Assembly (NCBI GenBank): GCA_015067975.1
Contig: SVLK01000008.1
Span: 1 to 60,582, forward strand
From: Oscillospiraceae bacterium
GTDB taxonomy: Bacteria > Bacillota > Clostridia > Oscillospirales > Oscillospiraceae
Length of the DNA stretch: 60,582 nt
Reading direction: 5' to 3'
Shown: positions 1-60,582 of the stretch, piece by piece
Numbering within the stretch: position 1 is the stretch's first letter
Layout of the letters: each line of letters starts with the position of its first letter
Translations under genes and position numbers: made by a program
Notes under the pieces: model-generated
Databases searched by the model: none
Told to the model about the DNA's origin: nothing
The model's input: only the letters and a program-made list of their open reading frames with translations

Positions 1-55
1 AACCTACGACCTCCGGGTTACGAGCCCGACGAGCTACCAACTGCTCTACTCCGCG
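1..55 (-). tRNA. tRNA with initiator-type body and CGT anticodon (3' part outside window)
   Basis: Read on the minus strand from 55 the cloverleaf is acceptor CGCGGAG, TA, D-stem GAGC/GCTC, anticodon stem TCGGG/CCCGG with loop CTCGTAA, then the 5' T-stem GTAGG; the window ends inside the T-loop. The anticodon is CGT, which decodes ACG and would make an automatic caller name it tRNA-Thr. The body is that of an initiator tRNA: C at position 1, A11:T24 in the D-stem, and three G:C pairs closing the anticodon stem (G29-G31 with C39-C41). Whether position 72 is the mismatched A of initiators cannot be seen. The gene follows tRNA-Leu by about 20 bases and probably shares its promoter. Confidence 0.85.
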
Positions 56-74
56 ATATACACTTATACCGGAT

Positions 75-160
75 TGGTGCCGGTGACCGGACTCGAACCG
101 GTACGGTATTGCTACCGGGAGATTTTAAGTCTCCTGTGTCTACCATTCCACCACACCGGC
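75..160 (-). tRNA. tRNA-Leu (anticodon TAA)
   Basis: The minus strand folds into a class II tRNA with acceptor GCCGGTG paired to CACCGGC, anticodon stem GGAGA/TCTCC, loop CTTAAAA (anticodon TAA), a long variable arm typical of leucine tRNAs, and an encoded CCA (75-77). It is the first gene of a small tRNA unit running off the left edge. Confidence 0.95.
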
Positions 161-177
161 GGAGATTGGCAAGAATA

Positions 178-206
178 AGAATACCATATCCGCGCGGGAC
201 TGTCAA
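178..206 (-). promoter_or_regulatory. Promoter of the tRNA unit
   Basis: On the minus strand TTGACA (201-206) and TATTCT (178-183) are separated by exactly 17 bases, 18 bases before the 5' end of tRNA-Leu, which fits a strong housekeeping-sigma promoter for stable RNA. Confidence 0.8.
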
Positions 207-243
207 CCCTTTTTCCGAAAAACCCTTCGACAGATTCTGCGCT

Positions 244-281
244 GCCATGGGTTGCTGCTCTGTGAAGCAGCAACCCATGGC
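244..281. repeat. Perfect 15-bp inverted repeat
   Basis: GCCATGGGTTGCTGC (244-258) is exactly complementary to 267-281 around an 8-base loop. It lies directly downstream of the remnant gene at 289-648. Neither strand shows a convincing T-tract immediately after the stem, so it may be a weak or decayed terminator. Confidence 0.55.
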
Positions 282-288
282 GCAAAAA

Positions 289-648
289 TCAATCTTTGTC
301 CACGTTGCGCAAACTTGCCACAGTGGAAATAGGCAGGGAAAAGCTGATGGCGCCGGCTGGCGTATGGGGGCCGGTCTGCTCCAGAATGGCCCGCATAATA
401 CCGCTCTTTTCACTGTCTGCGACAGCAGCGACCACGGCCTTTTCCGTAGGTTCCAGTCCGTACAGATCTAAATGTTCGCTGGTGGCCGTGCCTTTTGCCA
501 TAAAGGTCAGCACCAGGTCGGTGGAAACAGGTGTGATGGTAAAACATAAGAGCATCACGATCAGCGCAATCGGCAGCACTGATGCGATGCCCTCCCGTAG
601 CTTTAGGTTCAGTCTCGTCTTAACAGTCAAACGGTCATCTCTCCTCAT
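289..648 (-). pseudogene. Deletion-fused remnant: DUF1538 N-terminus joined to P-II protein C-terminus
   Basis: The 119-residue reading frame starts like the first membrane segment of DUF1538 transporters (LREGIASVLPIALIVMLLCF) but loses all later helices. From about residue 60 it continues like the end of a P-II-type nitrogen regulatory protein (YGLEPTEKAVVAAV, then TPAGAISFSLPIS). DUF1538 and P-II genes are neighbours in some Clostridia, so one in-frame deletion between adjacent genes would explain the product. A TTG near 629 with AGGAGAG upstream may be the original start. Neither function is likely to survive; a small expressed chimera cannot be excluded. Confidence 0.6.
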
Positions 649-859
649 GTATCTTTCTTAAAAGAAAGATCTGCGCTTATTTTTTTCTGTTTTATTATAC
701 AGGAAGACAAAAATCTGTTCAATTAAGAATCCGTAAAGATTTCGCAAGAGAAGAAAAAGGAAAGGTGCAACCGTTGGTTGCGCCTTTGTCAAGAGGAAAT
801 GGTCGCTTTTATGCCGAAGTCGGTGTATGATAAGAGCGATCAAATAAAGGAGAATGCCT

Positions 860-1453
860 ATGAATCTTCATGAAACCATTTGTCGTCTGCGTACAGCCAA
901 AGGCATGTCCCAACTGGAACTGGCTGAAGCGCTGGATGTGTCCCGCCAGTCCATTTCCAAGTGGGAAACGGGCGCCGCCGTGCCGGAACTGGACAAGCTG
1001 GTCAAGCTCTCGCAGATCTTCGGTGTCACACTGGATGAGCTGGTGCAGGGCGTGCCGCCGGAGCAGAAGGCTGACGCTGTGCCGCAGTCGTCCCCCGAAT
1101 CGACCGGGCCGCGCCGCATGGAACCCCACAGGATCATTGCTCTGGCGCTGCTTTGTACGTTCCTTTTGCTGACGGTATTGCTGTTGGGCTTTGTGGGAGC
1201 ACGGAGCGCCCTTTCATTGGGCCTGCTGCCCATGGTTGTGTGCATCATGTTTCTGATCCTGCCCCGCCGCTATTTGCTGTGGGGGTTCTGGGGACTGTGG
1301 GTGTTGGTGGTGCTGGTGCTGCGGGTGCTGACAGGCGGCTGGTTCCTTAGTGCGGGGGTGGGAAACGTTGTGTTTCTCCTCGGCTCCATTGGGCTGACTG
1401 TTTCACTTATTTTCCTCGTTGCGGCCACAGTACGCCGCTTCAAAAAGAAGTAA
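860..1453 (+). CDS. XRE-family regulator with C-terminal membrane segments
   Basis: The 197-residue product begins with a Cro/C1-type helix-turn-helix (residues ~5-60; [20 protein letters not shown]) and, after a polar Pro/Ser linker, carries four or so hydrophobic segments (residues ~93-190). Such proteins are thought to be membrane-tethered transcription factors, often sensing envelope conditions; the target is unknown. ATG at 860 is preferred over ATG at 854 because AAAGGAG (846-852) is then seven bases away. It is monocistronic, ending in a strong bidirectional terminator. It resembles in design, but is not close to, the XRE/transmembrane protein at 58967. Confidence 0.85.
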
Positions 1454-1490
1454 AAGAAGTCCTCCGGAGCAATCCGGAGGACTTCTTTTA
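1451..1490. terminator. Bidirectional intrinsic terminator
   Basis: An 18-bp perfect stem (1451-1468 with 1473-1490) closes on a GCAA tetraloop, with A/T-rich arms giving a T-run on both strands. It separates the convergent XRE regulator and thiolase genes. Confidence 0.9.
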
Positions 1491-1519
1491 CTTTATTGGG
1501 AATTTTCTTCAGCAGTGGT

Positions 1520-2776
1520 TCAGCACTTCTCGAAGATGGTGGCAACGCCCATGCCGCCGCCGATGCACAGAGTAGCCAGACCCTTCTTGGCATCCTCGCG
1601 CTTGAGCATTTCGTGCAGCAGAGTGACAATGATACGGGCACCGGAAGCGCCGACGGGGTGGCCGATGGAGATGGCGCCGCCGTTGACGTTCAGCTTGCTC
1701 AGGTCAAAGCCCAGCTCACGGCCCACAGCGATGGACTGAGCGGCAAATGCCTCGTTGGCCTCGATCAGGTCGATGTCATCGATGGTCACGCCGGCCTTGG
1801 CCATAGCCTGACGGGAAGCGGGAACGGGACCTACGCCCATGATCTTGGGATCCACGCCGCCCTGACCCCAGCCGATCAGCTTGGCCATGGGCTTCAGACC
1901 GTACTTGGCAACAGCTTCGCCGGAAGCCAGAATGATGGCAGCAGCGCCGTCATTGATACCGGAAGCGTTGGCAGCGGTGACGCGGGGCTGACCCTTGTCC
2001 TCAGTCTCCTGAGCCTTGGTCACCTCGAAGGTGTGAACGACCTGAGGATTGGGGGACTCGGGACCTACGGGGAAAGCACCACGCAGCTTAGCGATACCGG
2101 CAGCAGTTACGCCGGCCTTGGGGAACTCGTCCTTAGCGAAGGGAACCATATCCTTCTTGACCTTGATCATCACGGGAACGATTTCGTCATCGAACTTGCC
2201 GGCGGCCTGTGCAGCCTCGGTCTTCTGCTGGGAAGCGGCAGCGAACTCGTCCTGCTCGGCACGGGAGATACCCCAGATGTCGTTGATGTTCTCGGCGGTG
2301 GTGCCCATGTGATAGTTATTGTAAGCGTCCCACAGACCGTCCTTGATCATGGTGTCGACCAGCTTCTTGTCACCCATGCGAGCGCCCCAACGAGCGTCGG
2401 GAGCAGCAAAGGGAGCCTGGCTCATGTTCTCGGTACCGCCGCAGACAACCACGTCAGCGTCGCCGGCCAGAATGGAGCGGGCGCCTTCGATCAGGGACTT
2501 CATGCCGGAACCGCAAACCATACCCACGGTGTAGGCGGGAACGGCATAGGGGATACCAGCCTTGATAGCCACCTGGCGAGCCACGTTCTGGCCCAGACCG
2601 GCGGTCAGCACGCAGCCGAACATCACTTCGTCCACGGCCTCGGCGGGGACGTTGGCGCGGTTCAGGGCTTCCTTCACCACGATAGCGCCCAGCTCAGCAG
2701 CGGGGGTGTTCTTCAGAGAACCGCCGAAAGAGCCAACGGCAGTTCTGCAGCAATTGACGACATACAGGTCCTTCAT
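1520..2776 (-). CDS. thlA: Acetyl-CoA C-acetyltransferase (thiolase)
   Basis: This enzyme condenses two acetyl-CoA to acetoacetyl-CoA, the entry step of butyrate formation, or runs the reverse thiolysis. The nucleophilic cysteine is C88 in the GMVCGSGMK motif; the C-terminal signatures NGGAISIGHPVGASGAR and CIGGGMG supply the catalytic His and second Cys. At 418 residues it is about 25 longer than usual (~392): the extra stretch lies just before the VTAANASGINDGAA motif, with GPESPNPQVVHTFEVT as its core. GGAGG lies just upstream of the ATG. The gene stands alone with its own promoter; no other butyrate-pathway gene is nearby. Confidence 0.95.
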   Translation of the reverse strand: MKDLYVVNCCRTAVGSFGGSLKNTPAAELGAIVVKEALNRANVPAEAVDEVMFGCVLTAGLGQNVARQVAIKAGIPYAVPAYTVGMVCGSGMKSLIEGARSILAGDADVVVCGGTENMSQAPFAAPDARWGARMGDKKLVDTMIKDGLWDAYNNYHMGTTAENINDIWGISRAEQDEFAAASQQKTEAAQAAGKFDDEIVPVMIKVKKDMVPFAKDEFPKAGVTAAGIAKLRGAFPVGPESPNPQVVHTFEVTKAQETEDKGQPRVTAANASGINDGAAAIILASGEAVAKYGLKPMAKLIGWGQGGVDPKIMGVGPVPASRQAMAKAGVTIDDIDLIEANEAFAAQSIAVGRELGFDLSKLNVNGGAISIGHPVGASGARIIVTLLHEMLKREDAKKGLATLCIGGGMGVATIFEKC

Positions 2777-2841
2777 GTAAGTTTTCCTCCTAAGTTATAA
2801 TTGATTCTTTCTTGTTCTTATCAAACTGCTACAATGAAATC

Positions 2842-2870
2842 ATCATAGTCAATTTTTTAACAATAGTCAA
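2842..2870 (-). promoter_or_regulatory. Promoter of thlA
   Basis: Minus-strand TTGACT (2865-2870) and TATGAT (2842-2847) are 17 bases apart, leaving a leader of about 60 bases before the thiolase ATG. Apart from this, 2777-2961 shows no gene. Confidence 0.75.
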
Positions 2871-2961
2871 TGGCTGGGAAAGCGAAGATGAAAAAATTGG
2901 AAGTTCCAGCAAGAATAGCCTGCCAAATCCGTCATAACGACGAAAGAAGCGTGATGGTTTC

Positions 2962-4041
2962 TTACGGAGCAACGCTGCCCTGCTGCTGCAGAGCAAGTTC
3001 CTGCATGAGCATGGTGCGGGCGACGCTTAAAGTGTTGTAAAAAGCGCCTGCATCAATGGAATCATACATTCTTTTACTATAATCTACTTTAGCACTATCT
3101 TGCTTTTCCTGCAAGAGGATATTGAAAAGATCTTCGGTAAGAGCGTCCGTATTCAGAGCCATGCGCATGGCCACATAGAAGCCGTTTTCACCCTCAATGA
3201 CACCGCTGACCGACCCTTCTGCCAAGGTGCCTATGGCGGTGCATACAGCAGCATCGGAAGTAGTAGGTTCAAAAGTCAAACCGGCCTCGTCCACGGTCAG
3301 ACCTAGCTCGCTGCACATGGTGGTGTAGGCAGTCATTTTGTCGCTCTCGTTCTGCCAGCGCTGTACATAGTTTTCAGCCTTGGTGCGCACTTCCTCCACA
3401 GCAGAAGCATCCAGACCGGTGGTGGGGAAAAACAACAGCTGTGCCGTTACATATCCGTTTTCTTCGCCGAAAGAGCGCAATTCTTCGTCACTGGGGCGCA
3501 GTTTTCCGTCTTCGGCGCAGTACATCGCCATCAGCTGTCCGTACAAATAGGGAACTGACTCAATGCTGCGCAGCATTTCTTCGCTGATACCCAGCAGCTG
3601 CAGCTGCTGCAGATAGGCGTCTTCGCTGCCGTAATAAGCAACATACTGCGCACGCTGCGCATCCAGCGCTTCCAGATCCTCTTCGCTGAGCGCAACGCCG
3701 GCCTCGGCGGCCATTTGCCGTACCACGGCGTAAAGCTTTACAGTTTCGGCAGCATCGGATTTGGCATATTGTCCGTAAGTCATCTCCTCAGTCAGCGCGG
3801 CGTCAAAATCGACCTGTCCGTTGGTGTAGGAATAGAGATAATCGCATACGGAGGAGAGCCAATAGAAGTATTCTTCGGCGCTCACGCTCTCACCGTTGAT
3901 GCGCATCAGCTGTGCGTCGGGGCGAATATCGGTCACTTGGTAATAGAGTCCGTCGCTGCGGGTGCCGTAACGGGTGTCGGTAAAGGCAATCGAGCCTACC
4001 AGAACAAGGGTTACCGCCAGCATGGCAATCAGTCGTTTCAT
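2962..4041 (-). CDS. SurA/PrsA-like peptidyl-prolyl isomerase, exported
   Basis: The 359-residue protein has an N-terminal hydrophobic export segment (residues 1-20, no lipobox Cys), a SurA-N-like helical region (~45-190, starting at MRINGESVSAEEYFYWL) and a weak parvulin-like region (~195-310) in which ENGFYVAMRM resembles the family's C-terminal strand. It probably assists folding of secreted proteins outside the membrane. The catalytic parvulin motif is poorly conserved, so it may act as a chaperone only. It follows mfd by 24 bases on the same strand, a pairing also seen in Bacillus-type genomes. Confidence 0.75.
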   Translation of the reverse strand: MKRLIAMLAVTLVLVGSIAFTDTRYGTRSDGLYYQVTDIRPDAQLMRINGESVSAEEYFYWLSSVCDYLYSYTNGQVDFDAALTEEMTYGQYAKSDAAETVKLYAVVRQMAAEAGVALSEEDLEALDAQRAQYVAYYGSEDAYLQQLQLLGISEEMLRSIESVPYLYGQLMAMYCAEDGKLRPSDEELRSFGEENGYVTAQLLFFPTTGLDASAVEEVRTKAENYVQRWQNESDKMTAYTTMCSELGLTVDEAGLTFEPTTSDAAVCTAIGTLAEGSVSGVIEGENGFYVAMRMALNTDALTEDLFNILLQEKQDSAKVDYSKRMYDSIDAGAFYNTLSVARTMLMQELALQQQGSVAP

Positions 4042-4065
4042 GGTGTTGATCCTTTCTTGTGTTGC

Positions 4066-7000
4066 TTATTGTGAGGAGGCGGGAGATCCGCTCAACTCTT
4101 CGCGCTTGAGCCGCAGCTCTTCCACCAACGCGGTGGCTGCGCCCAGCACGTTTTCTTTTGGTTTCAGGTGCAGTGTCAGCCGGGGTTTTTCGCCGGCGCT
4201 CAGCAGCAGTCGGCTGCGCCATGTATTCATGGTGCAAACGGCCATCACACTGGGGACATCTACTGTGTCGGCAAAGGTGAAGAGCAGCTGCTGTCCTTTC
4301 TGGCTGATATCGCAGATCCCTTCCTGTGCCGCAGCGGCACGCAGCAGCGCCACATCCAGCAATGTCTCTACCGGACGGGGCACATCGCCAAAACGATCCA
4401 ACATCTCGTCGGTCAGATCGGCGGCATCTTCTGACGTGCGGATGGCGGCGATGCGACGGTATAAATCCATGCGCTGCTCGGCGCTGGAGACATACCGCTC
4501 CGGAATGTGGGCCGAAACAGTCAAATCGGCGGAGCAATCCGGCCGGATCTGCTTCTTTTTGCCCTGCTGTTCCAATACGGCATCATTGAGTAGTTTCAGA
4601 TACATGTCGTAGCCCACACTCATCATATAGCCGGATTGTTCCGGCCCCAGCAGATTTCCGGCGCCGCGGATCTCCAGATCCCGCATGGCAATGCGGAAGC
4701 CGGAGCCGAAATCCACATACTCGCGAATGGCACTCAGTCGCTTGGTGGCAATTTCCGTCAGAATCTTGCCGGGGCGGTAGGTGAGGTAGGCGTAGGCGCG
4801 CCGGGAACTGCGGCCGATGCGTCCTCGAATCTGGTGCAGCTGCGCCAGTCCAAGGCGGTCGGCATCTTCAATGACCAGCGTGTTCACATTGGGGATGTCG
4901 ATGCCGGTTTCGATGATGGTGGTGCAAACCAATACCTGAATTTCGCCGTCGGCCATTTGCTGCATGACGCGGCTCAGCTCTGCTTCCGACATTTTGCCGT
5001 GGGCAGTCGCTACCACGGCATCCTCGCCCAGCAGCTGGCGCACTCTGCCGGCGGCAGAGTCGATATTTTCCACCCGGTTGTGCAGGTAATACACCTGACC
5101 GCCGCGGGCGATCTCCCGCCGCATGGCCTCGCCAATCACACCCCAGTCGTGCTCCAGCACATAGGTCTGTACGGCCTGACGGTCCTGTGGCGGCTCTTCA
5201 ATGGTGCTCATGTCGCGAATGCCGGACAGCGCCATATTCAGTGTGCGGGGGATGGGGGTGGCAGACAGGGTCAACGTGTCTACCTGCCTTGCCCGCTCGC
5301 GCAGATTTTCTTTGTGCTTGACGCCGAAACGCTGCTCTTCATCGATGATTAACAGACCCAGATCTTTGAATTCCACATTTTTTTGCAGCAGTTTGTGGGT
5401 GCCGATTAAAAGATCCACACGACCCTGCCGGGTGCGCTCCAGAATCTCCTTGGCCTGCTTGCTGCTGCGGAACCGGCTGAGCACTTCCACCGTGACGGGG
5501 AAACTGCGGAACCGGCTCATCGCGGTGGCATAGTGCTGCTGCGCCAACACGGTGGTAGGAACCAGAATGGCGGCCTGCTTGCCGTCCATAATGCACTTCA
5601 TCACTGCCCGCAGAGCAACCTCCGTTTTGCCGTAACCTACGTCGCCGCAAAGCAGGCGGTCCATGGGGATGGGACGCTCCATATCAGCCTTGATCTCGCT
5701 GATGGCCCGCAGCTGATCGTCTGTTTCCGTGTAGTCAAAGGCATCTTCAAATTCCCGCTGCCACGGAGCATCGGGCGAAAAGGCAAATCCCTCCAACCGC
5801 TGCCGCTGGGCGTAGAGTTGGATCAAACCCTTGGCCAAATCCTGCGCCGCGGCTTTTGCTTTATGAGTGGTGCGGGCCCACTCCGTGCCACCCAGCTTGT
5901 TCAGCCTCGTGCGCTCGGTGTCCTCGCCGCTGCCGATGTATTTACTGACCAGATCCAATGCCGTGGCTGGCACATACAGACTGTCGCTGCCGGCATAGGC
6001 AATTTTGATATAGTCTTTTTCCACGCCGTCCACCGGCATGCGCAGCATGCCCACAAAGCGGCCAATGCCGTGGTGGGCGTGCACCACCAGATCACCGGGT
6101 GTCAGGTCGGCGTAAGATTGCAGCGCGCGGTGCGCATCGTTTTTGGCGCGGCGCTGGGGCTTCTTTTTGCCGCTCAGCGCTGTGGTCAGCTGACCTTCCG
6201 TCAAAACGGCCAGCTTCAGCCCCGGATATTCGCTGCCTGCGCTCAATGCACCCAGCGAGATCAGCACCTGCCCTTTAGTGGGAACCAGCTTCCCTGCCAG
6301 ATCCAAGGCTGCGGAAATATGCTTTTCCTGCAGCAGACGCTGCAGATTTTCTGCACGAACCTTGCCCCCGCACAGCACCAATACGCGGTAGCCGGCGGTG
6401 AGATAGTGCACCATGTCGGTGGCTGCCGTTTCCAGCGAACCGCCGTAACCGGCCAACTGTTTGGCGGAGATTTGCAGCAGTGCCTTGGGCGGCAGAAGAT
6501 TACGGCTGCCGGGTAAGCTTTCCAGCTGCAGCACAGGGAAGCGCGCCAACTGCGCAGCAAATTCGTTCTCGCTCAAAGATAAGTCGGCCAATTCGCCGCT
6601 GAGCCAGCCGTTTTCGGCGGCGGTGGTGATGTCCTCTTTCTGCTGCCACAGCCAGCCTTTCAGCGTCTCGCTGACGCGACTGCTTTCACTGATGCAGATG
6701 AGTGTGTCCTTAGCCAGATAGTCCAGCGCCGTGGCGGGCCGCTCATAAACGGCGCACAGCAGCCGGTCGCAGCCTGCAGCCGTTCCTTGCCGCAGGGATT
6801 CGATGTCGCTCAGCAGCGTCTGTCGCAGTGTTTCCGTGCCGCTTTTACGCTGTAGCTTCTTTTCGATATTCTCCAGTTTTTGCGCTGCCTTTTCGGCACT
6901 TTGTGCGCTGTGATAAGGCAGCACTTCGCTGGCCGGCAGCAGAAGCGCTTCACTGATGTTGTGGATGCGCCGCTGTGTCAGTGTGTCAAAGACGCCCATG

Positions 7001-7599
7001 GCGTCGATTTCATCATCAAAAAACTCGCACCGGATGGGATGCTCGGCGTGGGGAGAAAAGATGTCCAGAATACCGCCGCGCAAGGCATACTGACCGGGAC
7101 CCTCCACAGCGTCGGCTCGGGTGTATCCGGCGGCGGTGAGCCGCTGTACCAGCACGGCAATGTCATGCTGCTGCCCGACGGCCAGCGTGGTAGCGGCCTG
7201 TATCAATATTTCGGAAGGAATACACCGCTGCATCAGGGCATCAGCAGTGGTCACCACGACGCGGCTGTTACCCATGCGGTAGAGGGACTGCAGCCGGCGG
7301 TATTCCCATTGGCGGCTGGCAGCAGCCGTGGGCCGCAGCTGTATTTCGCGACCGGGCAAAATCACCGGCTCGGTGTGCAGCAGTGTTTGCAGGTCAAGCG
7401 CCATGCGGCCGCATTCCCGTTCATCGGCACACACCATCAGCAGCGGGCGGCCGGTTTCTGCGGAGAGCGCCGCAGCGGTTTGGGCGCGATGTACAGGCGA
7501 GAGCCCGGTGACCAGAGCAGGAGTGTCACCCTGACGAATCAATGCTGCCAGTTCCTGCAGTTCTTTCAGTTCCATCAGCTGCCGCAGCAGACTTTCCAT
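4066..7599 (-). CDS. mfd: Transcription-repair coupling factor
   Basis: Mfd removes RNA polymerase stalled at DNA lesions and recruits UvrA. The 1177-residue protein shows the UvrB-like N-terminal half, the CarD-like RNA-polymerase interaction domain (DLVVHAHHGIGRFVGM), a DExH helicase with Walker A GDVGYGKTEVAL and DEEQ box, the RecG-like translocation module (LGLAQLHQIRGRIGRS) and a C-terminal TRCF domain. The ATG at 7599 is chosen because AAGGAGG stands 11 bases before it; a GTG four codons earlier overlaps that site. It is followed by the foldase gene with a 24-base gap. Confidence 0.96.
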   Translation of the reverse strand: MESLLRQLMELKELQELAALIRQGDTPALVTGLSPVHRAQTAAALSAETGRPLLMVCADERECGRMALDLQTLLHTEPVILPGREIQLRPTAAASRQWEYRRLQSLYRMGNSRVVVTTADALMQRCIPSEILIQAATTLAVGQQHDIAVLVQRLTAAGYTRADAVEGPGQYALRGGILDIFSPHAEHPIRCEFFDDEIDAMGVFDTLTQRRIHNISEALLLPASEVLPYHSAQSAEKAAQKLENIEKKLQRKSGTETLRQTLLSDIESLRQGTAAGCDRLLCAVYERPATALDYLAKDTLICISESSRVSETLKGWLWQQKEDITTAAENGWLSGELADLSLSENEFAAQLARFPVLQLESLPGSRNLLPPKALLQISAKQLAGYGGSLETAATDMVHYLTAGYRVLVLCGGKVRAENLQRLLQEKHISAALDLAGKLVPTKGQVLISLGALSAGSEYPGLKLAVLTEGQLTTALSGKKKPQRRAKNDAHRALQSYADLTPGDLVVHAHHGIGRFVGMLRMPVDGVEKDYIKIAYAGSDSLYVPATALDLVSKYIGSGEDTERTRLNKLGGTEWARTTHKAKAAAQDLAKGLIQLYAQRQRLEGFAFSPDAPWQREFEDAFDYTETDDQLRAISEIKADMERPIPMDRLLCGDVGYGKTEVALRAVMKCIMDGKQAAILVPTTVLAQQHYATAMSRFRSFPVTVEVLSRFRSSKQAKEILERTRQGRVDLLIGTHKLLQKNVEFKDLGLLIIDEEQRFGVKHKENLRERARQVDTLTLSATPIPRTLNMALSGIRDMSTIEEPPQDRQAVQTYVLEHDWGVIGEAMRREIARGGQVYYLHNRVENIDSAAGRVRQLLGEDAVVATAHGKMSEAELSRVMQQMADGEIQVLVCTTIIETGIDIPNVNTLVIEDADRLGLAQLHQIRGRIGRSSRRAYAYLTYRPGKILTEIATKRLSAIREYVDFGSGFRIAMRDLEIRGAGNLLGPEQSGYMMSVGYDMYLKLLNDAVLEQQGKKKQIRPDCSADLTVSAHIPERYVSSAEQRMDLYRRIAAIRTSEDAADLTDEMLDRFGDVPRPVETLLDVALLRAAAAQEGICDISQKGQQLLFTFADTVDVPSVMAVCTMNTWRSRLLLSAGEKPRLTLHLKPKENVLGAATALVEELRLKREELSGSPASSQ

Positions 7600-7680
7600 A
7601 ACTCTTGTCACCTCCTTCTTTTGACAGGCGCAAAGAAACGCCGCCCCAACCGAAAGGAGGGGGAGGTGCTTCTTGTTTAC

Positions 7681-7710
7681 CTGCAGAAAAAGCTTACGTT
7701 TTTTCTGCAG
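7681..7710. terminator. Intrinsic terminator between mfd and pth
   Basis: CTGCAGAAAAA (7681-7691) pairs with TTTTTCTGCAG (7700-7710) around a short loop. It lies downstream of pth on the minus strand. The T-run is inside the stem, so efficiency is uncertain. Confidence 0.55.
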
Positions 7711-7734
7711 CTTATATGCAGTATCTGTGGGGCT

Positions 7735-8331
7735 TCAGCCGTTAAATTTGCTCATGGCTTTTTCCGGCCCCTGAGCAATCACGGCGCTGACGGCCTTGGC
7801 GGCCTTTTCCAGCGTCTGCATCAGCACTTTCTGATCGTCGCCCATCGGCTTGCCGATGACCCAATCGACCACCTCATAGCCGGCCTGCTGGGGAGAGCCT
7901 ACGCCCACCTTGACGCGGGGAAACTGATCGGTGCCCAGATGCTGAATGATATTCTTAAGCCCGTTGTGGCCGCCGGCGCTGCCGCCGGCGCGGATCCGAA
8001 GCTTGCCGGTGGGGAGGGCAATATCATCGCTGATCACCAGCACATGCTCCGGCGGGATCTTATAAAAACGCGCCGCCTCACCCACCGATTCACCGGAGAG
8101 ATTCATATAGGTCTGGGGTTTCATAACCAGCACCTTTTCGCCGCCCAGCTCCGTCGTCGCAGTCCATGCCTTGAAGCGCAGTTTGTTGAACTTGAATTTC
8201 TCCTGCTCGGCCAGCAGGTCCACAGCCAGAAAACCCATGTTATGACGGGTGTTCTCGTATTTGGAGCCGGGGTTACCCAGCCCTACCACCAGCCATGTGA
8301 CGCCACCGGCACCGTTGCGGTTAAAAAACAT
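7735..8331 (-). CDS. pth: Peptidyl-tRNA hydrolase
   Basis: Pth frees peptides from tRNAs that drop off ribosomes. The 198-residue product has the family landmarks: LVVGLGNPGSKYENTRHNMGF, which contains the catalytic His, MKPQTYMNLSG, DDIALPTGKLRIRAGGSAGG and FPRVKVGVGSP. Start ATG at 8331 follows GGGGGA by eight bases; a TTG five codons upstream is less likely. It sits between prs and mfd on the same strand; the order prs-pth-mfd is widely conserved in Firmicutes, although here terminators separate the three. Confidence 0.96.
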   Translation of the reverse strand: MFFNRNGAGGVTWLVVGLGNPGSKYENTRHNMGFLAVDLLAEQEKFKFNKLRFKAWTATTELGGEKVLVMKPQTYMNLSGESVGEAARFYKIPPEHVLVISDDIALPTGKLRIRAGGSAGGHNGLKNIIQHLGTDQFPRVKVGVGSPQQAGYEVVDWVIGKPMGDDQKVLMQTLEKAAKAVSAVIAQGPEKAMSKFNG

Positions 8332-8365
8332 ATTGTGATCCCCCAAATCAGGTTGAAAAATAAGA

Positions 8366-8396
8366 GAGCAGGCTGCCCGATTCGGACAGCCTGCTC
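8366..8396 (-). terminator. Intrinsic terminator after prs
   Basis: GAGCAGGCTG pairs with CAGCCTGCTC through a nearly perfect stem and, on the minus strand, runs into TTATTTTTC. It ends the prs transcript ahead of pth. Confidence 0.8.
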
Positions 8397-8414
8397 ATTA
8401 TATCACAAAATTGC

Positions 8415-9374
8415 TTAGTTGAACAGCTTTGCGATGGAAATTTCCTGATAGATGCGCTCAATGGCCTCGGCGAACATGGGGGCAACGGACAGATACTTGA
8501 TCTTGTCGCAGCCGTTGCCGCATTCCACGGGGTTGGTATCCAGGAAAGCGAACTCGGTGATGACGCTGTTGTTCAGACGCTCAATGGCAGGACCGTTGAG
8601 CAGAGCGTGGGAAGCGCAGGCGTACACGCTGCGGGCACCGCCCACTTCCATGATGGCCTTGGCGGCATTGCACAGAGAACCGGCGGTATCCACCATGTCG
8701 TCGAAGATGATGCAGTCCTTGCCTGCCACATCGCCGATGACGTTCATGACTTCGCTGTGGTTAGCCTTCTGGCGGCGCTTGTCCACGATGGCCAGGCTCA
8801 TGTGCAGCTTCTGAGCGAAGATGCGGGCGCGAGCCACGCTGCCCACGTCAGGAGAGACAACGACCATGTTCTCGCAGTTCTCGCCGAACTTCTTGGCATA
8901 GTAATCCACGAAAACGGGATTGCCGCGCAGGTTGTCCACAGGAATATCAAAGAAACCCTGAATCTGGTCAGCATGCAGGTCCATGGTCAGCACACGGTCA
9001 GCGCCGGCGGCGGTGATCATATTGGCGACCAGCTTAGCGGAGATGGGGTCGCGGCTCTTGGCCTTGCGGTCCTGACGGGCATAGCCGAAGTAGGGGATGA
9101 CGGCAGTGATGCGGCCTGCGGAAGCGCGCTTGCAGGCATCGATCATGACCAGCAGCTCCATCAGGCTGTCATTGACAGGCTTGCAGGTGGAGTTGATCAG
9201 GAACACGTCGCTGCCGCGGACAGTCTCGTACAGAGATACAGAGGCTTCTCCGTCAGCAAAACGCTTGACGTCAGCGTCGCCCAGCTTGGTGCCGATGCAC
9301 TTGCAGATCGCCGCTGCCAGAGCAGGGTTGGAGTTACCGGTAAAGATTTTGATGTCCTTGCCATGAGAAATCAT
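8415..9374 (-). CDS. prs: Ribose-phosphate pyrophosphokinase
   Basis: This enzyme makes PRPP from ribose 5-phosphate and ATP for nucleotide, His and Trp synthesis. Visible family signatures are GNSNPALA, the ADGEASV loop, YARQDRK, the metal-binding DLHADQIQGFF stretch and the PRPP loop FDDMVDTAGS. The length of 319 residues is typical. The ATG at 9374 is used; a GTG at 9386 placed nearer a purine-rich GAGAGAAAG is an alternative. It is downstream of the glmU-like gene on the same strand, echoing the glmU-prs pair of Bacillus. Confidence 0.95.
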   Translation of the reverse strand: MISHGKDIKIFTGNSNPALAAAICKCIGTKLGDADVKRFADGEASVSLYETVRGSDVFLINSTCKPVNDSLMELLVMIDACKRASAGRITAVIPYFGYARQDRKAKSRDPISAKLVANMITAAGADRVLTMDLHADQIQGFFDIPVDNLRGNPVFVDYYAKKFGENCENMVVVSPDVGSVARARIFAQKLHMSLAIVDKRRQKANHSEVMNVIGDVAGKDCIIFDDMVDTAGSLCNAAKAIMEVGGARSVYACASHALLNGPAIERLNNSVITEFAFLDTNPVECGNGCDKIKYLSVAPMFAEAIERIYQEISIAKLFN

Positions 9375-9458
9375 TTTTTCACACACTCGCTTTCTCTCTT
9401 ATTCAAAAAAATTTTCTCCTGGTAAATATATCTGAGCAGTTCCCAAAAGAACCGGAGC

Positions 9459-10574
9459 TCACTTTTTCTCCCAGCCGGCGCGGAAATCCGCGGCCCAGCC
9501 TTCTTTGTTGGTTTGTCTTTGCCGTGCGATGGCCAGCGCATCAGCGGGAACGTCATCGGTGATGGTGGAACCGGCAGCGGTATAAGCGCCGTCGCCCAGT
9601 GTCACGGGAGCCACCAGATTGGTGTTGCAGCCAAGGAATACATGGTTGCCGATGGTGCAGCGGAACTTGTTGTGACCGTCATAATTGGTGGTGACAGTAC
9701 CGCAGCCAAAGTTCACCTTTTCCCCTACGTCGCTGTCTCCCACATAAGTAAGGTGGGAGATCTTTGTGCCGTTGCCGATAACGGAGTTCTTCACTTCCAC
9801 GAAATCGCCCACTCGGCATTTGTCGCCGATGACGCACTTGGGACGGATATAGGCAAAGGGACCTACGGTGGTGTGGCTGCCCACGGTGCTCTCGTTCAGC
9901 TGCGAGGCATTGACGGTGGTGTAATCGCCCACAGTACAATCGCGGATCATGGCGTTGGGGCCGATCTCGCAGCCCTTGCCGATGACAGTTTTGCCGCGCA
10001 AAATGGTGCCGGGCAAAATCATGGTGCCTTCACCCACTACGCAGCGAGGATCAATATAGGTATTGGCCGGATCGATCACGGTGACGCCGTGCTCGACAAG
10101 ACGGGTAATGATCACATCGCGGCACAGCGGCATGGCACGCTGCAGCTCTGCGGCGCTGCGGAACGGCAGCAGGTCCAGCAGACTCCGTGCATCCCCGGGT
10201 TTTTCTGCCAGCGGCTTGCCTACGGCAGCGGCACAACGCAGCGTCTCGGCATCGGATGCATAAGTAGGACTTCCGGAAAAAGCTTTTACAGGCAGAACGG
10301 GAGAGGGGATCACCAACACTTCACCTTTTGCGGCGGCCAGTGCGGCAGCAGCATCGGAAAATAGTTGTGCACCGGGAAAAGCGGCGGTGGCGTTAGCGGC
10401 CGTCTCCTGCCAGACTTCGTCACAGATGATAAAAAACCGCTGGGCGCCGCAAACAGACAACTCCTGACAAAGCCATGTGAGAACAGGGCAGAACAGCAGT
10501 TCGTGCAGCATCAGCGGTTTTCCGGCGGGGACAGAAGGATCCTTCAAGTTCACAAGAACAGTTGCAAAGTCCAT
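9459..10574 (-). CDS. GlmU-like protein: intact acetyltransferase half, degenerate uridylyltransferase half
   Basis: GlmU normally (about 450 residues) acetylates glucosamine-1-P and couples it to UDP. This 371-residue homologue retains the full left-handed beta-helix (residues ~165-355), including GPFAYIRPKCVIGDKCRVGDF and NFGCGTVTTNYDG with the catalytic-His-type region. The first ~150 residues are a shrunken pyrophosphorylase fold without the LAAGxGTRM nucleotide loop. It is probably a monofunctional glucosamine-1-phosphate acetyltransferase, or a regulator, and would need a partner uridylyltransferase elsewhere. Position next to prs matches glmU. Confidence 0.8.
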   Translation of the reverse strand: MDFATVLVNLKDPSVPAGKPLMLHELLFCPVLTWLCQELSVCGAQRFFIICDEVWQETAANATAAFPGAQLFSDAAAALAAAKGEVLVIPSPVLPVKAFSGSPTYASDAETLRCAAAVGKPLAEKPGDARSLLDLLPFRSAAELQRAMPLCRDVIITRLVEHGVTVIDPANTYIDPRCVVGEGTMILPGTILRGKTVIGKGCEIGPNAMIRDCTVGDYTTVNASQLNESTVGSHTTVGPFAYIRPKCVIGDKCRVGDFVEVKNSVIGNGTKISHLTYVGDSDVGEKVNFGCGTVTTNYDGHNKFRCTIGNHVFLGCNTNLVAPVTLGDGAYTAAGSTITDDVPADALAIARQRQTNKEGWAADFRAGWEKK

Positions 10575-10765
10575 AATGACATACCCCCTTTCCAGATACT
10601 GTTATCATTATAGCAGAGCCTACAGGAAAATCCAGTATTTTTCAATAATTTTGCGGCAATAATTTTTTTCGGTGCACTGCAATAAACGCTTTGGCCAAAA
10701 GATTCGGGCAATATAGCCGTTTTTCCACCGACAGAACAGGTAATTTTAGTTTTTTTAAGAAAAAA

Positions 10766-10817
10766 TTGACAAGTTTACGAATTTATAGTTGAATTTCTGC
10801 TTGCGTTGGATTACAAT
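10766..10817 (+). promoter_or_regulatory. Promoter region of trmL and the glycolytic genes
   Basis: Two candidates overlap. TTGAAT (10789-10794) and TACAAT (10812-10817) are 17 bases apart. Further upstream is TTGACA (10766-10771) without an equally good -10. The 350-base gap 10575-10927 otherwise holds only AT-rich sequence and the small leader frame at 10826. Confidence 0.65.
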
Positions 10818-10825
10818 AGGCAGGC

Positions 10826-10927
10826 ATGCCGAAAGAAACGGCTGAAAATACGGATTTTGAACGCGGGAAGGTGGAAAACGCCTCTTTTCCGCCGGAAAGC
10901 AGCTTTTTGGAGAGCGAGGCGAGGTGA
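10826..10927 (+). CDS. Possible 33-codon leader frame directly abutting trmL
   Basis: An ATG eight bases after the TACAAT box opens a 33-residue frame (starts MPKETAENTDFERGK) whose TGA is followed without a gap by the trmL ATG. If transcription starts where the promoter predicts, the message would be almost leaderless here. The composition is polar and shows no run of a single amino acid, so there is no obvious attenuator logic. It may be translated and coupled to trmL, or be chance; I could not distinguish the two. Confidence 0.35.
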   Translation: MPKETAENTDFERGKVENASFPPESSFLESEAR

Positions 10928-11422
10928 ATGCTGCATATCGTTCTGGTAGAACCGGAGATCCCCCAGAACTGCGGCAACATTGCCCGCACCTGCGCCGCCA
11001 CCGGCGCATCACTCCACTTGATCCGTCCGCTGGGCTTCGATATTTCCGACCGGGCGGTGAAACGGGCGGGACTGGATTACTGGCATCTGGTCAATGTGCA
11101 GGACTATGAAAATTTGGATGATTTCTTTGCCAGACATCCGGAAGCGGCAGAAAATCTATGGCTGGCCACCACCAAAGCGCCGCGTGCTTACTGCGAGGCA
11201 GAGTTTACACAAAACTGCTGGCTTTTCTTCGGAAAAGAGACGGCAGGACTGCCGGAGGAGTTTCGGAACAAATATCGCCACCGCTGCATTCGCCTGCCTA
11301 TGCGCAGCGAGGCCCGCAGCCTGAACTTGAGCAACTCCGTGGCGGTGCTGACCTATGAAGCACTGCGGCAGACCGGATTTCCCGGACTGAGCGGTGAGGG
11401 CGAAATGGCCCGGGATAAGTAA
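10928..11422 (+). CDS. trmL: tRNA (cytidine/uridine-34 2'-O)-methyltransferase
   Basis: This is a SPOUT-family methyltransferase that modifies the wobble ribose of leucine tRNAs. The 164 residues show the N-terminal VLVEPEIPQNCGNIARTC motif, GKETAGLPEE and the knot motif RSLNLSNSVAV that binds SAM. The ATG at 10928 follows GAGGCGAGG. It precedes pgk by only 26 bases and probably shares transcripts with the glycolytic genes, an association that has no obvious functional basis. Confidence 0.93.
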   Translation: MLHIVLVEPEIPQNCGNIARTCAATGASLHLIRPLGFDISDRAVKRAGLDYWHLVNVQDYENLDDFFARHPEAAENLWLATTKAPRAYCEAEFTQNCWLFFGKETAGLPEEFRNKYRHRCIRLPMRSEARSLNLSNSVAVLTYEALRQTGFPGLSGEGEMARDK

Positions 11423-11448
11423 CCAATTCTCAGTAAGGAGATGTATAT

Positions 11449-12720
11449 ATGAATTACAACAAAAAGACCATTTTGGACGTAGACGTAACCGGCAAGAAAG
11501 TGCTGCTGCGCTGCGACTTCAACGTTCCTATGGCCAAGGACGGCAGCGGCGTCATCACCGATGACAAGCGTATCCGCGCCGCACTGCCTACCATTGAGTA
11601 CCTGCTGGACAAGGGCGCTGCCGTGATCGCCTGCTCTCACATGGGCAAGCCCGTGGCTACCTTTGACAAGTGGGTGCAGAAGCAGACCGAAAAGGGCAAG
11701 GATCCCGCCACCCTCACCGAGGAGAAGTGGAAGAAGTCTCTGGCTGACCTGTCTCTGGCTCCTGTGGCCAAGCGTCTGAGCGAACTGCTGGGCCGCGAAG
11801 TGATCATGGCTGCCGATGTGGTGGGCGAAGATGCCAAGACCAAGGCTGCTGCACTGCAGGCCGGTCAGGTACTGCTGCTGGAGAACACCCGTTTTGAAAA
11901 GGGTGAGACTAAGAACGATCCCAAGTTTGCCAAGGCTATGGCTGATATGGCAGAGCTGTATGTGTCCGACGCTTTCGGCGCTGTGCACCGTGCTCACGCT
12001 TCTACTGCCGGTGTGGCTGAGTATCTGCCTGCCGTTTCTGGCTTCCTGATCCAGAAGGAACTGGATTTCATCGGCGGCGCACTGGCTAACCCCAAGCGTC
12101 CTCTGGTGGCGATCCTGGGCGGCTCCAAGGTTTCTTCCAAAATCGGTGTGATCAACAACCTGCTGGAGATCGCCGATACCGTCATCATCGGCGGCGGTAT
12201 GGCTTACACCTTCTCTGCTGCCAAGGGCGGCAAGATCGGCAACTCCCTGTTTGAGGCCGATTGGCAGGATTACGCCAACGAGATGGTGGAAAAGGCTGCT
12301 GCCAAGGGTGTGAAGCTGCTGCTGCCTGTGGATACCGTGTGCGGCGACAAGTTCTCTCCTGATGCCAATACTCTGACGGTGGAAGCCGGTCAGATCCCCG
12401 ACGGTTGGGAAGGCATGGATATCGGCCCCAAGACGGTGGAGCTGTACTGCGAGGCCGTTAAAGATGCCGGTACTGTGATCTGGAACGGTCCCATGGGCGT
12501 GTTTGAGTTCGCTTCCTTCGCCAAGGGCACCGAGGCGGTGGCAGAAGCCCTAAGCAAGACCGACGCCATCACCATCATCGGCGGCGGCGACAGCGCAGCT
12601 GCTGTGCAGCAGCTGGGCTATGCAGACAAGATGACCCATATCTCCACCGGCGGCGGCGCCTCTCTGGAGTTTATGGAAGGCAAGGAACTGCCCGGTGTTG
12701 CCTGCCTGCTGGATAAATAA
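11449..12720 (+). CDS. pgk: Phosphoglycerate kinase
   Basis: Pgk makes ATP from 1,3-bisphosphoglycerate. Substrate-site signatures are LRCDFNVPM near the N-terminus, [10 protein letters not shown] and the nucleotide-binding [13 protein letters not shown] and GGGDSAAA motifs. The 423 residues exceed the usual ~395 because about 25 residues ([20 protein letters not shown]) are inserted after the SHMGKP motif. AAGGAG lies nine bases before the ATG. Codon choice is strongly biased to C/G-ending codons as in highly expressed genes. First of the pgk-tpiA-gpmI run; gap is not seen here. Confidence 0.97.
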
Positions 12721-12774
12721 TTTTGCGCATCCATTTCATTCATATAAATAATAAAAGTAGAGGAGTAATCAATC

Positions 12775-13548
12775 ATGAATCGCAGATATCGTAAGACCAT
12801 CATTGCCGGTAACTGGAAGATGAACAAGACCGCCACTGAGACCAAGAAGTTTGCCGAAGAGCTGAAGGCTATCCTGCCCAAGGCCAAGTGGTGTGACGTT
12901 GTGGTGTGCGTGCCCGCCGTCAACATTTCCGCTGCCATCAAGGCTTTCAAGGACATGCGCGTGTCTATCGGCGCTGAGAACCTGTACTATGAGAAGTCCG
13001 GCGCTTACACCGGTGAGTGGTCCGCTGACATGCTGAAGGATCTGGGCGTGAAGTACGTCATCATCGGCCACAGCGAGCGCCGTCAGTACTTCGGTGAGAC
13101 CGACGTGACCGTCAACAAGAAGGTCCACGCCGCTCTGGAAGCCGGCCTGCATCCCATCATCTGCGTGGGTGAGACGCTGGAGCAGCGCGAGCTGGGCATC
13201 ACCATGGAGCTGATCGCCCTGCAGGTCAAGTGCGCTCTGGCCGGCGTGCCCGCCGAGAAGCTGCGCAAGTGCGTCATCGCCTACGAGCCCGTGTGGGCCA
13301 TCGGTACCGGCAAGACCGCTACCGCTGAGCAGGCTGCTGAGGTTTGCACCTTCATCCGCACCACCGTGCGTCACCTGTACGGTGCCCGCATTGCCCGCAG
13401 CCTGACCATCCAGTACGGTGGTTCCATGAAGGCTTCCAACGCTGCCGAGCTGCTGGCTCAGCCCGACATCGACGGCGGTCTGATCGGCGGCGCTGCCCTG
13501 AAGGCTGGCGAGTTTGTGGACATCATCAACGCTGCCAACCAGGACTAA
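12775..13548 (+). CDS. tpiA: Triosephosphate isomerase
   Basis: The enzyme interconverts glyceraldehyde-3-phosphate and DHAP. All catalytic residues are visible: N and K in GNWKMNK, His in IIGHSERRQ, Glu in [11 protein letters not shown], and the phosphate-binding GGSMK and GGLIGGAAL loops. The 257-residue length is normal. AGAGGAG precedes the ATG. It lies 54 bases after pgk with no terminator between and shows the same expression-type codon bias. Confidence 0.97.
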
Positions 13549-13584
13549 TTTTTCATTAATTGATCAATCAAAAGCGAGGTTCCT

Positions 13585-15096
13585 ATGAACAAAACTCCCA
13601 CTACGCTCATTATCATGGATGGCTATGGCCTGATGTCTGCCAGCGGAAGCAATGCGGTGACTTTGGCCAATACGCCGGTGCTGGACCGGCTCTTTGCTGA
13701 GTATGCCAACACCACGCTGTCTGCATCCGGTTTGGATGTGGGTCTGCCTGACGGACAGATGGGCAACAGCGAGGTGGGCCACACCAACATTGGTGGCGGC
13801 CGAGTGGTGTTCCAGGATCTGCCCCGGATCAGCCGTGCCATTGACGATGGCTCTTTCTTCTTCAACGATGCCTATAATAAGGCCATGGATAACTGCGTAA
13901 AAACCGGCGCCAGTTTGCACCTGTACGGTCTGCTGAGCGACGGCGGCGTGCACTCCCATGTGGATCACCTGTGGGCATTGCTGCGTATGGCCAAGGATAA
14001 GGGCCTGGAGAAGGTGTATATCCACGCTTTTCTGGACGGTCGCGATGTTTCTCCTACCTCCGGCCGCGATTTCGTCGCCCAGTGCGTGAAAAAGTGCGCC
14101 GAAATCGGCGTTGGCAAGATTGCCACGGTGATGGGCCGCTATTACGTCATGGACCGCGATAAGCGCTGGGAACGCGTGCAGCTGGCCTATGACGCCATGG
14201 TCTACGGTGAGGGCATCCGCAATGCCGACCCTGTGGCAGCAGTGGAGCGCTCCTATGCTGACGGTGTCACCGACGAATTTGTAGAACCCGTGGTCTGTGA
14301 CCGCGAAGGTACTATTTCCGACGGTGACAGCGTGATCTTCTTCAACTTCCGCCCCGACCGCGCCCGCGAGATCACCCGTGCGCTGGTGGATCCCGAATTT
14401 GACGGCTTCCAGCGTGAGTTCTTCCCCACTACCTATGTGTGCAACACGGAGTATGATGCAACCATGCCCAACGTGCTGGTGGCATGGCCCCGTCAGCTGG
14501 TGAAGAACGGCTTGGGTGAGTATCTCAGCCAGCTGGGCATGACGCAGCTGCGCATTGCCGAGACGGAAAAGTACGCCCATGTCACATTCTTCTTCAACGG
14601 CGGCGTGGAAAAGCAGTATCCCGGTGAAGACCGTGTGTTGGTGGCTTCCCCCAAGGTGGCCACCTACGATCTCCAGCCGGAGATGAGTGCCTACGAGGTG
14701 TGCGACAAGTGTGTCGAGCGCATCCAGAGCGGCGAGTATGACGTGATCATCCTCAACTTTGCCAACTGCGACATGGTGGGTCATACCGGTGTGCTGGAAG
14801 CTGCCATAAAGGCAGTGGAAACGGTAGACGAGTGTGTCGGCCGTGTGGTGGAGGCTACGCTGAAGATGGGTGGTATCGCCATGGTCACCGCTGATCACGG
14901 CAATGCCGAGCAGATGAAGCAGCCCGACGGTAGTCCCATGACTGCCCATACCACCAATCTGGTGCCCTTCATCCTGTGCGGCGCCGGCAGTGAGCTGCGC
15001 CCCGGCCGTCTGGCAGATATCGCACCCACCATTCTGGACGTGATGGGGCTGGCCTGCCCCGAAGAAATGGACGGACAGACGCTGATCGTCAAATAA
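13585..15096 (+). CDS. gpmI: 2,3-bisphosphoglycerate-independent phosphoglycerate mutase
   Basis: GpmI converts 3- to 2-phosphoglycerate with two Mn ions. S62 in MGNSEVGHTNIG is the phosphorylated serine; MDGYG near the start and VTADHGNAEQM and TAHTTNLVPF near the end carry metal ligands. The 503 residues match the family. It closes the pgk-tpiA-gpmI transcript, which ends at the hairpin 30 bases downstream. Confidence 0.97.
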   Translation: MNKTPTTLIIMDGYGLMSASGSNAVTLANTPVLDRLFAEYANTTLSASGLDVGLPDGQMGNSEVGHTNIGGGRVVFQDLPRISRAIDDGSFFFNDAYNKAMDNCVKTGASLHLYGLLSDGGVHSHVDHLWALLRMAKDKGLEKVYIHAFLDGRDVSPTSGRDFVAQCVKKCAEIGVGKIATVMGRYYVMDRDKRWERVQLAYDAMVYGEGIRNADPVAAVERSYADGVTDEFVEPVVCDREGTISDGDSVIFFNFRPDRAREITRALVDPEFDGFQREFFPTTYVCNTEYDATMPNVLVAWPRQLVKNGLGEYLSQLGMTQLRIAETEKYAHVTFFFNGGVEKQYPGEDRVLVASPKVATYDLQPEMSAYEVCDKCVERIQSGEYDVIILNFANCDMVGHTGVLEAAIKAVETVDECVGRVVEATLKMGGIAMVTADHGNAEQMKQPDGSPMTAHTTNLVPFILCGAGSELRPGRLADIAPTILDVMGLACPEEMDGQTLIVK

Positions 15097-15125
15097 GGGT
15101 ATAAAAGTTCACATTTGTGTGATAT

Positions 15126-15160
15126 AATGACCGGGACGGGACAGCCGTTCCGGTCATTTT
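15126..15160 (+). terminator. Intrinsic terminator of the glycolytic run
   Basis: A 13-bp stem (15127-15139 with 15145-15157, one G:T pair) with loop GACAG is followed by TTTT. A TATAAT-like GATATAAT overlaps its left edge and may start the next gene. Confidence 0.8.
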
Positions 15161-15181
15161 CATTCCGTAAGGAGAAACAGT

Positions 15182-16144
15182 ATGCGTGTTTTTGTCATTG
15201 GCTGCGGCCGCTGGGGATCGCTGATCACATGGTACCTGGACCGCATTGGCCACGATGTGACGCTGTACGGCCGCGCCGGTTCTGCGCGGATGCAGCGCTT
15301 TTTGGAAACGAGAAAGAATGATTTACTGGAGCTGCCTGCGTCTGTGGGTCTGACCACGGAGCTTGCTGGTGTGCAGGAGGCAGAAACCATCATCATCTCC
15401 GTCAACTCACAGGGATTGCAAACATTGATGGACGAGCTGAAACCGTTGGAGCTGCGCGATAAGACGTTCGTTCTGTGCATGAAGGGCATCGAGATCGGCA
15501 CGGGCCGCCGTCTGTCCCAGATTGCGGAGGAAAATCTCCACCCGACCAATAAAGTTGCAGTGTGGCTGGGGCCGGGCCATGTGCAGGAATTCTACCGTGG
15601 CATTCCCAACTGCATGGTCATTGACAGCGATGATGAACAGACAAAAAAGAGGCTGGTGAAGGAATTTTCCGGCGAACTGATCCGCTTCTATTACGGTTCC
15701 GACCTGTTGGGCAACGAGGTGGGCGCTGCTGCCAAGAATGTGGTGGGCATCGCTGCCGGTTTTCTGGACGGCGCGGGACTTTCCTCGCTCAAAGGTGCGC
15801 TGATGAGTCGCGGCACGCGGGAAGTGGCCCGACTGATCCGTGCCATGGGCGGCAGTGAACTGTCGGCCTATGGCTTGTGCCATTTGGGTGATTACGAAGC
15901 CACCGTGTTTTCCCGGTGGAGCCACAACCGCCAGTTTGGCGAGTCTTTCATTCGCGGCGAAGCTTATACCAAGCTGGCTGAGGGCTATTACACAGTGCGG
16001 GCCATGTTGGAGCTGGGTGAAAAGTACGGTGTGGAGCTGCCCATTTGTCAGGCGGTGTATCAAATTCTGTATGAAAAAGCCAATCCTGCCAAGGTGCTGG
16101 AAGACCTGTTTGCCCGTAATATCAAAGGAGAATTTGAGCACTGA
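15182..16144 (+). CDS. gpsA: NAD(P)H-dependent glycerol-3-phosphate dehydrogenase family protein
   Basis: GpsA reduces DHAP to sn-glycerol-3-phosphate for phospholipids. The 320 residues begin with a Rossmann motif in the form VIGCGRWGSLITWYL (usually GxGxxG) and contain GPGHVQE, the catalytic-Lys region GAAAKNVVGIAAG and a C-terminal helical domain with LGDYEATVFSRWSHNRQFG. Several positions of the standard signature differ (for example GCGRWGS), so substrate use is likely but not certain. AAGGAG lies before the ATG. It is placed directly after the triose-phosphate genes. Confidence 0.82.
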   Translation: MRVFVIGCGRWGSLITWYLDRIGHDVTLYGRAGSARMQRFLETRKNDLLELPASVGLTTELAGVQEAETIIISVNSQGLQTLMDELKPLELRDKTFVLCMKGIEIGTGRRLSQIAEENLHPTNKVAVWLGPGHVQEFYRGIPNCMVIDSDDEQTKKRLVKEFSGELIRFYYGSDLLGNEVGAAAKNVVGIAAGFLDGAGLSSLKGALMSRGTREVARLIRAMGGSELSAYGLCHLGDYEATVFSRWSHNRQFGESFIRGEAYTKLAEGYYTVRAMLELGEKYGVELPICQAVYQILYEKANPAKVLEDLFARNIKGEFEH

Positions 16145-16169
16145 GCGAGAAAAGAAACTGAATTGGTAT

Positions 16170-16212
16170 AAAAGAACCTCTGTTTGTCCATACTGGACGC
16201 AGAGGTTCTTTT
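16170..16212 (+). terminator. Intrinsic terminator after gpsA
   Basis: AAAAGAACCTCTG (16170-16182) pairs with 16200-16212, giving an A-tract and T-tract on the flanks. It lies between the dehydrogenase and the M23 gene. Confidence 0.75.
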
Positions 16213-16285
16213 GCTTTACCAATACGGCGTGCCGCAGGCCGGAACTGGCGGCAGGGCAGCCATTGCTGCTTTGGAGAAAGATCGC

Positions 16286-16954
16286 ATGAGCAGATTCAAT
16301 TCGGAAAAAATCAGAGCCGTTTTCGGTGGCAGGGGCTTTTACATAGCCCTTGCGCTGTGTTTGACGGCAGTCGGTATCATTGGCTATATGGCGCTGACGG
16401 AGGAAGAGCCGCCGGTGGAAAATGTGGTCAATCCCACGCCGGTGATTGACAAAACACCGGTGACACCTCCCCCTGTTGTGGAGAAGATCGAACCGGAGGT
16501 CGAAGTGGAGGAAGAAGTGGAGCCTGTGCTGCAGGTGGAGGAACTGCTGCCGCAGGTGATCTCTCCGTTGGATGGCACCACGGTGACGGTATTCAGCATG
16601 ACGGAACTGATGTATGATGAGACCATGGCCGACTGGCGCACTCATGACGGGCTGGATATTCAGGCGGCGGAAGGCGACGCGGTGAAAACAGCGGCGGCCG
16701 GCATGGTGCTGGAAGTGAAAAACGATGAACTGATGGGCACCACCGTGGTAATCGAGCACGCGGAAGGCTATACCACACTTTATAGCAGTCTGCAGGAAGA
16801 GCCTCCTGTAGCACCGGGAGAAACGGTGGAAGCAGGTGACATCATCGGCTTGGTGGGCTCTACCGCTGCGGCGGAGAATACCATGGGTCCCCATCTGCAC
16901 TTCTCTGTATCCAAAGATGGGCAAGTGATCGATCCGGCGGAATATGTGGCATAA
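16286..16954 (+). CDS. Membrane-anchored M23 (LytM) peptidase, SpoIIQ-like
   Basis: The 222-residue protein has a cytoplasmic start, one transmembrane helix (residues ~14-34), a Pro/Glu/Val-rich spacer (~38-85) and a C-terminal LytM domain. The zinc ligands of active enzymes are present: HDGLDIQA (HxxxD) and GPHLHFSV (HxH), so it may be catalytic, unlike Bacillus SpoIIQ. SpoIIQ-type proteins sit in the forespore membrane and pair with SpoIIIAH during engulfment; the architecture and size fit, but the assignment is by form only. ATG at 16286 follows GGAG by nine bases. Confidence 0.78.
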   Translation: MSRFNSEKIRAVFGGRGFYIALALCLTAVGIIGYMALTEEEPPVENVVNPTPVIDKTPVTPPPVVEKIEPEVEVEEEVEPVLQVEELLPQVISPLDGTTVTVFSMTELMYDETMADWRTHDGLDIQAAEGDAVKTAAAGMVLEVKNDELMGTTVVIEHAEGYTTLYSSLQEEPPVAPGETVEAGDIIGLVGSTAAAENTMGPHLHFSVSKDGQVIDPAEYVA

Positions 16955-16982
16955 AAAACGGGCGCAGCGCGCCCGTTTTTTT
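16953..16982 (+). terminator. Intrinsic terminator after M23 gene
   Basis: ACGGGCGC pairs with GCGCCCGT around AGC, flanked by A and T runs. Almost the same hairpin ends the next gene (18208-18237). Confidence 0.88.
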
Positions 16983-16997
16983 CGTGAAGAAGCCCTG

Positions 16998-17026
16998 TTG
17001 CAAAGGGGAAACCGCTGTGGTATGAT
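16998..17026 (+). promoter_or_regulatory. Promoter of the MFS gene
   Basis: TTGCAA (16998-17003) and TATGAT (17021-17026) are 17 bases apart, 31 bases before the ATG. The spacer shares the stretch AAGGGGAAA with the promoter at 28230. Confidence 0.65.
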
Positions 17027-17057
17027 GCCAAAGGATTTTTCTAAGGAGTATTTTACC

Positions 17058-18209
17058 ATGATCCATGTATTACTGGCTGTGATATACATGGCCTTTATCA
17101 GTTTGGGGCTGCCGGATGCGCTGCTGGGCAGCTCTTGGCCGACCATTTATCAAGAATGGAATGTGCCGGTTTCCTGGGCGGGTATTATTTCGCTGATCAT
17201 CTCTGCGGGCACAGTGATCGCCAGCCTGATGAGCAACTGGCTGACCCGGAAGTGGGGCGCCGGAAAAGTGACGGCTTTCAGTGTAGCGACAACGGCGGTG
17301 GCGCTGTGGGGTTTTTCGGTCAGCAGCTCTTTCTGGATGCTGTGCTTGTGGGCCGTTCCCTACGGACTGGGTGCCGGCTGTGTGGATGCGGCGCTGAATC
17401 ACTATGTGGCTGTGCACTATGCCAGCCGCCATATGAGCTGGCTGCACTGCATGTGGGGCTTGGGTGCATCCATCGGACCGTATATTTTGGCATGGGTGCT
17501 GTCCGGTGGTGGCCGTTGGGAAAATGGCTATCGCACGATCGCTTACATACAGATCGTCCTGACGGCGGTGCTATTTCTCTCTTTGCCGCTGTGGAAAGAC
17601 AGAAAAAGCGTGAAAAGCAAACAGCAGCCACCGGTGACGATGATGCAGGCGCTACGCTTGCCGGGGGCGAAAGATGTACTGGCCGGTTTTTACTGCTATT
17701 GCGGTATGGAGACCACGGCGGCGCTGTGGGCGGCCAGCTATCTGGTGCTGGAACTGGGTGTTCCGGAGGCGGAGGCTGCCGGCTATGGAAGCCTGTTCTA
17801 TGTGGGAATCACGACCGGCCGCGCCATCAGCGGCTTTGTAACCATGAAACTCAGCGACCGGCAGATGATTCGCCTTGGCGCAGCCATTGTGATATTGGGT
17901 ATTCTGGCAGTGCAGCTTGTGCCGGGAGTGACGGTGACATTGGCAGGATTGCTGCTGATCGGTCTTGGCTGTGCCCCGATATATCCGTGTACCATTCATT
18001 CGACCCCGGGATATTTTGGCGCGGACAATTCGCAGGCGCTCATCGGCATGCAAATGGCCAGCGCTTACGTAGGAACAGCGCTGATGCCGCCTCTGTTCGG
18101 TGTTGTGGCACAGTATGTCAGTGCTTCACTGTATCCGGCTTATTTGCTGGTGCTGACCGCGGGCGTGGTGATATTTCACGAACGGCTGGTGCACCGCGTG
18201 GACAAATAA
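17058..18209 (+). CDS. MFS transporter, FucP/sugar-porter type
   Basis: The 383-residue protein has about twelve hydrophobic segments and MFS loops (NWLTRKWGAGKV after TM2; TMKLSDRQMIRLG between the halves). MSWLHCMWGLGASIGP and IYPCTIHSTPGYFG resemble the FucP/NagP branch that carries hexoses with protons; the real substrate is unknown. The ATG at 17058 follows AAGGAG by eight bases. It has its own promoter and terminator, so no partner gene helps assign a substrate. Confidence 0.85.
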   Translation: MIHVLLAVIYMAFISLGLPDALLGSSWPTIYQEWNVPVSWAGIISLIISAGTVIASLMSNWLTRKWGAGKVTAFSVATTAVALWGFSVSSSFWMLCLWAVPYGLGAGCVDAALNHYVAVHYASRHMSWLHCMWGLGASIGPYILAWVLSGGGRWENGYRTIAYIQIVLTAVLFLSLPLWKDRKSVKSKQQPPVTMMQALRLPGAKDVLAGFYCYCGMETTAALWAASYLVLELGVPEAEAAGYGSLFYVGITTGRAISGFVTMKLSDRQMIRLGAAIVILGILAVQLVPGVTVTLAGLLLIGLGCAPIYPCTIHSTPGYFGADNSQALIGMQMASAYVGTALMPPLFGVVAQYVSASLYPAYLLVLTAGVVIFHERLVHRVDK

Positions 18210-18237
18210 AAAAACGGGCGCGGTGCGCCCGTTTTTT
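18208..18237. terminator. Bidirectional intrinsic terminator
   Basis: CGGGCGC pairs with GCGCCCG around GGT with A/T runs on both sides, between the convergent MFS and HAD genes. Confidence 0.88.
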
Positions 18238-18877
18238 ACAGCAATTGCGGCAGTTGGGAAAAGGGATAAAAGATCCGGTCAGCGGCAGAAAGATCCTGCG
18301 CGCCGGAATCGGGGTTGGCAAAGCCGAGGCAATCCATTCCGGCGGCCTTGGCAGCGCGGCTGCCGTTGAAAGAGTCCTCAATGACGGTGCACCAATCGGG
18401 AGAAACGCCCATCTGCGCCGCGGCGGCAAGGAAGATATCCGGCGCGGGCTTAGGCCGTTTGACCCGCTCGCCGCTGAAGAGCACTTCAAAGCAATCGGCC
18501 ACGCCCATAGCAGAGGTACACAGTTCGATGTAATGCTGCGGCGAAGAAGAGGCAACCGCCATGCGGTATCCCTGCGCGTGGAGCGCACGGATCGTTTCCA
18601 CAGCCCCATCCACCGCGGGTACTCCGTGGGTGCGGATATATTCCTCTTTCAGTTGGGCAAAGCGGACACGCAGCGATTCGTCACCGCGAAAATCCATCCC
18701 ATAACCTTGATAAATCAGCTCCATCAGGTGTGCCACCGTGGAGCCGATGCAGCCTTTGTAGTGGTCAAAGTCGATGGCGAGGCCGCGCTCGGCAAAGATC
18801 TGCGTCCAGATCCGGAAGTGCAGTGACTCGGAGTTGAGCAGCACACCGTCCATGTCAAATAGTAATACGCGATCCAT
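18236..18877 (-). CDS. HAD-superfamily phosphatase, beta-phosphoglucomutase-like
   Basis: The 213-residue enzyme has the four HAD motifs: LLFDMDGVLLNSE (nucleophile D and acid D), ASSSP, Lys in VKRPKPAPD, and IEDSFNGSRAAKAAG. The alpha-helical C1 cap after motif I places it with beta-PGM/phosphatase group proteins. The substrate is unknown. ATG at 18877 follows AAGGAG by six bases; an upstream in-frame ATG lies inside the preceding hairpin and is rejected. Downstream of prfB but separated by a terminator. Confidence 0.85.
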   Translation of the reverse strand: MDRVLLFDMDGVLLNSESLHFRIWTQIFAERGLAIDFDHYKGCIGSTVAHLMELIYQGYGMDFRGDESLRVRFAQLKEEYIRTHGVPAVDGAVETIRALHAQGYRMAVASSSPQHYIELCTSAMGVADCFEVLFSGERVKRPKPAPDIFLAAAAQMGVSPDWCTVIEDSFNGSRAAKAAGMDCLGFANPDSGAQDLSAADRIFYPFSQLPQLL

Positions 18878-18890
18878 AAAAATCTCCTTA

Positions 18891-18925
18891 AAAAAGGTGA
18901 AACTGCGGCGCAGTTTCACCTTTTT
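18891..18925. terminator. Bidirectional intrinsic terminator after prfB
   Basis: A 16-bp stem (AAAAAGGTGAAACTGC with its complement) around GGC, with T runs on either strand. Confidence 0.9.
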
Positions 18926-18929
18926 GCAC

Positions 18930-20054
18930 TTATTTCTTCAGTTCGCCGTTGGCCGAAGCGGTCAGGTAGGCGTTGATGAAACCGTCGATATCGCCATCCA
19001 TCACGGCCTGAATGTTACCCATTTCGTAGCCGGTACGGGTATCCTTAGCCAGCGTGTAGGGCATAAAGACGTAGGAACGGATTTGGCTGCCCCATTCGAT
19101 CTTCATCTGCACGCCCTTGATGTCGCTGATCTTCTCGGCGTTCTGCTGGATCTTCAACTCTGCCAGCTTGGCCTTGAGCATCTTCATGGCGTTGTCGCGG
19201 TTTTGGAACTGGCTGCGCTCCGTCTGGCAGAACACCACGATGCCGGTGGGCAGGTGGGTCAGACGTACAGCGGAGGAAGTCTTGTTGATGTGCTGACCGC
19301 CGGCACCGGAGGAGCGGCAGGCCTGCATTTCGATCTCGTCGGGACGGATCTCAATGTCGCTGTCATCAGGCATTTCGGGCATGACTTCCACAGCGGCAAA
19401 GCTGGTCTGGCGGCGTGCGTTGGCATCGAAGGGAGACACGCGCACCAGACGGTGCACGCCGTTCTCGCTCTTGAGGTAGCCGTAGGCATTTTCGCCCTCA
19501 ATGGAAATACTGGCGCTCTTGATGCCGGCTTCATCACCTGCTTCGTAGTCCAGCAGCTGATAGGTGTAGCCGTGGCGTTCGGCCCAGCGGGTATACATGC
19601 GGTAGAGCATTTCCGTCCAGTCCTGCGCCTCGGTGCCGCCGGCACCGGCGTGGAAGGTCATGATGGCGTTGTTGCCGTCATACTCGCCGCTGAGCAGCGC
19701 GGCCAGACGGCGCTCGTTCATCTCGGACTCCAGCGTTTCAAAAGCGGAGATCACGTCGGGCAGCAGAGAAGCGTCGTCCTCTTCCTGCGCCATTTCGCAC
19801 AGCACCACAGCGTCGTCCCAGTCGGAAACCAGACGGTCGTGCTTTTTAATTCTATTTTCCAGACGCTTGATCTGCTGGGAAACCTTCTGGGAGCGGGCCA
19901 GATCGTTCCAGAAACCGTCCTGCTCCGTTTCCGCCTGCAGCGCGGCCAGCTCTTCCCGGGCCTTGGGGATACCCAGTGCCTTTTCCAGCTCACTCAATGC
20001 CGGCTCCAGCGCCAGAAGCTTTTGTTTGTATTCATCGTATTCAATGACTGCCAT
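18930..20054 (-). CDS. prfB: Peptide chain release factor 2
   Basis: RF2 terminates translation at UGA and UAA. The SPF stop-recognition tripeptide is in RVSPFDANARRQTSF and the universal GGQ in SSGAGGQHINKTSSAVRL. At 374 residues it is full length in a single reading frame: the in-frame UGA and CTT slippage site that autoregulates prfB in many bacteria is absent, so expression is not controlled that way here. AAAGGAG precedes the ATG. Confidence 0.96.
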   Translation of the reverse strand: MAVIEYDEYKQKLLALEPALSELEKALGIPKAREELAALQAETEQDGFWNDLARSQKVSQQIKRLENRIKKHDRLVSDWDDAVVLCEMAQEEDDASLLPDVISAFETLESEMNERRLAALLSGEYDGNNAIMTFHAGAGGTEAQDWTEMLYRMYTRWAERHGYTYQLLDYEAGDEAGIKSASISIEGENAYGYLKSENGVHRLVRVSPFDANARRQTSFAAVEVMPEMPDDSDIEIRPDEIEMQACRSSGAGGQHINKTSSAVRLTHLPTGIVVFCQTERSQFQNRDNAMKMLKAKLAELKIQQNAEKISDIKGVQMKIEWGSQIRSYVFMPYTLAKDTRTGYEMGNIQAVMDGDIDGFINAYLTASANGELKK

Positions 20055-20160
20055 ATGCGGTGTCTCCTTTGGTAGTGATTTCAGTAACTAACCTATTATA
20101 TCCAAGAAAGTGCGGTATGTAAAGAATAAATGCTGCGATAAGGAATGGTTTTCTGATAGA

Positions 20161-20202
20161 AAATAAAAAAACAGGAGTCCAAAGGGAAGCCTTTGGACTC
20201 CT
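20161..20202 (-). terminator. Intrinsic terminator of the lipoprotein gene
   Basis: AGGAGTCCAAAGG pairs with CCTTTGGACTCCT around GAAG; on the minus strand it is followed by GTTTTTTTATTTT. Confidence 0.9.
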
Positions 20203-20209
20203 TGCCACC

Positions 20210-20626
20210 TTATCGGCTGACGTGATTCTCGCCGTCGGTCAAAAAACCGTCGGTGTCATTGACGCGACCGTTTCGCAGCATTTCATCATAGCTGCGTCCG
20301 CGCAGCAGATCTTCGGTTTCCTGCATCAGATCGCTGCCCACGGAACCGCTGCGGGTAGTACCGTTATTGGTACCGTCATTGCTGTTGGTACCGTTATTGG
20401 TGCTGCCGTTGTAGTTAGAACCGTTGTTGGTCCCATTGTTATAGTTGGTGCCGTTGTGATCGTTGGTACCATAGTTGCTGCCGCTGTTGTAGCTGCTGTC
20501 ACGATTCTCGCTGTTGGTGCTGTTATTGCCGGTGTTGTCCGATTTGGCATCCTTTTTGTTGGAACAGCCGCTTAAGCCCAGTGCCAGTGTCAAAGCCAGC
20601 AACAACGCGATGATTGCCTGTCTCAT
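20210..20626 (-). CDS. Small lipoprotein with Asn/Gly/Thr/Ser repeat region
   Basis: The 138-residue protein has a lipoprotein signal peptide ending at LALGLSGC (Cys21), then a low-complexity region (~35-92) made of degenerate N-x-G-(T/S)-N units such as NGTNYNNGTNNGSN, and a charged C-terminal tail (ETEDLLRGRSYDEMLRNGR). The tail is typical of a small family in these Clostridia; function is unknown. The repeats are likely a flexible wall-spanning spacer and could vary in number between strains. AAAGGAG lies before the ATG. Confidence 0.7.
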   Translation of the reverse strand: MRQAIIALLLALTLALGLSGCSNKKDAKSDNTGNNSTNSENRDSSYNSGSNYGTNDHNGTNYNNGTNNGSNYNGSTNNGTNSNDGTNNGTTRSGSVGSDLMQETEDLLRGRSYDEMLRNGRVNDTDGFLTDGENHVSR

Positions 20627-20748
20627 AAAAACTCTCCTTTCTGCTAAAAACGCATTGTGTGCGCCTTGATAGTATTTGCGCCGATTGCGGCAAATACCAG
20701 CAGAAAGAATTGAAAATGGCGCATATTTTTGCCCGGAATGGATAATGA

Positions 20749-20777
20749 TTGCAATTTTGCGGTGAATACGCTATACT
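20749..20777 (+). promoter_or_regulatory. Promoter of the uridine phosphorylase gene
   Basis: TTGCAA (20749-20754) and TATACT (20772-20777) are 17 bases apart, 32 bases before the start codon. Confidence 0.75.
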
Positions 20778-20809
20778 GATAATACTCTAACCGCAGGAGG
20801 ATAAGAACC

Positions 20810-21580
20810 ATGCAGAAAATGGAAAAACAGTTTCATATCCGCTGTGCCGAAGGCGATGTAGGTCGTTACTGCATTTTGCCCGGTGATCCGGGGCGCTGCA
20901 AAGCCATTGCCGCCCATTTTGACGATGCCGTGTTTGTGTCTCAGAATCGGGAATATACCATCTATACCGGCACACTACTGGGTGAAAAGGTTTCTGTCTG
21001 TTCCACCGGCATCGGTGGTCCGTCGGCGGCCATTGCCATGGAGGAACTGCACAACATCGGTGCAGACACTTTTATCCGTGTGGGAACAACCGGCGGCATT
21101 GCGCTGGATGTGTGCTCCGGTGATGTAGTGGTAGCCACCGGTGCGATTCGTTTTGAACATACCAGTTGGGAATATGCTCCCATTGAATATCCGGCAGTAG
21201 CCGACTTTGAGGTGACTACGGCGCTGGTGCAGGCGGCGAAAAAACTGGAGAAAAAGACCCATGTGGGTATTGTGCAGTGCAAGGATTCCTTCTACGGTCA
21301 GCACGATCCCGCCCGTATGCCGGTATCTTACGAACTGCTGCAGAAGTGGGAGGCATGGAAACGGCTGGGTGTCAAGTCCAGCGAGATGGAGTCGGCTACG
21401 CTGTTTGTGGTGGCTAATGCCTTGGGTGTGCGCTGCGGCTCGTGTTTCCATGTGGTGTGGAATCAGGAGCGCGAGGCGGCCGGTCTCGATCAGAACATGA
21501 GCGAAGATACCAGCTCTGCCATCGAGGTAGGCGTGGAAGCGCTGAAACTGCTGATTGCTGCAGACAGAGAAAAGAAATAA
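20810..21580 (+). CDS. udp: Uridine phosphorylase-type nucleoside phosphorylase
   Basis: The enzyme cleaves uridine with phosphate to uracil and ribose-1-phosphate. The 256 residues follow the hexameric NP-I fold: [12 protein letters not shown] (phosphate binding), [24 protein letters not shown] and [12 protein letters not shown], where the Glu-Met-Glu type motif binds ribose. GHDPARMP-like region [10 protein letters not shown] fits uridine/purine phosphorylases of Firmicutes; exact base preference is inferred. AGGAGG precedes the ATG. Single gene between its own promoter and terminator. Confidence 0.88.
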
Positions 21581-21593
21581 TAGCGCCAGAGAT

Positions 21594-21623
21594 AAAAGAG
21601 GACGCCGTACGGCGTCCTCTTTT
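21594..21623. terminator. Bidirectional intrinsic terminator
   Basis: A 14-bp stem AAAAGAGGACGCCG with its complement around TA, between convergent genes. Confidence 0.9.
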
Positions 21624-21628
21624 GTTGC

Positions 21629-22126
21629 TTATTTAGCCAGATGTGCTCTGTATTCTTCTGCTTCCCGAACATAGAAGTCGGCCGACTGCCGATTGGCCGC
21701 GATGTCGTCTTCTGTCAGCTGGCGGCGCACCTTAGCGGGACTTCCCATGACCATGGACCTGTCGGGAATCACGGCACGGGGCGGTACCAGTGCACCGGCA
21801 GCGATGATGCAGTCGCGGCCGATAACGGCTTCATTGAGCACAATGGCGCCGATGCCGATGAGGGAGTTGTCGCCGACGGTACAGCTGTGCAGGATGGCGC
21901 CGTGACCCACAGTGACTCCATCACCGATGGTCATAGGCATGCCGGGATCCACGTGGAGGACACAGTTATCCTGAATGTTGGTTTCATCGCCAATAACGAT
22001 GGGGGACTTTTCGGCGCGGATCACAGCACCGAAAAAGACGCTGCTGCGCGCACCGACGGTCACATCACCCATCACGGTGGTGTTGGGGGCAATAAAAGCG
22101 GAAGGGTCGATGACAGGATTTTTCAT
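21629..22126 (-). CDS. Gamma-carbonic-anhydrase-like hexapeptide-repeat protein
   Basis: The 165 residues form a left-handed beta-helix of repeated V-x-G-D/x-x-x units and carry the His residues expected for the zinc site of the gamma-CA/YrdA group (CVLHVDPG, VTVGHGAILHSC). Many such proteins have weak or no carbonic anhydrase activity. A C-terminal helix (EDDIAANRQSADFYVREAEEY) closes the trimer. It lies 10 bases downstream of the small membrane gene 22137 on the same strand. Confidence 0.85.
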   Translation of the reverse strand: MKNPVIDPSAFIAPNTTVMGDVTVGARSSVFFGAVIRAEKSPIVIGDETNIQDNCVLHVDPGMPMTIGDGVTVGHGAILHSCTVGDNSLIGIGAIVLNEAVIGRDCIIAAGALVPPRAVIPDRSMVMGSPAKVRRQLTEDDIAANRQSADFYVREAEEYRAHLAK

Positions 22127-22136
22127 AATTACTACC

Positions 22137-22367
22137 TCACTTGAAAAGCCAACGGCATACCAATACGACGACGCACGCGCCGCCTACGCCGATGATGATA
22201 GAACCGATCGTGCCGGTGGCAGCAATGCCAATGGTACCGGCCAGAAAACTACCAACGGCCGAACCGACGATGCCCAGAACGATGTTGCGGATCACGCCGC
22301 CCTTGGTGCCCATCAGCTTACCGGCAATCCAACCGGTGATGCCGCCGAGAATCAAACTCCAAAGCAT
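22137..22367 (-). CDS. GlsB/YeaQ/YmgE-family small membrane protein
   Basis: The 76-residue protein has three hydrophobic segments rich in Gly and the family signature GGITGWIAGKLMGTKGG followed by NIVLGIVGSAVGSFL. The family is linked to envelope stress but its molecular role is not settled. GGAGG lies just before the ATG. It lies between an MscS channel and the gamma-CA-like gene, all in one direction, so a small stress-related operon is plausible. Confidence 0.88.
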   Translation of the reverse strand: MLWSLILGGITGWIAGKLMGTKGGVIRNIVLGIVGSAVGSFLAGTIGIAATGTIGSIIIGVGGACVVVLVCRWLFK

Positions 22368-22379
22368 AGTGTTGCCTCC

Positions 22380-23213
22380 TTACTGCTTGTCTACAAGGTG
22401 AATGTTCAAATGGTCATAGGTCATTTCCACGCCATGCTCAGCAAATGCGGTGCGCAGACGCTCCGTCAAAGAGAAAAGGACCGCGCCGTAGTTGGTGGGA
22501 ACGCACCACACACGCACCAGATATTCGATGCTGCTGGCCCCATAGCTGTTGAGCAGCACCTCCGGCGCAGGGTCGGAGAGAATGTGATCGGTGTGCGTAA
22601 CGGCGCTGAGACAAGCGGTGCGAACCGTTTCCGTAGGGGCATCGTAGGACGCGGTGACCTTGACGGTAACGCGCCGGCGGCCCAAAGCTGTATAGTTGAT
22701 GATACGATCAGCAGACAGAGTGCTGTTGGGGACTACCACGCGCAAGCCGTCGGTGGTTTCCAGATAGGTGTAATTCAGGCTGATTTCTTTGACTTCGCCG
22801 GTGCCACTGGCGGTTTCCACAAAATCCCCTTCCTTGAAGGGCTTGTTGAGGAAAATGACGATGCCGCCGGCGATGTTGGACAGGACGCTTTGGACCGCTA
22901 AGGAAACCGCCAGTGAAAATACACTCAGCAGTGCCACCAGTGAGGTAACAGGGATCCCCAGCTGATCGGCCACGATCAAACCGGTGACGATCCACAAAAC
23001 GATACGGATACCGGCCAATGCATATTTGCGGGCCCGCTCGTCCACCTTGGGATGCTCCAGAAGCTTGCGGAAAATCCTCTGTACAATGCGGCAGACAACG
23101 ATACACACCAACAGAGTCAAAAGTGCACTCAACAGCTTTTCGGGGGACATTGCGCCCAGATTCAGTTCGCCCAGATCGGCGTTAATACCCAGAGAGGAGA
23201 GCAATTGATTCAC
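22380..23213 (-). CDS. mscS: MscS-family mechanosensitive ion channel
   Basis: Small-conductance channels release solutes on osmotic downshock. The 277-residue protein has three transmembrane helices; the pore-lining third helix is Ala/Gly-rich (LAVSLAVQSVLSNIAGGIVIFL) and the beta domain starts with KPFKEGDFVE. The length matches E. coli MscS (286). The start is a GTG at 23213 behind AAAGGAG; an in-frame TTG lies within that site. First gene of the mscS-yeaQ-gamma-CA run. Confidence 0.93.
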   Translation of the reverse strand: MNQLLSSLGINADLGELNLGAMSPEKLLSALLTLLVCIVVCRIVQRIFRKLLEHPKVDERARKYALAGIRIVLWIVTGLIVADQLGIPVTSLVALLSVFSLAVSLAVQSVLSNIAGGIVIFLNKPFKEGDFVETASGTGEVKEISLNYTYLETTDGLRVVVPNSTLSADRIINYTALGRRRVTVKVTASYDAPTETVRTACLSAVTHTDHILSDPAPEVLLNSYGASSIEYLVRVWCVPTNYGAVLFSLTERLRTAFAEHGVEMTYDHLNIHLVDKQ

Positions 23214-23423
23214 AGAAAAACTCCTTTCCAACGGAATAGAAAGATTATAACCTGCAAACGGATCGTTGGCAAGTAAAAGAGAAGCCGAGGGAAAAGAACG
23301 GATAGAAGAAAAAGGTAAAAAATAGGAAAAATTGCTTACATCTATTGGAAAATTGTGGTATTATACGGGAGAAATTATTTTGCATTTGCGTATAAAAAGG
23401 CAGAGAGAAAGAGGGATACGGCA

Positions 23424-23936
23424 ATGTTTTCGGCAGGGGAAATGGTGGTATATGGCGGCGAAGGCGTGTGCCGCGTAGAGGCAGTGGGGCCGTCCTGTGT
23501 GCCGGGAGCAGATAAGGGAAAATTGTATTATACGCTGCGCCCGCTTTCACGCACGGGACAGGTGCTGACTCCTGTGGATACACGAGTGTTGATCCGGCCT
23601 GTGATGACCGCGCAGGAGGCAAGTGCGTTGATAGAGCAGCTGCTCTATTTGCAGCCGGAACAACCATTGCCGTCTTCACCCCGAGGATGGAAAGAATACT
23701 ATCAAGCGGTGGTGACCTCCTATGATTGCCGGCGTATGGCAGCCTTGCTGCGCCTGTTGGGAAGCCGACGGGCTAAGGCACTGCAGCAGGGGAAAAAACC
23801 CAGCCAGCTGGATGAGCGCTACGAAAAACGGGCGGAGGATCAACTGTACAGCGAATTGGCAGTGGCACTGGAAATGTCACGGCAGGAGGTGGAAGCGCAG
23901 ATCTGCCGCCGCTACCCGCATTGGCCTGAAGTATAG
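23424..23936 (+). CDS. CarD/CdnL-like RNA-polymerase-binding protein
   Basis: The N-terminal 60 residues resemble the RID domain of CarD, CdnL and Mfd (MFSAGEMVVYGGEGVCRVEAV, then KLYYTLRPL), which docks on the RNA polymerase beta subunit. The C-terminal ~100 residues are helical as in CdnL, where they grip the upstream edge of the promoter bubble. It likely modulates transcription initiation. At 170 residues it is of usual size. The Shine-Dalgarno is weak (AGAGGGA 12 bases before ATG 23424). Confidence 0.82.
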   Translation: MFSAGEMVVYGGEGVCRVEAVGPSCVPGADKGKLYYTLRPLSRTGQVLTPVDTRVLIRPVMTAQEASALIEQLLYLQPEQPLPSSPRGWKEYYQAVVTSYDCRRMAALLRLLGSRRAKALQQGKKPSQLDERYEKRAEDQLYSELAVALEMSRQEVEAQICRRYPHWPEV

Positions 23937-23939
23937 CAT

Positions 23940-23968
23940 AAAACCGCGAAGCATAGCTTCGCGGTTTT
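23940..23968 (+). terminator. Intrinsic terminator after CarD-like gene
   Basis: AAAACCGCGAAGC pairs with GCTTCGCGGTTTT around ATA. Confidence 0.9.
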
Positions 23969-23987
23969 GAAATTTCGAAAAAACGTG

Positions 23988-24015
23988 TTGACCATTATGG
24001 AAAAATGTATATAAT
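23988..24015 (+). promoter_or_regulatory. Strong promoter without an obvious downstream gene
   Basis: TTGACC (23988-23993) and a consensus TATAAT (24010-24015) are separated by 16 bases. The only plus-strand unit before the next terminator is the ~125-base segment annotated as a candidate RNA. Confidence 0.75.
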
Positions 24016-24021
24016 GACAAA

Positions 24022-24147
24022 GAAATAGCGGAACAATGATAATTTATGCATTGATGCCAGAGATGTTGGACTTTGTGCAGGGACTGCCCCTCTCCTGTAC
24101 AGTGCCCATAAAAAAGGCAGGACGTATTGCGTCCTGCCTTTTACTGT
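24022..24147 (+). ncRNA. Candidate small RNA ending in an intrinsic terminator
   Basis: Between the TATAAT promoter and a terminator (AAAAGGCAGGACG with CGTCCTGCCTTTT, 24112-24145) lies a segment with no convincing coding frame. It can form an internal hairpin pairing GGGACTG with CAGTGCCC over a C/U-rich loop. It does not match SRP RNA, tmRNA, 6S or RNase P as far as I can tell. A 64-codon frame from ATG 24036 reads through the terminator and lacks a good ribosome site. The terminator also serves the minus-strand gene at 24154. Confidence 0.5.
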
Positions 24148-24153
24148 TGAGAC

Positions 24154-24348
24154 TTATTGACGGTACAGGGGCGAGTCAAAGTCGCGGACGATTTCGCCGC
24201 GCTTGGTGTCGTAGACATAGACGATATTGACCTCTTCGAAGGCTAAACGCATGGCAAAATTCTTGGCCTCGTCAATGTCGTTGGTTTCAAAAAAGGGGAC
24301 AAATTCCTTGCCGGGCAGATCCCGACGCCACATGACCTGAAAGCGCAT
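24154..24348 (-). CDS. Small conserved-type protein of unknown function
   Basis: The 64-residue product (MRFQVMWRRDLPGKEFVPFF near the start, VYVYDTKRGEIVRDF near the end) has alternating hydrophobic strands and one amphipathic helix (DIDEAKNFAMRLAFEE), like a small alpha/beta cytosolic fold. I do not recognise a family. A clear GGAGG lies before the ATG and a terminator follows, so it is a genuine gene. Confidence 0.65.
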   Translation of the reverse strand: MRFQVMWRRDLPGKEFVPFFETNDIDEAKNFAMRLAFEEVNIVYVYDTKRGEIVRDFDSPLYRQ

Positions 24349-24498
24349 GATATTCCTCCGCAGTGTTTTTTATCATTATACCCCGAACGGGGAGAAAATG
24401 CAACGGCGCAGAAAAAAGAGAAAAAAGCGCTTTTCTTCCGCGACATTGTGGGGTATAATACAATGGTTAATGAAATAGAGCGAAGGGAGAGATCGCGC

Positions 24499-25980
24499 TT
24501 GAAACTTGGCTTTGACAACGAAAAATATCTGGAGCTGCAGGCTCGTCACATTAAAGAGAGAGTAGACCTGTTTGGCGGCAAGCTGTATATGGAGTTTGGC
24601 GGCAAGCTGTTTGATGATAACCACGCTTCCCGTGTGCTGCCCGGTTTCCAGCCTGACAGCAAGATCCGCATGCTGGCCACCATGAAAGACGACGTGGAGA
24701 TCGTGATGGCTATCTGCGCCGGAGATATTGAAAAGAGCAAGAAACGCGGCGATCTGGGCATTTCTTACGATGAAGAAGTGCTGCGTTTAATCGACATCTT
24801 CCGCGGCATGGGGTTTTATGTAGGCAGCGTGGTGATTACTCAGTATGCCGGGCAGAGCGCAGCGGATGCCTTTATCAAGCGTCTGGGTGCACTGGGCGTA
24901 CAGTGCTGCCGTCACTATCCCATTGCAGGCTATCCCTCCGATGTGAAACATATTGTCAGTGACGAGGGTTTGGGCCGCAACGACTATATTGAAACCAGCC
25001 GTCCCGTGGTGGTGATCACGGCGCCCGGTCCCGGCAGCGGTAAAATGGCCACCTGTTTGAGCCAGTTGTATCACGACCATAAGCGTGGAATCCGCGCCGG
25101 CTATGCCAAGTATGAGACCTTCCCCATTTGGAATCTGCCCCTCAAGCATCCGGTGAATCTGGCCTACGAGGCGGCTACGGCGGATCTGAACGATGTGAAC
25201 ATGATCGATCCCTTCCATCTGGATGCCTACGGGGAAACTACGGTGAACTATAACCGCGATGTGGAGATCTTCCCGGTGCTCAACGCCATGTTCGAAAAGA
25301 TCCAGGGCTGCTCGCCCTATAAATCTCCCACGGATATGGGCGTGAATATGGTAGGCTTTGCTATTGTGGACGACGAGGTCTGTCAGGAAGCCTCCCGCAA
25401 GGAGATTCTGCGCCGCTACTATACTGCACTGGTGGACAAGAGTCGCGGCGAGTGTGATGATACGGTGGTGCGCAAGCTGGAGCTGGTAATGCAGCAGGCC
25501 GGTGTGACGTCGGAAATTTGTCCTGCGGTACAGGCCAGTCTGGAAAAAGCAGAGGAGACAGGACGCCCTGCCGGTGCTATGGTTCTGCCGGATGGCACGG
25601 TAGTCACAGGAAAGACTTCTTCGCTGCTGGGCGCATCGGCAGCGCTGCTGCTTAACGCCATCAAGCATATGGCCGGCATCGACCACAAGCTGGAACTGAT
25701 TCCTGCCTCGGTGATCGAACCTATCAGTCGACTGAAGACGGAGCATCTGGGCCACCGTAATCCCCGCCTGCACTCCGATGAAGTGCTGATCGCGTTGTCA
25801 ATTTCCGGCTTGACCAATCCTTTGGCCGCACTGGTGCAGCAGCAGCTGGGTAACCTGCGGGGCTGCGATGCCCATTTCTCGGTGGTCATCTCCGGTGAGG
25901 ATATCAAGCTATATCAAAAGCTGGGGATTCATGTCAGCTGTGAACCTAAATACGAAGTCAAAAAACTCTACCATAAATAA
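24499..25980 (+). CDS. DUF1846 family protein
   Basis: The 493-residue protein begins MKLGFDNEKYLELQARHIKE, the characteristic start of DUF1846, and contains the nucleotide-like loop TAPGPGSGKMATCLSQ and conserved stretches PIWNLPLKHPVNLAYEAATADL and SPTDMGVNMVGFA. Members are widespread in Firmicutes and structurally related to ATP-dependent enzymes, but no reaction is established. The start is a TTG at 24499 placed eight bases after GAAGGGAGA; the upstream ATGs overlap the TATAAT box. A TATAAT at 24454 suggests its own promoter. Confidence 0.9.
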   Translation: MKLGFDNEKYLELQARHIKERVDLFGGKLYMEFGGKLFDDNHASRVLPGFQPDSKIRMLATMKDDVEIVMAICAGDIEKSKKRGDLGISYDEEVLRLIDIFRGMGFYVGSVVITQYAGQSAADAFIKRLGALGVQCCRHYPIAGYPSDVKHIVSDEGLGRNDYIETSRPVVVITAPGPGSGKMATCLSQLYHDHKRGIRAGYAKYETFPIWNLPLKHPVNLAYEAATADLNDVNMIDPFHLDAYGETTVNYNRDVEIFPVLNAMFEKIQGCSPYKSPTDMGVNMVGFAIVDDEVCQEASRKEILRRYYTALVDKSRGECDDTVVRKLELVMQQAGVTSEICPAVQASLEKAEETGRPAGAMVLPDGTVVTGKTSSLLGASAALLLNAIKHMAGIDHKLELIPASVIEPISRLKTEHLGHRNPRLHSDEVLIALSISGLTNPLAALVQQQLGNLRGCDAHFSVVISGEDIKLYQKLGIHVSCEPKYEVKKLYHK

Positions 25981-26031
25981 TAGGAGAGTGGCCGCTGACG
26001 CGGCCACTTCTCATGTCAGAAAGGAAAATGT

Positions 26032-28194
26032 ATGCACAACATTGCACAAACGCTTGCCCAGGAACTGAAACAATCGGTACAGCACGTGGAAAACGTGATC
26101 GCGCTGTTGGATGAGGGGAATACCATTCCTTTCATCGCCCGCTACCGCAAGGAAATGCACGGCAGCATGGACGATACGGCCTTGCGTACGCTGCATGACC
26201 GGCTGACCTATCTGCGCAATCTGGCTGCACGTAAGGAAGAAGTGAAAAACGCCATTGCCGGACAGGAGAAGCTGACCGATGAGTTAGCTGCTGCCATTGA
26301 CACCGCTAAGACACTGGCAGAGGTAGAGGACCTGTATCGACCCTATAAGCAGAAACGCCGTACACGTGCCACCATGGCCAAGGAAAAGGGACTGGAGCCG
26401 TTGGCACAGACGATTTTTGAGCAGAAGACGGCGCAACCCCTTTTGCAGCTGGCCGGAGAGTACATCGACGAGGAAAAAGGTGTGGCGTCTGCAGAAGAGG
26501 CGCTGGCCGGTGCCAACGATATCATCGCCGAGTGGATCGCCGACGATGCCGCGATCCGTAAGGAACTGCGGGAACTGACCATGAAGAAGGGCAGCCTGCG
26601 CACAGCGGCTACTAAGGAAGAGGACAGTGTGTACCGCCTGTACTATGAGTTCTCCCAGCAGCTTGCCAAGCTGGCCGGCCATCAGGTGTTGGCTATCAAC
26701 CGCGGCGAGAAAGAAGAATTCTTGAAAGTTGCCGTGGAACTGGATCGCGAATGGGCGCTGGGCTTGATTTGGAACCGCGCCGTTTCCGGCCGCGGCGAGT
26801 GTGCCGCCTTTGTGCGCGCTGCCTGTGAAGATAGCTTTGACCGTCTGCTGTGGCCGTCGCTGGAGCGTGAAATTCGTACCATGCTCACTGACACCGCCTG
26901 CGAGGGCGCCATCGCCATGTTTGCGCTGAACTTGCGTCCGTTGCTGATGCAGCCTACCGTCAAAGGACATGTGACCATGGGGCTTGACCCCGGCTATGCC
27001 CACGGCTGCAAAGTTGCCGTCATCGACGGCACCGGCAAGGTGCTGGATACGGCGGTGGTCTATCCCACCTATGGCGAACGGCAGAAAAAAGAAGCTATTG
27101 CGCGTTTGAGTGCCATGGTACGCCGTCACGGCGTAGAGCATATTGCCATCGGCAACGGCACCGCCAGCCGTGAAACGGAGCAGATGGCGGTGGAACTGAT
27201 CCGTCAGCTGGGCGGCGGTGTGGCGTACATGATCGTCAACGAGGCGGGTGCCTCTGTCTATTCTGCCAGCAAGCTGGCGGCGGAGGAGTTTCCCGAATAC
27301 GATGTCAATCTGCGCAGCGCGGTGTCCATTGCCCGCCGTATGCAGGATCCTCTGGCAGAGCTGGTGAAGATCGATCCCAAGGCCATCGGCGTGGGACAGT
27401 ATCAGCACGATATGCCCCAGAAGCGGCTGGATGAAACCCTCTCCGGCGTGGTGGAGGATTGCGTCAATGCCGTGGGCGTGGATGTGAACACGGCTTCGGC
27501 CAGCCTGCTGGGCCGCGTATCCGGTCTGAACGCCACCACGGCGAAGAACATTGTGAAGTACCGCGAGGAAAATGGCATTTTTACCGGCCGTAAGCAGCTG
27601 CTGAAAGTGCCCAAGCTGGGCCCTAAGGCTTTTGAGCAGAGCGCCGGCTTCCTGCGCGTGCCGGAGAGCAAGTCGGTGCTGGATAACACCGGCGTGCATC
27701 CCGAGAGCTACGGCGCTGCCGAGCAGCTGCTGCAGTTGTGCGGCTATACCCTCGACGATGTGGCCAAGGGCGAGATCGGCCTGCTGGAACAGAAAGTGAA
27801 GCTGTTGGGCGAGGAAAAAGCGGCGCAGCAGCTGGGGATCGGCGTGCCCACGCTGCGTGATGTGGTGAAGGAGCTGATGAAACCGGGCCGCGATGTGCGT
27901 GATGACCTGCCGGCGCCCATTCTGCGCACCGATGTGCTGGATATCAAGGATCTGGCCGCCGGTATGGTGCTGACCGGCACCGTGCGCAATGTGGTGGACT
28001 TCGGCGTGTTCGTGGATATCGGAGTCCATCAGGACGGTTTGGTGCACATCTCGCAGGTGTGCAATAAATTCATCAAGCACCCCAGTGAGATCGTGGCGGT
28101 GGGAGACATCGTCAAGGTGGTGGTGCTGGAGGTGGAAGAGAAGAAACATCGCATCAGCCTGTCTATGAAGCAGGTGCCTAAGGATCAGAAATAA
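26032..28194 (+). CDS. tex: Tex-family RNA-binding transcription accessory protein
   Basis: Tex binds single-stranded nucleic acid and influences transcription. The 720 residues show the order helix-rich N-terminus, YqgF/RNase-H-like domain (LDPGYAHGCKVAVIDGTGK), helix-hairpin-helix units (NAVGVDVNTASASLLGRVSG, then LKVPKLGPKAFEQSAGFLRV) and a C-terminal S1 domain (VRNVVDFGVFVDIGVHQDGL). AAAGGAAA precedes the ATG. It follows the DUF1846 gene by 51 bases across a short hairpin (25988-26007). Confidence 0.95.
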   Translation: MHNIAQTLAQELKQSVQHVENVIALLDEGNTIPFIARYRKEMHGSMDDTALRTLHDRLTYLRNLAARKEEVKNAIAGQEKLTDELAAAIDTAKTLAEVEDLYRPYKQKRRTRATMAKEKGLEPLAQTIFEQKTAQPLLQLAGEYIDEEKGVASAEEALAGANDIIAEWIADDAAIRKELRELTMKKGSLRTAATKEEDSVYRLYYEFSQQLAKLAGHQVLAINRGEKEEFLKVAVELDREWALGLIWNRAVSGRGECAAFVRAACEDSFDRLLWPSLEREIRTMLTDTACEGAIAMFALNLRPLLMQPTVKGHVTMGLDPGYAHGCKVAVIDGTGKVLDTAVVYPTYGERQKKEAIARLSAMVRRHGVEHIAIGNGTASRETEQMAVELIRQLGGGVAYMIVNEAGASVYSASKLAAEEFPEYDVNLRSAVSIARRMQDPLAELVKIDPKAIGVGQYQHDMPQKRLDETLSGVVEDCVNAVGVDVNTASASLLGRVSGLNATTAKNIVKYREENGIFTGRKQLLKVPKLGPKAFEQSAGFLRVPESKSVLDNTGVHPESYGAAEQLLQLCGYTLDDVAKGEIGLLEQKVKLLGEEKAAQQLGIGVPTLRDVVKELMKPGRDVRDDLPAPILRTDVLDIKDLAAGMVLTGTVRNVVDFGVFVDIGVHQDGLVHISQVCNKFIKHPSEIVAVGDIVKVVVLEVEEKKHRISLSMKQVPKDQK

Positions 28195-28229
28195 AAGCAC
28201 TATTTAAGAACAAATGATGCCGTATTGCC

Positions 28230-28258
28230 TTGGCAAAGGGGAAAAAGTGTGGTAAAAT
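28230..28258 (+). promoter_or_regulatory. Promoter of the membrane protein gene 28280
   Basis: TTGGCA (28230-28235) and TAAAAT (28253-28258) are 17 bases apart, 21 bases before the start codon. Confidence 0.65.
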
Positions 28259-28279
28259 GCCCCAAAAGGATGTGATTCG

Positions 28280-28831
28280 ATGAGGGATGACCTGAAAAAG
28301 GCGGCATTCTACCTGCCCCATATCGGCAAGCGCAAGCTCAAGAGCATTCTGGCGCTATTGGTGGGCTTTGGCCTGTGGCAGCTGGTGCGGCTGGTGGTGC
28401 CGGGATTGGAAGTACATCCGATCTACATCTACATTTACGGCATCATCGAAATGCGGGAAAATTCGGAAAAAACCGTGGATTTTGGCAAGCGGCGCATCAA
28501 GTCCACCTTTATTGCACTGTCCATTGGCGTGCCACTGGTTTTGCTCAGCGGCTATCTGCAGGGACTAACGGAACTTGTGTGGCTGGAGCTGACCATTGAA
28601 CTGACCATCATTCTCTTTGGCACACTGTTGACCTTGTGTGTGGCGGAAGTGGCGGGATGTAAAACCTTCTGTGGCCTGTCGGCGGCGATCTTCATCATCC
28701 TAATTGTTTCCCATTCCGACGGCGAAACGCTGACCTATTCACTGCTGCGTGCAGCCCAGACGATCATGGGCGTATTCGTGGCGTGGCTGATCAATGTTCA
28801 GCTGTTTCCTTATCATGGAGAGAAAAAATAG
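28280..28831 (+). CDS. Aromatic-acid-exporter/FUSC-like membrane protein
   Basis: The 183-residue product has a short basic N-terminus and five or so membrane segments. The layout and the motif AAQTIMGVFVAWLINVQLFP near the end are typical of the small ArAE/DUF939 (YgaE-type) proteins of Firmicutes. The family is related to exporters of aromatic acids, but this short class has no proven substrate. It lacks the C-terminal soluble domain of full-size members. Monocistronic, with its own promoter and terminator. Confidence 0.7.
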   Translation: MRDDLKKAAFYLPHIGKRKLKSILALLVGFGLWQLVRLVVPGLEVHPIYIYIYGIIEMRENSEKTVDFGKRRIKSTFIALSIGVPLVLLSGYLQGLTELVWLELTIELTIILFGTLLTLCVAEVAGCKTFCGLSAAIFIILIVSHSDGETLTYSLLRAAQTIMGVFVAWLINVQLFPYHGEKK

Positions 28832-28847
28832 CTTAGAATACAGAGAT

Positions 28848-28880
28848 AAAAAGAGAACTGCCTGCAGGCAGTTCTCTTTT
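28848..28880. terminator. Bidirectional intrinsic terminator
   Basis: AAAAGAGAACTGCC pairs with its complement around TGCA, between convergent genes. Confidence 0.9.
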
Positions 28881-28901
28881 GCTATATGCGAAACCGGAAG
28901 C

Positions 28902-29138
28902 CTATACCCCTTTGTACTTACGCCTTGTGGCCATGCCGCCGCGGATATGCCGCTGGGCTTTGTTTTCGTCCAGCACTTCTTTGACCTGCAGGTATAAACT
29001 GCGGTTGAAGTGCGGCAGCCGTTCGGAGATGTCTTTGTGCACGGTTGATTTGCTGATGCCGAATTTGCCGGCGGCATCACGCACAGTAGCGCGGTTCTCG
29101 ATTATGTATACGGCCAAGTCACAGGCTCGCTGCTCCAT
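28902..29138 (-). CDS. spoIIID: Sporulation transcription factor SpoIIID
   Basis: SpoIIID is the mother-cell DNA-binding protein that modulates sigma-E genes. The 78-residue product carries the diagnostic helix-turn-helix TVRDAAGKFGISKSTVHKDI, then SERLPHF and the basic C-terminal RHIRGGMATRRKYK. It shows that the organism is, or descends from, a spore former. ATG at 29138 follows AAAGGGA closely; upstream codons in frame lack SpoIIID similarity. Confidence 0.95.
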   Translation of the reverse strand: MEQRACDLAVYIIENRATVRDAAGKFGISKSTVHKDISERLPHFNRSLYLQVKEVLDENKAQRHIRGGMATRRKYKGV

Positions 29139-29276
29139 ATTCCCTTTGATGCTTACCACTCCCCCAATGATGATATATTCAGAGCCACTATATGATGGCT
29201 TTTTGTAAAAAAGTACGAAAAGCAACCCGTGTTTTTGCGCTCAAAAAGGGCCGTGGCCGGGGAATACATATAAATA

Positions 29277-29396
29277 ATGAATATATGCAGCGATTATACA
29301 ATTAAAACTCGTTATTTTATACAACAACTCTATGACTGGGCGGGGGTGTGTTGAATATTTAATACAATATTCATTAAAATGATGAATAAAAATGCA
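29277..29396 (+). promoter_or_regulatory. Cluster of ArgR-like (ARG box) sites
   Basis: In the 350-base AT-rich gap before the amino-acid operon, ATGAATAAAAATGCA (29382-29396) matches the Bacillus ARG box (ATGAATAAAAATKCA). It ends eight bases before the -35 box. A second site, TGAATATTTAATACAATATTCA (29352-29373), is an inverted TGAATA pair, and ATGAATATATGCA (29277-29289) is a third. Tandem boxes near a promoter are the classical ArgR/AhrC arrangement. No argR gene is in the window. Confidence 0.65.
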
Positions 29397-29404
29397 AAAC
29401 GGGG

Positions 29405-29433
29405 TTGACAGAAAAGATGGCGCGGCGTAAAAT
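29405..29433 (+). promoter_or_regulatory. Promoter of the amino-acid transport operon
   Basis: Consensus TTGACA (29405-29410) and TAAAAT (29428-29433) are 17 bases apart, 53 bases before the permease ATG. Confidence 0.85.
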
Positions 29434-29486
29434 AAGCCACACAAAGAGATTTTGGAAGGATCTTACCTTAAATAAGAGAGGTCAAC

Positions 29487-30194
29487 ATGAATATCATTGA
29501 AATAATCAAAAGTTGGGATATCGTTGATATCTTTATCAATTATTATCAGTACTTCCTGCGAGGCACGCAGACCACCATTGTGGTGTCCATCATCACGGTG
29601 CTGGCCGGTACGATCCTGGGCGCACTGATCTCGCTGCTGCGCATGTCCAAGTTCAAGCCGTTCTCCGCATTTGCCAAGCTGTACGTGACGATCATCCGCG
29701 GCACACCTCTGCTGGTGCAGCTGTACATCGTGTACTACCAGCTGGACTTCATCCCCTATCCCGATGTGGATTTCCTGGGTGTGGCCATGCGGCGTGTGCT
29801 GCCCTGCATTCTGGCACTGTCCATCAACTCCTCCGCCTATGTGGCAGAGGTGATCCGCTCCGGTATTCAGGCGGTGGATTTCGGTCAGACGGAAGCGGCG
29901 CTGTCCTGTGGTATGACCAAGGGCCAGACGATGCGCTACATCGTGATGCCTCAGGCCATCAAGAACATCCTGCCTGCGCTGGGCAATGAGTTCGTCACCA
30001 TGATCAAGGAGACGTCCATCATCCAGTATCTGGGCATTGGCGACCTGATGTATAACAACGGCATCGTGGTCACCTCCACTTACAATCCGCTGCCTTGCTA
30101 CTACATCTCCGCGATCATCTACTTGGTCCTGAACATCGTGCTGGGCAAGGGACTGGATATCTTCGAAAGGAGAATGAAGCGCAGTGAACGCTAA
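29487..30194 (+). CDS. Polar amino acid ABC transporter permease
   Basis: The 235-residue HisM/GlnP-type permease has about five membrane segments and the ATPase-contact EAA motif at [23 protein letters not shown]. It forms the membrane channel with the ATPase encoded next; the two frames overlap by 11 bases. The binding lipoprotein is three genes downstream. Given the ARG boxes upstream and the ornithine-cyclodeaminase-type partner, arginine or ornithine is the likeliest cargo, which is an inference. Confidence 0.93.
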
Positions 30195-30933
30195 CCAAGT
30201 TTTGTTTGATATCAAAGGTTTAAAAAAGAACTTCGGTGAGTTGGAAGTGCTTAAGGGCATTGACACCACCATCAGTAAGGGGGAGGTTGTGGTGGTCATC
30301 GGACCCTCCGGATCCGGCAAGTCCACCTTCATCCGATGCCTGAACCTGTTGGAGCAGCCCGCCGGCGGCCAGATCAACTACAAGGGAGAGGATATCACCG
30401 CCAAGAAGTTCAATGTTGCCGGCCACCGTGAGAAAGTCAGCATGGTGTTCCAGCAGTTCAATCTGTTCAACAACCTGTCGGTGTTGGAAAACGTGACCAT
30501 CTCCATGAAAAAGGTCAAAAAGATCGGCGATGCCGAGGCCAACGAAAAGGCCATGGCGCTGCTCAAGCGTGTCGGTCTGGAGGATAAGGCAGATGCCTAT
30601 CCTGCCCAGCTCTCCGGCGGGCAGAAGCAGCGAATCGCCATCGTCCGTGCCATGGCACTGGAACCGGAAGTGGTGCTGTTCGATGAACCCACCTCTGCAC
30701 TGGACCCCGAAATGGTGGGCGAAGTGCTGGCGGTCATTCAAGAGCTGGCACAGGAGGGCGTTACCATGGTGGTCGTCACCCACGAGATGGGTTTTGCTCA
30801 GAAAGTCGGCACCCGCGTCCTGTTCATGGATGAGGGAATCATCGCCGAGGAAGGCACACCTAAGGAGATCTTCGAGAATCCCCAGAATGAACGCACCAAG
30901 GACTTCCTGTCCAAGGTCATCAACGTTATTTAA
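30184..30933 (+). CDS. Polar amino acid ABC transporter ATP-binding protein
   Basis: The 249-residue ATPase has Walker [11 protein letters not shown]-loop FQQFNLF, signature LSGGQKQR, Walker [15 protein letters not shown] and the switch His in VTHEMGFA, as in GlnQ/HisP. The start is a GTG at 30184 inside the end of the permease gene, 11 bases after AAAGGAG, so the two are translationally coupled. Confidence 0.95.
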
Positions 30934-30966
30934 AATAATTCACTCACATATAGGAGGAACTACATC

Positions 30967-31995
30967 ATGCTTGGTACAATCAATCCCGAAATTCTGTTTC
31001 TGCAGCAGGAAGACCAGATCAAGGCTGGTCTGCTGGATATGAAGATGATCCTGGATATCACCGAAAAGACCTACAAGCTGCTGGGCGAAGGTCAGATCCA
31101 GAATCCCCCCAAGACCCACCTGGGCATTCCCGCCGGTCAGGTCTGGGACTCTTTCTTCAACACCATGCCCGCACACATTGCCGGCGACATGAACATCGCT
31201 GGTGTTAAGTGGGCTGCTGAGTCCAAGAAGAATGCCACTACCCCCGGTATCCCCTACGGCATCGACATCGTGTGCCTGAGCGATCCCGAGACCGTGCTGC
31301 CCTTCTGCATTCAGGACGGCACCATCATCACCGCCATGCGTACCTCCGCTGTGGCCGGCGTGCAGGCGAAGTACTGTGCTCCTTCCGACACCAAGACCGC
31401 CACGCTGATCGGCGCCGGCGTTATCGGCCGCACCATGATCATGGCCATCTGCGAGGCCGTTCCCACCGTCAAGACCATTTACCTGTGCGATCTGGATCTG
31501 CCCAAGGCAGAGCAGGTGGCCAAGGAATCTGCCGGTATGTACGATGTGGAGATCATCTGCACCAGCGACAGCAAGGCAGCCGCTGCCAAGTCTGAGCTGA
31601 TCGTCTGCGAGACCACCGCCCGTACTCCCTTCGTGGATAAGTCCTGGGCTAAGCCCCACAGCGCCATCGTCTGCGTCTCCAACGAGGCAACGCAGGATCT
31701 GGTGATGGAAGCCGACGTCAAGGTGGTTGACTACTGGAAGCAGATGGTGACCTTCAAGAACAAGGCCATCGTGCAGCTGCACGACGAGGGCAAGATCTCC
31801 AAGGACGAGATTCTGGAGACCTCCGATCTGGTGCTGGGCAAGCCCTGCCGCACCTCCGATGACCAGTTCATCTACGCCTGCTCTCTGGGTCTGGGCGCGC
31901 TGGACATCACCTGCGCTTACGCCATCTATGAGAAAGCTCAGGAAATGGGTCTGGGCACCAAGGTGAAGATGTGGGATAAGCCCCTGTGGGAATAA
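30967..31995 (+). CDS. Ornithine cyclodeaminase/mu-crystallin family enzyme
   Basis: The 342 residues match the OCD family: K in AGVKWAAESKKN, TAMRTSAVAGVQAKY, and a Rossmann NAD site starting TLIGAGVIGRT. Classical ornithine cyclodeaminase turns ornithine into proline and ammonia; relatives are imine reductases or alanine dehydrogenases, and some close clostridial homologues are labelled tyramine oxidase subunit B. The ARG boxes and transporter context favour ornithine or a related amino acid. The strong AGGAGG site and biased codons suggest high expression. Confidence 0.8.
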   Translation: MLGTINPEILFLQQEDQIKAGLLDMKMILDITEKTYKLLGEGQIQNPPKTHLGIPAGQVWDSFFNTMPAHIAGDMNIAGVKWAAESKKNATTPGIPYGIDIVCLSDPETVLPFCIQDGTIITAMRTSAVAGVQAKYCAPSDTKTATLIGAGVIGRTMIMAICEAVPTVKTIYLCDLDLPKAEQVAKESAGMYDVEIICTSDSKAAAAKSELIVCETTARTPFVDKSWAKPHSAIVCVSNEATQDLVMEADVKVVDYWKQMVTFKNKAIVQLHDEGKISKDEILETSDLVLGKPCRTSDDQFIYACSLGLGALDITCAYAIYEKAQEMGLGTKVKMWDKPLWE

Positions 31996-32059
31996 TTCCA
32001 AAACAAAAAATAACTGATCAACAACTCGTTTTGAAAATATTTGAAAGGAAGTAAAAACG

Positions 32060-32890
32060 ATGAAAAAGATGAAGAATTTGATGGCCCTTGTTCTGGCCCT
32101 TCTGATGGTAGTTTCCCTGGCCGCCTGCGGCAGTAAGGACGATGCCGGTAAGGATGATGAGCCCAAGTCCGCGATCGAAGAGATCAAGGCCGCCGGTAAG
32201 CTGGTGGTGGGAACTTCCGCCGACTATCCTCCCTATGAGTTCCACACCGAGATCGATGGCAAGGACACCATCGTTGGTTTCGATATCGACATCGCCAAGT
32301 ACATCGCCGATGATCTGGGCGTTGAACTGGAGATCGTGGACATGAACTTCGACAACCTGCTGATGAGCCTGGATAACGACGAGTTTGACATGGTCATCGC
32401 CGGTCTGACCAAGGACGAAAAGCGCGCTCTGACCACCGATTTCTCCAAGCCCTATCTGGAGAGCAAGAACTTGATTCTGGTCCGCACTGCTGATGAGGCC
32501 AAGTACACCAATCTGGAATCCCTGAAGGGCGCCAAGGCTGGTGCTCAGACCGGTACCATTCCCTATGACAGATGTGTTACTTACTGCGGCGAAGCCACCA
32601 CTACCGGCCTTGCCAAGGTGCAGGATCTGGTGATGGAGCTGAAGGCCAACAAGCTGGACGTCGTGATGCTGGACTACATGACAGTTCTGACCTATGCCGA
32701 TGTCCATGATGACCTGTCCGCCGTGGATGTTGGTATCCCCAGCGACGGCGAGGGCTACAGCGTTGCCATTAAGAAGGGCAACACCGAACTGGTGACCTAT
32801 GTGGACAGTGTTTTGGATAAGCTGGCTGCCGACAACAAGATCGAGCAGTTCATCGTTGACGCCCAGAAGCTGGCCGGTTTGGAGGAGTAA
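32060..32890 (+). CDS. Amino acid ABC transporter substrate-binding lipoprotein
   Basis: The 276-residue protein has a lipoprotein signal ending at VVSLAAC (Cys23) and a periplasmic-binding-protein type 3 domain: LVVGTSADYPPYEFH, FDIDIAKYIADDLGVELEIVD and FDMVIAGLTKDEKR. TYCGEATTTGLAKVQDLVMEL replaces the usual hinge-side stretch. It delivers ligand to the permease/ATPase encoded upstream in the same transcript. Confidence 0.93.
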   Translation: MKKMKNLMALVLALLMVVSLAACGSKDDAGKDDEPKSAIEEIKAAGKLVVGTSADYPPYEFHTEIDGKDTIVGFDIDIAKYIADDLGVELEIVDMNFDNLLMSLDNDEFDMVIAGLTKDEKRALTTDFSKPYLESKNLILVRTADEAKYTNLESLKGAKAGAQTGTIPYDRCVTYCGEATTTGLAKVQDLVMELKANKLDVVMLDYMTVLTYADVHDDLSAVDVGIPSDGEGYSVAIKKGNTELVTYVDSVLDKLAADNKIEQFIVDAQKLAGLEE

Positions 32891-32896
32891 TTTTCT

Positions 32897-34078
32897 ATGC
32901 CTGAACTGAGCAAACGCCTTGCGGCGGTAACCGACTCGATTATCTGTGAAATGACCCGTATCAGTGACGAAACTCCTGGGAGTATTAACCTCTCCCAGGG
33001 TTTCCCTGATTACGATCCTCCTCAAGTGGTGCTGGATGCCATGAAAAAGATGGCCGAAGGCGGCGAGCAGCACCAGTATGCTGTTACCTGCGGCGCACCC
33101 AATCTGCGCAAGTGCATCGCTGAGAAGTATTCTCCCCTCTTTGGCCGTACCATTGACCCGGAGAAGGAAGTGGTGATCACCTGCGGCGGCACGGAGGCCA
33201 TGATGGCCACCATGATGTCCGTGTGCAACCCCGGTGACAAGGTAATCGTGTTCTCTCCCTTCTATGAGAACTACGGTACTGACTCCATCCTCAGCGGCGC
33301 GCAGCCCATCTATGTGCCGCTGGTCCCCCCCACCTATCAATTTGATCCCGAGGTGTTGGAAAATGCGTTCAAGCAGGGTGCCAAGGCCGTCATCGTGTGC
33401 AATCCCTGCAATCCCTGCGGCAAAGTCTTCTCCAGAGAAGAACTGCTGCTGATCGAGGGATTGGCAGAGAAGTATGACGCGTTTGTGGTCACCGATGAGG
33501 TGTATGAACATATTGTGTTCGAGCCTTACGTCCATACCAGAGCGGCGGCACTGCCCGGCGCATACGAGCGCACCATCACCTGCAACTCGTTGTCCAAGAC
33601 CTTCTCTATTACCGGCTGGCGCATCGGTTTCGTGATCGCGACACCCGAAGTCGCCGAGTATATCAAGAAGGCGCACGACTTTTTGACCATCGGTGCAGCT
33701 GCTCCTCTGCAGGAAGCTATCTGTTCTGCATTTACGCTGGGCGAGGACTATTACGCCGAGATGCTGGCAGACTATACGCGCCGGCGCGACGTGTTTTGCA
33801 GCGGTCTGGACGAGATCGGACTGGAGTACACGAAACCTCAGGGTTCGTATTTCATGATGGTGGATATTTCCAAATTCCTGGCCAAAGAGAAGTTCGCCGG
33901 TTGGACGGATACCCAGTTCTGTGAGTGGATGATCAAAGAGGTTGGCGTGGCCGCAGTGCCCGGATCTGCGTTCTTCGCAGAACCCATCAACCACCTGATT
34001 CGTCTGCACTTTGCCAGAAGTGAGGAATCTCTGCGCGAGGCGATCGCACGGCTGATGAAGCTGAAGCAATATCTGTAA
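32897..34078 (+). CDS. Class I/II PLP-dependent aminotransferase
   Basis: The 393-residue fold-type I aminotransferase has NLSQGFPDYDPP near the N-terminus, NPCNPCGKVFSREEL, DEVYEHIVFEP and the PLP lysine in CNSLSKTFSITGWRIGF. The closest groups are aspartate/kynurenine-type aminotransferases; the donor is unknown. It begins six bases after the binding-protein stop codon, so it shares the operon and probably degrades or interconverts the imported amino acid. Confidence 0.88.
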   Translation: MPELSKRLAAVTDSIICEMTRISDETPGSINLSQGFPDYDPPQVVLDAMKKMAEGGEQHQYAVTCGAPNLRKCIAEKYSPLFGRTIDPEKEVVITCGGTEAMMATMMSVCNPGDKVIVFSPFYENYGTDSILSGAQPIYVPLVPPTYQFDPEVLENAFKQGAKAVIVCNPCNPCGKVFSREELLLIEGLAEKYDAFVVTDEVYEHIVFEPYVHTRAAALPGAYERTITCNSLSKTFSITGWRIGFVIATPEVAEYIKKAHDFLTIGAAAPLQEAICSAFTLGEDYYAEMLADYTRRRDVFCSGLDEIGLEYTKPQGSYFMMVDISKFLAKEKFAGWTDTQFCEWMIKEVGVAAVPGSAFFAEPINHLIRLHFARSEESLREAIARLMKLKQYL

Positions 34079-34080
34079 TC

Positions 34081-34114
34081 AAAACAGCAGTCACTTGTAA
34101 GTGACTGCTGTTTT
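34081..34114 (+). terminator. Terminator of the amino-acid operon
   Basis: A 16-bp perfect stem AAAACAGCAGTCACTT with its complement around GT, followed by a T run. Confidence 0.92.
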
Positions 34115-34120
34115 TTGTAT

Positions 34121-34153
34121 AAAAAGAAGCCGCTGCAGTTGCAGCGGCTTCTT
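34121..34153 (-). terminator. Terminator after trxB
   Basis: AAGAAGCCGCTGCA pairs with TGCAGCGGCTTCTT around GT; the minus strand continues into TTTTT. Confidence 0.9.
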
Positions 34154-34159
34154 ACGGTG

Positions 34160-35074
34160 TTATTTGCTCAGTTTATCTAGATAGTGACAGGCGGCGGTGG
34201 CAGCGGTAGTGCCGTCAGCCACAGCGGTGGTCAGCTGCCGGACCTCCTTGGCGCGGCAATCGCCGGCCACAAACAATCCGGGAACGGTAGTCAGGCAATC
34301 CTCGCCTGCTGCGGCATAAGCATCCTCTGCCCAGCCGGTCAAGCCGGAGAGCAGTGACAGATCCGGCACGCGGCCCAAGGCCACGAACAGACCTGTGACG
34401 TCCAATTGGGATGTGCTGCCATCACGGTGGCGCAGCGTCAGCCCTTCCAGTGCATTTTCGCCGTGGAGTGCATCCGCAGTGGCAGAGGTGACAAAGCGGA
34501 TGTTGGCGGCCTCTTTTGCCGACTGCAGCACTGTGTCCTCGGCGCGAAACTCCTCGCGGCGATGGATCACCGTAACGCTGCGGCAGATGGCGGCCAAATA
34601 CAGCGCATCACCGATGGCGGTGTTGCCGCCACCCACTACGGCTACATCCTGATCACGGAAGAAGCCACCGTCGCACAGCGCGCAGTAACTAATGCCGCGG
34701 CCCACCAGTTCCTCCTCGCGGGGCAGAGCCAGCGCGCGGGGTTTGGCACCGCCGGCAAAAATCACGGCGCGGGCATCGATGCTGCCGTCTTCCGTTTCAG
34801 CGGTAAAGCTGCCGTCGTCATGGCGCGTCAGCGCGGTGACGGCGGTGAACTCCACCTCAGCGCCGCAATCCATCGCGTGGCTGCACAGCCGGTCACCCAG
34901 TTCCATGCCGGAAATAGTGGGAATGCCGGGATAATTCTGTACCTCGTGGGCTTGGGTGATCTGCCCGCCCAGAGATTCTTTTTCACAGACGGTGACGGAC
35001 TTGCCGGCTCTGGCGGCGTAGATCGCCGCCGTCAGTCCGGCGGGACCGCCGCCGATGATGAGAATATCTTTCAT
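34160..35074 (-). CDS. trxB: Thioredoxin reductase
   Basis: The 304-residue flavoenzyme has the FAD motif IIGGGPAGLTAAIYAARAG, the redox pair in SYCALCDGGFF, the NADPH motif VGGGNTAIGDA with HRREEFRA, and the C-terminal GLFVAGDCR. The nrdD stop is three bases upstream and the trxB ribosome site AAAGGA lies inside the nrdD end, so trxB is coupled to nrdD. The natural partner may be the redoxin domain at the C-terminus of that NrdD. Confidence 0.94.
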   Translation of the reverse strand: MKDILIIGGGPAGLTAAIYAARAGKSVTVCEKESLGGQITQAHEVQNYPGIPTISGMELGDRLCSHAMDCGAEVEFTAVTALTRHDDGSFTAETEDGSIDARAVIFAGGAKPRALALPREEELVGRGISYCALCDGGFFRDQDVAVVGGGNTAIGDALYLAAICRSVTVIHRREEFRAEDTVLQSAKEAANIRFVTSATADALHGENALEGLTLRHRDGSTSQLDVTGLFVALGRVPDLSLLSGLTGWAEDAYAAAGEDCLTTVPGLFVAGDCRAKEVRQLTTAVADGTTAATAACHYLDKLSK

Positions 35075-35077
35075 AAC

Positions 35078-37441
35078 TTATCCTTTGATATAGCCTTTGA
35101 TAGCGTTGACGCCCACATACAGCTTAGCCTCGCCGCCATTTTCCACCACCAGCGTGGGGGCCTGCTTCAAATCATACTGGCGGGCCAGCTTGGGATACTC
35201 TGCTACGTCCTTCACATCGTAAGCGATGCCGGCCTTATCCAGCAAAGGCTTGACGATACGGCAGTTGGGGCAGGTAGCGGTGACGAACAGCGTGCAGACA
35301 TCGTCGGCAGCGGCTTTGGGAGCCTCTTCGGCAACGATAGGCGCGGCAGCGGGAGCGGCGGCAGGTGCTGCGATATCGCCCACCACATAGGTCTTGCGGT
35401 CCTGATACTCCTGACTCTTGCCGTCGTTCCAGTTCTGGACGGGGCGGTAGTAGCCGGTAATACGGCTGTAAACCTCAGTCTTGCGGCCGCAAATGGGGCA
35501 GGTGAACTGCTCACCGGCCAAATAGCCATGGTCGGCGCAGACGGAATAGGTGGGGGACAGGGTGTAATAGGGCAGCTCGTAGTTCTCGGCAATCTTGCGT
35601 ACCAGTGCTGCGGCGGCTTTCCAATCGGGCAGCTTTTCGCCCAGGAAGGTGTGGAACACGGTACCGGAGGTGTACAGAGGCTGCAGCTTGTCCTGAATGT
35701 CCAGCGCCTCGAACACGTCCTCGGTGTAACCCACAGGCAGGTGGCTGGAGTTGGTGTAATAGGGAGTAGCTCCCTCGTGGGCGGTGATGATGTCACCGAA
35801 ACGGCTCTTGTCGTGCTTGGCCAGACGGTAGGAGGTGGACTCGGCGGGAGTGGCTTCCAGGTTGTACAGGTCGCCGTACATCTCCTGATAGTCGCTCAGG
35901 CGCTCGCGCATGTGGTTGAGCACCTTCACAGCGAAGTCCTGTGTTTCCGCGTGGGTCAGATCCTTACCCAGCCAGCGGGCGTTGAGACCTACTTCATTCA
36001 TGCCCAGCAGACCGATGGTGGAGAAGTGATTGTCAAAGCTGCCCAGATACCGCTTGGTGTAGGGATACAGGCCCTCTTCCAGGAACTTGCCCACGGTGGT
36101 GCGCTTGATCTTCAGACTGCGTGCGGCGATGTCCATCAGGCGGTTGAGGCGGTTGAAGAAATCAGCTTCATCCTTGGCAAGATAGGCGATACGGGGCAGG
36201 TTGATGGTGACCACGCCGATAGAACCGGTGGACTCACCGCTGCCGAAGTAGCCACCGGACTTTTTGCGCAGTTCGCGCAGGTCCAGACGCAGGCGGCAGC
36301 ACATGGAGCGCACGTCGCTGGGTTCCATGTCGGAGTTGATATAGTTGGAGAAGTAAGGGGTGCCGTACTTGCTGGTCATTTCGAACAGCAGCTTGTTGTT
36401 CTCGGTCTCACTCCAGTCAAAGTCGCGGGTGATGGAGTAGGTGGGGATGGGATACTGGAAGCCGCGGCCATTGGCGTCGCCCTCGATCATCACTTCGATG
36501 AAAGCGCGGTTGACCATGTCCATTTCCTTCTTGCACTCACCGTAGGTGAAATTCTGGGGCTTGCCGCCCACGATGGCAGGCTGATCCACCAGATCGGCGG
36601 GGCAGGTCCAGTCCAGCGTGATGTTGGAGAAGGGAGCCTGTGTACCCCAGCGGCTGGGGGTGTTGACACCGTAGACGAAGCTCTCCACGCAGTGCTTGAC
36701 CTCGTTGTAGCTCATGTTGTCCGCCTTGACGAAGGGGGCGAGATAGGTGTCGAAGCTGGAGAAAGCCTGTGCACCGGCCCATTCGTTTTGCATGATGCCC
36801 AGGAAGTTGACCATCTGGTTGCACAGCGTGGCCAGATGCTTGGCCGGAGCGCTGGTGATCTTGCCGGGGACGCCGCCCAGACCTTCCTGGATCAGCTGGC
36901 GCAGACTCCAACCGGCGCAGTAGCCGGTGAGCATGCTCAGATCGTGCAGGTGGATATCGGCGTTGCGGTGTGCATTTGCGATTTCTTCATCATAGATCTC
37001 GCTGAGCCAGTAGTTGGCGGTGATGGCGCCGGAGTTGGAGAGGATCAGACCGCCCACGGAGTAAGTGACGGTGGAGTTCTCTTTCACGCGCCAGTCGGAC
37101 ACCTTCAGATAACCATCCACCAGACCTTTATAGTCCAGAATGGTGGAGCTCATGTTACGCAGCTTTTCGCGGTTCTTACGGTAGAGAATGTAGGCCTTGG
37201 CTACATCGGAGTAACCGGCCTTCTGCAGCACGGCTTCCACGCTGTCCTGAATGGTTTCCACGTCGATACGGCCGCCGCGGATCTGGGATGCGTAGTCAGC
37301 AGTGACCATCAGCGAAAGCATGTTGATGATATCGTCATTATAGGGGATCTGCGTGGCCTCAAAGGCCTTGGTAATGGCGTTGCTGATGCGGGTGATGTTG
37401 AAATCTACGACATGACCGTCGCGCTTGATGACCTGATACAT
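35078..37441 (-). CDS. nrdD: Anaerobic ribonucleoside-triphosphate reductase with C-terminal redoxin domain
   Basis: NrdD reduces NTPs to dNTPs using a glycyl radical. The 787 residues are: ATP-cone (1-95, MYQVIKRDGHVVDFN), catalytic barrel, zinc site (CADHG..CPICG, ~635-651), glycyl loop RITGYYRPVQNW (Gly ~663), an Ala/Pro linker (~690-712), and an extra redoxin of ~75 residues with CPNC (~724-727). The glycyl-loop type and the loss of the usual formate-type C-G-Y motif recall the NrdD branch reduced by thioredoxin-like proteins. The attached redoxin and adjacent trxB support a thioredoxin-type electron supply, but this is inferred. Confidence 0.93.
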   Translation of the reverse strand: MYQVIKRDGHVVDFNITRISNAITKAFEATQIPYNDDIINMLSLMVTADYASQIRGGRIDVETIQDSVEAVLQKAGYSDVAKAYILYRKNREKLRNMSSTILDYKGLVDGYLKVSDWRVKENSTVTYSVGGLILSNSGAITANYWLSEIYDEEIANAHRNADIHLHDLSMLTGYCAGWSLRQLIQEGLGGVPGKITSAPAKHLATLCNQMVNFLGIMQNEWAGAQAFSSFDTYLAPFVKADNMSYNEVKHCVESFVYGVNTPSRWGTQAPFSNITLDWTCPADLVDQPAIVGGKPQNFTYGECKKEMDMVNRAFIEVMIEGDANGRGFQYPIPTYSITRDFDWSETENNKLLFEMTSKYGTPYFSNYINSDMEPSDVRSMCCRLRLDLRELRKKSGGYFGSGESTGSIGVVTINLPRIAYLAKDEADFFNRLNRLMDIAARSLKIKRTTVGKFLEEGLYPYTKRYLGSFDNHFSTIGLLGMNEVGLNARWLGKDLTHAETQDFAVKVLNHMRERLSDYQEMYGDLYNLEATPAESTSYRLAKHDKSRFGDIITAHEGATPYYTNSSHLPVGYTEDVFEALDIQDKLQPLYTSGTVFHTFLGEKLPDWKAAAALVRKIAENYELPYYTLSPTYSVCADHGYLAGEQFTCPICGRKTEVYSRITGYYRPVQNWNDGKSQEYQDRKTYVVGDIAAPAAAPAAAPIVAEEAPKAAADDVCTLFVTATCPNCRIVKPLLDKAGIAYDVKDVAEYPKLARQYDLKQAPTLVVENGGEAKLYVGVNAIKGYIKG

Positions 37442-37486
37442 AGCGTTTCTCCTTTAATATTCTCTCTCTTTACAAGTTTTATGTGT

Positions 37487-38179
37487 TTATAAGCCGCGCA
37501 GGGCCGTATTCTCAATATAGGGTAAAACAGCTTGACGCATTGACTCCATTTCGTCGGCTGTCAAAGCGGAAAGCCCCGTGCCGATCAAATCGCCGGAATC
37601 AATGAATTGCTGCAAAAAGTAGCGCTTGGCACCTTGCAGCCATTGGCCGATGGCAACCATATCGTCGGTGCAGTGCAGCGGATGGACCAGCGTGGTACGA
37701 AACTCATAATCGACTCTGTCTTCCATCAGCAGTGCGATACTTTGCTGTACTTCGCTGCGTATGTCCGCGCCGCCGCAGGTTTCTGCATAGCGTTCGGGAC
37801 TGTTTTTAATGTCCATGGCCACATAGTCCACCAGACCGTTGCCAATCAGCTGGCGCAGTACCTCGGGGTGGGAGCCGTTGGTATCCAGCTTAATATCGTA
37901 TCCCATCGCCTTGATCTCACGCAGCAGGTCCGGAAGTTCCGGACAGAGGGTGGGTTCGCCGCCGGTGATACAAACGCCATCCAACCGGCCCCGGCGCTTT
38001 TCCAGAAAAGTCATCAGCTCTTCTTGCGACATGGGCGGAGGTGCGCCGTCTCGGTGTAGAACCAGCGAGGCGTTATGGCAGAAGGAACAGCGCAGATTGC
38101 AGCCGAAGAGGAATACGGTGCAGGCCACGCGGCCGGGAAAATCCAGCAACGTCAGCTTTTGCATACCGGCAATGTGCAT
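37487..38179 (-). CDS. nrdG: Anaerobic ribonucleotide reductase-activating radical SAM protein
   Basis: NrdG uses SAM and a 4Fe-4S cluster to install the glycyl radical on NrdD. The 230-residue protein has the radical-SAM motif GCNLRCSFCHN and the GGEPTL motif. It lies directly upstream of nrdD on the same strand (45-base gap), so the two are probably cotranscribed. ATG at 38179 follows AAAAGGAGGG by about seven bases. Confidence 0.93.
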   Translation of the reverse strand: MHIAGMQKLTLLDFPGRVACTVFLFGCNLRCSFCHNASLVLHRDGAPPPMSQEELMTFLEKRRGRLDGVCITGGEPTLCPELPDLLREIKAMGYDIKLDTNGSHPEVLRQLIGNGLVDYVAMDIKNSPERYAETCGGADIRSEVQQSIALLMEDRVDYEFRTTLVHPLHCTDDMVAIGQWLQGAKRYFLQQFIDSGDLIGTGLSALTADEMESMRQAVLPYIENTALRGL

Positions 38180-38319
38180 CAAAATCCCTCCTTTTGCGCA
38201 TATATACCAATATTACACAGTATACGAAGACTTGTGGTAAAAGTCAACAGATAAAACAAGATTTAGATATTTTCACAAAAAGAAGGCACAATATATAGTG
38301 ATATTGCGGGGGGTGTGGC

Positions 38320-38362
38320 AAAAAAGAAGCGTTGCTGCAGATGTAAAGTATCTGCAGCAACG
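38320..38362 (-). terminator. Terminator downstream of the DeoR remnant
   Basis: CGTTGCTGCAGAT (38330-38342) pairs with 38350-38362, followed on the minus strand by CTTCTTTTTT. Confidence 0.8.
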
Positions 38363-38384
38363 TATCAAGCGATTATATGCAGGA

Positions 38385-38899
38385 TTACAGCGAAAGTCTT
38401 TTTCGGCCTGCCCAAGCGATGCGGCGTCATAGCCGTCGGCAAAGATGAAGCGCTGGCGATAATCGGCAAAATCCTGCAGAATATCCTCTTTCTGCCGGAT
38501 GCCGGTAATAATACGGCTGACATGTGGTAACGGACAGGTGATGTAAGGGTGTACCAGACCGAATTTGCTGTTGTCAGCCACGATGATCACCGACATGGCT
38601 CGATCTGCCAACTCCTTCAATGTGCGAGATTCATTGGCAGTATAATCGGTGATGCCGTATTTGGCACTGACGCCGCCGACACCGAGAATGGCTTTGGGCG
38701 CAGAAAAGAAATCCCACATATCATGGGGAGTATAGGAGATGGTAGCGCCGTCCCGCTTGTTGATCTCGCCGCCGATTAAATGGATGGTGGCGTCCGTTTC
38801 CATTAGTTCCGTCACGACATAAAGGGATGTGGTGACCACGGTGAGTCCTTTGGTGGTTCGTACGTTGATCGTTGTATCTGCATCCGCAGTGCTGTTGAC
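38385..38899 (-). pseudogene. 5'-truncated DeoR-family regulator
   Basis: The minus frame reads the C-terminal sensor domain of DeoR repressors: KGLTVVTTSLYVVTEL, IHLIGGEINKRDGATIS, ILGVGGVSAKYGITDYTANE and VIIVADNSKFG. The N-terminal winged helix-turn-helix and first part of the sensor domain are missing: upstream of about 38900 the frame turns into the antisense of YitT. A one-base change in the A-run near 38400 also seems to have moved the original stop (38385). It cannot bind DNA as a DeoR protein. Confidence 0.75.
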
Positions 38900-38914
38900 G
38901 GTGATCCCTGTTGT

Positions 38915-39464
38915 GCCGCTGCTGCCCAGTGATACGCTGACGAATTGCTTGCTGGGTGGTGCCTTGGCCGGTGCAGGTGTGGGTTTGGTGCTGCGCGGCA
39001 GTACCACCATGGGCGGCATTGATGCTACGGCGCTGATGGTTATTCAAAAGAATAAGAATTTCAGTGTGGGCAATTTGAATCTGGCCCTGAACATGGTGGT
39101 ATATGTCAGCAGTATGATGCTTTTCGACATCCCCACGGGCATCTATTCCATCGCCAGCGCACTGGTCTATTCTGTGGCGATCGACCATGTGCATAGTCAG
39201 AATACCGATGTAGAGGTCACTATCATCACCAAAGCGGATGTGGAACCCATGCAGGAAAAGATTTTCCAGACGCTGGAACGCGGCGCAACGCAGCTGCAAG
39301 GTGTTGGAGCCTATACAAAGGAAGGTGTCAGCGTGCTGATGGTGGCGTTGTCCGAATACGAAGTAGCAACATTACGCCACATCGTGCACGCTGTAGACCC
39401 TCATGCGTTTGTTATCGCCAAAGACCATGTGAAAATTTTCGGAAATTACGATAAAAAACTATAA
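38915..39464 (+). pseudogene. 5'-truncated YitT-family membrane protein
   Basis: The plus frame (open from 38829) contains the second half of YitT/DUF161: LLGGALAGAGVGLVLRGSTT, MGGIDATALM, two helices, and the complete C-terminal DUF2179 domain (VEVTIITKADVEPMQEKIFQ). The first two to three membrane helices are absent and no ribosome site precedes any ATG. It meets the DeoR remnant head to head, so one deletion probably removed both 5' ends. The tail may still be translated as a ~190-residue fragment. Confidence 0.75.
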
Positions 39465-39471
39465 AAGCAAG

Positions 39472-39508
39472 GCGGGCGGTGCTGCAGCACCGCCCGTTCT
39501 TTTTTTTA
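39472..39508. terminator. Intrinsic terminator after YitT remnant
   Basis: GCGGGCGGTGC pairs with GCACCGCCCG around TGCA, followed by an eight-T run on the plus strand. Confidence 0.9.
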
Positions 39509-39985
39509 ATCTTCTTTTTTCAGTGCAAGACCCAACATGCCCAGCTGGAACTCGATTTCGTCCAGTCCTTCCTGCGTCATATTGCGTACTTTCCGGCAAT
39601 CCGAGGGCGTCATGTCCAGCAGCTGGCGCAGAGAGGTGACGCCGTGGCCGTCCAAACTGACGCGGGTACGCAGCGATAAACCCAGCTCTTCCAACGTCAT
39701 ATCCAGCATGCTGCCGGAGGAGGCTGCGGGCGCAGGTGTTTCAGCGGGAATAACGGAGGGGGTCAAAGCGGGCATGTCGACGCCAAATACGACGAGCGCG
39801 GCGCCGGCGGCCGCCTTGCGGTTCAGTTCACTGTCCAGCCAGCGGCCCTCTGCCTGACAGGCAGGACAGCTTCCGCAGCAATCTTCGGGGCATTCCTGCT
39901 CCGGAGTGAGCAATGTGATTCCGTTTTTCATTGCAGTGCGGCGACGAAACTCTTTCCATAAAGTGCGCTGTTCTTTGGCGGTCAT
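39506..39985 (-). CDS. Stand-alone RNA polymerase alpha-CTD-like protein
   Basis: The last ~65 of 159 residues resemble the helix-hairpin-helix C-terminal domain of RNA polymerase alpha (EELGLSLRTRVSLDGHGVTS, then VRNMTQEGLDEIEFQLGMLG), which binds UP elements and activators. The N-terminal ~90 residues are unrelated: a basic start, a Cys-rich patch CPEDCCGSCPAC that could bind zinc, and an Ala/Pro linker. It could tune promoter choice or bind DNA separately. GGGAGG precedes the ATG. It is the last gene of the minus-strand cell-wall run. Confidence 0.7.
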   Translation of the reverse strand: MTAKEQRTLWKEFRRRTAMKNGITLLTPEQECPEDCCGSCPACQAEGRWLDSELNRKAAAGAALVVFGVDMPALTPSVIPAETPAPAASSGSMLDMTLEELGLSLRTRVSLDGHGVTSLRQLLDMTPSDCRKVRNMTQEGLDEIEFQLGMLGLALKKED

Positions 39986-40051
39986 AGACGGTACCTCCCA
40001 GACGGCAGATTTCCTTTATTATATCAGCCATCTGCCGCAGAAGCAAGATGG

Positions 40052-41395
40052 CTATCCGTCTGTGGCCAGACTCACGACTGCATTCCACGTCAGCGCGCCG
40101 GTTACACCGTTTTGAGGCAATCCTTCCAGCGCCTGCACGGTGCGGATGGCGGCTTCGGTAGCGCTGTCGTATACACCGCTGGCTTCAATGAGCGGGATTT
40201 CCGGCACATTTTGCGCCGCCTGTATCAAAAACCGCTGCAGCACTTCCACATCCCGTCCTGTCTGTCCCGGTGTCAGTACGCGGCCGGGATAGATTTCGTC
40301 TGCGTTAACCAGAGAATCGGCCGGGATCGAATTGCGGGTCTGCTCGTAGTTGCGTATGATGGCGTTCCACGTGTCCCGCCCCACAATACCGTCCACCGTC
40401 AAGCCCTGTTGGGCCTGAAATGCCCGCACGGTGGCTTCGGTCGCTGCATCGTACGTACCATTCAACTGCAGCAGCGGCAGTTCGTCGTCGAAATAAGCGA
40501 GCACCGCCAGATAATACTGAATCTGCCGAACCTCTGCGCCGTTGCTGCCGGGTCGAAGCACCACGGAGAATTCACGAGAGACGTCTTCTTCTGTCAGTCC
40601 CTCGGCATCCAACTCGGCAAGACCTCGCACTCCGTTGAAAATGGACTTGATTTTATACCATGTAGCTTTGCCTACGATACCGTCTTCTTCCAGATTGAAA
40701 ATACGCTGAAAGCTGCGCACAGCCTCTTCCATAGGTACATCGTAGAAGGCGGTCAGTTCCAGACGCGGGCGCAGCCCGGGATAGTTCTGGCCGATGCGGT
40801 TGAGCTGGCGTTTCAGCGTGCGGACATCTTCTCCGGCGCTGCCCAGTTTCAGCGGCAGGCCGCGGTAAGACGGAAGATTTTGGGATGTCGGTGCGTTGAA
40901 AATGATGTTGATGTCATCGCCGTAGTAGTATTGCAAAATTTCATAGGGAGTCAAGCCGTCTTGTGCCAGATCCACGGTACCCCATTGGCTGAGTCCTTCG
41001 CAGGTGGAGGTGGTTCCGTTGCAGTATTGGGCGAACAGCGGCTGTACAAATCCCTGCCGCACCAGATAATCGTTGAAAAGATTGTCGACCAGCTGGGAGA
41101 TCGGTTCAAAAATTTCCCGATCCTGTATGTATTTCTGGTCATAGCGGGTGGAGGAGGTAATGTCAAAGTCATAGCCGCGGCTGCGGTACCACTCAGTATA
41201 AATGCGGTTGAGGGCATAGGTGACCTGCGCGTAGATATTGGCACGCAAGGCACTTTCCGGCCATGTGGGATAGATCTCACTGGAGGCTACATTTTTGATG
41301 TAGTCGATAAACGGCACGCGGATGTTGGGCGCCGACGTATCATCCGGATCGCCCAAATGCACGGTAATGTAGTCGGGAATCCGAGCTTCCGGCAT
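40052..41395 (-). CDS. SpoIID-like protein with three peptidoglycan-binding domains
   Basis: The first ~175 of 447 residues match the SpoIID/LytB fold: DYIKNVASSEIYPTWPESAL (Glu as in the SpoIID active site) and GLSQWGTVDLAQDGLTPYEI followed by LQYYYGDDI. Three PG_binding_1 repeats follow (~183-262, 285-355, 372-445), each with the G-x-V-G-x-x-T-W type end. SpoIID is a lytic transglycosylase that cuts denuded glycan in engulfment. No signal peptide or membrane segment is visible, so export or a late mother-cell role is unexplained. Its ATG overlaps the stop of the preceding gene (TGATG). Confidence 0.78.
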   Translation of the reverse strand: MPEARIPDYITVHLGDPDDTSAPNIRVPFIDYIKNVASSEIYPTWPESALRANIYAQVTYALNRIYTEWYRSRGYDFDITSSTRYDQKYIQDREIFEPISQLVDNLFNDYLVRQGFVQPLFAQYCNGTTSTCEGLSQWGTVDLAQDGLTPYEILQYYYGDDINIIFNAPTSQNLPSYRGLPLKLGSAGEDVRTLKRQLNRIGQNYPGLRPRLELTAFYDVPMEEAVRSFQRIFNLEEDGIVGKATWYKIKSIFNGVRGLAELDAEGLTEEDVSREFSVVLRPGSNGAEVRQIQYYLAVLAYFDDELPLLQLNGTYDAATEATVRAFQAQQGLTVDGIVGRDTWNAIIRNYEQTRNSIPADSLVNADEIYPGRVLTPGQTGRDVEVLQRFLIQAAQNVPEIPLIEASGVYDSATEAAIRTVQALEGLPQNGVTGALTWNAVVSLATDG

Positions 41396-41817
41396 CAGAT
41401 CACCTCCTGTGGCAGGCGCAGCGTCACCGGCAGGATAGAGGTAATCCCCTCAAAAATTTCTGCCTCATAGATGTCCGGCTCATAATCGGGATGGCTGGCA
41501 AATACCTGATACAGTGCCCCTCGTCGGGCACCGTCCGATTGCAGCGAGGCCGACCGCGGCGGAGCGGGCAGTGTGATACCGGTAATCAGCCCGTCGGTGT
41601 CGGTAACGCCGTCGAAAAACAAAACGCGGGCGTCATTGAACCGTCCAATCACCGAAATGCGCACGCCCTCCGTAGGCAGTGCATTTTGTGCGCGGCTGGC
41701 CTGAATTTTCAGGCTGCCCAACGCCGTATTGCGCTGCAAAAACTCATTGTAGCTGATGCTGCCCACCGGCAAATCAGGGTAGGCGCTGCGGTTGCGGTTG
41801 GGGTCATTCCACTCCAA
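41395..41817 (-). CDS. Small carboxypeptidase-regulatory-like beta-domain protein
   Basis: The 140-residue protein ends with a beta-rich domain resembling carboxypeptidase regulatory/Ig-like folds (LKIQASRAQNALPTEGVRIS, then TDTDGLITGITLPAPP and FASHPDYEPDIYEAEIFEG). The N-terminus (MEWNDPNRNRSAYPD) is disordered, with no signal peptide. The start appears to be a TTG at 41817 after AAAGGA. It lies between the amidase and the SpoIID-like gene and is coupled to the latter, so it probably helps place those enzymes. Confidence 0.65.
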   Translation of the reverse strand: MEWNDPNRNRSAYPDLPVGSISYNEFLQRNTALGSLKIQASRAQNALPTEGVRISVIGRFNDARVLFFDGVTDTDGLITGITLPAPPRSASLQSDGARRGALYQVFASHPDYEPDIYEAEIFEGITSILPVTLRLPQEVI

Positions 41818-41879
41818 TATAAACCATTCCTTTCCACAAACTGATTCTTGCTCAGTCTATGCCGCAGCGCCTGCAGAGG

Positions 41880-42449
41880 TTACGACAGGCCGAAATAGCG
41901 CAGCATGCCGCGATAGATGCCCAGTGCAAACTGATAGCGGTCACGGCGCAGCTTTTCTGCATCCTCCGGATTAGACATATAGGCAAGTTCCACCAGAATT
42001 GCCGGCATGGCGGTGCGGCGCAGCACATAGAGATTGGTGCGTGCGCGAACGCCGTTGTCCTTGGTCCCTACCGTGTCCACAATGCCCTGCAGCACATGCT
42101 GTGCCAGCCAGTCGGCCTGTGTGTATAGGCGGTAGACGTAGATTTCCGTACCGTTGGCTTCGGTATTGGTGGACGCATTGGCGTGGATACTGATAAAGTA
42201 GTTGGCTCCCCAGCTGTTGGCCTCGTTGACCCGCTGGCGCAGGCTGGCGGCGTTGCTGCTGCCTACCACGGTGGCGGGCTCAGGACGGGAGAGCCGTACC
42301 TCAAAACGGCCATCCTGCCGCAGCAGCTGTGCCAGATATTGGCCCACCTCGTAGGTGATATCCTGCTCCTGCTGCCCGTACCACGAGGCACCGGCATTGG
42401 GATAGCCGGTGGGGTTGTGTCCTTGATCGATATAAATTTTGATTGCCAT
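41880..42449 (-). CDS. N-acetylmuramoyl-L-alanine amidase (Amidase_3)
   Basis: This zinc amidase cuts the bond between muramic acid and stem peptide. The 189 residues show the metal ligands in order: IDQGHNPTG (His), a Glu region, FISIHANAS (His) and VELAYMSNPEDAEKL with the catalytic Glu. It is just the catalytic domain, lacking signal peptide or wall-binding part. It heads the run of amidase, beta-domain protein and SpoIID-like protein, a pairing reminiscent of SpoIIP (amidase) and SpoIID. Confidence 0.9.
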   Translation of the reverse strand: MAIKIYIDQGHNPTGYPNAGASWYGQQEQDITYEVGQYLAQLLRQDGRFEVRLSRPEPATVVGSSNAASLRQRVNEANSWGANYFISIHANASTNTEANGTEIYVYRLYTQADWLAQHVLQGIVDTVGTKDNGVRARTNLYVLRRTAMPAILVELAYMSNPEDAEKLRRDRYQFALGIYRGMLRYFGLS

Positions 42450-42505
42450 AGTTACATCGCTCCTTCAAACCAGTGTATGTGGAAGGAAAGAAGTGCGGCA
42501 CAACA

Positions 42506-42549
42506 AAAAATCACCTCCGCGGGACATACTAACCGCGGAGGTGATTTTT
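42506..42549 (+). promoter_or_regulatory. Hairpin that buries the ribosome-binding site of gene 42550
   Basis: A 17-bp perfect stem (42506-42522 with 42533-42549) encloses loop GACATACTAA. The right arm contains GGAGGTGA and ends in TTTTT exactly at the GTG start. The structure looks like an intrinsic terminator and also sequesters the Shine-Dalgarno, so it could switch the gene at transcription or translation. Confidence 0.7.
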
Positions 42550-42777
42550 GTGAGCAAGAAGAAAAAAGATCCCGGATTCCCATACGATGCCACGCCGGAT
42601 GTGCACCGCTTTACCGGCAATGCCGGCAGCTGCTTCGATATGGTGAACCAGTACGGAACGTATGAGATCCAACGCACGCAGGATACGGAGAACATCTTCC
42701 CTATGATCGCGCAGGGGCTGCCGCAGCAATGGGAAGGCATGTTCATGGATAAACCGGATCTGGAGGAAGAAGAATGA
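42550..42777 (+). CDS. Small protein of unknown function behind a sequestered RBS
   Basis: The 75-residue product (starts MSKKKKDPGFPYDATPD, read from GTG) is acidic and soluble with no recognisable domain; FPMIAQGLPQQW near the end is the most distinctive part. GGAGGTGA lies just before the GTG, but inside a hairpin. It stands alone, divergent from the amidase run and convergent with the NhaC unit. Confidence 0.65.
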   Translation: MSKKKKDPGFPYDATPDVHRFTGNAGSCFDMVNQYGTYEIQRTQDTENIFPMIAQGLPQQWEGMFMDKPDLEEEE

Positions 42778-42807
42778 AAAAAGGCCGCCTGTACAGGCGG
42801 CCTTTTT
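42777..42807. terminator. Bidirectional intrinsic terminator
   Basis: AAAAAGGCCGCCTG pairs with its complement around TA; shared by genes 42550 and 42816. Confidence 0.9.
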
Positions 42808-42815
42808 GGCTGGGA

Positions 42816-43106
42816 TTAAAACGGCATCACAAAGCCGCGTTTGTCGGCAATATCCACTGCCGGTTTGGACATGGTCACATGCAGCGTGACCCATACCGGC
42901 TTTTTGGGGGGAACAGGAATGGTCTGCGCCTGTGATAAAGGCAGAGAACCAAACTGATAGGCAAACTCCACAGACTCGTCCTGCGTTTCATATTCCATGG
43001 TGCCGCCGGATGTCAGTTTGCCCAGGTGAGAGCCGTTGATATACAAATCCCACGTCAACGCATAACCGAACAGCGGACGGGCGCAGCGAAAGATGATCTT
43101 TCCCAT
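42816..43106 (-). CDS. Small beta-rich protein of unknown function
   Basis: The 96-residue product has alternating strands (IIFRCARPLFGYALTWDLYI, then LGKLTSGGTMEYET) suggesting a beta-sandwich such as the small DUF2846-like domains, but I do not recognise the family. Its ATG lies three bases after the nhaC stop, so it is translated from the antiporter transcript. Confidence 0.55.
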   Translation of the reverse strand: MGKIIFRCARPLFGYALTWDLYINGSHLGKLTSGGTMEYETQDESVEFAYQFGSLPLSQAQTIPVPPKKPVWVTLHVTMSKPAVDIADKRGFVMPF

Positions 43107-43109
43107 ACA

Positions 43110-44420
43110 TTATTCTTTGCCGAAAGCAATGAACAACAGGCTGGAAACAGCCAGCAGGAAGGGATAGAACAGTAGGGGCATGATCTCGAAAGCGGAGATG
43201 CTGAAGCCCAGCGTAGTGCAGGCGGAGATGGCCACCAACATCTGTGCACCGTAGGGGATGATACCCTGGAAGATGCAGGAGAAGGTATCCAGCAGAGAGG
43301 CAGACTTCTTGCCGGTGATACCGTAGTCTTCGCTGACTTCTTTGGCGATGGGACCGGCCATCACGATGGCCACGGTGTTGTTGGCGGTGGCGATATCCAT
43401 CATACCAACCAGCAGGCCGATACCCAGCTGGCCGCCCTTCTTGCCCTTGAAAATGCTGCGGATGGCAGCCAGCAGTGCCTCAAAACCGCCGTAAGCGCGG
43501 ATCATACCGCACAGAGCAGATACCAGAATAGTGACCAGAATGGTTTCGAACATGCCGCTGACACCGCCGCCCATGCTGCTCAGCAGGCCGATAGCGGTAA
43601 TCTGGCCGGTGGCCAGAGAGATGATGGCGCCGGCAGCAATGCCGATCAGCAGCACTACGAACACGTTCAGACCGATGATACCGCCGATCAGTACCAGAAT
43701 GTAAGGGATCAGCAGCAACAGATTCACATCACCGGAGGGGACGGTGGCCACATCAGCACGCAGGGAGATGACCAGAATCAGGGCGATGGTGGCCAGAGCG
43801 GCGGGCAGTGCAATGGCAAAGTTGGTGCGGAACTTATCTTTCATTTCGCAGCCCTGCGTAGTGCAGGCGGCAATGGTGGTGTCGGAGATGAAGGACAGGT
43901 TGTCGCCGAACATGGCGCCGCCGATGACGGTGGCAACGCACAGGGGCAGACCGAAGCCGGACTGCTGGGACACAGCTACGGCGATGGGGGTGATCAAAGT
44001 AATCGTGCCCACGCTGGTACCCATAGCCACGGACACAAAGCAGGCCACGACGAACAGCACCACAACGGCCAGCTTGGCAGGGGCGATGTTCAGCAGGAAG
44101 TAGGCCACAGCCTCGGCGCTGGAACGGCCGGTAACACCCACAAAGCAGCCGGCAGCCAGGAAGATAAGGATCATGGTCATGATGTTCTTGTCACCCACGC
44201 CCTTGGCCATCAGCTCCAGCTTATCCTCGAAGGAAACGGTACGGTTCTGCAGGCAGCCTACCAATACGGCAGCCAGGAATGCCACCACGATGGGGATCTG
44301 GTAGAAGCCCATCTCGATCTTCAGCACATACTCATAGAGGATGCCCAGACCCAGATACAGCACCAAAAAAACGGCAATGGGAAGCAGCGCAACAGGATTT
44401 GCTTTCGGTTTCTGATTCAT
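43110..44420 (-). CDS. nhaC: NhaC-family Na+/H+ antiporter
   Basis: The 436-residue carrier has about eleven membrane segments and the family motifs GTSVGTITLITPIAVAV, GGAMFGDNLSFISDTT and MDIATANNTVAIVMAGPIA. NhaC-group proteins exchange sodium for protons or swap organic anions such as malate/lactate. AAAGGAG precedes the ATG. The following 96-residue gene is coupled; serine acetyltransferase lies 28 bases upstream on the same strand without a visible terminator. Confidence 0.9.
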   Translation of the reverse strand: MNQKPKANPVALLPIAVFLVLYLGLGILYEYVLKIEMGFYQIPIVVAFLAAVLVGCLQNRTVSFEDKLELMAKGVGDKNIMTMILIFLAAGCFVGVTGRSSAEAVAYFLLNIAPAKLAVVVLFVVACFVSVAMGTSVGTITLITPIAVAVSQQSGFGLPLCVATVIGGAMFGDNLSFISDTTIAACTTQGCEMKDKFRTNFAIALPAALATIALILVISLRADVATVPSGDVNLLLLIPYILVLIGGIIGLNVFVVLLIGIAAGAIISLATGQITAIGLLSSMGGGVSGMFETILVTILVSALCGMIRAYGGFEALLAAIRSIFKGKKGGQLGIGLLVGMMDIATANNTVAIVMAGPIAKEVSEDYGITGKKSASLLDTFSCIFQGIIPYGAQMLVAISACTTLGFSISAFEIMPLLFYPFLLAVSSLLFIAFGKE

Positions 44421-44447
44421 TTTCTCTTTCTCCTTTGTGTAATATTT

Positions 44448-45314
44448 TTATTTGGATTTGTTTTTGAAAATCGTTTCGGGGGCTTGGATCACCACGCGGG
44501 TGTTGGCTTCCACGGCCTCAGTCAGGAAGGCGTTGCCGCCCACCACGGTATTCTGGCCAATCACGGTTTCGCCGCCGAGGATGGATGCACCGGAGTAGAT
44601 GGTCACGTTGTCTTCCACGGTGGGGTGACGCTTGCCGGGTAAAGAAGCGTGGCCGGCGCGGGGGGACAGAGCGCCCAGCGTCACGCCCTGATAGAGTTTG
44701 ACATGGCTGCCGATGAGGGTGGTTTCGCCTACCACGATGCCGGTGCCGTGGTCAATGAAGAAGTATTCGCCAATGGTGGCGCCGGGGTTGATATCGATAC
44801 CGGTGCGGCTGTGGGCATACTCAGTCATGATACGGGGGATCATGGGAACCTTGCGCAGATACAGCTCGTGGGCGATGCGGTAGACAAAAATGGCAAACAG
44901 GCCCGGATAGGCAAAGATGATCTCGTGCTTATCCTGCGCAGCGGGATCGCCGTCAAAGGTGGCGTCCAGATCCTTGAGCAGCGTGGCCTGGATCTGCGGC
45001 AGGCAATCGATAAACTCGCGGGCGATGCCTGCTGCTTTGCCGGACTCTTCTTCCGGCAGTGCCAGTGCGATCTGGGTGCGCAGCGTCTTTTCGATGCGAT
45101 CCAGCAGCAGTGCGGCATAGTCTTGCGGAGCCATAGTCATCAGCGAAGCATCGCCGTAATAGGCGGGGAACATCAGTCGGCGGATCTCTTTGATCAGCGC
45201 AATGACGGCTTTTCTGTCGGGCAGACGCAGCTCGGCACCGTACAGAGGCATTTCACTGCCTGCCATATTTTCGGCCATTGCCTCAGCGGCGGCGCGGATA
45301 TATTCGGGATACAT
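44448..45314 (-). CDS. cysE: Serine O-acetyltransferase
   Basis: The enzyme acetylates serine as the first step of cysteine synthesis. The 288-residue protein has a helical N-terminal half and a left-handed beta-helix with the catalytic region IDHGTGIVVGETTLIGSHVK and GASILGGETVIGQNTVVG. It is the longer EpsC/CysE form. GGAGAG precedes the ATG. It follows cysK by 12 bases, so O-acetylserine maker and user are in one transcript beneath the cysteine leader. Confidence 0.93.
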   Translation of the reverse strand: MYPEYIRAAAEAMAENMAGSEMPLYGAELRLPDRKAVIALIKEIRRLMFPAYYGDASLMTMAPQDYAALLLDRIEKTLRTQIALALPEEESGKAAGIAREFIDCLPQIQATLLKDLDATFDGDPAAQDKHEIIFAYPGLFAIFVYRIAHELYLRKVPMIPRIMTEYAHSRTGIDINPGATIGEYFFIDHGTGIVVGETTLIGSHVKLYQGVTLGALSPRAGHASLPGKRHPTVEDNVTIYSGASILGGETVIGQNTVVGGNAFLTEAVEANTRVVIQAPETIFKNKSK

Positions 45315-45326
45315 AAATAACTCTCC

Positions 45327-46256
45327 TTATTCAGCAAATAATGGGGTGGACAGATAGCGGTCGCCGGTGTCGGGCAGCAAGGCCACGATCACCTTACCGG
45401 CATTTTCCGGACGGGAAGCCAGTACCGTCGCGGCATGCAGCGCAGCACCGGAAGTGATGCCGCACAGCACGCCTTCGCAGCGGGCCAACTGCCGTCCGGC
45501 GGTATAGGCTTCTTCCTCGGTAACGCACAGCACTTCATCAATGATGCTGCGATCCAGATTATCCGGCACAAAGTTGGCGCCGATCCCCTGCAGTCCGTGG
45601 GCACCGGCTCGTCCCTGCGTCAGCAGAGGAGAGGACGCAGGCTCTACGGCGACGACCTGCACGGTGCTGCTTTGCTCTTTGAGATATTGCGCCGTGCCGG
45701 AAATCGTACCGCCGGTGCCGACACCGGCCACAAAGATGTCTACATGCCCCGCTGTATCGCGCCAGATTTCGGGTCCGGTGGTGAGGTAGTGAGCGCGGGG
45801 ATTGGCTTTGTTTTCGAATTGACCGGCGATCCAGCTGCCGGGAATGGAGGCAGCCAGTTCTTCCGCCTTGGCGATAGCACCGCTCATGCCCAGTTTACCG
45901 TCGGTCAGCACTAACTGTGCGCCGTAGGCAGCCAGCAGCGTGCGCCGCTCGGAACTCATGGAGTCAGGCATGGTGAGAATCACCCGGTAGCCGCGGGCAA
46001 TGCCCATGGCTGCAAGCCCGATGCCGGTGTTGCCGCTGGTGGGTTCAATAATGGTAGCGCCGGGCGTGAGCACACCGCGCTCTTCGGCATCCCGGATCAT
46101 TTGCAGCGCCACGCGATCTTTGGCGCTGCCGGCGGGGTTAAGATATTCCAACTTGGCAAGAATGGTGGCATGCAGCTGCTTTGCTGCGGCGTAGCCGCGC
46201 AGCTCCAGCAAAGGTGTGTTGCCCACCAGTTCCTGCAGCGAATGGTACAGACTCAT
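45327..46256 (-). CDS. cysK: Cysteine synthase (O-acetylserine sulfhydrylase)
   Basis: CysK makes cysteine from O-acetylserine and sulfide with PLP. The 309 residues contain the PLP lysine in LNPAGSAKDRVA, the substrate loop PTSGNTGIGLA, the phosphate loop GVGTGGTISGTAQYL and GITSGAALHA. Full length and intact. AAAGGA lies before the ATG. Between this start and the likely promoter lie a terminator hairpin and a Cys-rich leader frame. Confidence 0.95.
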   Translation of the reverse strand: MSLYHSLQELVGNTPLLELRGYAAAKQLHATILAKLEYLNPAGSAKDRVALQMIRDAEERGVLTPGATIIEPTSGNTGIGLAAMGIARGYRVILTMPDSMSSERRTLLAAYGAQLVLTDGKLGMSGAIAKAEELAASIPGSWIAGQFENKANPRAHYLTTGPEIWRDTAGHVDIFVAGVGTGGTISGTAQYLKEQSSTVQVVAVEPASSPLLTQGRAGAHGLQGIGANFVPDNLDRSIIDEVLCVTEEEAYTAGRQLARCEGVLCGITSGAALHAATVLASRPENAGKVIVALLPDTGDRYLSTPLFAE

Positions 46257-46282
46257 GTGATTCGTCCTTTCTTGCGAAGATA

Positions 46283-46317
46283 AAAAACGGCAGAGGGTGT
46301 GTCATACACCCTCTGCC
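46283..46317 (-). terminator. Leader terminator upstream of cysK (putative attenuator)
   Basis: GGCAGAGGGTGT pairs perfectly with ACACCCTCTGCC around five bases, and the minus strand continues GTTTTTTATC. It stands between the leader peptide frame and cysK, only 27 bases before the cysK start, so it would cut off expression unless overcome. Confidence 0.85.
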
Positions 46318-46346
46318 AATCAAAGCTTTTGCAGCTTTCAAATCTA

Positions 46347-46448
46347 TTATGCGGCAGAAAACGTATGACCGGTGCGGACACGGCAACAACAGGGCATGAT
46401 GCACATCATGTCCATGCACATGGAGCCGGCCATCGTAAAGCGGGTCAT
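46347..46448 (-). CDS. Cys/Met-rich leader peptide of the cysK-cysE operon
   Basis: A 33-codon frame has a good ribosome site (AAGGGGGAAAACAG then ATG at 46448). It begins MTRFTMAGSMCMDMM and continues CIMPCCCRVRTGH: five Cys (three in a row, codons TGT TGT TGC) and seven Met. It ends 30 bases before the terminator at 46317. This is the classical layout of transcription attenuation by a leader peptide, here for cysteine. I see no T-box or SAM riboswitch in the leader. Whether ribosome stalling favours or blocks the terminator I could not resolve by hand. Confidence 0.7.
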   Translation of the reverse strand: MTRFTMAGSMCMDMMCIMPCCCRVRTGHTFSAA

Positions 46449-46467
46449 CTGTTTTCCCCCTTTTGAG

Positions 46468-46484
46468 ATACTACAGTATAGTAT
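46468..46484. promoter_or_regulatory. Dyad near the cysK leader promoter
   Basis: ATACTA and TAGTAT form a perfect 6-5-6 inverted repeat overlapping the TATACT sequences that would serve as -10 for the leader. It could be a repressor site, for example of an Rrf2/CymR-type regulator. Confidence 0.4.
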
Positions 46485-46628
46485 AGTGCTTCAATAAAAA
46501 GATTGCTACTGTCAATTCTGCCAAAATTCCGCAAAATGACTTGGGAATGTTCCACGATTTCTGCCTTTTTCCCGTTTTTTCGGCGTTGAAAGAGGAGAAA
46601 TGCGCAAGATGGATTCTTTGGCGAATCG

Positions 46629-46657
46629 TTGACAAAAGATGGGAGATTGGGTAAACT
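46629..46657 (+). promoter_or_regulatory. Promoter of lysA
   Basis: TTGACA (46629-46634) and TAAACT (46652-46657) are 17 bases apart, about 80 bases before the start codon. Confidence 0.75.
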
Positions 46658-46735
46658 GATATATAGAAAAATACCGATTATGTGGCACGAGTTTTTTGCA
46701 AAACAACTGCCGGAAAAGAAAGGAAACCGCCGACA

Positions 46736-47992
46736 ATGAAGAAACCGTTTGTCACGCTGGAACAGCTCAACGAGTTGGTCAAACAGTACCCCACGCCTTT
46801 CCATCTGTACGATGAGAAAGGAATTCGCGAAAATGCCCGTGCACTGCACAAAGCCTTTGCGTGGAACAAGGGCTTCCGTGAGCACTTTGCCGTAAAGGCC
46901 ACCCCCAATCCTCAGATCCTGAAGCTGCTGAAGGAAGAGGGCTGCGGTGTGGACTGCTCTTCTTTGACTGAACTGATGATGGCCGAGCGCTGCGGCTTCT
47001 CCGGCAGCGAAATCATGTTCTCTGCCAACGAGACCCCGGCTGAGGAGTTTGAGATGGCTGCCAAGCTGGGCGCCACCATCAATCTGGACGACCTGACCCA
47101 TGTGGATTTCCTCCACGAGACCATCGGCTATATCCCCAAGAAGATTTCCTGCCGTTTCAACCCCGGCGGTATTTTTACGTTGGGCGAGAGCAAGGAGGGT
47201 TTCCAGGTCATGGATAACCCCGGCGATGCCAAGTACGGCCTGACCCGTCCTCAGATGACCGAGGCATTCCGCAAACTGAAGGAACTGGGCGCTGAGGAGT
47301 TTGGCATTCATTCCTTCCTGGCCTCCAATACGATCTCCAACGACTATTACCCCACGCTGGCCGCGATTCTTTTCAAGGTCGCCGTGGAGCTGAAGGAAGA
47401 AACCGGCGTGCATATTACCTTTATCAATCTGTCCGGCGGCGTAGGTGTACCTTACCGTCCCGAGCAGAAGGCCAATGATATCGCTATCATTGGTGAGGGT
47501 GTACGCAAGGCTTATGAAGAGATTCTGGTGCCTGCCGGCATGGGCGATGTGAGCATCTGTACCGAATTGGGCCGCTTTATGCTGGCGCCTTACGGTCATC
47601 TGGTGACCCGCGCCATGCATGAAAAGCACACCCATAAGGAATACATCGGTGTAGATGCCTGCGCTGCCAATTTGATGCGCCCTGCCATTTACGGTGCTTA
47701 CCACCACATCACCGTCATGGGCAAGGAAGATTGGGAATGCGACCACAAGTACGATGTGGTGGGCGCTCTGTGTGAAAACTGCGATAAGTTTGCCGTGGAC
47801 CGCATGCTGCCCCGCATTGATAAGGGCGATCTGTTGGTGATCCATGATACCGGCGCCCACGGCCATGCTATGGGCTATCAGTATAACGGACGTCTGCGCA
47901 GCGCTGAGATACTGCTGCAGGAAGATGGCACATCCCGCCTGATTCGCCGTGCCGAAACGCCCGACGACTACTTTGCCACTTGCATTTGGTAA
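46736..47992 (+). CDS. lysA: Diaminopimelate decarboxylase
   Basis: LysA converts meso-diaminopimelate to lysine with PLP. The 418 residues have the PLP lysine in HFAVKATPNPQIL, GCGVDCSSLTELMMAERCG, the HSFLASNT and LSGGVGVPY loops, and the substrate Cys region LCENCDKFAVDR. It is a divergent, shorter-loop version as found in many Clostridia. ATG at 46736 follows AAAGGA by about 12 bases. Divergent from the cysK leader; no other lysine gene nearby. Confidence 0.88.
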   Translation: MKKPFVTLEQLNELVKQYPTPFHLYDEKGIRENARALHKAFAWNKGFREHFAVKATPNPQILKLLKEEGCGVDCSSLTELMMAERCGFSGSEIMFSANETPAEEFEMAAKLGATINLDDLTHVDFLHETIGYIPKKISCRFNPGGIFTLGESKEGFQVMDNPGDAKYGLTRPQMTEAFRKLKELGAEEFGIHSFLASNTISNDYYPTLAAILFKVAVELKEETGVHITFINLSGGVGVPYRPEQKANDIAIIGEGVRKAYEEILVPAGMGDVSICTELGRFMLAPYGHLVTRAMHEKHTHKEYIGVDACAANLMRPAIYGAYHHITVMGKEDWECDHKYDVVGALCENCDKFAVDRMLPRIDKGDLLVIHDTGAHGHAMGYQYNGRLRSAEILLQEDGTSRLIRRAETPDDYFATCIW

Positions 47993-47998
47993 AAGAAA

Positions 47999-48032
47999 GA
48001 AGCTTCCGCCCAGGCGGAAGCTTCTTTTTTTG
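47999..48032. terminator. Bidirectional intrinsic terminator
   Basis: AAGAAGCTTCCGCC pairs with its complement around CA, with a T run, between convergent lysA and the AIM24 gene. Confidence 0.9.
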
Positions 48033-48033
48033 T

Positions 48034-48711
48034 TCAGTTGTTGCCGGTAGGGATGTAGGGACGGATGGCCATAGCAACATTGTAGATGGGCATGGTCTGC
48101 AGCCAAACTTTTCCCGGGCCGGTGAGCACGGTATTGAAAATACCCTCGCCGCCCAGCAGCATATTTTTCATGCCGGGCACCTGCCGGATCTCCATGGTGA
48201 CGTCGGGGGTGAAGGCGGCCACATTGCCGGTATCCACCACGATCTGCTGGCCGGGCATCAGGTCGTACTCTACCAGCTCACCGTCGATCTCCACGAAAGC
48301 GGTTCCGCGGCCGGACAGACGCTGCATGATAAAGCCCTCACCGCCGAACAGACCGGTGCCCAATCGCTTGTTGAAATGAACAGATAGTTGTACGCCGCTT
48401 TCCGCTGCCAGAAAAGCACTTTTTTGCAAGATCATTTCCTGCCCCGGTGCAATCTCGATGGCCTTGATCTGGCCGGGAAAGCTGGAGCCAAAGGTGATCA
48501 TGCCGTCGCCTCTGGCGGTGTAGATGTTCTGGAACATACTCTCACCGGCGAAAGCTTTGGCAAACATTTTGCCCAGTCCGCCGCCCTTGGTGTCCATCTG
48601 CATATTAGGGCTCATCCAAACCATAGAACCGCGTTCGGTGATCATCTGTTCACCGCTGCTGAGATAGCAGGTTACCACAGGAAAAGAGCCGCCGTGAATT
48701 TCATAACGCAT
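48034..48711 (-). CDS. AIM24/TIGR00266 family protein
   Basis: The 225-residue protein is built of repeated beta-strands with the family's stretches LSSGEQMITERGSMVWMSPN, GGLGKMFAKAFAGESMFQNI and GLFGGEGFIMQRLSGRG. Members form beta-prism trimers; the molecular function is not established. AAAGGA-type site before ATG 48711. It is a single-gene unit convergent with lysA. Confidence 0.9.
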   Translation of the reverse strand: MRYEIHGGSFPVVTCYLSSGEQMITERGSMVWMSPNMQMDTKGGGLGKMFAKAFAGESMFQNIYTARGDGMITFGSSFPGQIKAIEIAPGQEMILQKSAFLAAESGVQLSVHFNKRLGTGLFGGEGFIMQRLSGRGTAFVEIDGELVEYDLMPGQQIVVDTGNVAAFTPDVTMEIRQVPGMKNMLLGGEGIFNTVLTGPGKVWLQTMPIYNVAMAIRPYIPTGNN

Positions 48712-48888
48712 AAATGCTACCGTCCTTTCTGCCGCTCAGGGCGTCCTTTTTGTCGTATCTTGTTGGGCAAAGTGTATCACACAGCCCTTTGAGGCACAAG
48801 AAAAATTTTCAGCACACCCACAATTATCTGTTGTTTTTTGGCGGTGGATGTGGCAGACTATATAAAAAACAACATGCAGGAGGTGCTC

Positions 48889-50040
48889 ATGAAACTTTTC
48901 AAAGATATCCAATATGTTGGTGTGAACGACCGTGAACTGGACTTGTTTGAAGGGCAGTACATTGTTCCCAACGGTATGGCATATAATTCCTATGCGATTC
49001 TGGATGAAAAAATCGCAGTGATGGACTCGGTGGAGACGCGTTTTTCTGCCCGGTGGCTGGAGAATATTGCCTGCGTGACGGACGGAAAAGCTCCGGATTA
49101 TCTGGTGGTGCAGCATATGGAGCCGGACCATTCCGGCAGCATTGCCGCGTTTATGAATGCTTATCCGCAGGCTAAAGTTGTGGCATCCGCCAGAGCCTTT
49201 GTTATGATGAAAAACTTTTTTGGCATGGAACTGGGCGATAAGGCCGTGAGCGTGAGCGATGGCACTACGCTGGAACTGGGCAGCCATACATTGCGCTTTG
49301 TTACTGCTGCCATGGTTCATTGGCCGGAAGTGATCATGACGTACGACGAGAAAGAAAAAGTGCTCTTTTCTGCAGACGCGTTCGGCAAGTTTGGAGCACT
49401 GGATACGGAAGAGGACTGGGCCTGCGAGGCGCGGCGCTACTACTTTGGCATCGTGGGCAAATACGGTGGGCCTGTACAGGCAGTACTGAAAAAGATAGCT
49501 GCATGGGAAATCAATACGATCTGCCCGCTGCACGGACCGGTACTGCGTGAAAATCTTTCGTATTATTTTGATTTGTATAATACCTGGTCCTCCTATGAGC
49601 CGGAGGAGGAAGGCGTTGCCATCGCCTATACATCCATGTATGGAAACACGAAAAAAGCTGTGGAAAAACTGGTCGCTATGCTGCAGGAAAAGGGCGTGAA
49701 AGTGGCACTCAGTGATCTGGCCCGCTGCGACTTTGCCGAGGCGGTGGAAGATGCTTTCCGCTACAGTAAACTGGTGCTGGCCACCACCACGTATAACGGC
49801 GGCATTTTTCCGCCCATGCGTGCCTTTATCGAACACCTGACAGAACGCGGCTATACGAAGCGTACGGTGGGTTTGATCGAAAACGGCAGTTGGGCACCGG
49901 CTGCAGCCCGGGTAATGCGCGGTATGCTGGAAAAAAGCAAGGACTTGACTTACACGGACACCACGGTTAAAATTGTATCAGCATTGAATGACGAAAGTGC
50001 TGCACAGCTGGAGGCTTTGGCCGAAGAGCTGTGCCAATAA
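48889..50040 (+). CDS. fprA: Flavodiiron protein (oxygen/NO reductase, FprA type)
   Basis: The enzyme reduces O2 to water (or NO to N2O) with electrons from rubredoxin. The 383 residues have a beta-lactamase-like domain with the diiron ligands HMEPDHSGS, later Asp/His ligands around SADAFGKFG and CPLHGPVL, then a flavodoxin domain starting IAYTSMYGNTKKA. CAGGAGG precedes ATG 48889. Next come desulfoferrodoxin, a ferredoxin-like protein and rubredoxin, which together make an oxidative-stress set. Confidence 0.95.
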   Translation: MKLFKDIQYVGVNDRELDLFEGQYIVPNGMAYNSYAILDEKIAVMDSVETRFSARWLENIACVTDGKAPDYLVVQHMEPDHSGSIAAFMNAYPQAKVVASARAFVMMKNFFGMELGDKAVSVSDGTTLELGSHTLRFVTAAMVHWPEVIMTYDEKEKVLFSADAFGKFGALDTEEDWACEARRYYFGIVGKYGGPVQAVLKKIAAWEINTICPLHGPVLRENLSYYFDLYNTWSSYEPEEEGVAIAYTSMYGNTKKAVEKLVAMLQEKGVKVALSDLARCDFAEAVEDAFRYSKLVLATTTYNGGIFPPMRAFIEHLTERGYTKRTVGLIENGSWAPAAARVMRGMLEKSKDLTYTDTTVKIVSALNDESAAQLEALAEELCQ

Positions 50041-50074
50041 AAAATGGCATTGCCGAAAAATGGAGGATAGAACT

Positions 50075-50458
50075 ATGACTGAGAAGAAATTCTATATCTG
50101 TGAGCGCTGCGGTAATATCATCGGTAAAATCCACGACTCCGGTGTGCCGGTCGTCTGCTGCGGCCAGCCTATGAAGAAGCTGGTTCCCGGCACGGTGGAC
50201 GCCAGTCTGGAGAAGCATGTCCCCGTCGTGACGGTGGATGGCAGCACCGTGAAGGTGGCTGTGGGCGCGGTGGAGCATCCCATGCTGCCCGAGCACTATA
50301 TCACCTGGATCTACCTGCAGACCAATATGGGCGGCCAGCGCAAGAGCCTGCAGCCCGGTGGAGCACCTGTTGCTACCTTTGCTCTGGCAGAGGGCGAAGT
50401 GCCTGTGGCTGCTTATGAATATTGTAACCTCCACGGTCTGTGGAAGGCAGATATCTGA
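50075..50458 (+). CDS. dfx: Desulfoferrodoxin (superoxide reductase)
   Basis: The protein reduces superoxide to peroxide without making O2. The 127 residues have an N-terminal desulforedoxin iron site (CERCGN .. CCGQPM, four Cys) and the neelaredoxin centre with ligands in KHVPV, EHPMLPEHYITWI and the axial Cys/His pair EYCNLHGLW. GGAGG precedes the ATG. It starts 34 bases after fprA in the same direction. Confidence 0.95.
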   Translation: MTEKKFYICERCGNIIGKIHDSGVPVVCCGQPMKKLVPGTVDASLEKHVPVVTVDGSTVKVAVGAVEHPMLPEHYITWIYLQTNMGGQRKSLQPGGAPVATFALAEGEVPVAAYEYCNLHGLWKADI

Positions 50459-50471
50459 GCAAACTGATCCC

Positions 50472-50507
50472 AACCTGTCCGGTGTATACCGGACAGGTTT
50501 TTTTTGT
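50472..50507 (+). terminator. Terminator of fprA-dfx
   Basis: AACCTGTCCGGT pairs with ACCGGACAGGTT around GTAT and is followed by eight T. Confidence 0.92.
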
Positions 50508-50516
50508 TGTCAACAA
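50504..50516. promoter_or_regulatory. Palindrome upstream of the ferredoxin-rubredoxin genes
   Basis: TTGTTG-T-CAACAA is a perfect 6-1-6 dyad about 120 bases before gene 50638 in an AT-rich stretch, so it could be an operator; chance is not excluded. Confidence 0.35.
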
Positions 50517-50637
50517 ATATGTTGCATTTATCACATTTTTTAGCGATGATTTGCGGTATCATATAGCCAGACCCAAGATATGCGGCAGCTGCGGATGCAT
50601 GAGAACCGCACTGCATGCATAGGATAGGAGGACAACC

Positions 50638-51333
50638 ATGATCCGGAGAATCATTCGCATTGACGAGCAAAAGTGTAACGGATGCGGTGCTTGTGCGGCG
50701 GCCTGCCATGAAGGCGCTATTGAAATGGTGAACGGTAAGGCAAAACTGACGCGCGAGGATTACTGCGATGGCTTGGGCGACTGTCTGCCTGCTTGCCCGG
50801 TAGATGCGATTCGTTTTGAGATGCGGGAAGCCCCCGCCTATGATGAGGCGGCGGTCAAGCGGGCGCAGGCAGCAAAAGCATCCGAACAAAGCTGCAGCTG
50901 TCCCGGCAGCCGGAGCGTTACACTGCAGGTGCAAGGCGAGTGCGAGGCACGGAGTGAAACGGCGGTGGCCAGCCAACTGAGCCATTGGCCGGTGCAGATC
51001 AAGCTTTCTCCCGTTGTGGCTGATAAATTTGACGGTGCAGAGGTGCTGGTCGCCGCTGACTGCACGGCATATGCTTATGGAGACTTCCACAGCCGTCTGA
51101 TGCGCGGTCGCCTGACGCTGGTCGGCTGCCCCAAACTGGACGGGGTGGACTATGCTGAAAAGCTGGCAGCCATTTTTGCCCAAAACGATGTCCGTAAAGT
51201 CACTGTGGCCCGCATGTCGGTGCCCTGCTGCGGCGGATTGGAGCATGCCGTCCGGCGCGCCATTGAGGCAAGTGGAAAGCAGCTGCCATTGGAGGTGGTA
51301 ACCATCACGGCTGACGGACAGATACGAATTTAA
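50638..51333 (+). CDS. Dicluster 4Fe-4S ferredoxin-domain protein
   Basis: The 231-residue protein starts with a bacterial ferredoxin fold: cluster I motif [16 protein letters not shown] and a second, altered Cys set [16 protein letters not shown]. The C-terminal ~130 residues form an extra domain with [22 protein letters not shown] and [12 protein letters not shown], whose conserved Cys may hold another metal. It probably shuttles electrons; the family is common in anaerobes beside rubredoxin, but no reaction is known. AGGAGG precedes the ATG. Confidence 0.82.
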
Positions 51334-51353
51334 GAAAATTGGAGGATAAAATA

Positions 51354-51509
51354 ATGAAATATGTATGCAATATCTGCGGATGGATTTATGACGAGACGCT
51401 GGGAGATCCCGATCACGGCATTGCTCCCGGCACCAAGTTTGCTGACTTGGGCGATGACTTTGTCTGCCCCCTGTGCGGCGTAGGCAAAGAGGAGTTCTCG
51501 GCAGAATAA
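51354..51509 (+). CDS. rub: Rubredoxin
   Basis: The 51-residue protein has the two Cys-x2-Cys iron knuckles [10 protein letters not shown] and VCPLCGVGK with the spacing and aromatic residues of rubredoxin. It donates electrons to flavodiiron protein and superoxide reductase, both encoded just upstream. GGAGG lies before the ATG; the gene is 20 bases after the ferredoxin-like gene and ends in a terminator. Confidence 0.96.
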
Positions 51510-51513
51510 AAGG

Positions 51514-51541
51514 AAAAGGAGGCCAAAGGCCTCCTTTTTTT
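51514..51541. terminator. Bidirectional intrinsic terminator
   Basis: AAAAGGAGGCC pairs with GGCCTCCTTTT around AAA, followed by T on both strands. Confidence 0.88.
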
Positions 51542-52112
51542 ATGTTTTTTGGGCGTTGGCAATGATGCTGCACAGGAACTCCTCGCCCTTTTGTGTCAGT
51601 TCGTTTAGCGTACAGGGCAGCTTTCCGGCGAACCAGTCGCGGTATAGGTTGCTCAGCCCGCCGGCGCAAAACCGGATAGCAAGCTCATATTCCTGCTGGC
51701 TGCCGGCAAAGAAATCCTCCTTGCGCTGCAGCAGATAGTCCACCGCTACAGATACCAGCTGGTCGCACATCATGCCGGCGGCACTGGAAGACATGAGCTT
51801 TTGGTAAAAGGGGAGATCTTCCTCCAGCAGCGACTGCACCTGCGAGAGCAGCACATGGGGCACTTCGGACAGCGGCCAGTCCTGCGCCGACAACGCCTCG
51901 CGCAGGACGGAGAAAGTGGATTCAATCAAATGCTGCAGTACGGCGGGAATGTCAACAAAATGAGCGTAAAAGGTTCCCCGGTTGACTTCTGCGCGGTTGA
52001 CCACGTCGGTGACGGTGATTTTATCCAGCGGTTTTTTCAGCAGCAAATCCACCAGCGCGGCGCTGATCAGCCTGCGGGAACGGATCGCACTGCGATATTC
52101 AGCTTTTGCCAT
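51540..52112 (-). CDS. TetR-family transcriptional regulator
   Basis: The 190-residue protein has an N-terminal TetR helix-turn-helix (AALVDLLLKKPLDKITVTDV, then NRAEVNRGTFYAHF) and an all-helical ligand-binding C-terminus with the TetR_C-type stretch FCAGGLSNLYRDWF. It is divergent from the MMPL/GLUG operon and most likely represses it; a dyad overlaps that promoter. Ligand unknown. Confidence 0.88.
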   Translation of the reverse strand: MAKAEYRSAIRSRRLISAALVDLLLKKPLDKITVTDVVNRAEVNRGTFYAHFVDIPAVLQHLIESTFSVLREALSAQDWPLSEVPHVLLSQVQSLLEEDLPFYQKLMSSSAAGMMCDQLVSVAVDYLLQRKEDFFAGSQQEYELAIRFCAGGLSNLYRDWFAGKLPCTLNELTQKGEEFLCSIIANAQKT

Positions 52113-52185
52113 ATAAATCTCCTTCCAAAATCAAACAAAACAGAAACTTTTGCTCAAAATCAGCAATATCCAGTCACATTGATGA

Positions 52186-52226
52186 TTGCGCAGCGGTTAT
52201 GCTTTAATTATAATAGCTTCAGCTAT
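52186..52226 (+). promoter_or_regulatory. Promoter and candidate TetR operator of the MMPL operon
   Basis: TTGCGC (52186-52191) and TATAAT (52209-52214) are 17 bases apart. A perfect dyad ATAGCT-TC-AGCTAT (52213-52226) overlaps the -10 end and the start point, a usual place for a TetR repressor site. Confidence 0.7.
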
Positions 52227-52283
52227 AAAATTCAATAGATGTATGATTTTGCAACTATGGTTGATTTTGGAGAAGATAGTGGT

Positions 52284-54719
52284 ATGAAAGAGAAAAAGAC
52301 AGGGGGAACACTGGAAAAACTGTGTACCCTCATTGTAGATAAGCGAAAGATCGTGCTGGTACTGTATCTGTTCGCGTTTGTTTTTTGCGTGATCGCCATG
52401 GGTTGGGTTCATGTGGAAGAGGACGTGGCCAAATACCTGCCGGAAGAAACGGAAACCCGGCAGGGCATCAACGCTATGAATGAAAACTTTGAGATGTTTG
52501 GCATGGCGCAGGTGATGGTCTCCAACATTACATATGAAACAGCGGAAGAAATCTATGATACACTGACGGCCATTGATGGTGTGTCTGCGGTGGTCTTTGA
52601 TGATTCGGCAGATCACTATAAGGATGCTTCTGCCCTGTACGATGTCAACTTTACCGGTGGTAACTTCGATGAAGAAAGTATCCGCGCCGTGGAGCAGATT
52701 CGGCAGGAATTAGCTGCTTACGATCTGGCGCTCTACACCATGGTGGGCTATGACCAGAATGCCATGCTGGACGAGGAGATGTTGGTAATTCTGATCGTGG
52801 CCGTAGTAATTATTATCGGCATATTGTCGCTGACCTCGCAGGCCTTCATGGAAGTACCTGTACTGCTGCTTACTTTTGCTGCAGCGGCGCTGCTGAATAT
52901 GGGTACCAACTTCATTTTTGGTACAATCAGCTTTATTTCTGACTCTGTGGCAGTCGTGCTGCAGCTGGCCATGGCGATAGATTATGCCGTGATCCTCTGC
53001 CACCGTTTCACCGCCGAGCGGAAAACGATGGATGCTCGCGGTGCGGTGATCGCTGCTTTGCGTAAGTCGATTCCGGAGGTCAGCGCCTCGTCGCTGACCA
53101 CGATCAGCGGTCTGATGGCGCTGGGATTTATGAAGTTCGGCATCGGTCTGGATATGGCCATGGTGCTGATCAAGGCGATTCTCCTCAGTCTCCTGTCGGT
53201 ATTCACATTGATGCCGGGTCTGCTGCTGATGTTCAGCCCGCTGATCGATAAAACGCGGCATAGAAAGCTGCTGCCTAATATTGATTTCCTGGGCAAATTC
53301 GCGGTGAAAAGCCGCCGTGTGCTGCCGCCTCTGTTTGCTGGCGTAATGATTGCCGCTTTTGTGATCTCCAGTAAATGCCCCTATGTTTATAGCCTGACAG
53401 ACCTGAAAACCACAAAAATGACAGAGCAGCAATATGCCTACTTTGATATTAAAGATACCTTCGGCGCCAGTAACACGGTAGCGCTGCTGGTACCTGCCGG
53501 CGACTACGAGGCGGAGAGCCGCATATTGGCCGAGTTGAACAGCCGTGATGAGGTGAAGGCCACTATGGGCCTTGCCGGCATTGAGGCCATGGATGGCTAT
53601 AAGCTGACCGATGCGCTGAACCCGCGCCAACTGTCAGAACTGCTGGGTATGGACTACGAGGTAGTACAGCTGCTCTACACCGCCTATGCGGCGGAGCATG
53701 ACCAGTACGGACAGATCCTCAATGGCGCGGCGGAATACGAGATCCCGCTCTTTGACATGTTCCTGTATCTGAAAGACCAGATGGATACTTATCACATCAC
53801 GCTGGGCGGCGAGGATATGGCAGATATGGGCGATATGCTGGATCAGCTGGAGATGGCGAGAGAACAGATGCAAAGCGAGCATTACAGCCGCCTTGTGATC
53901 TATCTGAACCTGCCGGAAGAGGGCGAGGAGACCTATGCGTTCCTGCAGGAGATCCGCAATATCGTAGGTCAGTACTATGAAGGAGATTATTATCTCGTGG
54001 GAAACTCCACCAACTCCCGCGATTTGTCGGCATATTTTGCCTCTGATAATATGATGATCTCGCTTCTGTCGGCCTTTTTTGTGATCATCGTGCTGCTCTT
54101 CACGTTTAAATCGGCCGGTCTGCCGGTGCTGCTGATCATGGTGATTCAGGGTAGTATTTGGATCACCTTCTCCCTGCCGACCATTACACAGACGCCCATG
54201 TATTTCTTGGGCTACCTGATCGTCAATGCCATTATGATGGGCGCCAATATCGACTATGCCATTGTGATTTCCAGTCACTATCTGGATAAAAAGCAGACTA
54301 TGCCCCATAAGGAGGCCATCGTGCACGCCATCAACAGCGCGTTCCCTACGGTGTTCACCTCCGGCATTATGATGTCTGCAGCCGGCCTGCTGATCGGCAA
54401 TATGTCTGCCCAGCCTGCGGTCTCCATTATGGGTATGTGCATTGGCCGCGGCACGCTGATTTCCGTCATTTTGGTGCTGTTTGTTCTGCCCTCCATTCTG
54501 GTGCTGGGCGACTCTATTATTAACCGCACCAGCTTTAAGCTGAAAGCCGTGGAGCCGAAGGTGCGCTCGGTTTCCGGTACCGTCCGTGTCCGCGGTCGTG
54601 TGCGCGGTTATGTGTCCGGCTATGTGGATGCTGAGATCGACGGTGTGCTGCACGGCCAGCTGGATGCTAATGTGACTGTCGGCGGACAGATTACGGAAGG
54701 GGGCGAGGAAGATGCGTAA
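52284..54719 (+). CDS. MMPL/RND-family membrane exporter
   Basis: The 811-residue protein has two repeats of one helix, a large extracellular domain and a five-helix bundle (MMPL). Proton-relay and loop landmarks are QLAMAIDYAVILCHRF in the first half and IMMGANIDYAIVISSHYL in the second. After the last helix a ~50-residue tail of short repeats (VRVRGRVRGYVSGYVDAEI) looks like bactofilin-type beta-helix rungs. Cargo is unknown, perhaps lipids or peptides. ATG 52284 is preferred (GGAGAAG upstream). It overlaps the next gene by eight bases. Confidence 0.9.
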   Translation: MKEKKTGGTLEKLCTLIVDKRKIVLVLYLFAFVFCVIAMGWVHVEEDVAKYLPEETETRQGINAMNENFEMFGMAQVMVSNITYETAEEIYDTLTAIDGVSAVVFDDSADHYKDASALYDVNFTGGNFDEESIRAVEQIRQELAAYDLALYTMVGYDQNAMLDEEMLVILIVAVVIIIGILSLTSQAFMEVPVLLLTFAAAALLNMGTNFIFGTISFISDSVAVVLQLAMAIDYAVILCHRFTAERKTMDARGAVIAALRKSIPEVSASSLTTISGLMALGFMKFGIGLDMAMVLIKAILLSLLSVFTLMPGLLLMFSPLIDKTRHRKLLPNIDFLGKFAVKSRRVLPPLFAGVMIAAFVISSKCPYVYSLTDLKTTKMTEQQYAYFDIKDTFGASNTVALLVPAGDYEAESRILAELNSRDEVKATMGLAGIEAMDGYKLTDALNPRQLSELLGMDYEVVQLLYTAYAAEHDQYGQILNGAAEYEIPLFDMFLYLKDQMDTYHITLGGEDMADMGDMLDQLEMAREQMQSEHYSRLVIYLNLPEEGEETYAFLQEIRNIVGQYYEGDYYLVGNSTNSRDLSAYFASDNMMISLLSAFFVIIVLLFTFKSAGLPVLLIMVIQGSIWITFSLPTITQTPMYFLGYLIVNAIMMGANIDYAIVISSHYLDKKQTMPHKEAIVHAINSAFPTVFTSGIMMSAAGLLIGNMSAQPAVSIMGMCIGRGTLISVILVLFVLPSILVLGDSIINRTSFKLKAVEPKVRSVSGTVRVRGRVRGYVSGYVDAEIDGVLHGQLDANVTVGGQITEGGEEDA

Positions 54720-57309
54720 ACAGGCAGCAAGCGTTCTTTTGTGCCTTGTATTACTGTGCGGCTGCCTTTGCCCTGCCTATGCGCAGGAGCAGGCGGATGC
54801 AACCATTTCTTCCGTGAGCGAACTGCTGGAGTTTGCAGAAAACTGCCGTCTGGACAGTTACAGCCGTGGTCTGACCGTGTCGCTGACGGCGGATCTGGAT
54901 CTGTCCGGTGCGGAGTTTGAAAGCATTCCCTACTTTGCCGGTACATTTTTGGGCAACGGCCATACCATCAAAGGATTGGAGCTCACGGCAGCCGGCTCGG
55001 TGCAAGGACTGTTTCGCTATGTGGCAAAAGGTGCCGTAGTGGAGCAGCTGCAGGTGCAGGGCAATGTGCAGCCGACCGGCAGCCATCACCGCGTAGGCGG
55101 CATCGCCGGCAGCAACAGCGGTGTGATCCGCCATTGTATATTTACAGGCACGGTGGCAGGCGGTGACAATGTGGGCGGCATTGCTGGTGAAAATACGGTC
55201 AGCGGCATCATTGAAGATTGCTGCGTCAGCGGTGAGGTGGGGGGTATCCACTTTACGGGCGGCATCGCCGGCAGCAATAGCGGTGTAATCCGCCGCTGCG
55301 TCAATGACGCTGCCATCAACACCACGCCGCAGCAAAACAGTGTGGAGCTGTCGGATATTACCATTGACTCGCTGACCAACGCCGAAGCGGTCAATGCAGC
55401 CACGGATTTGGGCGGCATCGCCGGCGAGAGCCGCGGCGTGATCCGTGAGAGTAAGAATAACGGCAGCATCGGCTACCGCCATATGGGCTATAATGTGGGC
55501 GGCATTGCCGGAACACAATCCGGCTATCTCGTGGATTGTGAGAATACTGCTCCGGTGCAGGGCCGTAAGGACGTAGGCGGCATCGTCGGCCAGCTGGAGC
55601 CTGCGGCGGTACTGGACTATGACGCAGATACGCTGCAGATCCTGCAAGGACAGCTGAGTGAAGTGAGTGCGTCGGCGGGGAAGGCCGCCGGTACGGCGCA
55701 AAAAGGAGCTGAGGAACTGCGTGAACCGCTCTCTCAGTTGGAAGAACAGGCCGGTACGGCGCAGGATGCGCTGGATGTACTGCTCAGCGATGAACCGGTA
55801 GACCCCGACACCCGGGAGGCGGCGCGCAATGCCCTTTCTGACAGCGTGCAGGATATGACCGGCACGGCGGAAGATGTGTTCGCTGCCACGCAGGGAACGT
55901 CGGAGCTCCTGTCCGGCGATTTAGAAAAGGTGGCGGCGCAGCTGGAAGCCATGGGCGCTACGCTGGGCAGCGGCAGTGCTTATCTGGGCGTCCGGTTTGA
56001 AGATGTGTCAGACCACGATACCGCAGATGATCTGGAGGGCAAAGTGGAGCGCTGCAGCAACCGTGCTGCGGTGCAGGGAGATTTGAGTGCCGGCGGCATC
56101 GTCGGTGCGATGGCTCCGGAAAATGATCTGGATGCCGGAGACGATTGGAAAACGCAAGAGAGCAGCTCTATGAATGTAACAGGCGAGCTGCGGGCAGTGG
56201 TGCTGCAGTGCGAGAACAGCGGTGCGGTGAGCGCCAGTAAGCAGTATGCCGGCGGCATTGTGGGCAGCCAGCTGCTGGGACTTGTGAAAAAAGCGGTGAA
56301 TACCGGCGCGCTGACGGCAGAGGGAGCCGACTATGTGGGCGGCATTGCCGGCGCTTCCTATGGCTCGATCCGCACCTCCTATGCCAGATGCGCTGTGTCC
56401 GGTGACACCTGTGTGGGCGGTATTGCCGGCGCCGGTGCAGCGCTCAGCGATTGCCGCAGCATGGTGGATATGCAGACCGGCACAGAGAAGCTGGGCGCGA
56501 TTCTGGGCGTAGAAGGAGCATATACCACGGCACAGGAGAGCGGCATCCGTGGCAACTACTATCTGGCAATATCAAAAGATTGCGGTGGTGTGGACGGTAT
56601 CAGTTACGACGGGGCTGCGCAGCCGCTGGCGCTGGATGCATTTCTGGCGTTGGAGCAGCTGCCGGAGCTGTTCGGTACGGTGACGGTACGCTTTGTACAG
56701 CCCGGTGGAGAAGAGCAAGCCGTATCGTTGCCCGTGGGCAGCGCACTGGCAGAGGATCAAATCCCCGCCGTGGAGCAAAAAGACGGTCATGCCGGATATT
56801 GGGACGGCCTTTCTGTCGAGGAACTGCAAAAGGTATATTTCGATCAGATCTTTACGGCCACCTATGACGCGCGTGAAACGGTGATTGAAAGCGCCGAAAA
56901 GAGCGCGGATCGTCGCGCCATTCTGCTGGTACAGGGCAGCTTCCCGCCGGAAGCCGAAGTGACGCTGCAGCCGCTGCAGGAAGAAGCACCTGTACTGAAA
57001 GAGGGGCAGTCGCTGCTGGAAGCGTGGCATATCACCGTTTCCCATGCAGAAGGAGTAGAAAACGGCCGCTACCTGATTCCGGAAGAATATACTGCGGAAG
57101 GAGTACAGGTTTGGCTGCTGCGCGACGGTGCATGGCAGCGGACGCAGAGCCATGTCAACGGCAGCTATGTGGTATTCTCTATGAGTGCAGATGAATCCGT
57201 AGCGCTGATCTATCAAGCGAGCCATGATTGGCTGTGGATCGCAGTAGGAGCGCTGGCGCTGCTGGGTCTTGCTGCATTGTGGCAAGGCTACCGTCAACGG
57301 AAAAAATAA
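54712..57309 (+). CDS. GLUG-repeat surface protein
   Basis: The 865-residue protein has a signal peptide (1-25, ending AYAQEQ), many GLUG repeats with the recurring VGGIAG core (~125-300 and 460-620), a helical coiled-coil-like insert (~305-410), a domain of Ig/beta type (~660-830) and one C-terminal membrane helix (WLWIAVGALALLGLAALW) with a basic tail. It is displayed outside the cell and anchored by the last helix. The start codon lies inside the end of the MMPL gene, so the two products are coupled and may act together at the envelope. Confidence 0.85.
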   Translation: MRKQAASVLLCLVLLCGCLCPAYAQEQADATISSVSELLEFAENCRLDSYSRGLTVSLTADLDLSGAEFESIPYFAGTFLGNGHTIKGLELTAAGSVQGLFRYVAKGAVVEQLQVQGNVQPTGSHHRVGGIAGSNSGVIRHCIFTGTVAGGDNVGGIAGENTVSGIIEDCCVSGEVGGIHFTGGIAGSNSGVIRRCVNDAAINTTPQQNSVELSDITIDSLTNAEAVNAATDLGGIAGESRGVIRESKNNGSIGYRHMGYNVGGIAGTQSGYLVDCENTAPVQGRKDVGGIVGQLEPAAVLDYDADTLQILQGQLSEVSASAGKAAGTAQKGAEELREPLSQLEEQAGTAQDALDVLLSDEPVDPDTREAARNALSDSVQDMTGTAEDVFAATQGTSELLSGDLEKVAAQLEAMGATLGSGSAYLGVRFEDVSDHDTADDLEGKVERCSNRAAVQGDLSAGGIVGAMAPENDLDAGDDWKTQESSSMNVTGELRAVVLQCENSGAVSASKQYAGGIVGSQLLGLVKKAVNTGALTAEGADYVGGIAGASYGSIRTSYARCAVSGDTCVGGIAGAGAALSDCRSMVDMQTGTEKLGAILGVEGAYTTAQESGIRGNYYLAISKDCGGVDGISYDGAAQPLALDAFLALEQLPELFGTVTVRFVQPGGEEQAVSLPVGSALAEDQIPAVEQKDGHAGYWDGLSVEELQKVYFDQIFTATYDARETVIESAEKSADRRAILLVQGSFPPEAEVTLQPLQEEAPVLKEGQSLLEAWHITVSHAEGVENGRYLIPEEYTAEGVQVWLLRDGAWQRTQSHVNGSYVVFSMSADESVALIYQASHDWLWIAVGALALLGLAALWQGYRQRKK

Positions 57310-57314
57310 ATAAA

Positions 57315-57347
57315 ACGGGTTGAGGTGCTGCCTCAACCCATTTTTTC
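57315..57347. terminator. Terminator between GLUG gene and FAD-dehydrogenase gene
   Basis: GGGTTGAGG pairs with CCTCAACCC around TGCTG, followed by TTTTTT on the plus strand and TTTTA on the minus. Confidence 0.85.
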
Positions 57348-57368
57348 TGCAGAAAAAAGACACAGTAA

Positions 57369-58733
57369 TTATTTGACAATGTTGCGTGCCACATATACGC
57401 CGCTGGCGGAAGCATGGGACAGGGAGTGGGTGATACCGCTGCCGTCACCGATGATATACAGACCGGGATACTGGGTCTCCAGATGCTCGTTGACGTCCAC
57501 TTCCATGTTGTAGAACTTGACCTCCACACCGTAGAGCAGCGTGTCCTCATTGGCGGTACCGGGAGCGACCTTGTCCAGCGCGTAGATCATTTCAATGATG
57601 CCGTCCAGAATTCGCTTGGGCAGCACCAGACTCAAATCGCCGGGAGTTGCCTGCAGCGTGGGGGTAATAAAGGCTTTTTCCATGCGGCTGGGCGTAGAGC
57701 GACGGCCTCGGATCAAATCGCCAAAACGCTGTACGATCACACCGCCGCCCAGCATATTGCTCAGCCGGGCAATGGACTCACCGTATCCGTTGGAATCCTT
57801 GAAAGGCTCGGAAAAGTGCTTGGAGACCAGCAGAGCGAAGTTGGTGTTGTCCGTCTGCTTGCTCGGATCCTCATAGCTGTGTCCGTTGACGGTGATGATA
57901 CCGTTGGTGTTTTCATTGACCACAGCACCCTTGGGGTTCATGCAGAAGGTGCGGATCTTGTCGCCGTATTTTTCGGTGCGGTATACGATCTTGCTTTCGT
58001 ACAGCTCGTCGGTCAGGTGAGCAAACACGGCGGCCGGCAATTCCACACGCACGCCGATATCCACACGGTTGGACTTGGTGGGGATCTCCAGATCCTTGCA
58101 GACCTGCTCCATCCACTTGCTGCCGCTGCGTCCCACGGAGATGATACATTGGTGGCAGGAATAAGAGGCGTTCTTGCAGTGGATCTCATAGCCATCGGGC
58201 AGCGTGGAAACGGAGAGCACGGGGGTGTCGAAGAAGAACTGCACCCGATCACGCAGATAGGCATACAGATTCTCTAATACGACATAGTTGATGTCCGTGC
58301 CCAGATGGCGCACAGAGGCGTCCAGCAGATGCAGGTCGTTTTGGATGCATAGGGTCTTGAAACGGGTACCGGCCGTGGTATAGAGCTTAGTGCCCTCTCC
58401 GCCGTGATGCAGATTGATCTCATCCACATAGCGCATCAGATCCAATGCCTGCTTCTTGCCGATGTACTCATATAGCGTTCCGCCGAAATCGTTGGTGATA
58501 TTATATTTTCCGTCGGAAAAAGCGCCGGCACCGCCAAAGCCGCTCATGATCGAGCAGGTTTTACAGCCGATACAGCTTTTGATCTTGTCGCCGTCAATAG
58601 GGCAGTGCCGCTGGCTCAGCGCATGGCCCGCCTCGAAAACGGCCACCTTCAGTTCCGGCTTGTGCTGCATCAGTTCGTAGGCGGCGAAAATACCGCCGGG
58701 GCCGGCACCAATGATGATCACATCAAAATTCAT
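57369..58733 (-). CDS. FAD-dependent dehydrogenase (COG2509 type)
   Basis: The 454-residue flavoprotein has an N-terminal FAD motif IIIGAGPGGIFAAYEL, a Cys patch CIGCKTCSIMSGFGGAGAFS, and a C-terminal FAD motif GLYIIGDGSGITHSLSHAS. It belongs to the uncharacterised group of geranylgeranyl-reductase-like/HI0933-like dehydrogenases in anaerobes; the substrate is unknown. GGAGGATTCCT precedes the ATG. It is a single gene. Confidence 0.85.
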   Translation of the reverse strand: MNFDVIIIGAGPGGIFAAYELMQHKPELKVAVFEAGHALSQRHCPIDGDKIKSCIGCKTCSIMSGFGGAGAFSDGKYNITNDFGGTLYEYIGKKQALDLMRYVDEINLHHGGEGTKLYTTAGTRFKTLCIQNDLHLLDASVRHLGTDINYVVLENLYAYLRDRVQFFFDTPVLSVSTLPDGYEIHCKNASYSCHQCIISVGRSGSKWMEQVCKDLEIPTKSNRVDIGVRVELPAAVFAHLTDELYESKIVYRTEKYGDKIRTFCMNPKGAVVNENTNGIITVNGHSYEDPSKQTDNTNFALLVSKHFSEPFKDSNGYGESIARLSNMLGGGVIVQRFGDLIRGRRSTPSRMEKAFITPTLQATPGDLSLVLPKRILDGIIEMIYALDKVAPGTANEDTLLYGVEVKFYNMEVDVNEHLETQYPGLYIIGDGSGITHSLSHASASGVYVARNIVK

Positions 58734-58966
58734 AGGAATCCTCCGGTTAATGTGTTACTCTTGGCCTTTGCCAAAGTATATATATTTTATCATAACTGAG
58801 CGTAAAAGTAAATGTCTGTCCGGCGAAAGCCAACGGGGAGTCCACAGAGGAAGAGCAGGGATAAGAGGATGCAAACCGGTGGTTGACAAAAAGAAATGCG
58901 GTGGTTGGTGGAATTGCACGTACAATTTTGCTATACTGTAAGCACCAACAGGAAAGGGGCGGTGCT

Positions 58967-60253
58967 ATGACAGTTGGGTCGCGAATCGCACAGAAACGAA
59001 AAGAGAACAACTGGTCGCAAGAAGCGTTGGGCGAACAGCTGGGCGTGTCCCGCCAGTCGATTTATAAATGGGAATCCGATGCCACGCTGCCGGAAATCGA
59101 GAAGTTGCTGGCACTATCAAAGCTGTTTGGCGTTTCCGTGGACTGGCTGCTGGGTGTGACGGTGCAGGATGCATCGCAGGAGCAGGATATACCGCCGCAG
59201 GAGGAGTTAACGGACGCGCAGCTGCAAATGGTGGAGGAGATCGTGAGCCGCTATCTGGCAGCGCAGCCTAAAGTGAAAGCCCGCCGCCGCTGGCCGTGGC
59301 TGTTGGCAGCTGTTGTGGTACTGATCATAGGCGGCGGACTTTTCAAACGCTTGGAGCAGTTGGGCAATGAGTACCGCAATCTGCAGGGTGCGTTGAATAG
59401 CTTGGAGTATTCCGTTGATCACCAGATCAGCGGCATCACCGGTCGGGTAGAGGAGATTCTCAAATCCCAAAATCATCTGACAGCGGAGTATGGCACGCAG
59501 TTGTTGGATATGGATGGGGAAAATGTTGCATTTTCCATGCGCGCCGTGCCTAAAACCTTCAACGACGGAATGGACGCCGTATTTTTGGTAGATAATGGCC
59601 GCGGTGTACAGGAAATCGCAGCGCAGCGTCTTAACGGCGGCGCCTTCAGTGCGGAAGCAACCGTGGAACTGACGGATAAAATCACGCTTTCGGTGGTGTT
59701 TGTCGAATCGGACGGTACACGACAGACCCAGCTGCTGGAAACCTACTATGATCTTTATACCGGCAGCTTGATAGATTTGATGGTGGATTCCTTTGACCTG
59801 TACGGAACGGAAGTTGCCGACGGCCGGTTGGTAACGTACAGGGAGTATTATGCCATTACAAAAAACCATCATGTCGCCAAAAAGGTAGGCAATAGGATGG
59901 TGGAGGTTGCGTCTGAGGGACTTCAAGTGGGCCTGTTCCGCAACCAAAAGCTGGTCGCTTGGGCAGAACCCTGCGATCAGCCCTCAGGCTACCATGGCTT
60001 TACCGATTCGCAGTTTTATCGCTTGCCCGTTGAAAAGCTTACCGATCTGACAGGTGAGGATGTGATTGTGGTGGGTGCACTGGTCACAGACACGTTGGGG
60101 CGGCAATACATGTGCTGCGATGTACCGTATGAGGTACTCTTCACCGAAGAGGGAAAAGGCGAACTGACCTATTCCTCCAACGGCATGTGTGACCGCGATC
60201 CGGATACGTGGACACTGACTGCCGGTCCGGATTATAACACCGCAACCCCATAG
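58967..60253 (+). CDS. XRE-family regulator with transmembrane helix and extracellular domain
   Basis: The 428-residue protein has a helix-turn-helix (1-62, WSQEALGEQLGVSRQSIYKW), a cytoplasmic linker, one membrane helix (~107-125, WLLAAVVVLIIGGGLF), a short coiled-coil (~127-165) and a ~260-residue extracellular region of beta-type sequence. It likely senses an envelope or external cue and passes it to DNA binding. AAAGGGGCGG precedes ATG 58967. No candidate target is adjacent. Confidence 0.8.
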   Translation: MTVGSRIAQKRKENNWSQEALGEQLGVSRQSIYKWESDATLPEIEKLLALSKLFGVSVDWLLGVTVQDASQEQDIPPQEELTDAQLQMVEEIVSRYLAAQPKVKARRRWPWLLAAVVVLIIGGGLFKRLEQLGNEYRNLQGALNSLEYSVDHQISGITGRVEEILKSQNHLTAEYGTQLLDMDGENVAFSMRAVPKTFNDGMDAVFLVDNGRGVQEIAAQRLNGGAFSAEATVELTDKITLSVVFVESDGTRQTQLLETYYDLYTGSLIDLMVDSFDLYGTEVADGRLVTYREYYAITKNHHVAKKVGNRMVEVASEGLQVGLFRNQKLVAWAEPCDQPSGYHGFTDSQFYRLPVEKLTDLTGEDVIVVGALVTDTLGRQYMCCDVPYEVLFTEEGKGELTYSSNGMCDRDPDTWTLTAGPDYNTATP

Positions 60254-60264
60254 GAAAAGGTGAG

Positions 60265-60301
60265 TAAAAAGATCCCGATGCATTTGCATCGGGATCTTTT
60301 T
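60265..60301 (+). terminator. Terminator after the XRE/TM gene
   Basis: AAAAAGATCCCGATGCA pairs with its complement around TT, giving a T run. Confidence 0.9.
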
Positions 60302-60310
60302 GCCTGTTGA

Positions 60311-60342
60311 AAAAAGAGCATCCACCGAAGTGGATGCTCTTT
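60311..60342 (-). terminator. Terminator of rpsI
   Basis: AAAGAGCATCCAC pairs with GTGGATGCTCTTT around CGAA and on the minus strand ends in TTTTTT, 18 bases after the rpsI stop. Confidence 0.88.
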
Positions 60343-60360
60343 GTAAATTCCAAGATACGA

Positions 60361-60413
60361 TTAGCGCTTGGAGAACTGAGGAGCACGACGAGCGGCCTTC
60401 AGACCGTACTTTT
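60361..60413 (-). other. rpsI: 3' end of rpsI (ribosomal protein uS9), probable attachment site
   Basis: On the minus strand the final codons read KYGLKAARRAPQFSKR and stop, the invariant C-terminus of uS9. Just before KYGLK, where intact genes encode ERKK, the frame changes to unrelated FSLQ and the next 50 bases form a terminator hairpin. So only the last ~17 codons are present, joined to foreign sequence. 3' ends of rpsI are known integration sites for conjugative elements in Firmicutes, and this looks like the duplicated end left by such an event. Confidence 0.75.
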
Positions 60414-60422
60414 GGAGGCTAA

Positions 60423-60459
60423 AACCAGCAAACCCTTGCGGCACAAGGGGTTGCTGGTT
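60423..60459. terminator. Hairpin just outside the rpsI remnant
   Basis: AACCAGCAAACCCTTG pairs with CAAGGGGTTGCTGGTT (one mismatch) around CGGCA, with T-rich flanks. It probably terminates the gene that ends at 60518 on the minus strand. Confidence 0.75.
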
Positions 60460-60517
60460 CTTGTTTTTCAAATAGCCGTTTTTATAGCCACTTTGGCCGC
60501 TTTGGGGGATTTTGCCA

Positions 60518-60582
60518 TCAGCCTTCACCAGTCTCGCCAAAGGCTGATTTGACCTTCTGCGCCGTGTCCTTGGGGGTGTTGT
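60518..60582 (-). CDS. C-terminal end of an unidentified gene, likely of an integrated element
   Basis: Only the final 20 codons before TGA (60518-60520) are inside the window: TPKDTAQKVKSAFGETGEG. This is too short to identify. A 16-codon frame (MAKSPKAAKVAIKTAI) overlaps its stop as TGATG and may or may not be translated. Position next to the rpsI end suggests element cargo. Confidence 0.4.
   Translation of the reverse strand, partial: NTPKDTAQKVKSAFGETGEG

Follow-up and report, generated by a model that had tools for sequence, protein, structure and literature searches.

The window analysed in this study is a stretch of 60,582 nucleotides from an Oscillospiraceae bacterium. On its reverse strand it carries a cysK-cysE gene pair separated by 12 nt, and a short cysteine-rich open reading frame (ORF) followed by an intrinsic terminator was found upstream of cysK. 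The annotated features are given below in the order of transcription, with the basis of each in brackets.

46501..46515, reverse strand: TTGACAGTAGCAATC element on the 5' side of the promoter (shared without change by five species, namely the window, L082, L083, L084 and L085)
46480..46485, reverse strand: probable -10 box TATACT, with the transcription start expected near 46472 (TATA.T invariant)
46456..46460, reverse strand: Shine-Dalgarno GGGGG of the leader ORF, seven bases lying between its end and the ATG (sequence)
46440..46460, reverse strand: segment 1, the ribosome site and first leader codons, able to pair with segment 2 (minimum-energy fold, duplex, swap test with controls)
46347..46448, reverse strand: leader ORF of 33 codons plus TAA, with Cys at codons 11, 16, 20, 21 and 22, encoding MTRFTMAGSMCMDMMCIMPCCCRVRTGHTFSAA (sequence, ORF list)
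46383..46391, reverse strand: presumed control codons TGT TGT TGC, Cys 20-22 (Cys codon starts 24, 21 and 18 nt before segment 2)
46353..46367, reverse strand: segment 2, the antiterminator strand CATACGTTTTCTGCC, coding HTFSA (complementarity to segment 3; pairing over 11 leaders)
46303..46317, reverse strand: segment 3, the terminator 5' arm and part of the loop, able to pair with segment 2 or segment 4 (complementarity, pairing counts)
46289..46300, reverse strand: segment 4, the terminator 3' arm (hairpin search, terminator conservation, fold)
46282..46287, reverse strand: T run of the intrinsic terminator, six T (sequence, hairpin search)
45327..46256, reverse strand: cysK, cysteine synthase A (NCBIfam TIGR01139, 423.8 bits, above the cut-off)
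44448..45314, reverse strand: cysE, serine O-acetyltransferase (NF041874 EpsC, 156.1 bits, above the cut-off; TIGR01172 below its cut-off)

This layout agrees closely with the first-pass annotation of the same DNA, which had read the site as a candidate peptide attenuator. The 33-codon frame with its own ribosome site was confirmed at 46347-46448 with five Cys codons and the GGGGG upstream, and the identities of cysK and cysE were borne out by NCBIfam matches above the cut-off. The predicted 12-bp terminator was recovered as a hairpin at 46318-46288 on the reverse strand, for which the hairpin search counts 13 pairs and the fold gives a 12-bp stem, with TTTTTT following it. Spacings of 30 and 27 bases had been given on either side of this hairpin; we measured 28-29 nt from the leader stop codon to the hairpin and about 31 nt from the hairpin to the cysK ATG (25 nt counted from the end of the T run), which is close. 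The leader ORF ends 90 nt before cysK, and cysK has a ribosome site of its own.

Five of the six bases of the -10 box (TATA.T) are invariant across 13 aligned leaders, and the TAGCAA of the TTGACAGTAGCAATC element lies 17 nt before TATACT in the window. Sequences resembling this element were also seen in L231 and L245. A regulon defined by the element was considered and rejected, as none of the four other sites found in the genome at up to two mismatches is in a leader-like setting. The divergent gene at 46736-47989 on the forward strand is nearest to lysA (diaminopimelate decarboxylase), with a score below the NCBIfam cut-off (284.1 versus 297.9 bits).

Conservation of the short frame was examined at cysK loci collected from public genomes (the best 80 of 284) and from the genomes of the genus and the family. 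The start of cysK could be read at 153 loci, counting the window and duplicates, and 146 of them were non-redundant with at least 150 nt upstream. A leader was counted where a short ORF with an ATG start and a Shine-Dalgarno sequence contained two or more Cys within eight residues. Such an ORF was found in 20 of the 24 non-redundant loci at which cysE lies just downstream of cysK (public part limited to the best 80 of 284), as against 0.5 on average and 3 at most in 100 dinucleotide shuffles of the same loci. These 20 loci are not independent cases because near-identical species are included among them (L088/L089; L091/L092/L093/L095). The loci that lack the ORF are L075, L076, L144 and L094, the last of which is missed because its contig ends inside the leader. 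One further positive locus, L166, is counted under lone cysK because its cysE falls outside the fetched piece. A short frame with a Cys run is thus conserved upstream of cysK in relatives, and the lack of conservation that the first-pass annotation had named as a refuting outcome did not occur.

Cysteine makes up 20.2% of the 625 residues in 22 leaders versus 1.6% in four proteins of the window, and methionine 9.6% versus 2.8%. The spacing of the Cys residues is not conserved over 19 aligned leaders, and Pfam and NCBIfam searches with the leader peptide gave no match. The Met codon directly before the Cys run was observed to be invariant in 13 aligned leaders. An additional response to methionine or formyl-Met supply, which had been suggested from the Met content of the peptide, appears weak: although Met is frequent in close relatives, there is none after the start codon in L110, L209, L251, L254 and L255.

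Among the 32 genomes of the genus, the leader and terminator were found together in 21, nineteen times before cysK-cysE and twice before cysE alone (L205 and L209, in G002 and G003). In G020, the leader-bearing cysK-cysE operon is split over two contigs. The terminator is present in G006 (L094/L168), where the contig ends before the leader ORF; a second short frame, MYTQIRLAERCPRFCFTHTHPHH..., was noticed behind the attenuator terminator at this locus, running on towards cysK. Six genomes of the genus have cysE without such a leader (L231, L232, L235, L245, L247 and L248), and four gave no cysE match at E<=1e-20. Frames with at least two Cys do occur upstream of cysE in L231, L235 and L247. 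They are either located at or before a promoter-like TATAAT or form the end of an upstream frame, and were not accepted as leaders.

The search for cysE in 200 family genomes gave matches in 39, of which 35 lie outside the genus and provide 36 places. The upstream region was read at 26 of these 36 places and four were found to have a leader and terminator, L139 and L251 in one genus and L254 and L255 in another. L153, from a third genus, was added from the cysK loci; it has both leader and terminator, its cysE is distant (38% identity) and its terminator is weak. Outside the genus, the arrangement is therefore found in five genomes of three genera. L171, from the genus of L153, has a Cys-rich short ORF with a cysE-like match downstream and was left out of the leader count. 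In five cases (L205, L209, L251, L254 and L255) the leader stands before cysE with cysK located elsewhere, so that the attenuator goes with cysE, the committed step, in these as well.

Similarity searches were also carried out with the leader itself. All 18 matches of a leader profile at E below 1e-4 in the 32 genus genomes stand before cysK or cysE, the profile having been built from most of these same sequences, with G002 as a new one. Weaker profile matches in G030, G027, G018, G004, G019 and G001 are without leader anatomy and were rejected, while those in G002 and G003 are real. The search of the 200 family genomes with the 33-residue peptide gave matches in 49 genomes at E<=1; outside the genome of the window (G000) the best value was 0.012 and several matches contain internal stops, and these were not used. 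A covariance model that combines segment 2 with the terminator matched at E<=0.05 in 20 of the 200 family genomes, and these matches were taken as ordinary terminators. The best of them outside G000 (6.7e-5) lies at a place that also matches on the other strand. The covariance model thus does not extend the family, whose reach into other genera rests on the reading of the regions upstream of cysK and cysE.

The 5' arm of the terminator, GGCAGAGGGTGTATG, is complementary at all 15 positions, with G-U pairs at four, to CATACGTTTTCTGCC, which forms the last codons of the leader ORF. The alternative antiterminator that was looked for on folding the leader therefore exists in the window, and it exists in the nearer relatives as well. 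In 11 leaders chosen for aligning in register, two pairs of which are close, this 2:3 pairing is kept in 94.5% of cells versus 31-66% when the partner is slid by 1-3 columns; an earlier set of 11, with two leaders out of register, gave 88.5% versus 28-61%. The column-shuffle covariation score for 2:3 was not significant in either set (75/500 and 78/500, respectively). When the strands were swapped in 22 of the 26 leaders (the near-duplicates L089, L092, L093 and L166 were left out), the native total energy of 2:3 was reached in 87 of 100,000 permutations, and smaller sets gave 73/40,320 (eight leaders), 2,577/200,000 (11 leaders) and 1,571/100,000 (another 11), the native partner being the single best in only two of the 22 rows. 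Leader by leader, 14 of the 26 beat mononucleotide shuffles at p<0.05 (uncorrected). The pairing does not rise above shuffles singly in L091, L092, L093, L095, L096, L097, L110, L139, L209, L251, L254 and L255, and it is worse than its own shuffles in L097 and L110.

The pairing of the terminator is preserved in 90% of cells, and a terminator separates leader and gene in all 26 leaders, which were collected on the basis of this anatomy. Variants include the loss of the distal CC pair in L084, the weak terminator of L153 already mentioned and a short T run in L086. The position of the Cys codons relative to segment 2 is also regular: Cys occurs at both -21 and -18 nt in nine of 11 leaders (the set with L090 and L096 in and L205 and L209 out), and in every one of the 11 the stop codon follows the end of segment 2 at a distance of 0-15 nt. 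Exceptions to the spacing were observed in L088 and L089, where the Cys positions include -36, -33 and -15. The terminator arm of L083 and L084 has its best partner further upstream, and three Cys codons (7, 9 and 11) are likewise placed further upstream. A ribosome reaches some 12-15 nt past its A-site codon; a ribosome stalled at the Cys codons would therefore leave segment 2 free, while one at the stop codon would cover it.

A model of the nascent RNA of the window gave an expected number of 2:3 pairs of 14.7 for the free RNA, 13.6 with a ribosome stalled at Cys22 and 3.4 with one that has reached the stop codon. In 22 of the 26 leaders, more pairs are expected in the stalled than in the stop-codon state; the order is reversed in L083, L084, L087 and L251, and there is almost no difference in L096. 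In the full window transcript at equilibrium, the terminator dominates all three states with 11.9 pairs each. Read-through would thus need kinetic capture, and the switch would have to act co-transcriptionally. In L164, the stalled ribosome removes the terminator even in the equilibrium model, and in L091 it weakens it. A transcript stopping at segment 3 adopts the 2:3 pairing even with no ribosome, its overall energy being unremarkable (z -0.77).

A second partner for segment 2 was found at the start of the leader. In the minimum-energy fold of the whole leader (z -4.39 versus shuffles, terminator included), segment 2 pairs with GGGGGAAAACAGATGACC, which comprises the leader ribosome site and start codon. 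The two strands of this 1:2 helix change together in related leaders, as GAGAAGCC with GGCTTCTC in L090, GAGAAGCTG with CAGCTTCTC in L096 and, with one mismatch, AGAATGCGTATGA with TCATGCGCTTTCT in L086. The native total of the swap test over 22 leaders was reached in none of 100,000 permutations, and two sets of 11 gave 24/100,000 and 0/200,000; the native partner is the single best in only four of the 22 rows. Control swaps showed no native advantage for the ribosome site against the middle of the ORF (94,176/100,000; 17 leaders) or for the 5' region against a distal region (91,458/100,000; 22 leaders), and the swap of the ribosome site against the terminator arm gave 6,029/100,000. Tested singly against shuffles, the helix reaches the 5% level in the window, L085, L086, L087, L090, L096, L164 (0.050), L205, L209 and L251, and misses it in the other 12 of the 22 leaders, L082 included. 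A pairing of the leader ribosome site with a distal segment is also found in the trp leader of E. coli.

The elements that can be read from the sequence are the leader ORF, the Cys run, the 3:4 terminator, the mutually exclusive 2:3 antiterminator and a possible 1:2 helix. We consider it highly probable that they form an attenuator with four RNA segments through which ribosomes control transcription of the cysK-cysE operon specifically in response to cysteine. The signal is most likely the stalling of ribosomes at the Cys codons, from which we infer regulation by charged tRNA-Cys. When Cys-tRNA is plentiful, the ribosome would run to the stop codon and mask segment 2, and the terminator would form. 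When it is scarce, the ribosome would stall on Cys codons 18-24 nt before segment 2, and the exposed segment 2 could capture segment 3 as the RNA emerges, allowing the polymerase to read through into cysK-cysE. If no ribosome is loaded, segment 1 may pair with segment 2 while segment 3 is still to be made, which would give the terminator and close the ribosome site. This last step is the least certain: at least as many 2:3 pairs are expected in the free RNA as with a stalled ribosome, and 2:3 folds without a ribosome, so that 1:2 could cause termination by default only if it formed ahead of 2:3. Comparative anatomy supports the mechanism well in the window and its nearer relatives and less so in the distant leaders. 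The peptide-attenuator reading of the first-pass annotation is supported in that the ORF, terminator, antiterminator and conservation in relatives are all present.

Some features of the peptide go beyond what codon sensing needs, as Met precedes the Cys run in 17 of 19 aligned leaders and Ala follows it in many. They would suit an arrest peptide in which the nascent chain (around C-x-M-x-C-C-C-x-A) stalls the ribosome on free cysteine or another sulfur compound rather than on a lack of Cys-tRNA. However, the rest of the peptide varies freely, the five leaders named above have no Met after the start, and the conserved codons at the 3' end of the leader are explained by the RNA pairing; we regard such a peptide as improbable. 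The richness of the window peptide in both Cys and Met could also point to a functional small protein, either a metal or copper binder or a modified peptide, followed by a plain terminator, and Cys-rich upstream ORFs that respond to copper are known in other bacteria. Against this, the peptide has no family match and no conserved Cys spacing, its last codons double as the antiterminator, and every one of the 18 profile matches in the genus precedes cysK or cysE, which makes a small protein very unlikely.

It is just as unlikely that the 1:2 helix is the main control, with segment 2 governing translation of the leader and cysK following by coupling or through Rho instead of the intrinsic terminator. 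The helix is the best supported one in the swap test and it closes the leader ribosome site, yet all 26 leaders are separated from the gene by a terminator (with the reservation that this anatomy was the basis of their collection), and in the window cysK starts 90 nt beyond the leader with its own ribosome site.

Neither a T-box nor a SAM riboswitch was detected at the site, so that the second refuting outcome named in the first-pass annotation did not occur either; such elements are present elsewhere in the genome. The T-box model (RF00230) gave no match in the window at the gathering score or in 46250-46740 at E<=1, and the SAM riboswitch model (RF00162) gave none in the window or at 46250-46740. 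The sole Rfam match at E<=1 in 46250-46740 was to a microRNA family, with 18.2 bits versus a cut-off of 64, and was taken as chance. Thirteen T-box matches at E<=0.001, six of them above the cut-off, and one SAM match were found elsewhere in the same genome. For 12 of the 13 T-boxes, the gene that follows was read (cysS and the TrpB-like gene were checked with NCBIfam and the rest by reading the sequence); eleven look like aminoacyl-tRNA synthetase genes and the twelfth is TrpB-like. The T-box match before cysS (L188, G000:C38:28857-29062) reaches 73.8 bits, short of the cut-off of 93. Cys-tRNA thus appears to be sensed in this organism by a T-box at cysS and by a peptide at cysK-cysE.

The usual picture of amino-acid sensing in Firmicutes is one of T-boxes, riboswitches and repressors. 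Attenuation of transcription by ribosomes is commonly held to be rare among them, perhaps because ribosome and polymerase are not closely coupled; to our knowledge, tight coupling has not been established in this phylum. The attenuators of the trp and his type in Proteobacteria consist of a short ORF with codons for the end product and a mutually exclusive antiterminator and terminator, the control codons lying upstream of the antiterminator strand. The arrangement described here is like them in its ORF with clustered end-product codons, in its exclusive antiterminator and terminator and in the placement of the control codons just 5' of the antiterminator strand. It is unlike them in the amino acid, which is cysteine, in the host, which is a clostridial Firmicute, and in segment 1, which is the leader ribosome site instead of the control-codon region.

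Cysteine leaders have been described in other phyla. The uORFC-8-2 motif before cysS of Rhodobacterales, for which attenuation by Cys-tRNA is predicted (PMC8632094), resembles our leader in having an upstream ORF with tandem Cys codons and an intrinsic terminator, and differs in that it precedes cysS in Alphaproteobacteria whereas here the leader precedes cysK-cysE or cysE and the genome's own cysS has a T-box match. In Actinobacteria, Cys leader peptides are predicted before cys operons, with no conserved terminators (PMC1262725), and the mycobacterial ones are reported to be cysteine-responsive attenuators that are leaderless and act by translation attenuation (Canestrari 2020, as cited in PMC13236596). 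These share with our leaders the Cys codon run in a short ORF before cysteine biosynthesis genes, whereas a Shine-Dalgarno sequence, a terminator and an antiterminator are present here. Within Firmicutes, leader-peptide attenuation is represented by the His leader peptide of hisS*/hisZ in Bacilli, which, the ermC leader aside, was the first known to its authors beyond Proteobacteria and Actinobacteria (PMC2965389), and by a leucine-rich attenuator peptide in Staphylococcus aureus (PMC5794164); the amino acid, the genes and the class differ from ours. We found no Cys leader peptide ahead of cysK or cysE in Firmicutes in the literature covered by our search, which was mostly of papers outside subscription journals.

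A broader reading, which we put forward tentatively and hold to be somewhat less probable than its opposite, joins these observations. The leader ribosome site would serve as the protector segment, and segment 2, on which termination depends, would also shut the site at which the sensing ribosome loads, so that the switch would read both Cys-tRNA charging and ribosome loading and would reset itself; Cys-tRNA would be sensed by a T-box at cysS and by a peptide at cysK-cysE; and terminator-less mini-leaders at lone cysK genes would suggest that Cys leader peptides arose repeatedly in clostridia. A Cys attenuator conserved in an Oscillospiraceae-like group, in a genome with a T-box match at cysS, would make the question of coupling testable in Firmicutes, and the leader could be offered as a native reporter of cysteine status.

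Finally, other short ORFs were observed before lone cysK. Cys mini-leaders with Arg-Cys (for example YRCC, RMCRCCID, FRCRD), mostly without a terminator, occur in L017, L025, L030, L034, L039, L056, L060, L064, L098, L101, L105, L106, L163, L171 and L177. An RC-containing short ORF with a Shine-Dalgarno sequence was found in 15 of 122 lone-cysK loci versus 0.9 in shuffles, and clustered Cys in 12 of the 122 versus 1.4 (public part in both counts limited to the best 80 of 284); among these 12, L166 is in fact the leader of a cysK-cysE pair, as L171 may be too. L169 has a Cys run without RC, and the FRCCCCP of L100 was missed by the Shine-Dalgarno rule of the script. A different short ORF, with the conserved tail SP(L/M)RPG(L/M)xWRC, lies upstream of cysK in L029, L030, L034, L036, L039 and L044; in five of these six the Cys directly precedes the stop codon. 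The product is possibly an arrest peptide. In L029 and L030, this ORF is followed by a promoter-like TTGCCA-N17-TATAAT.
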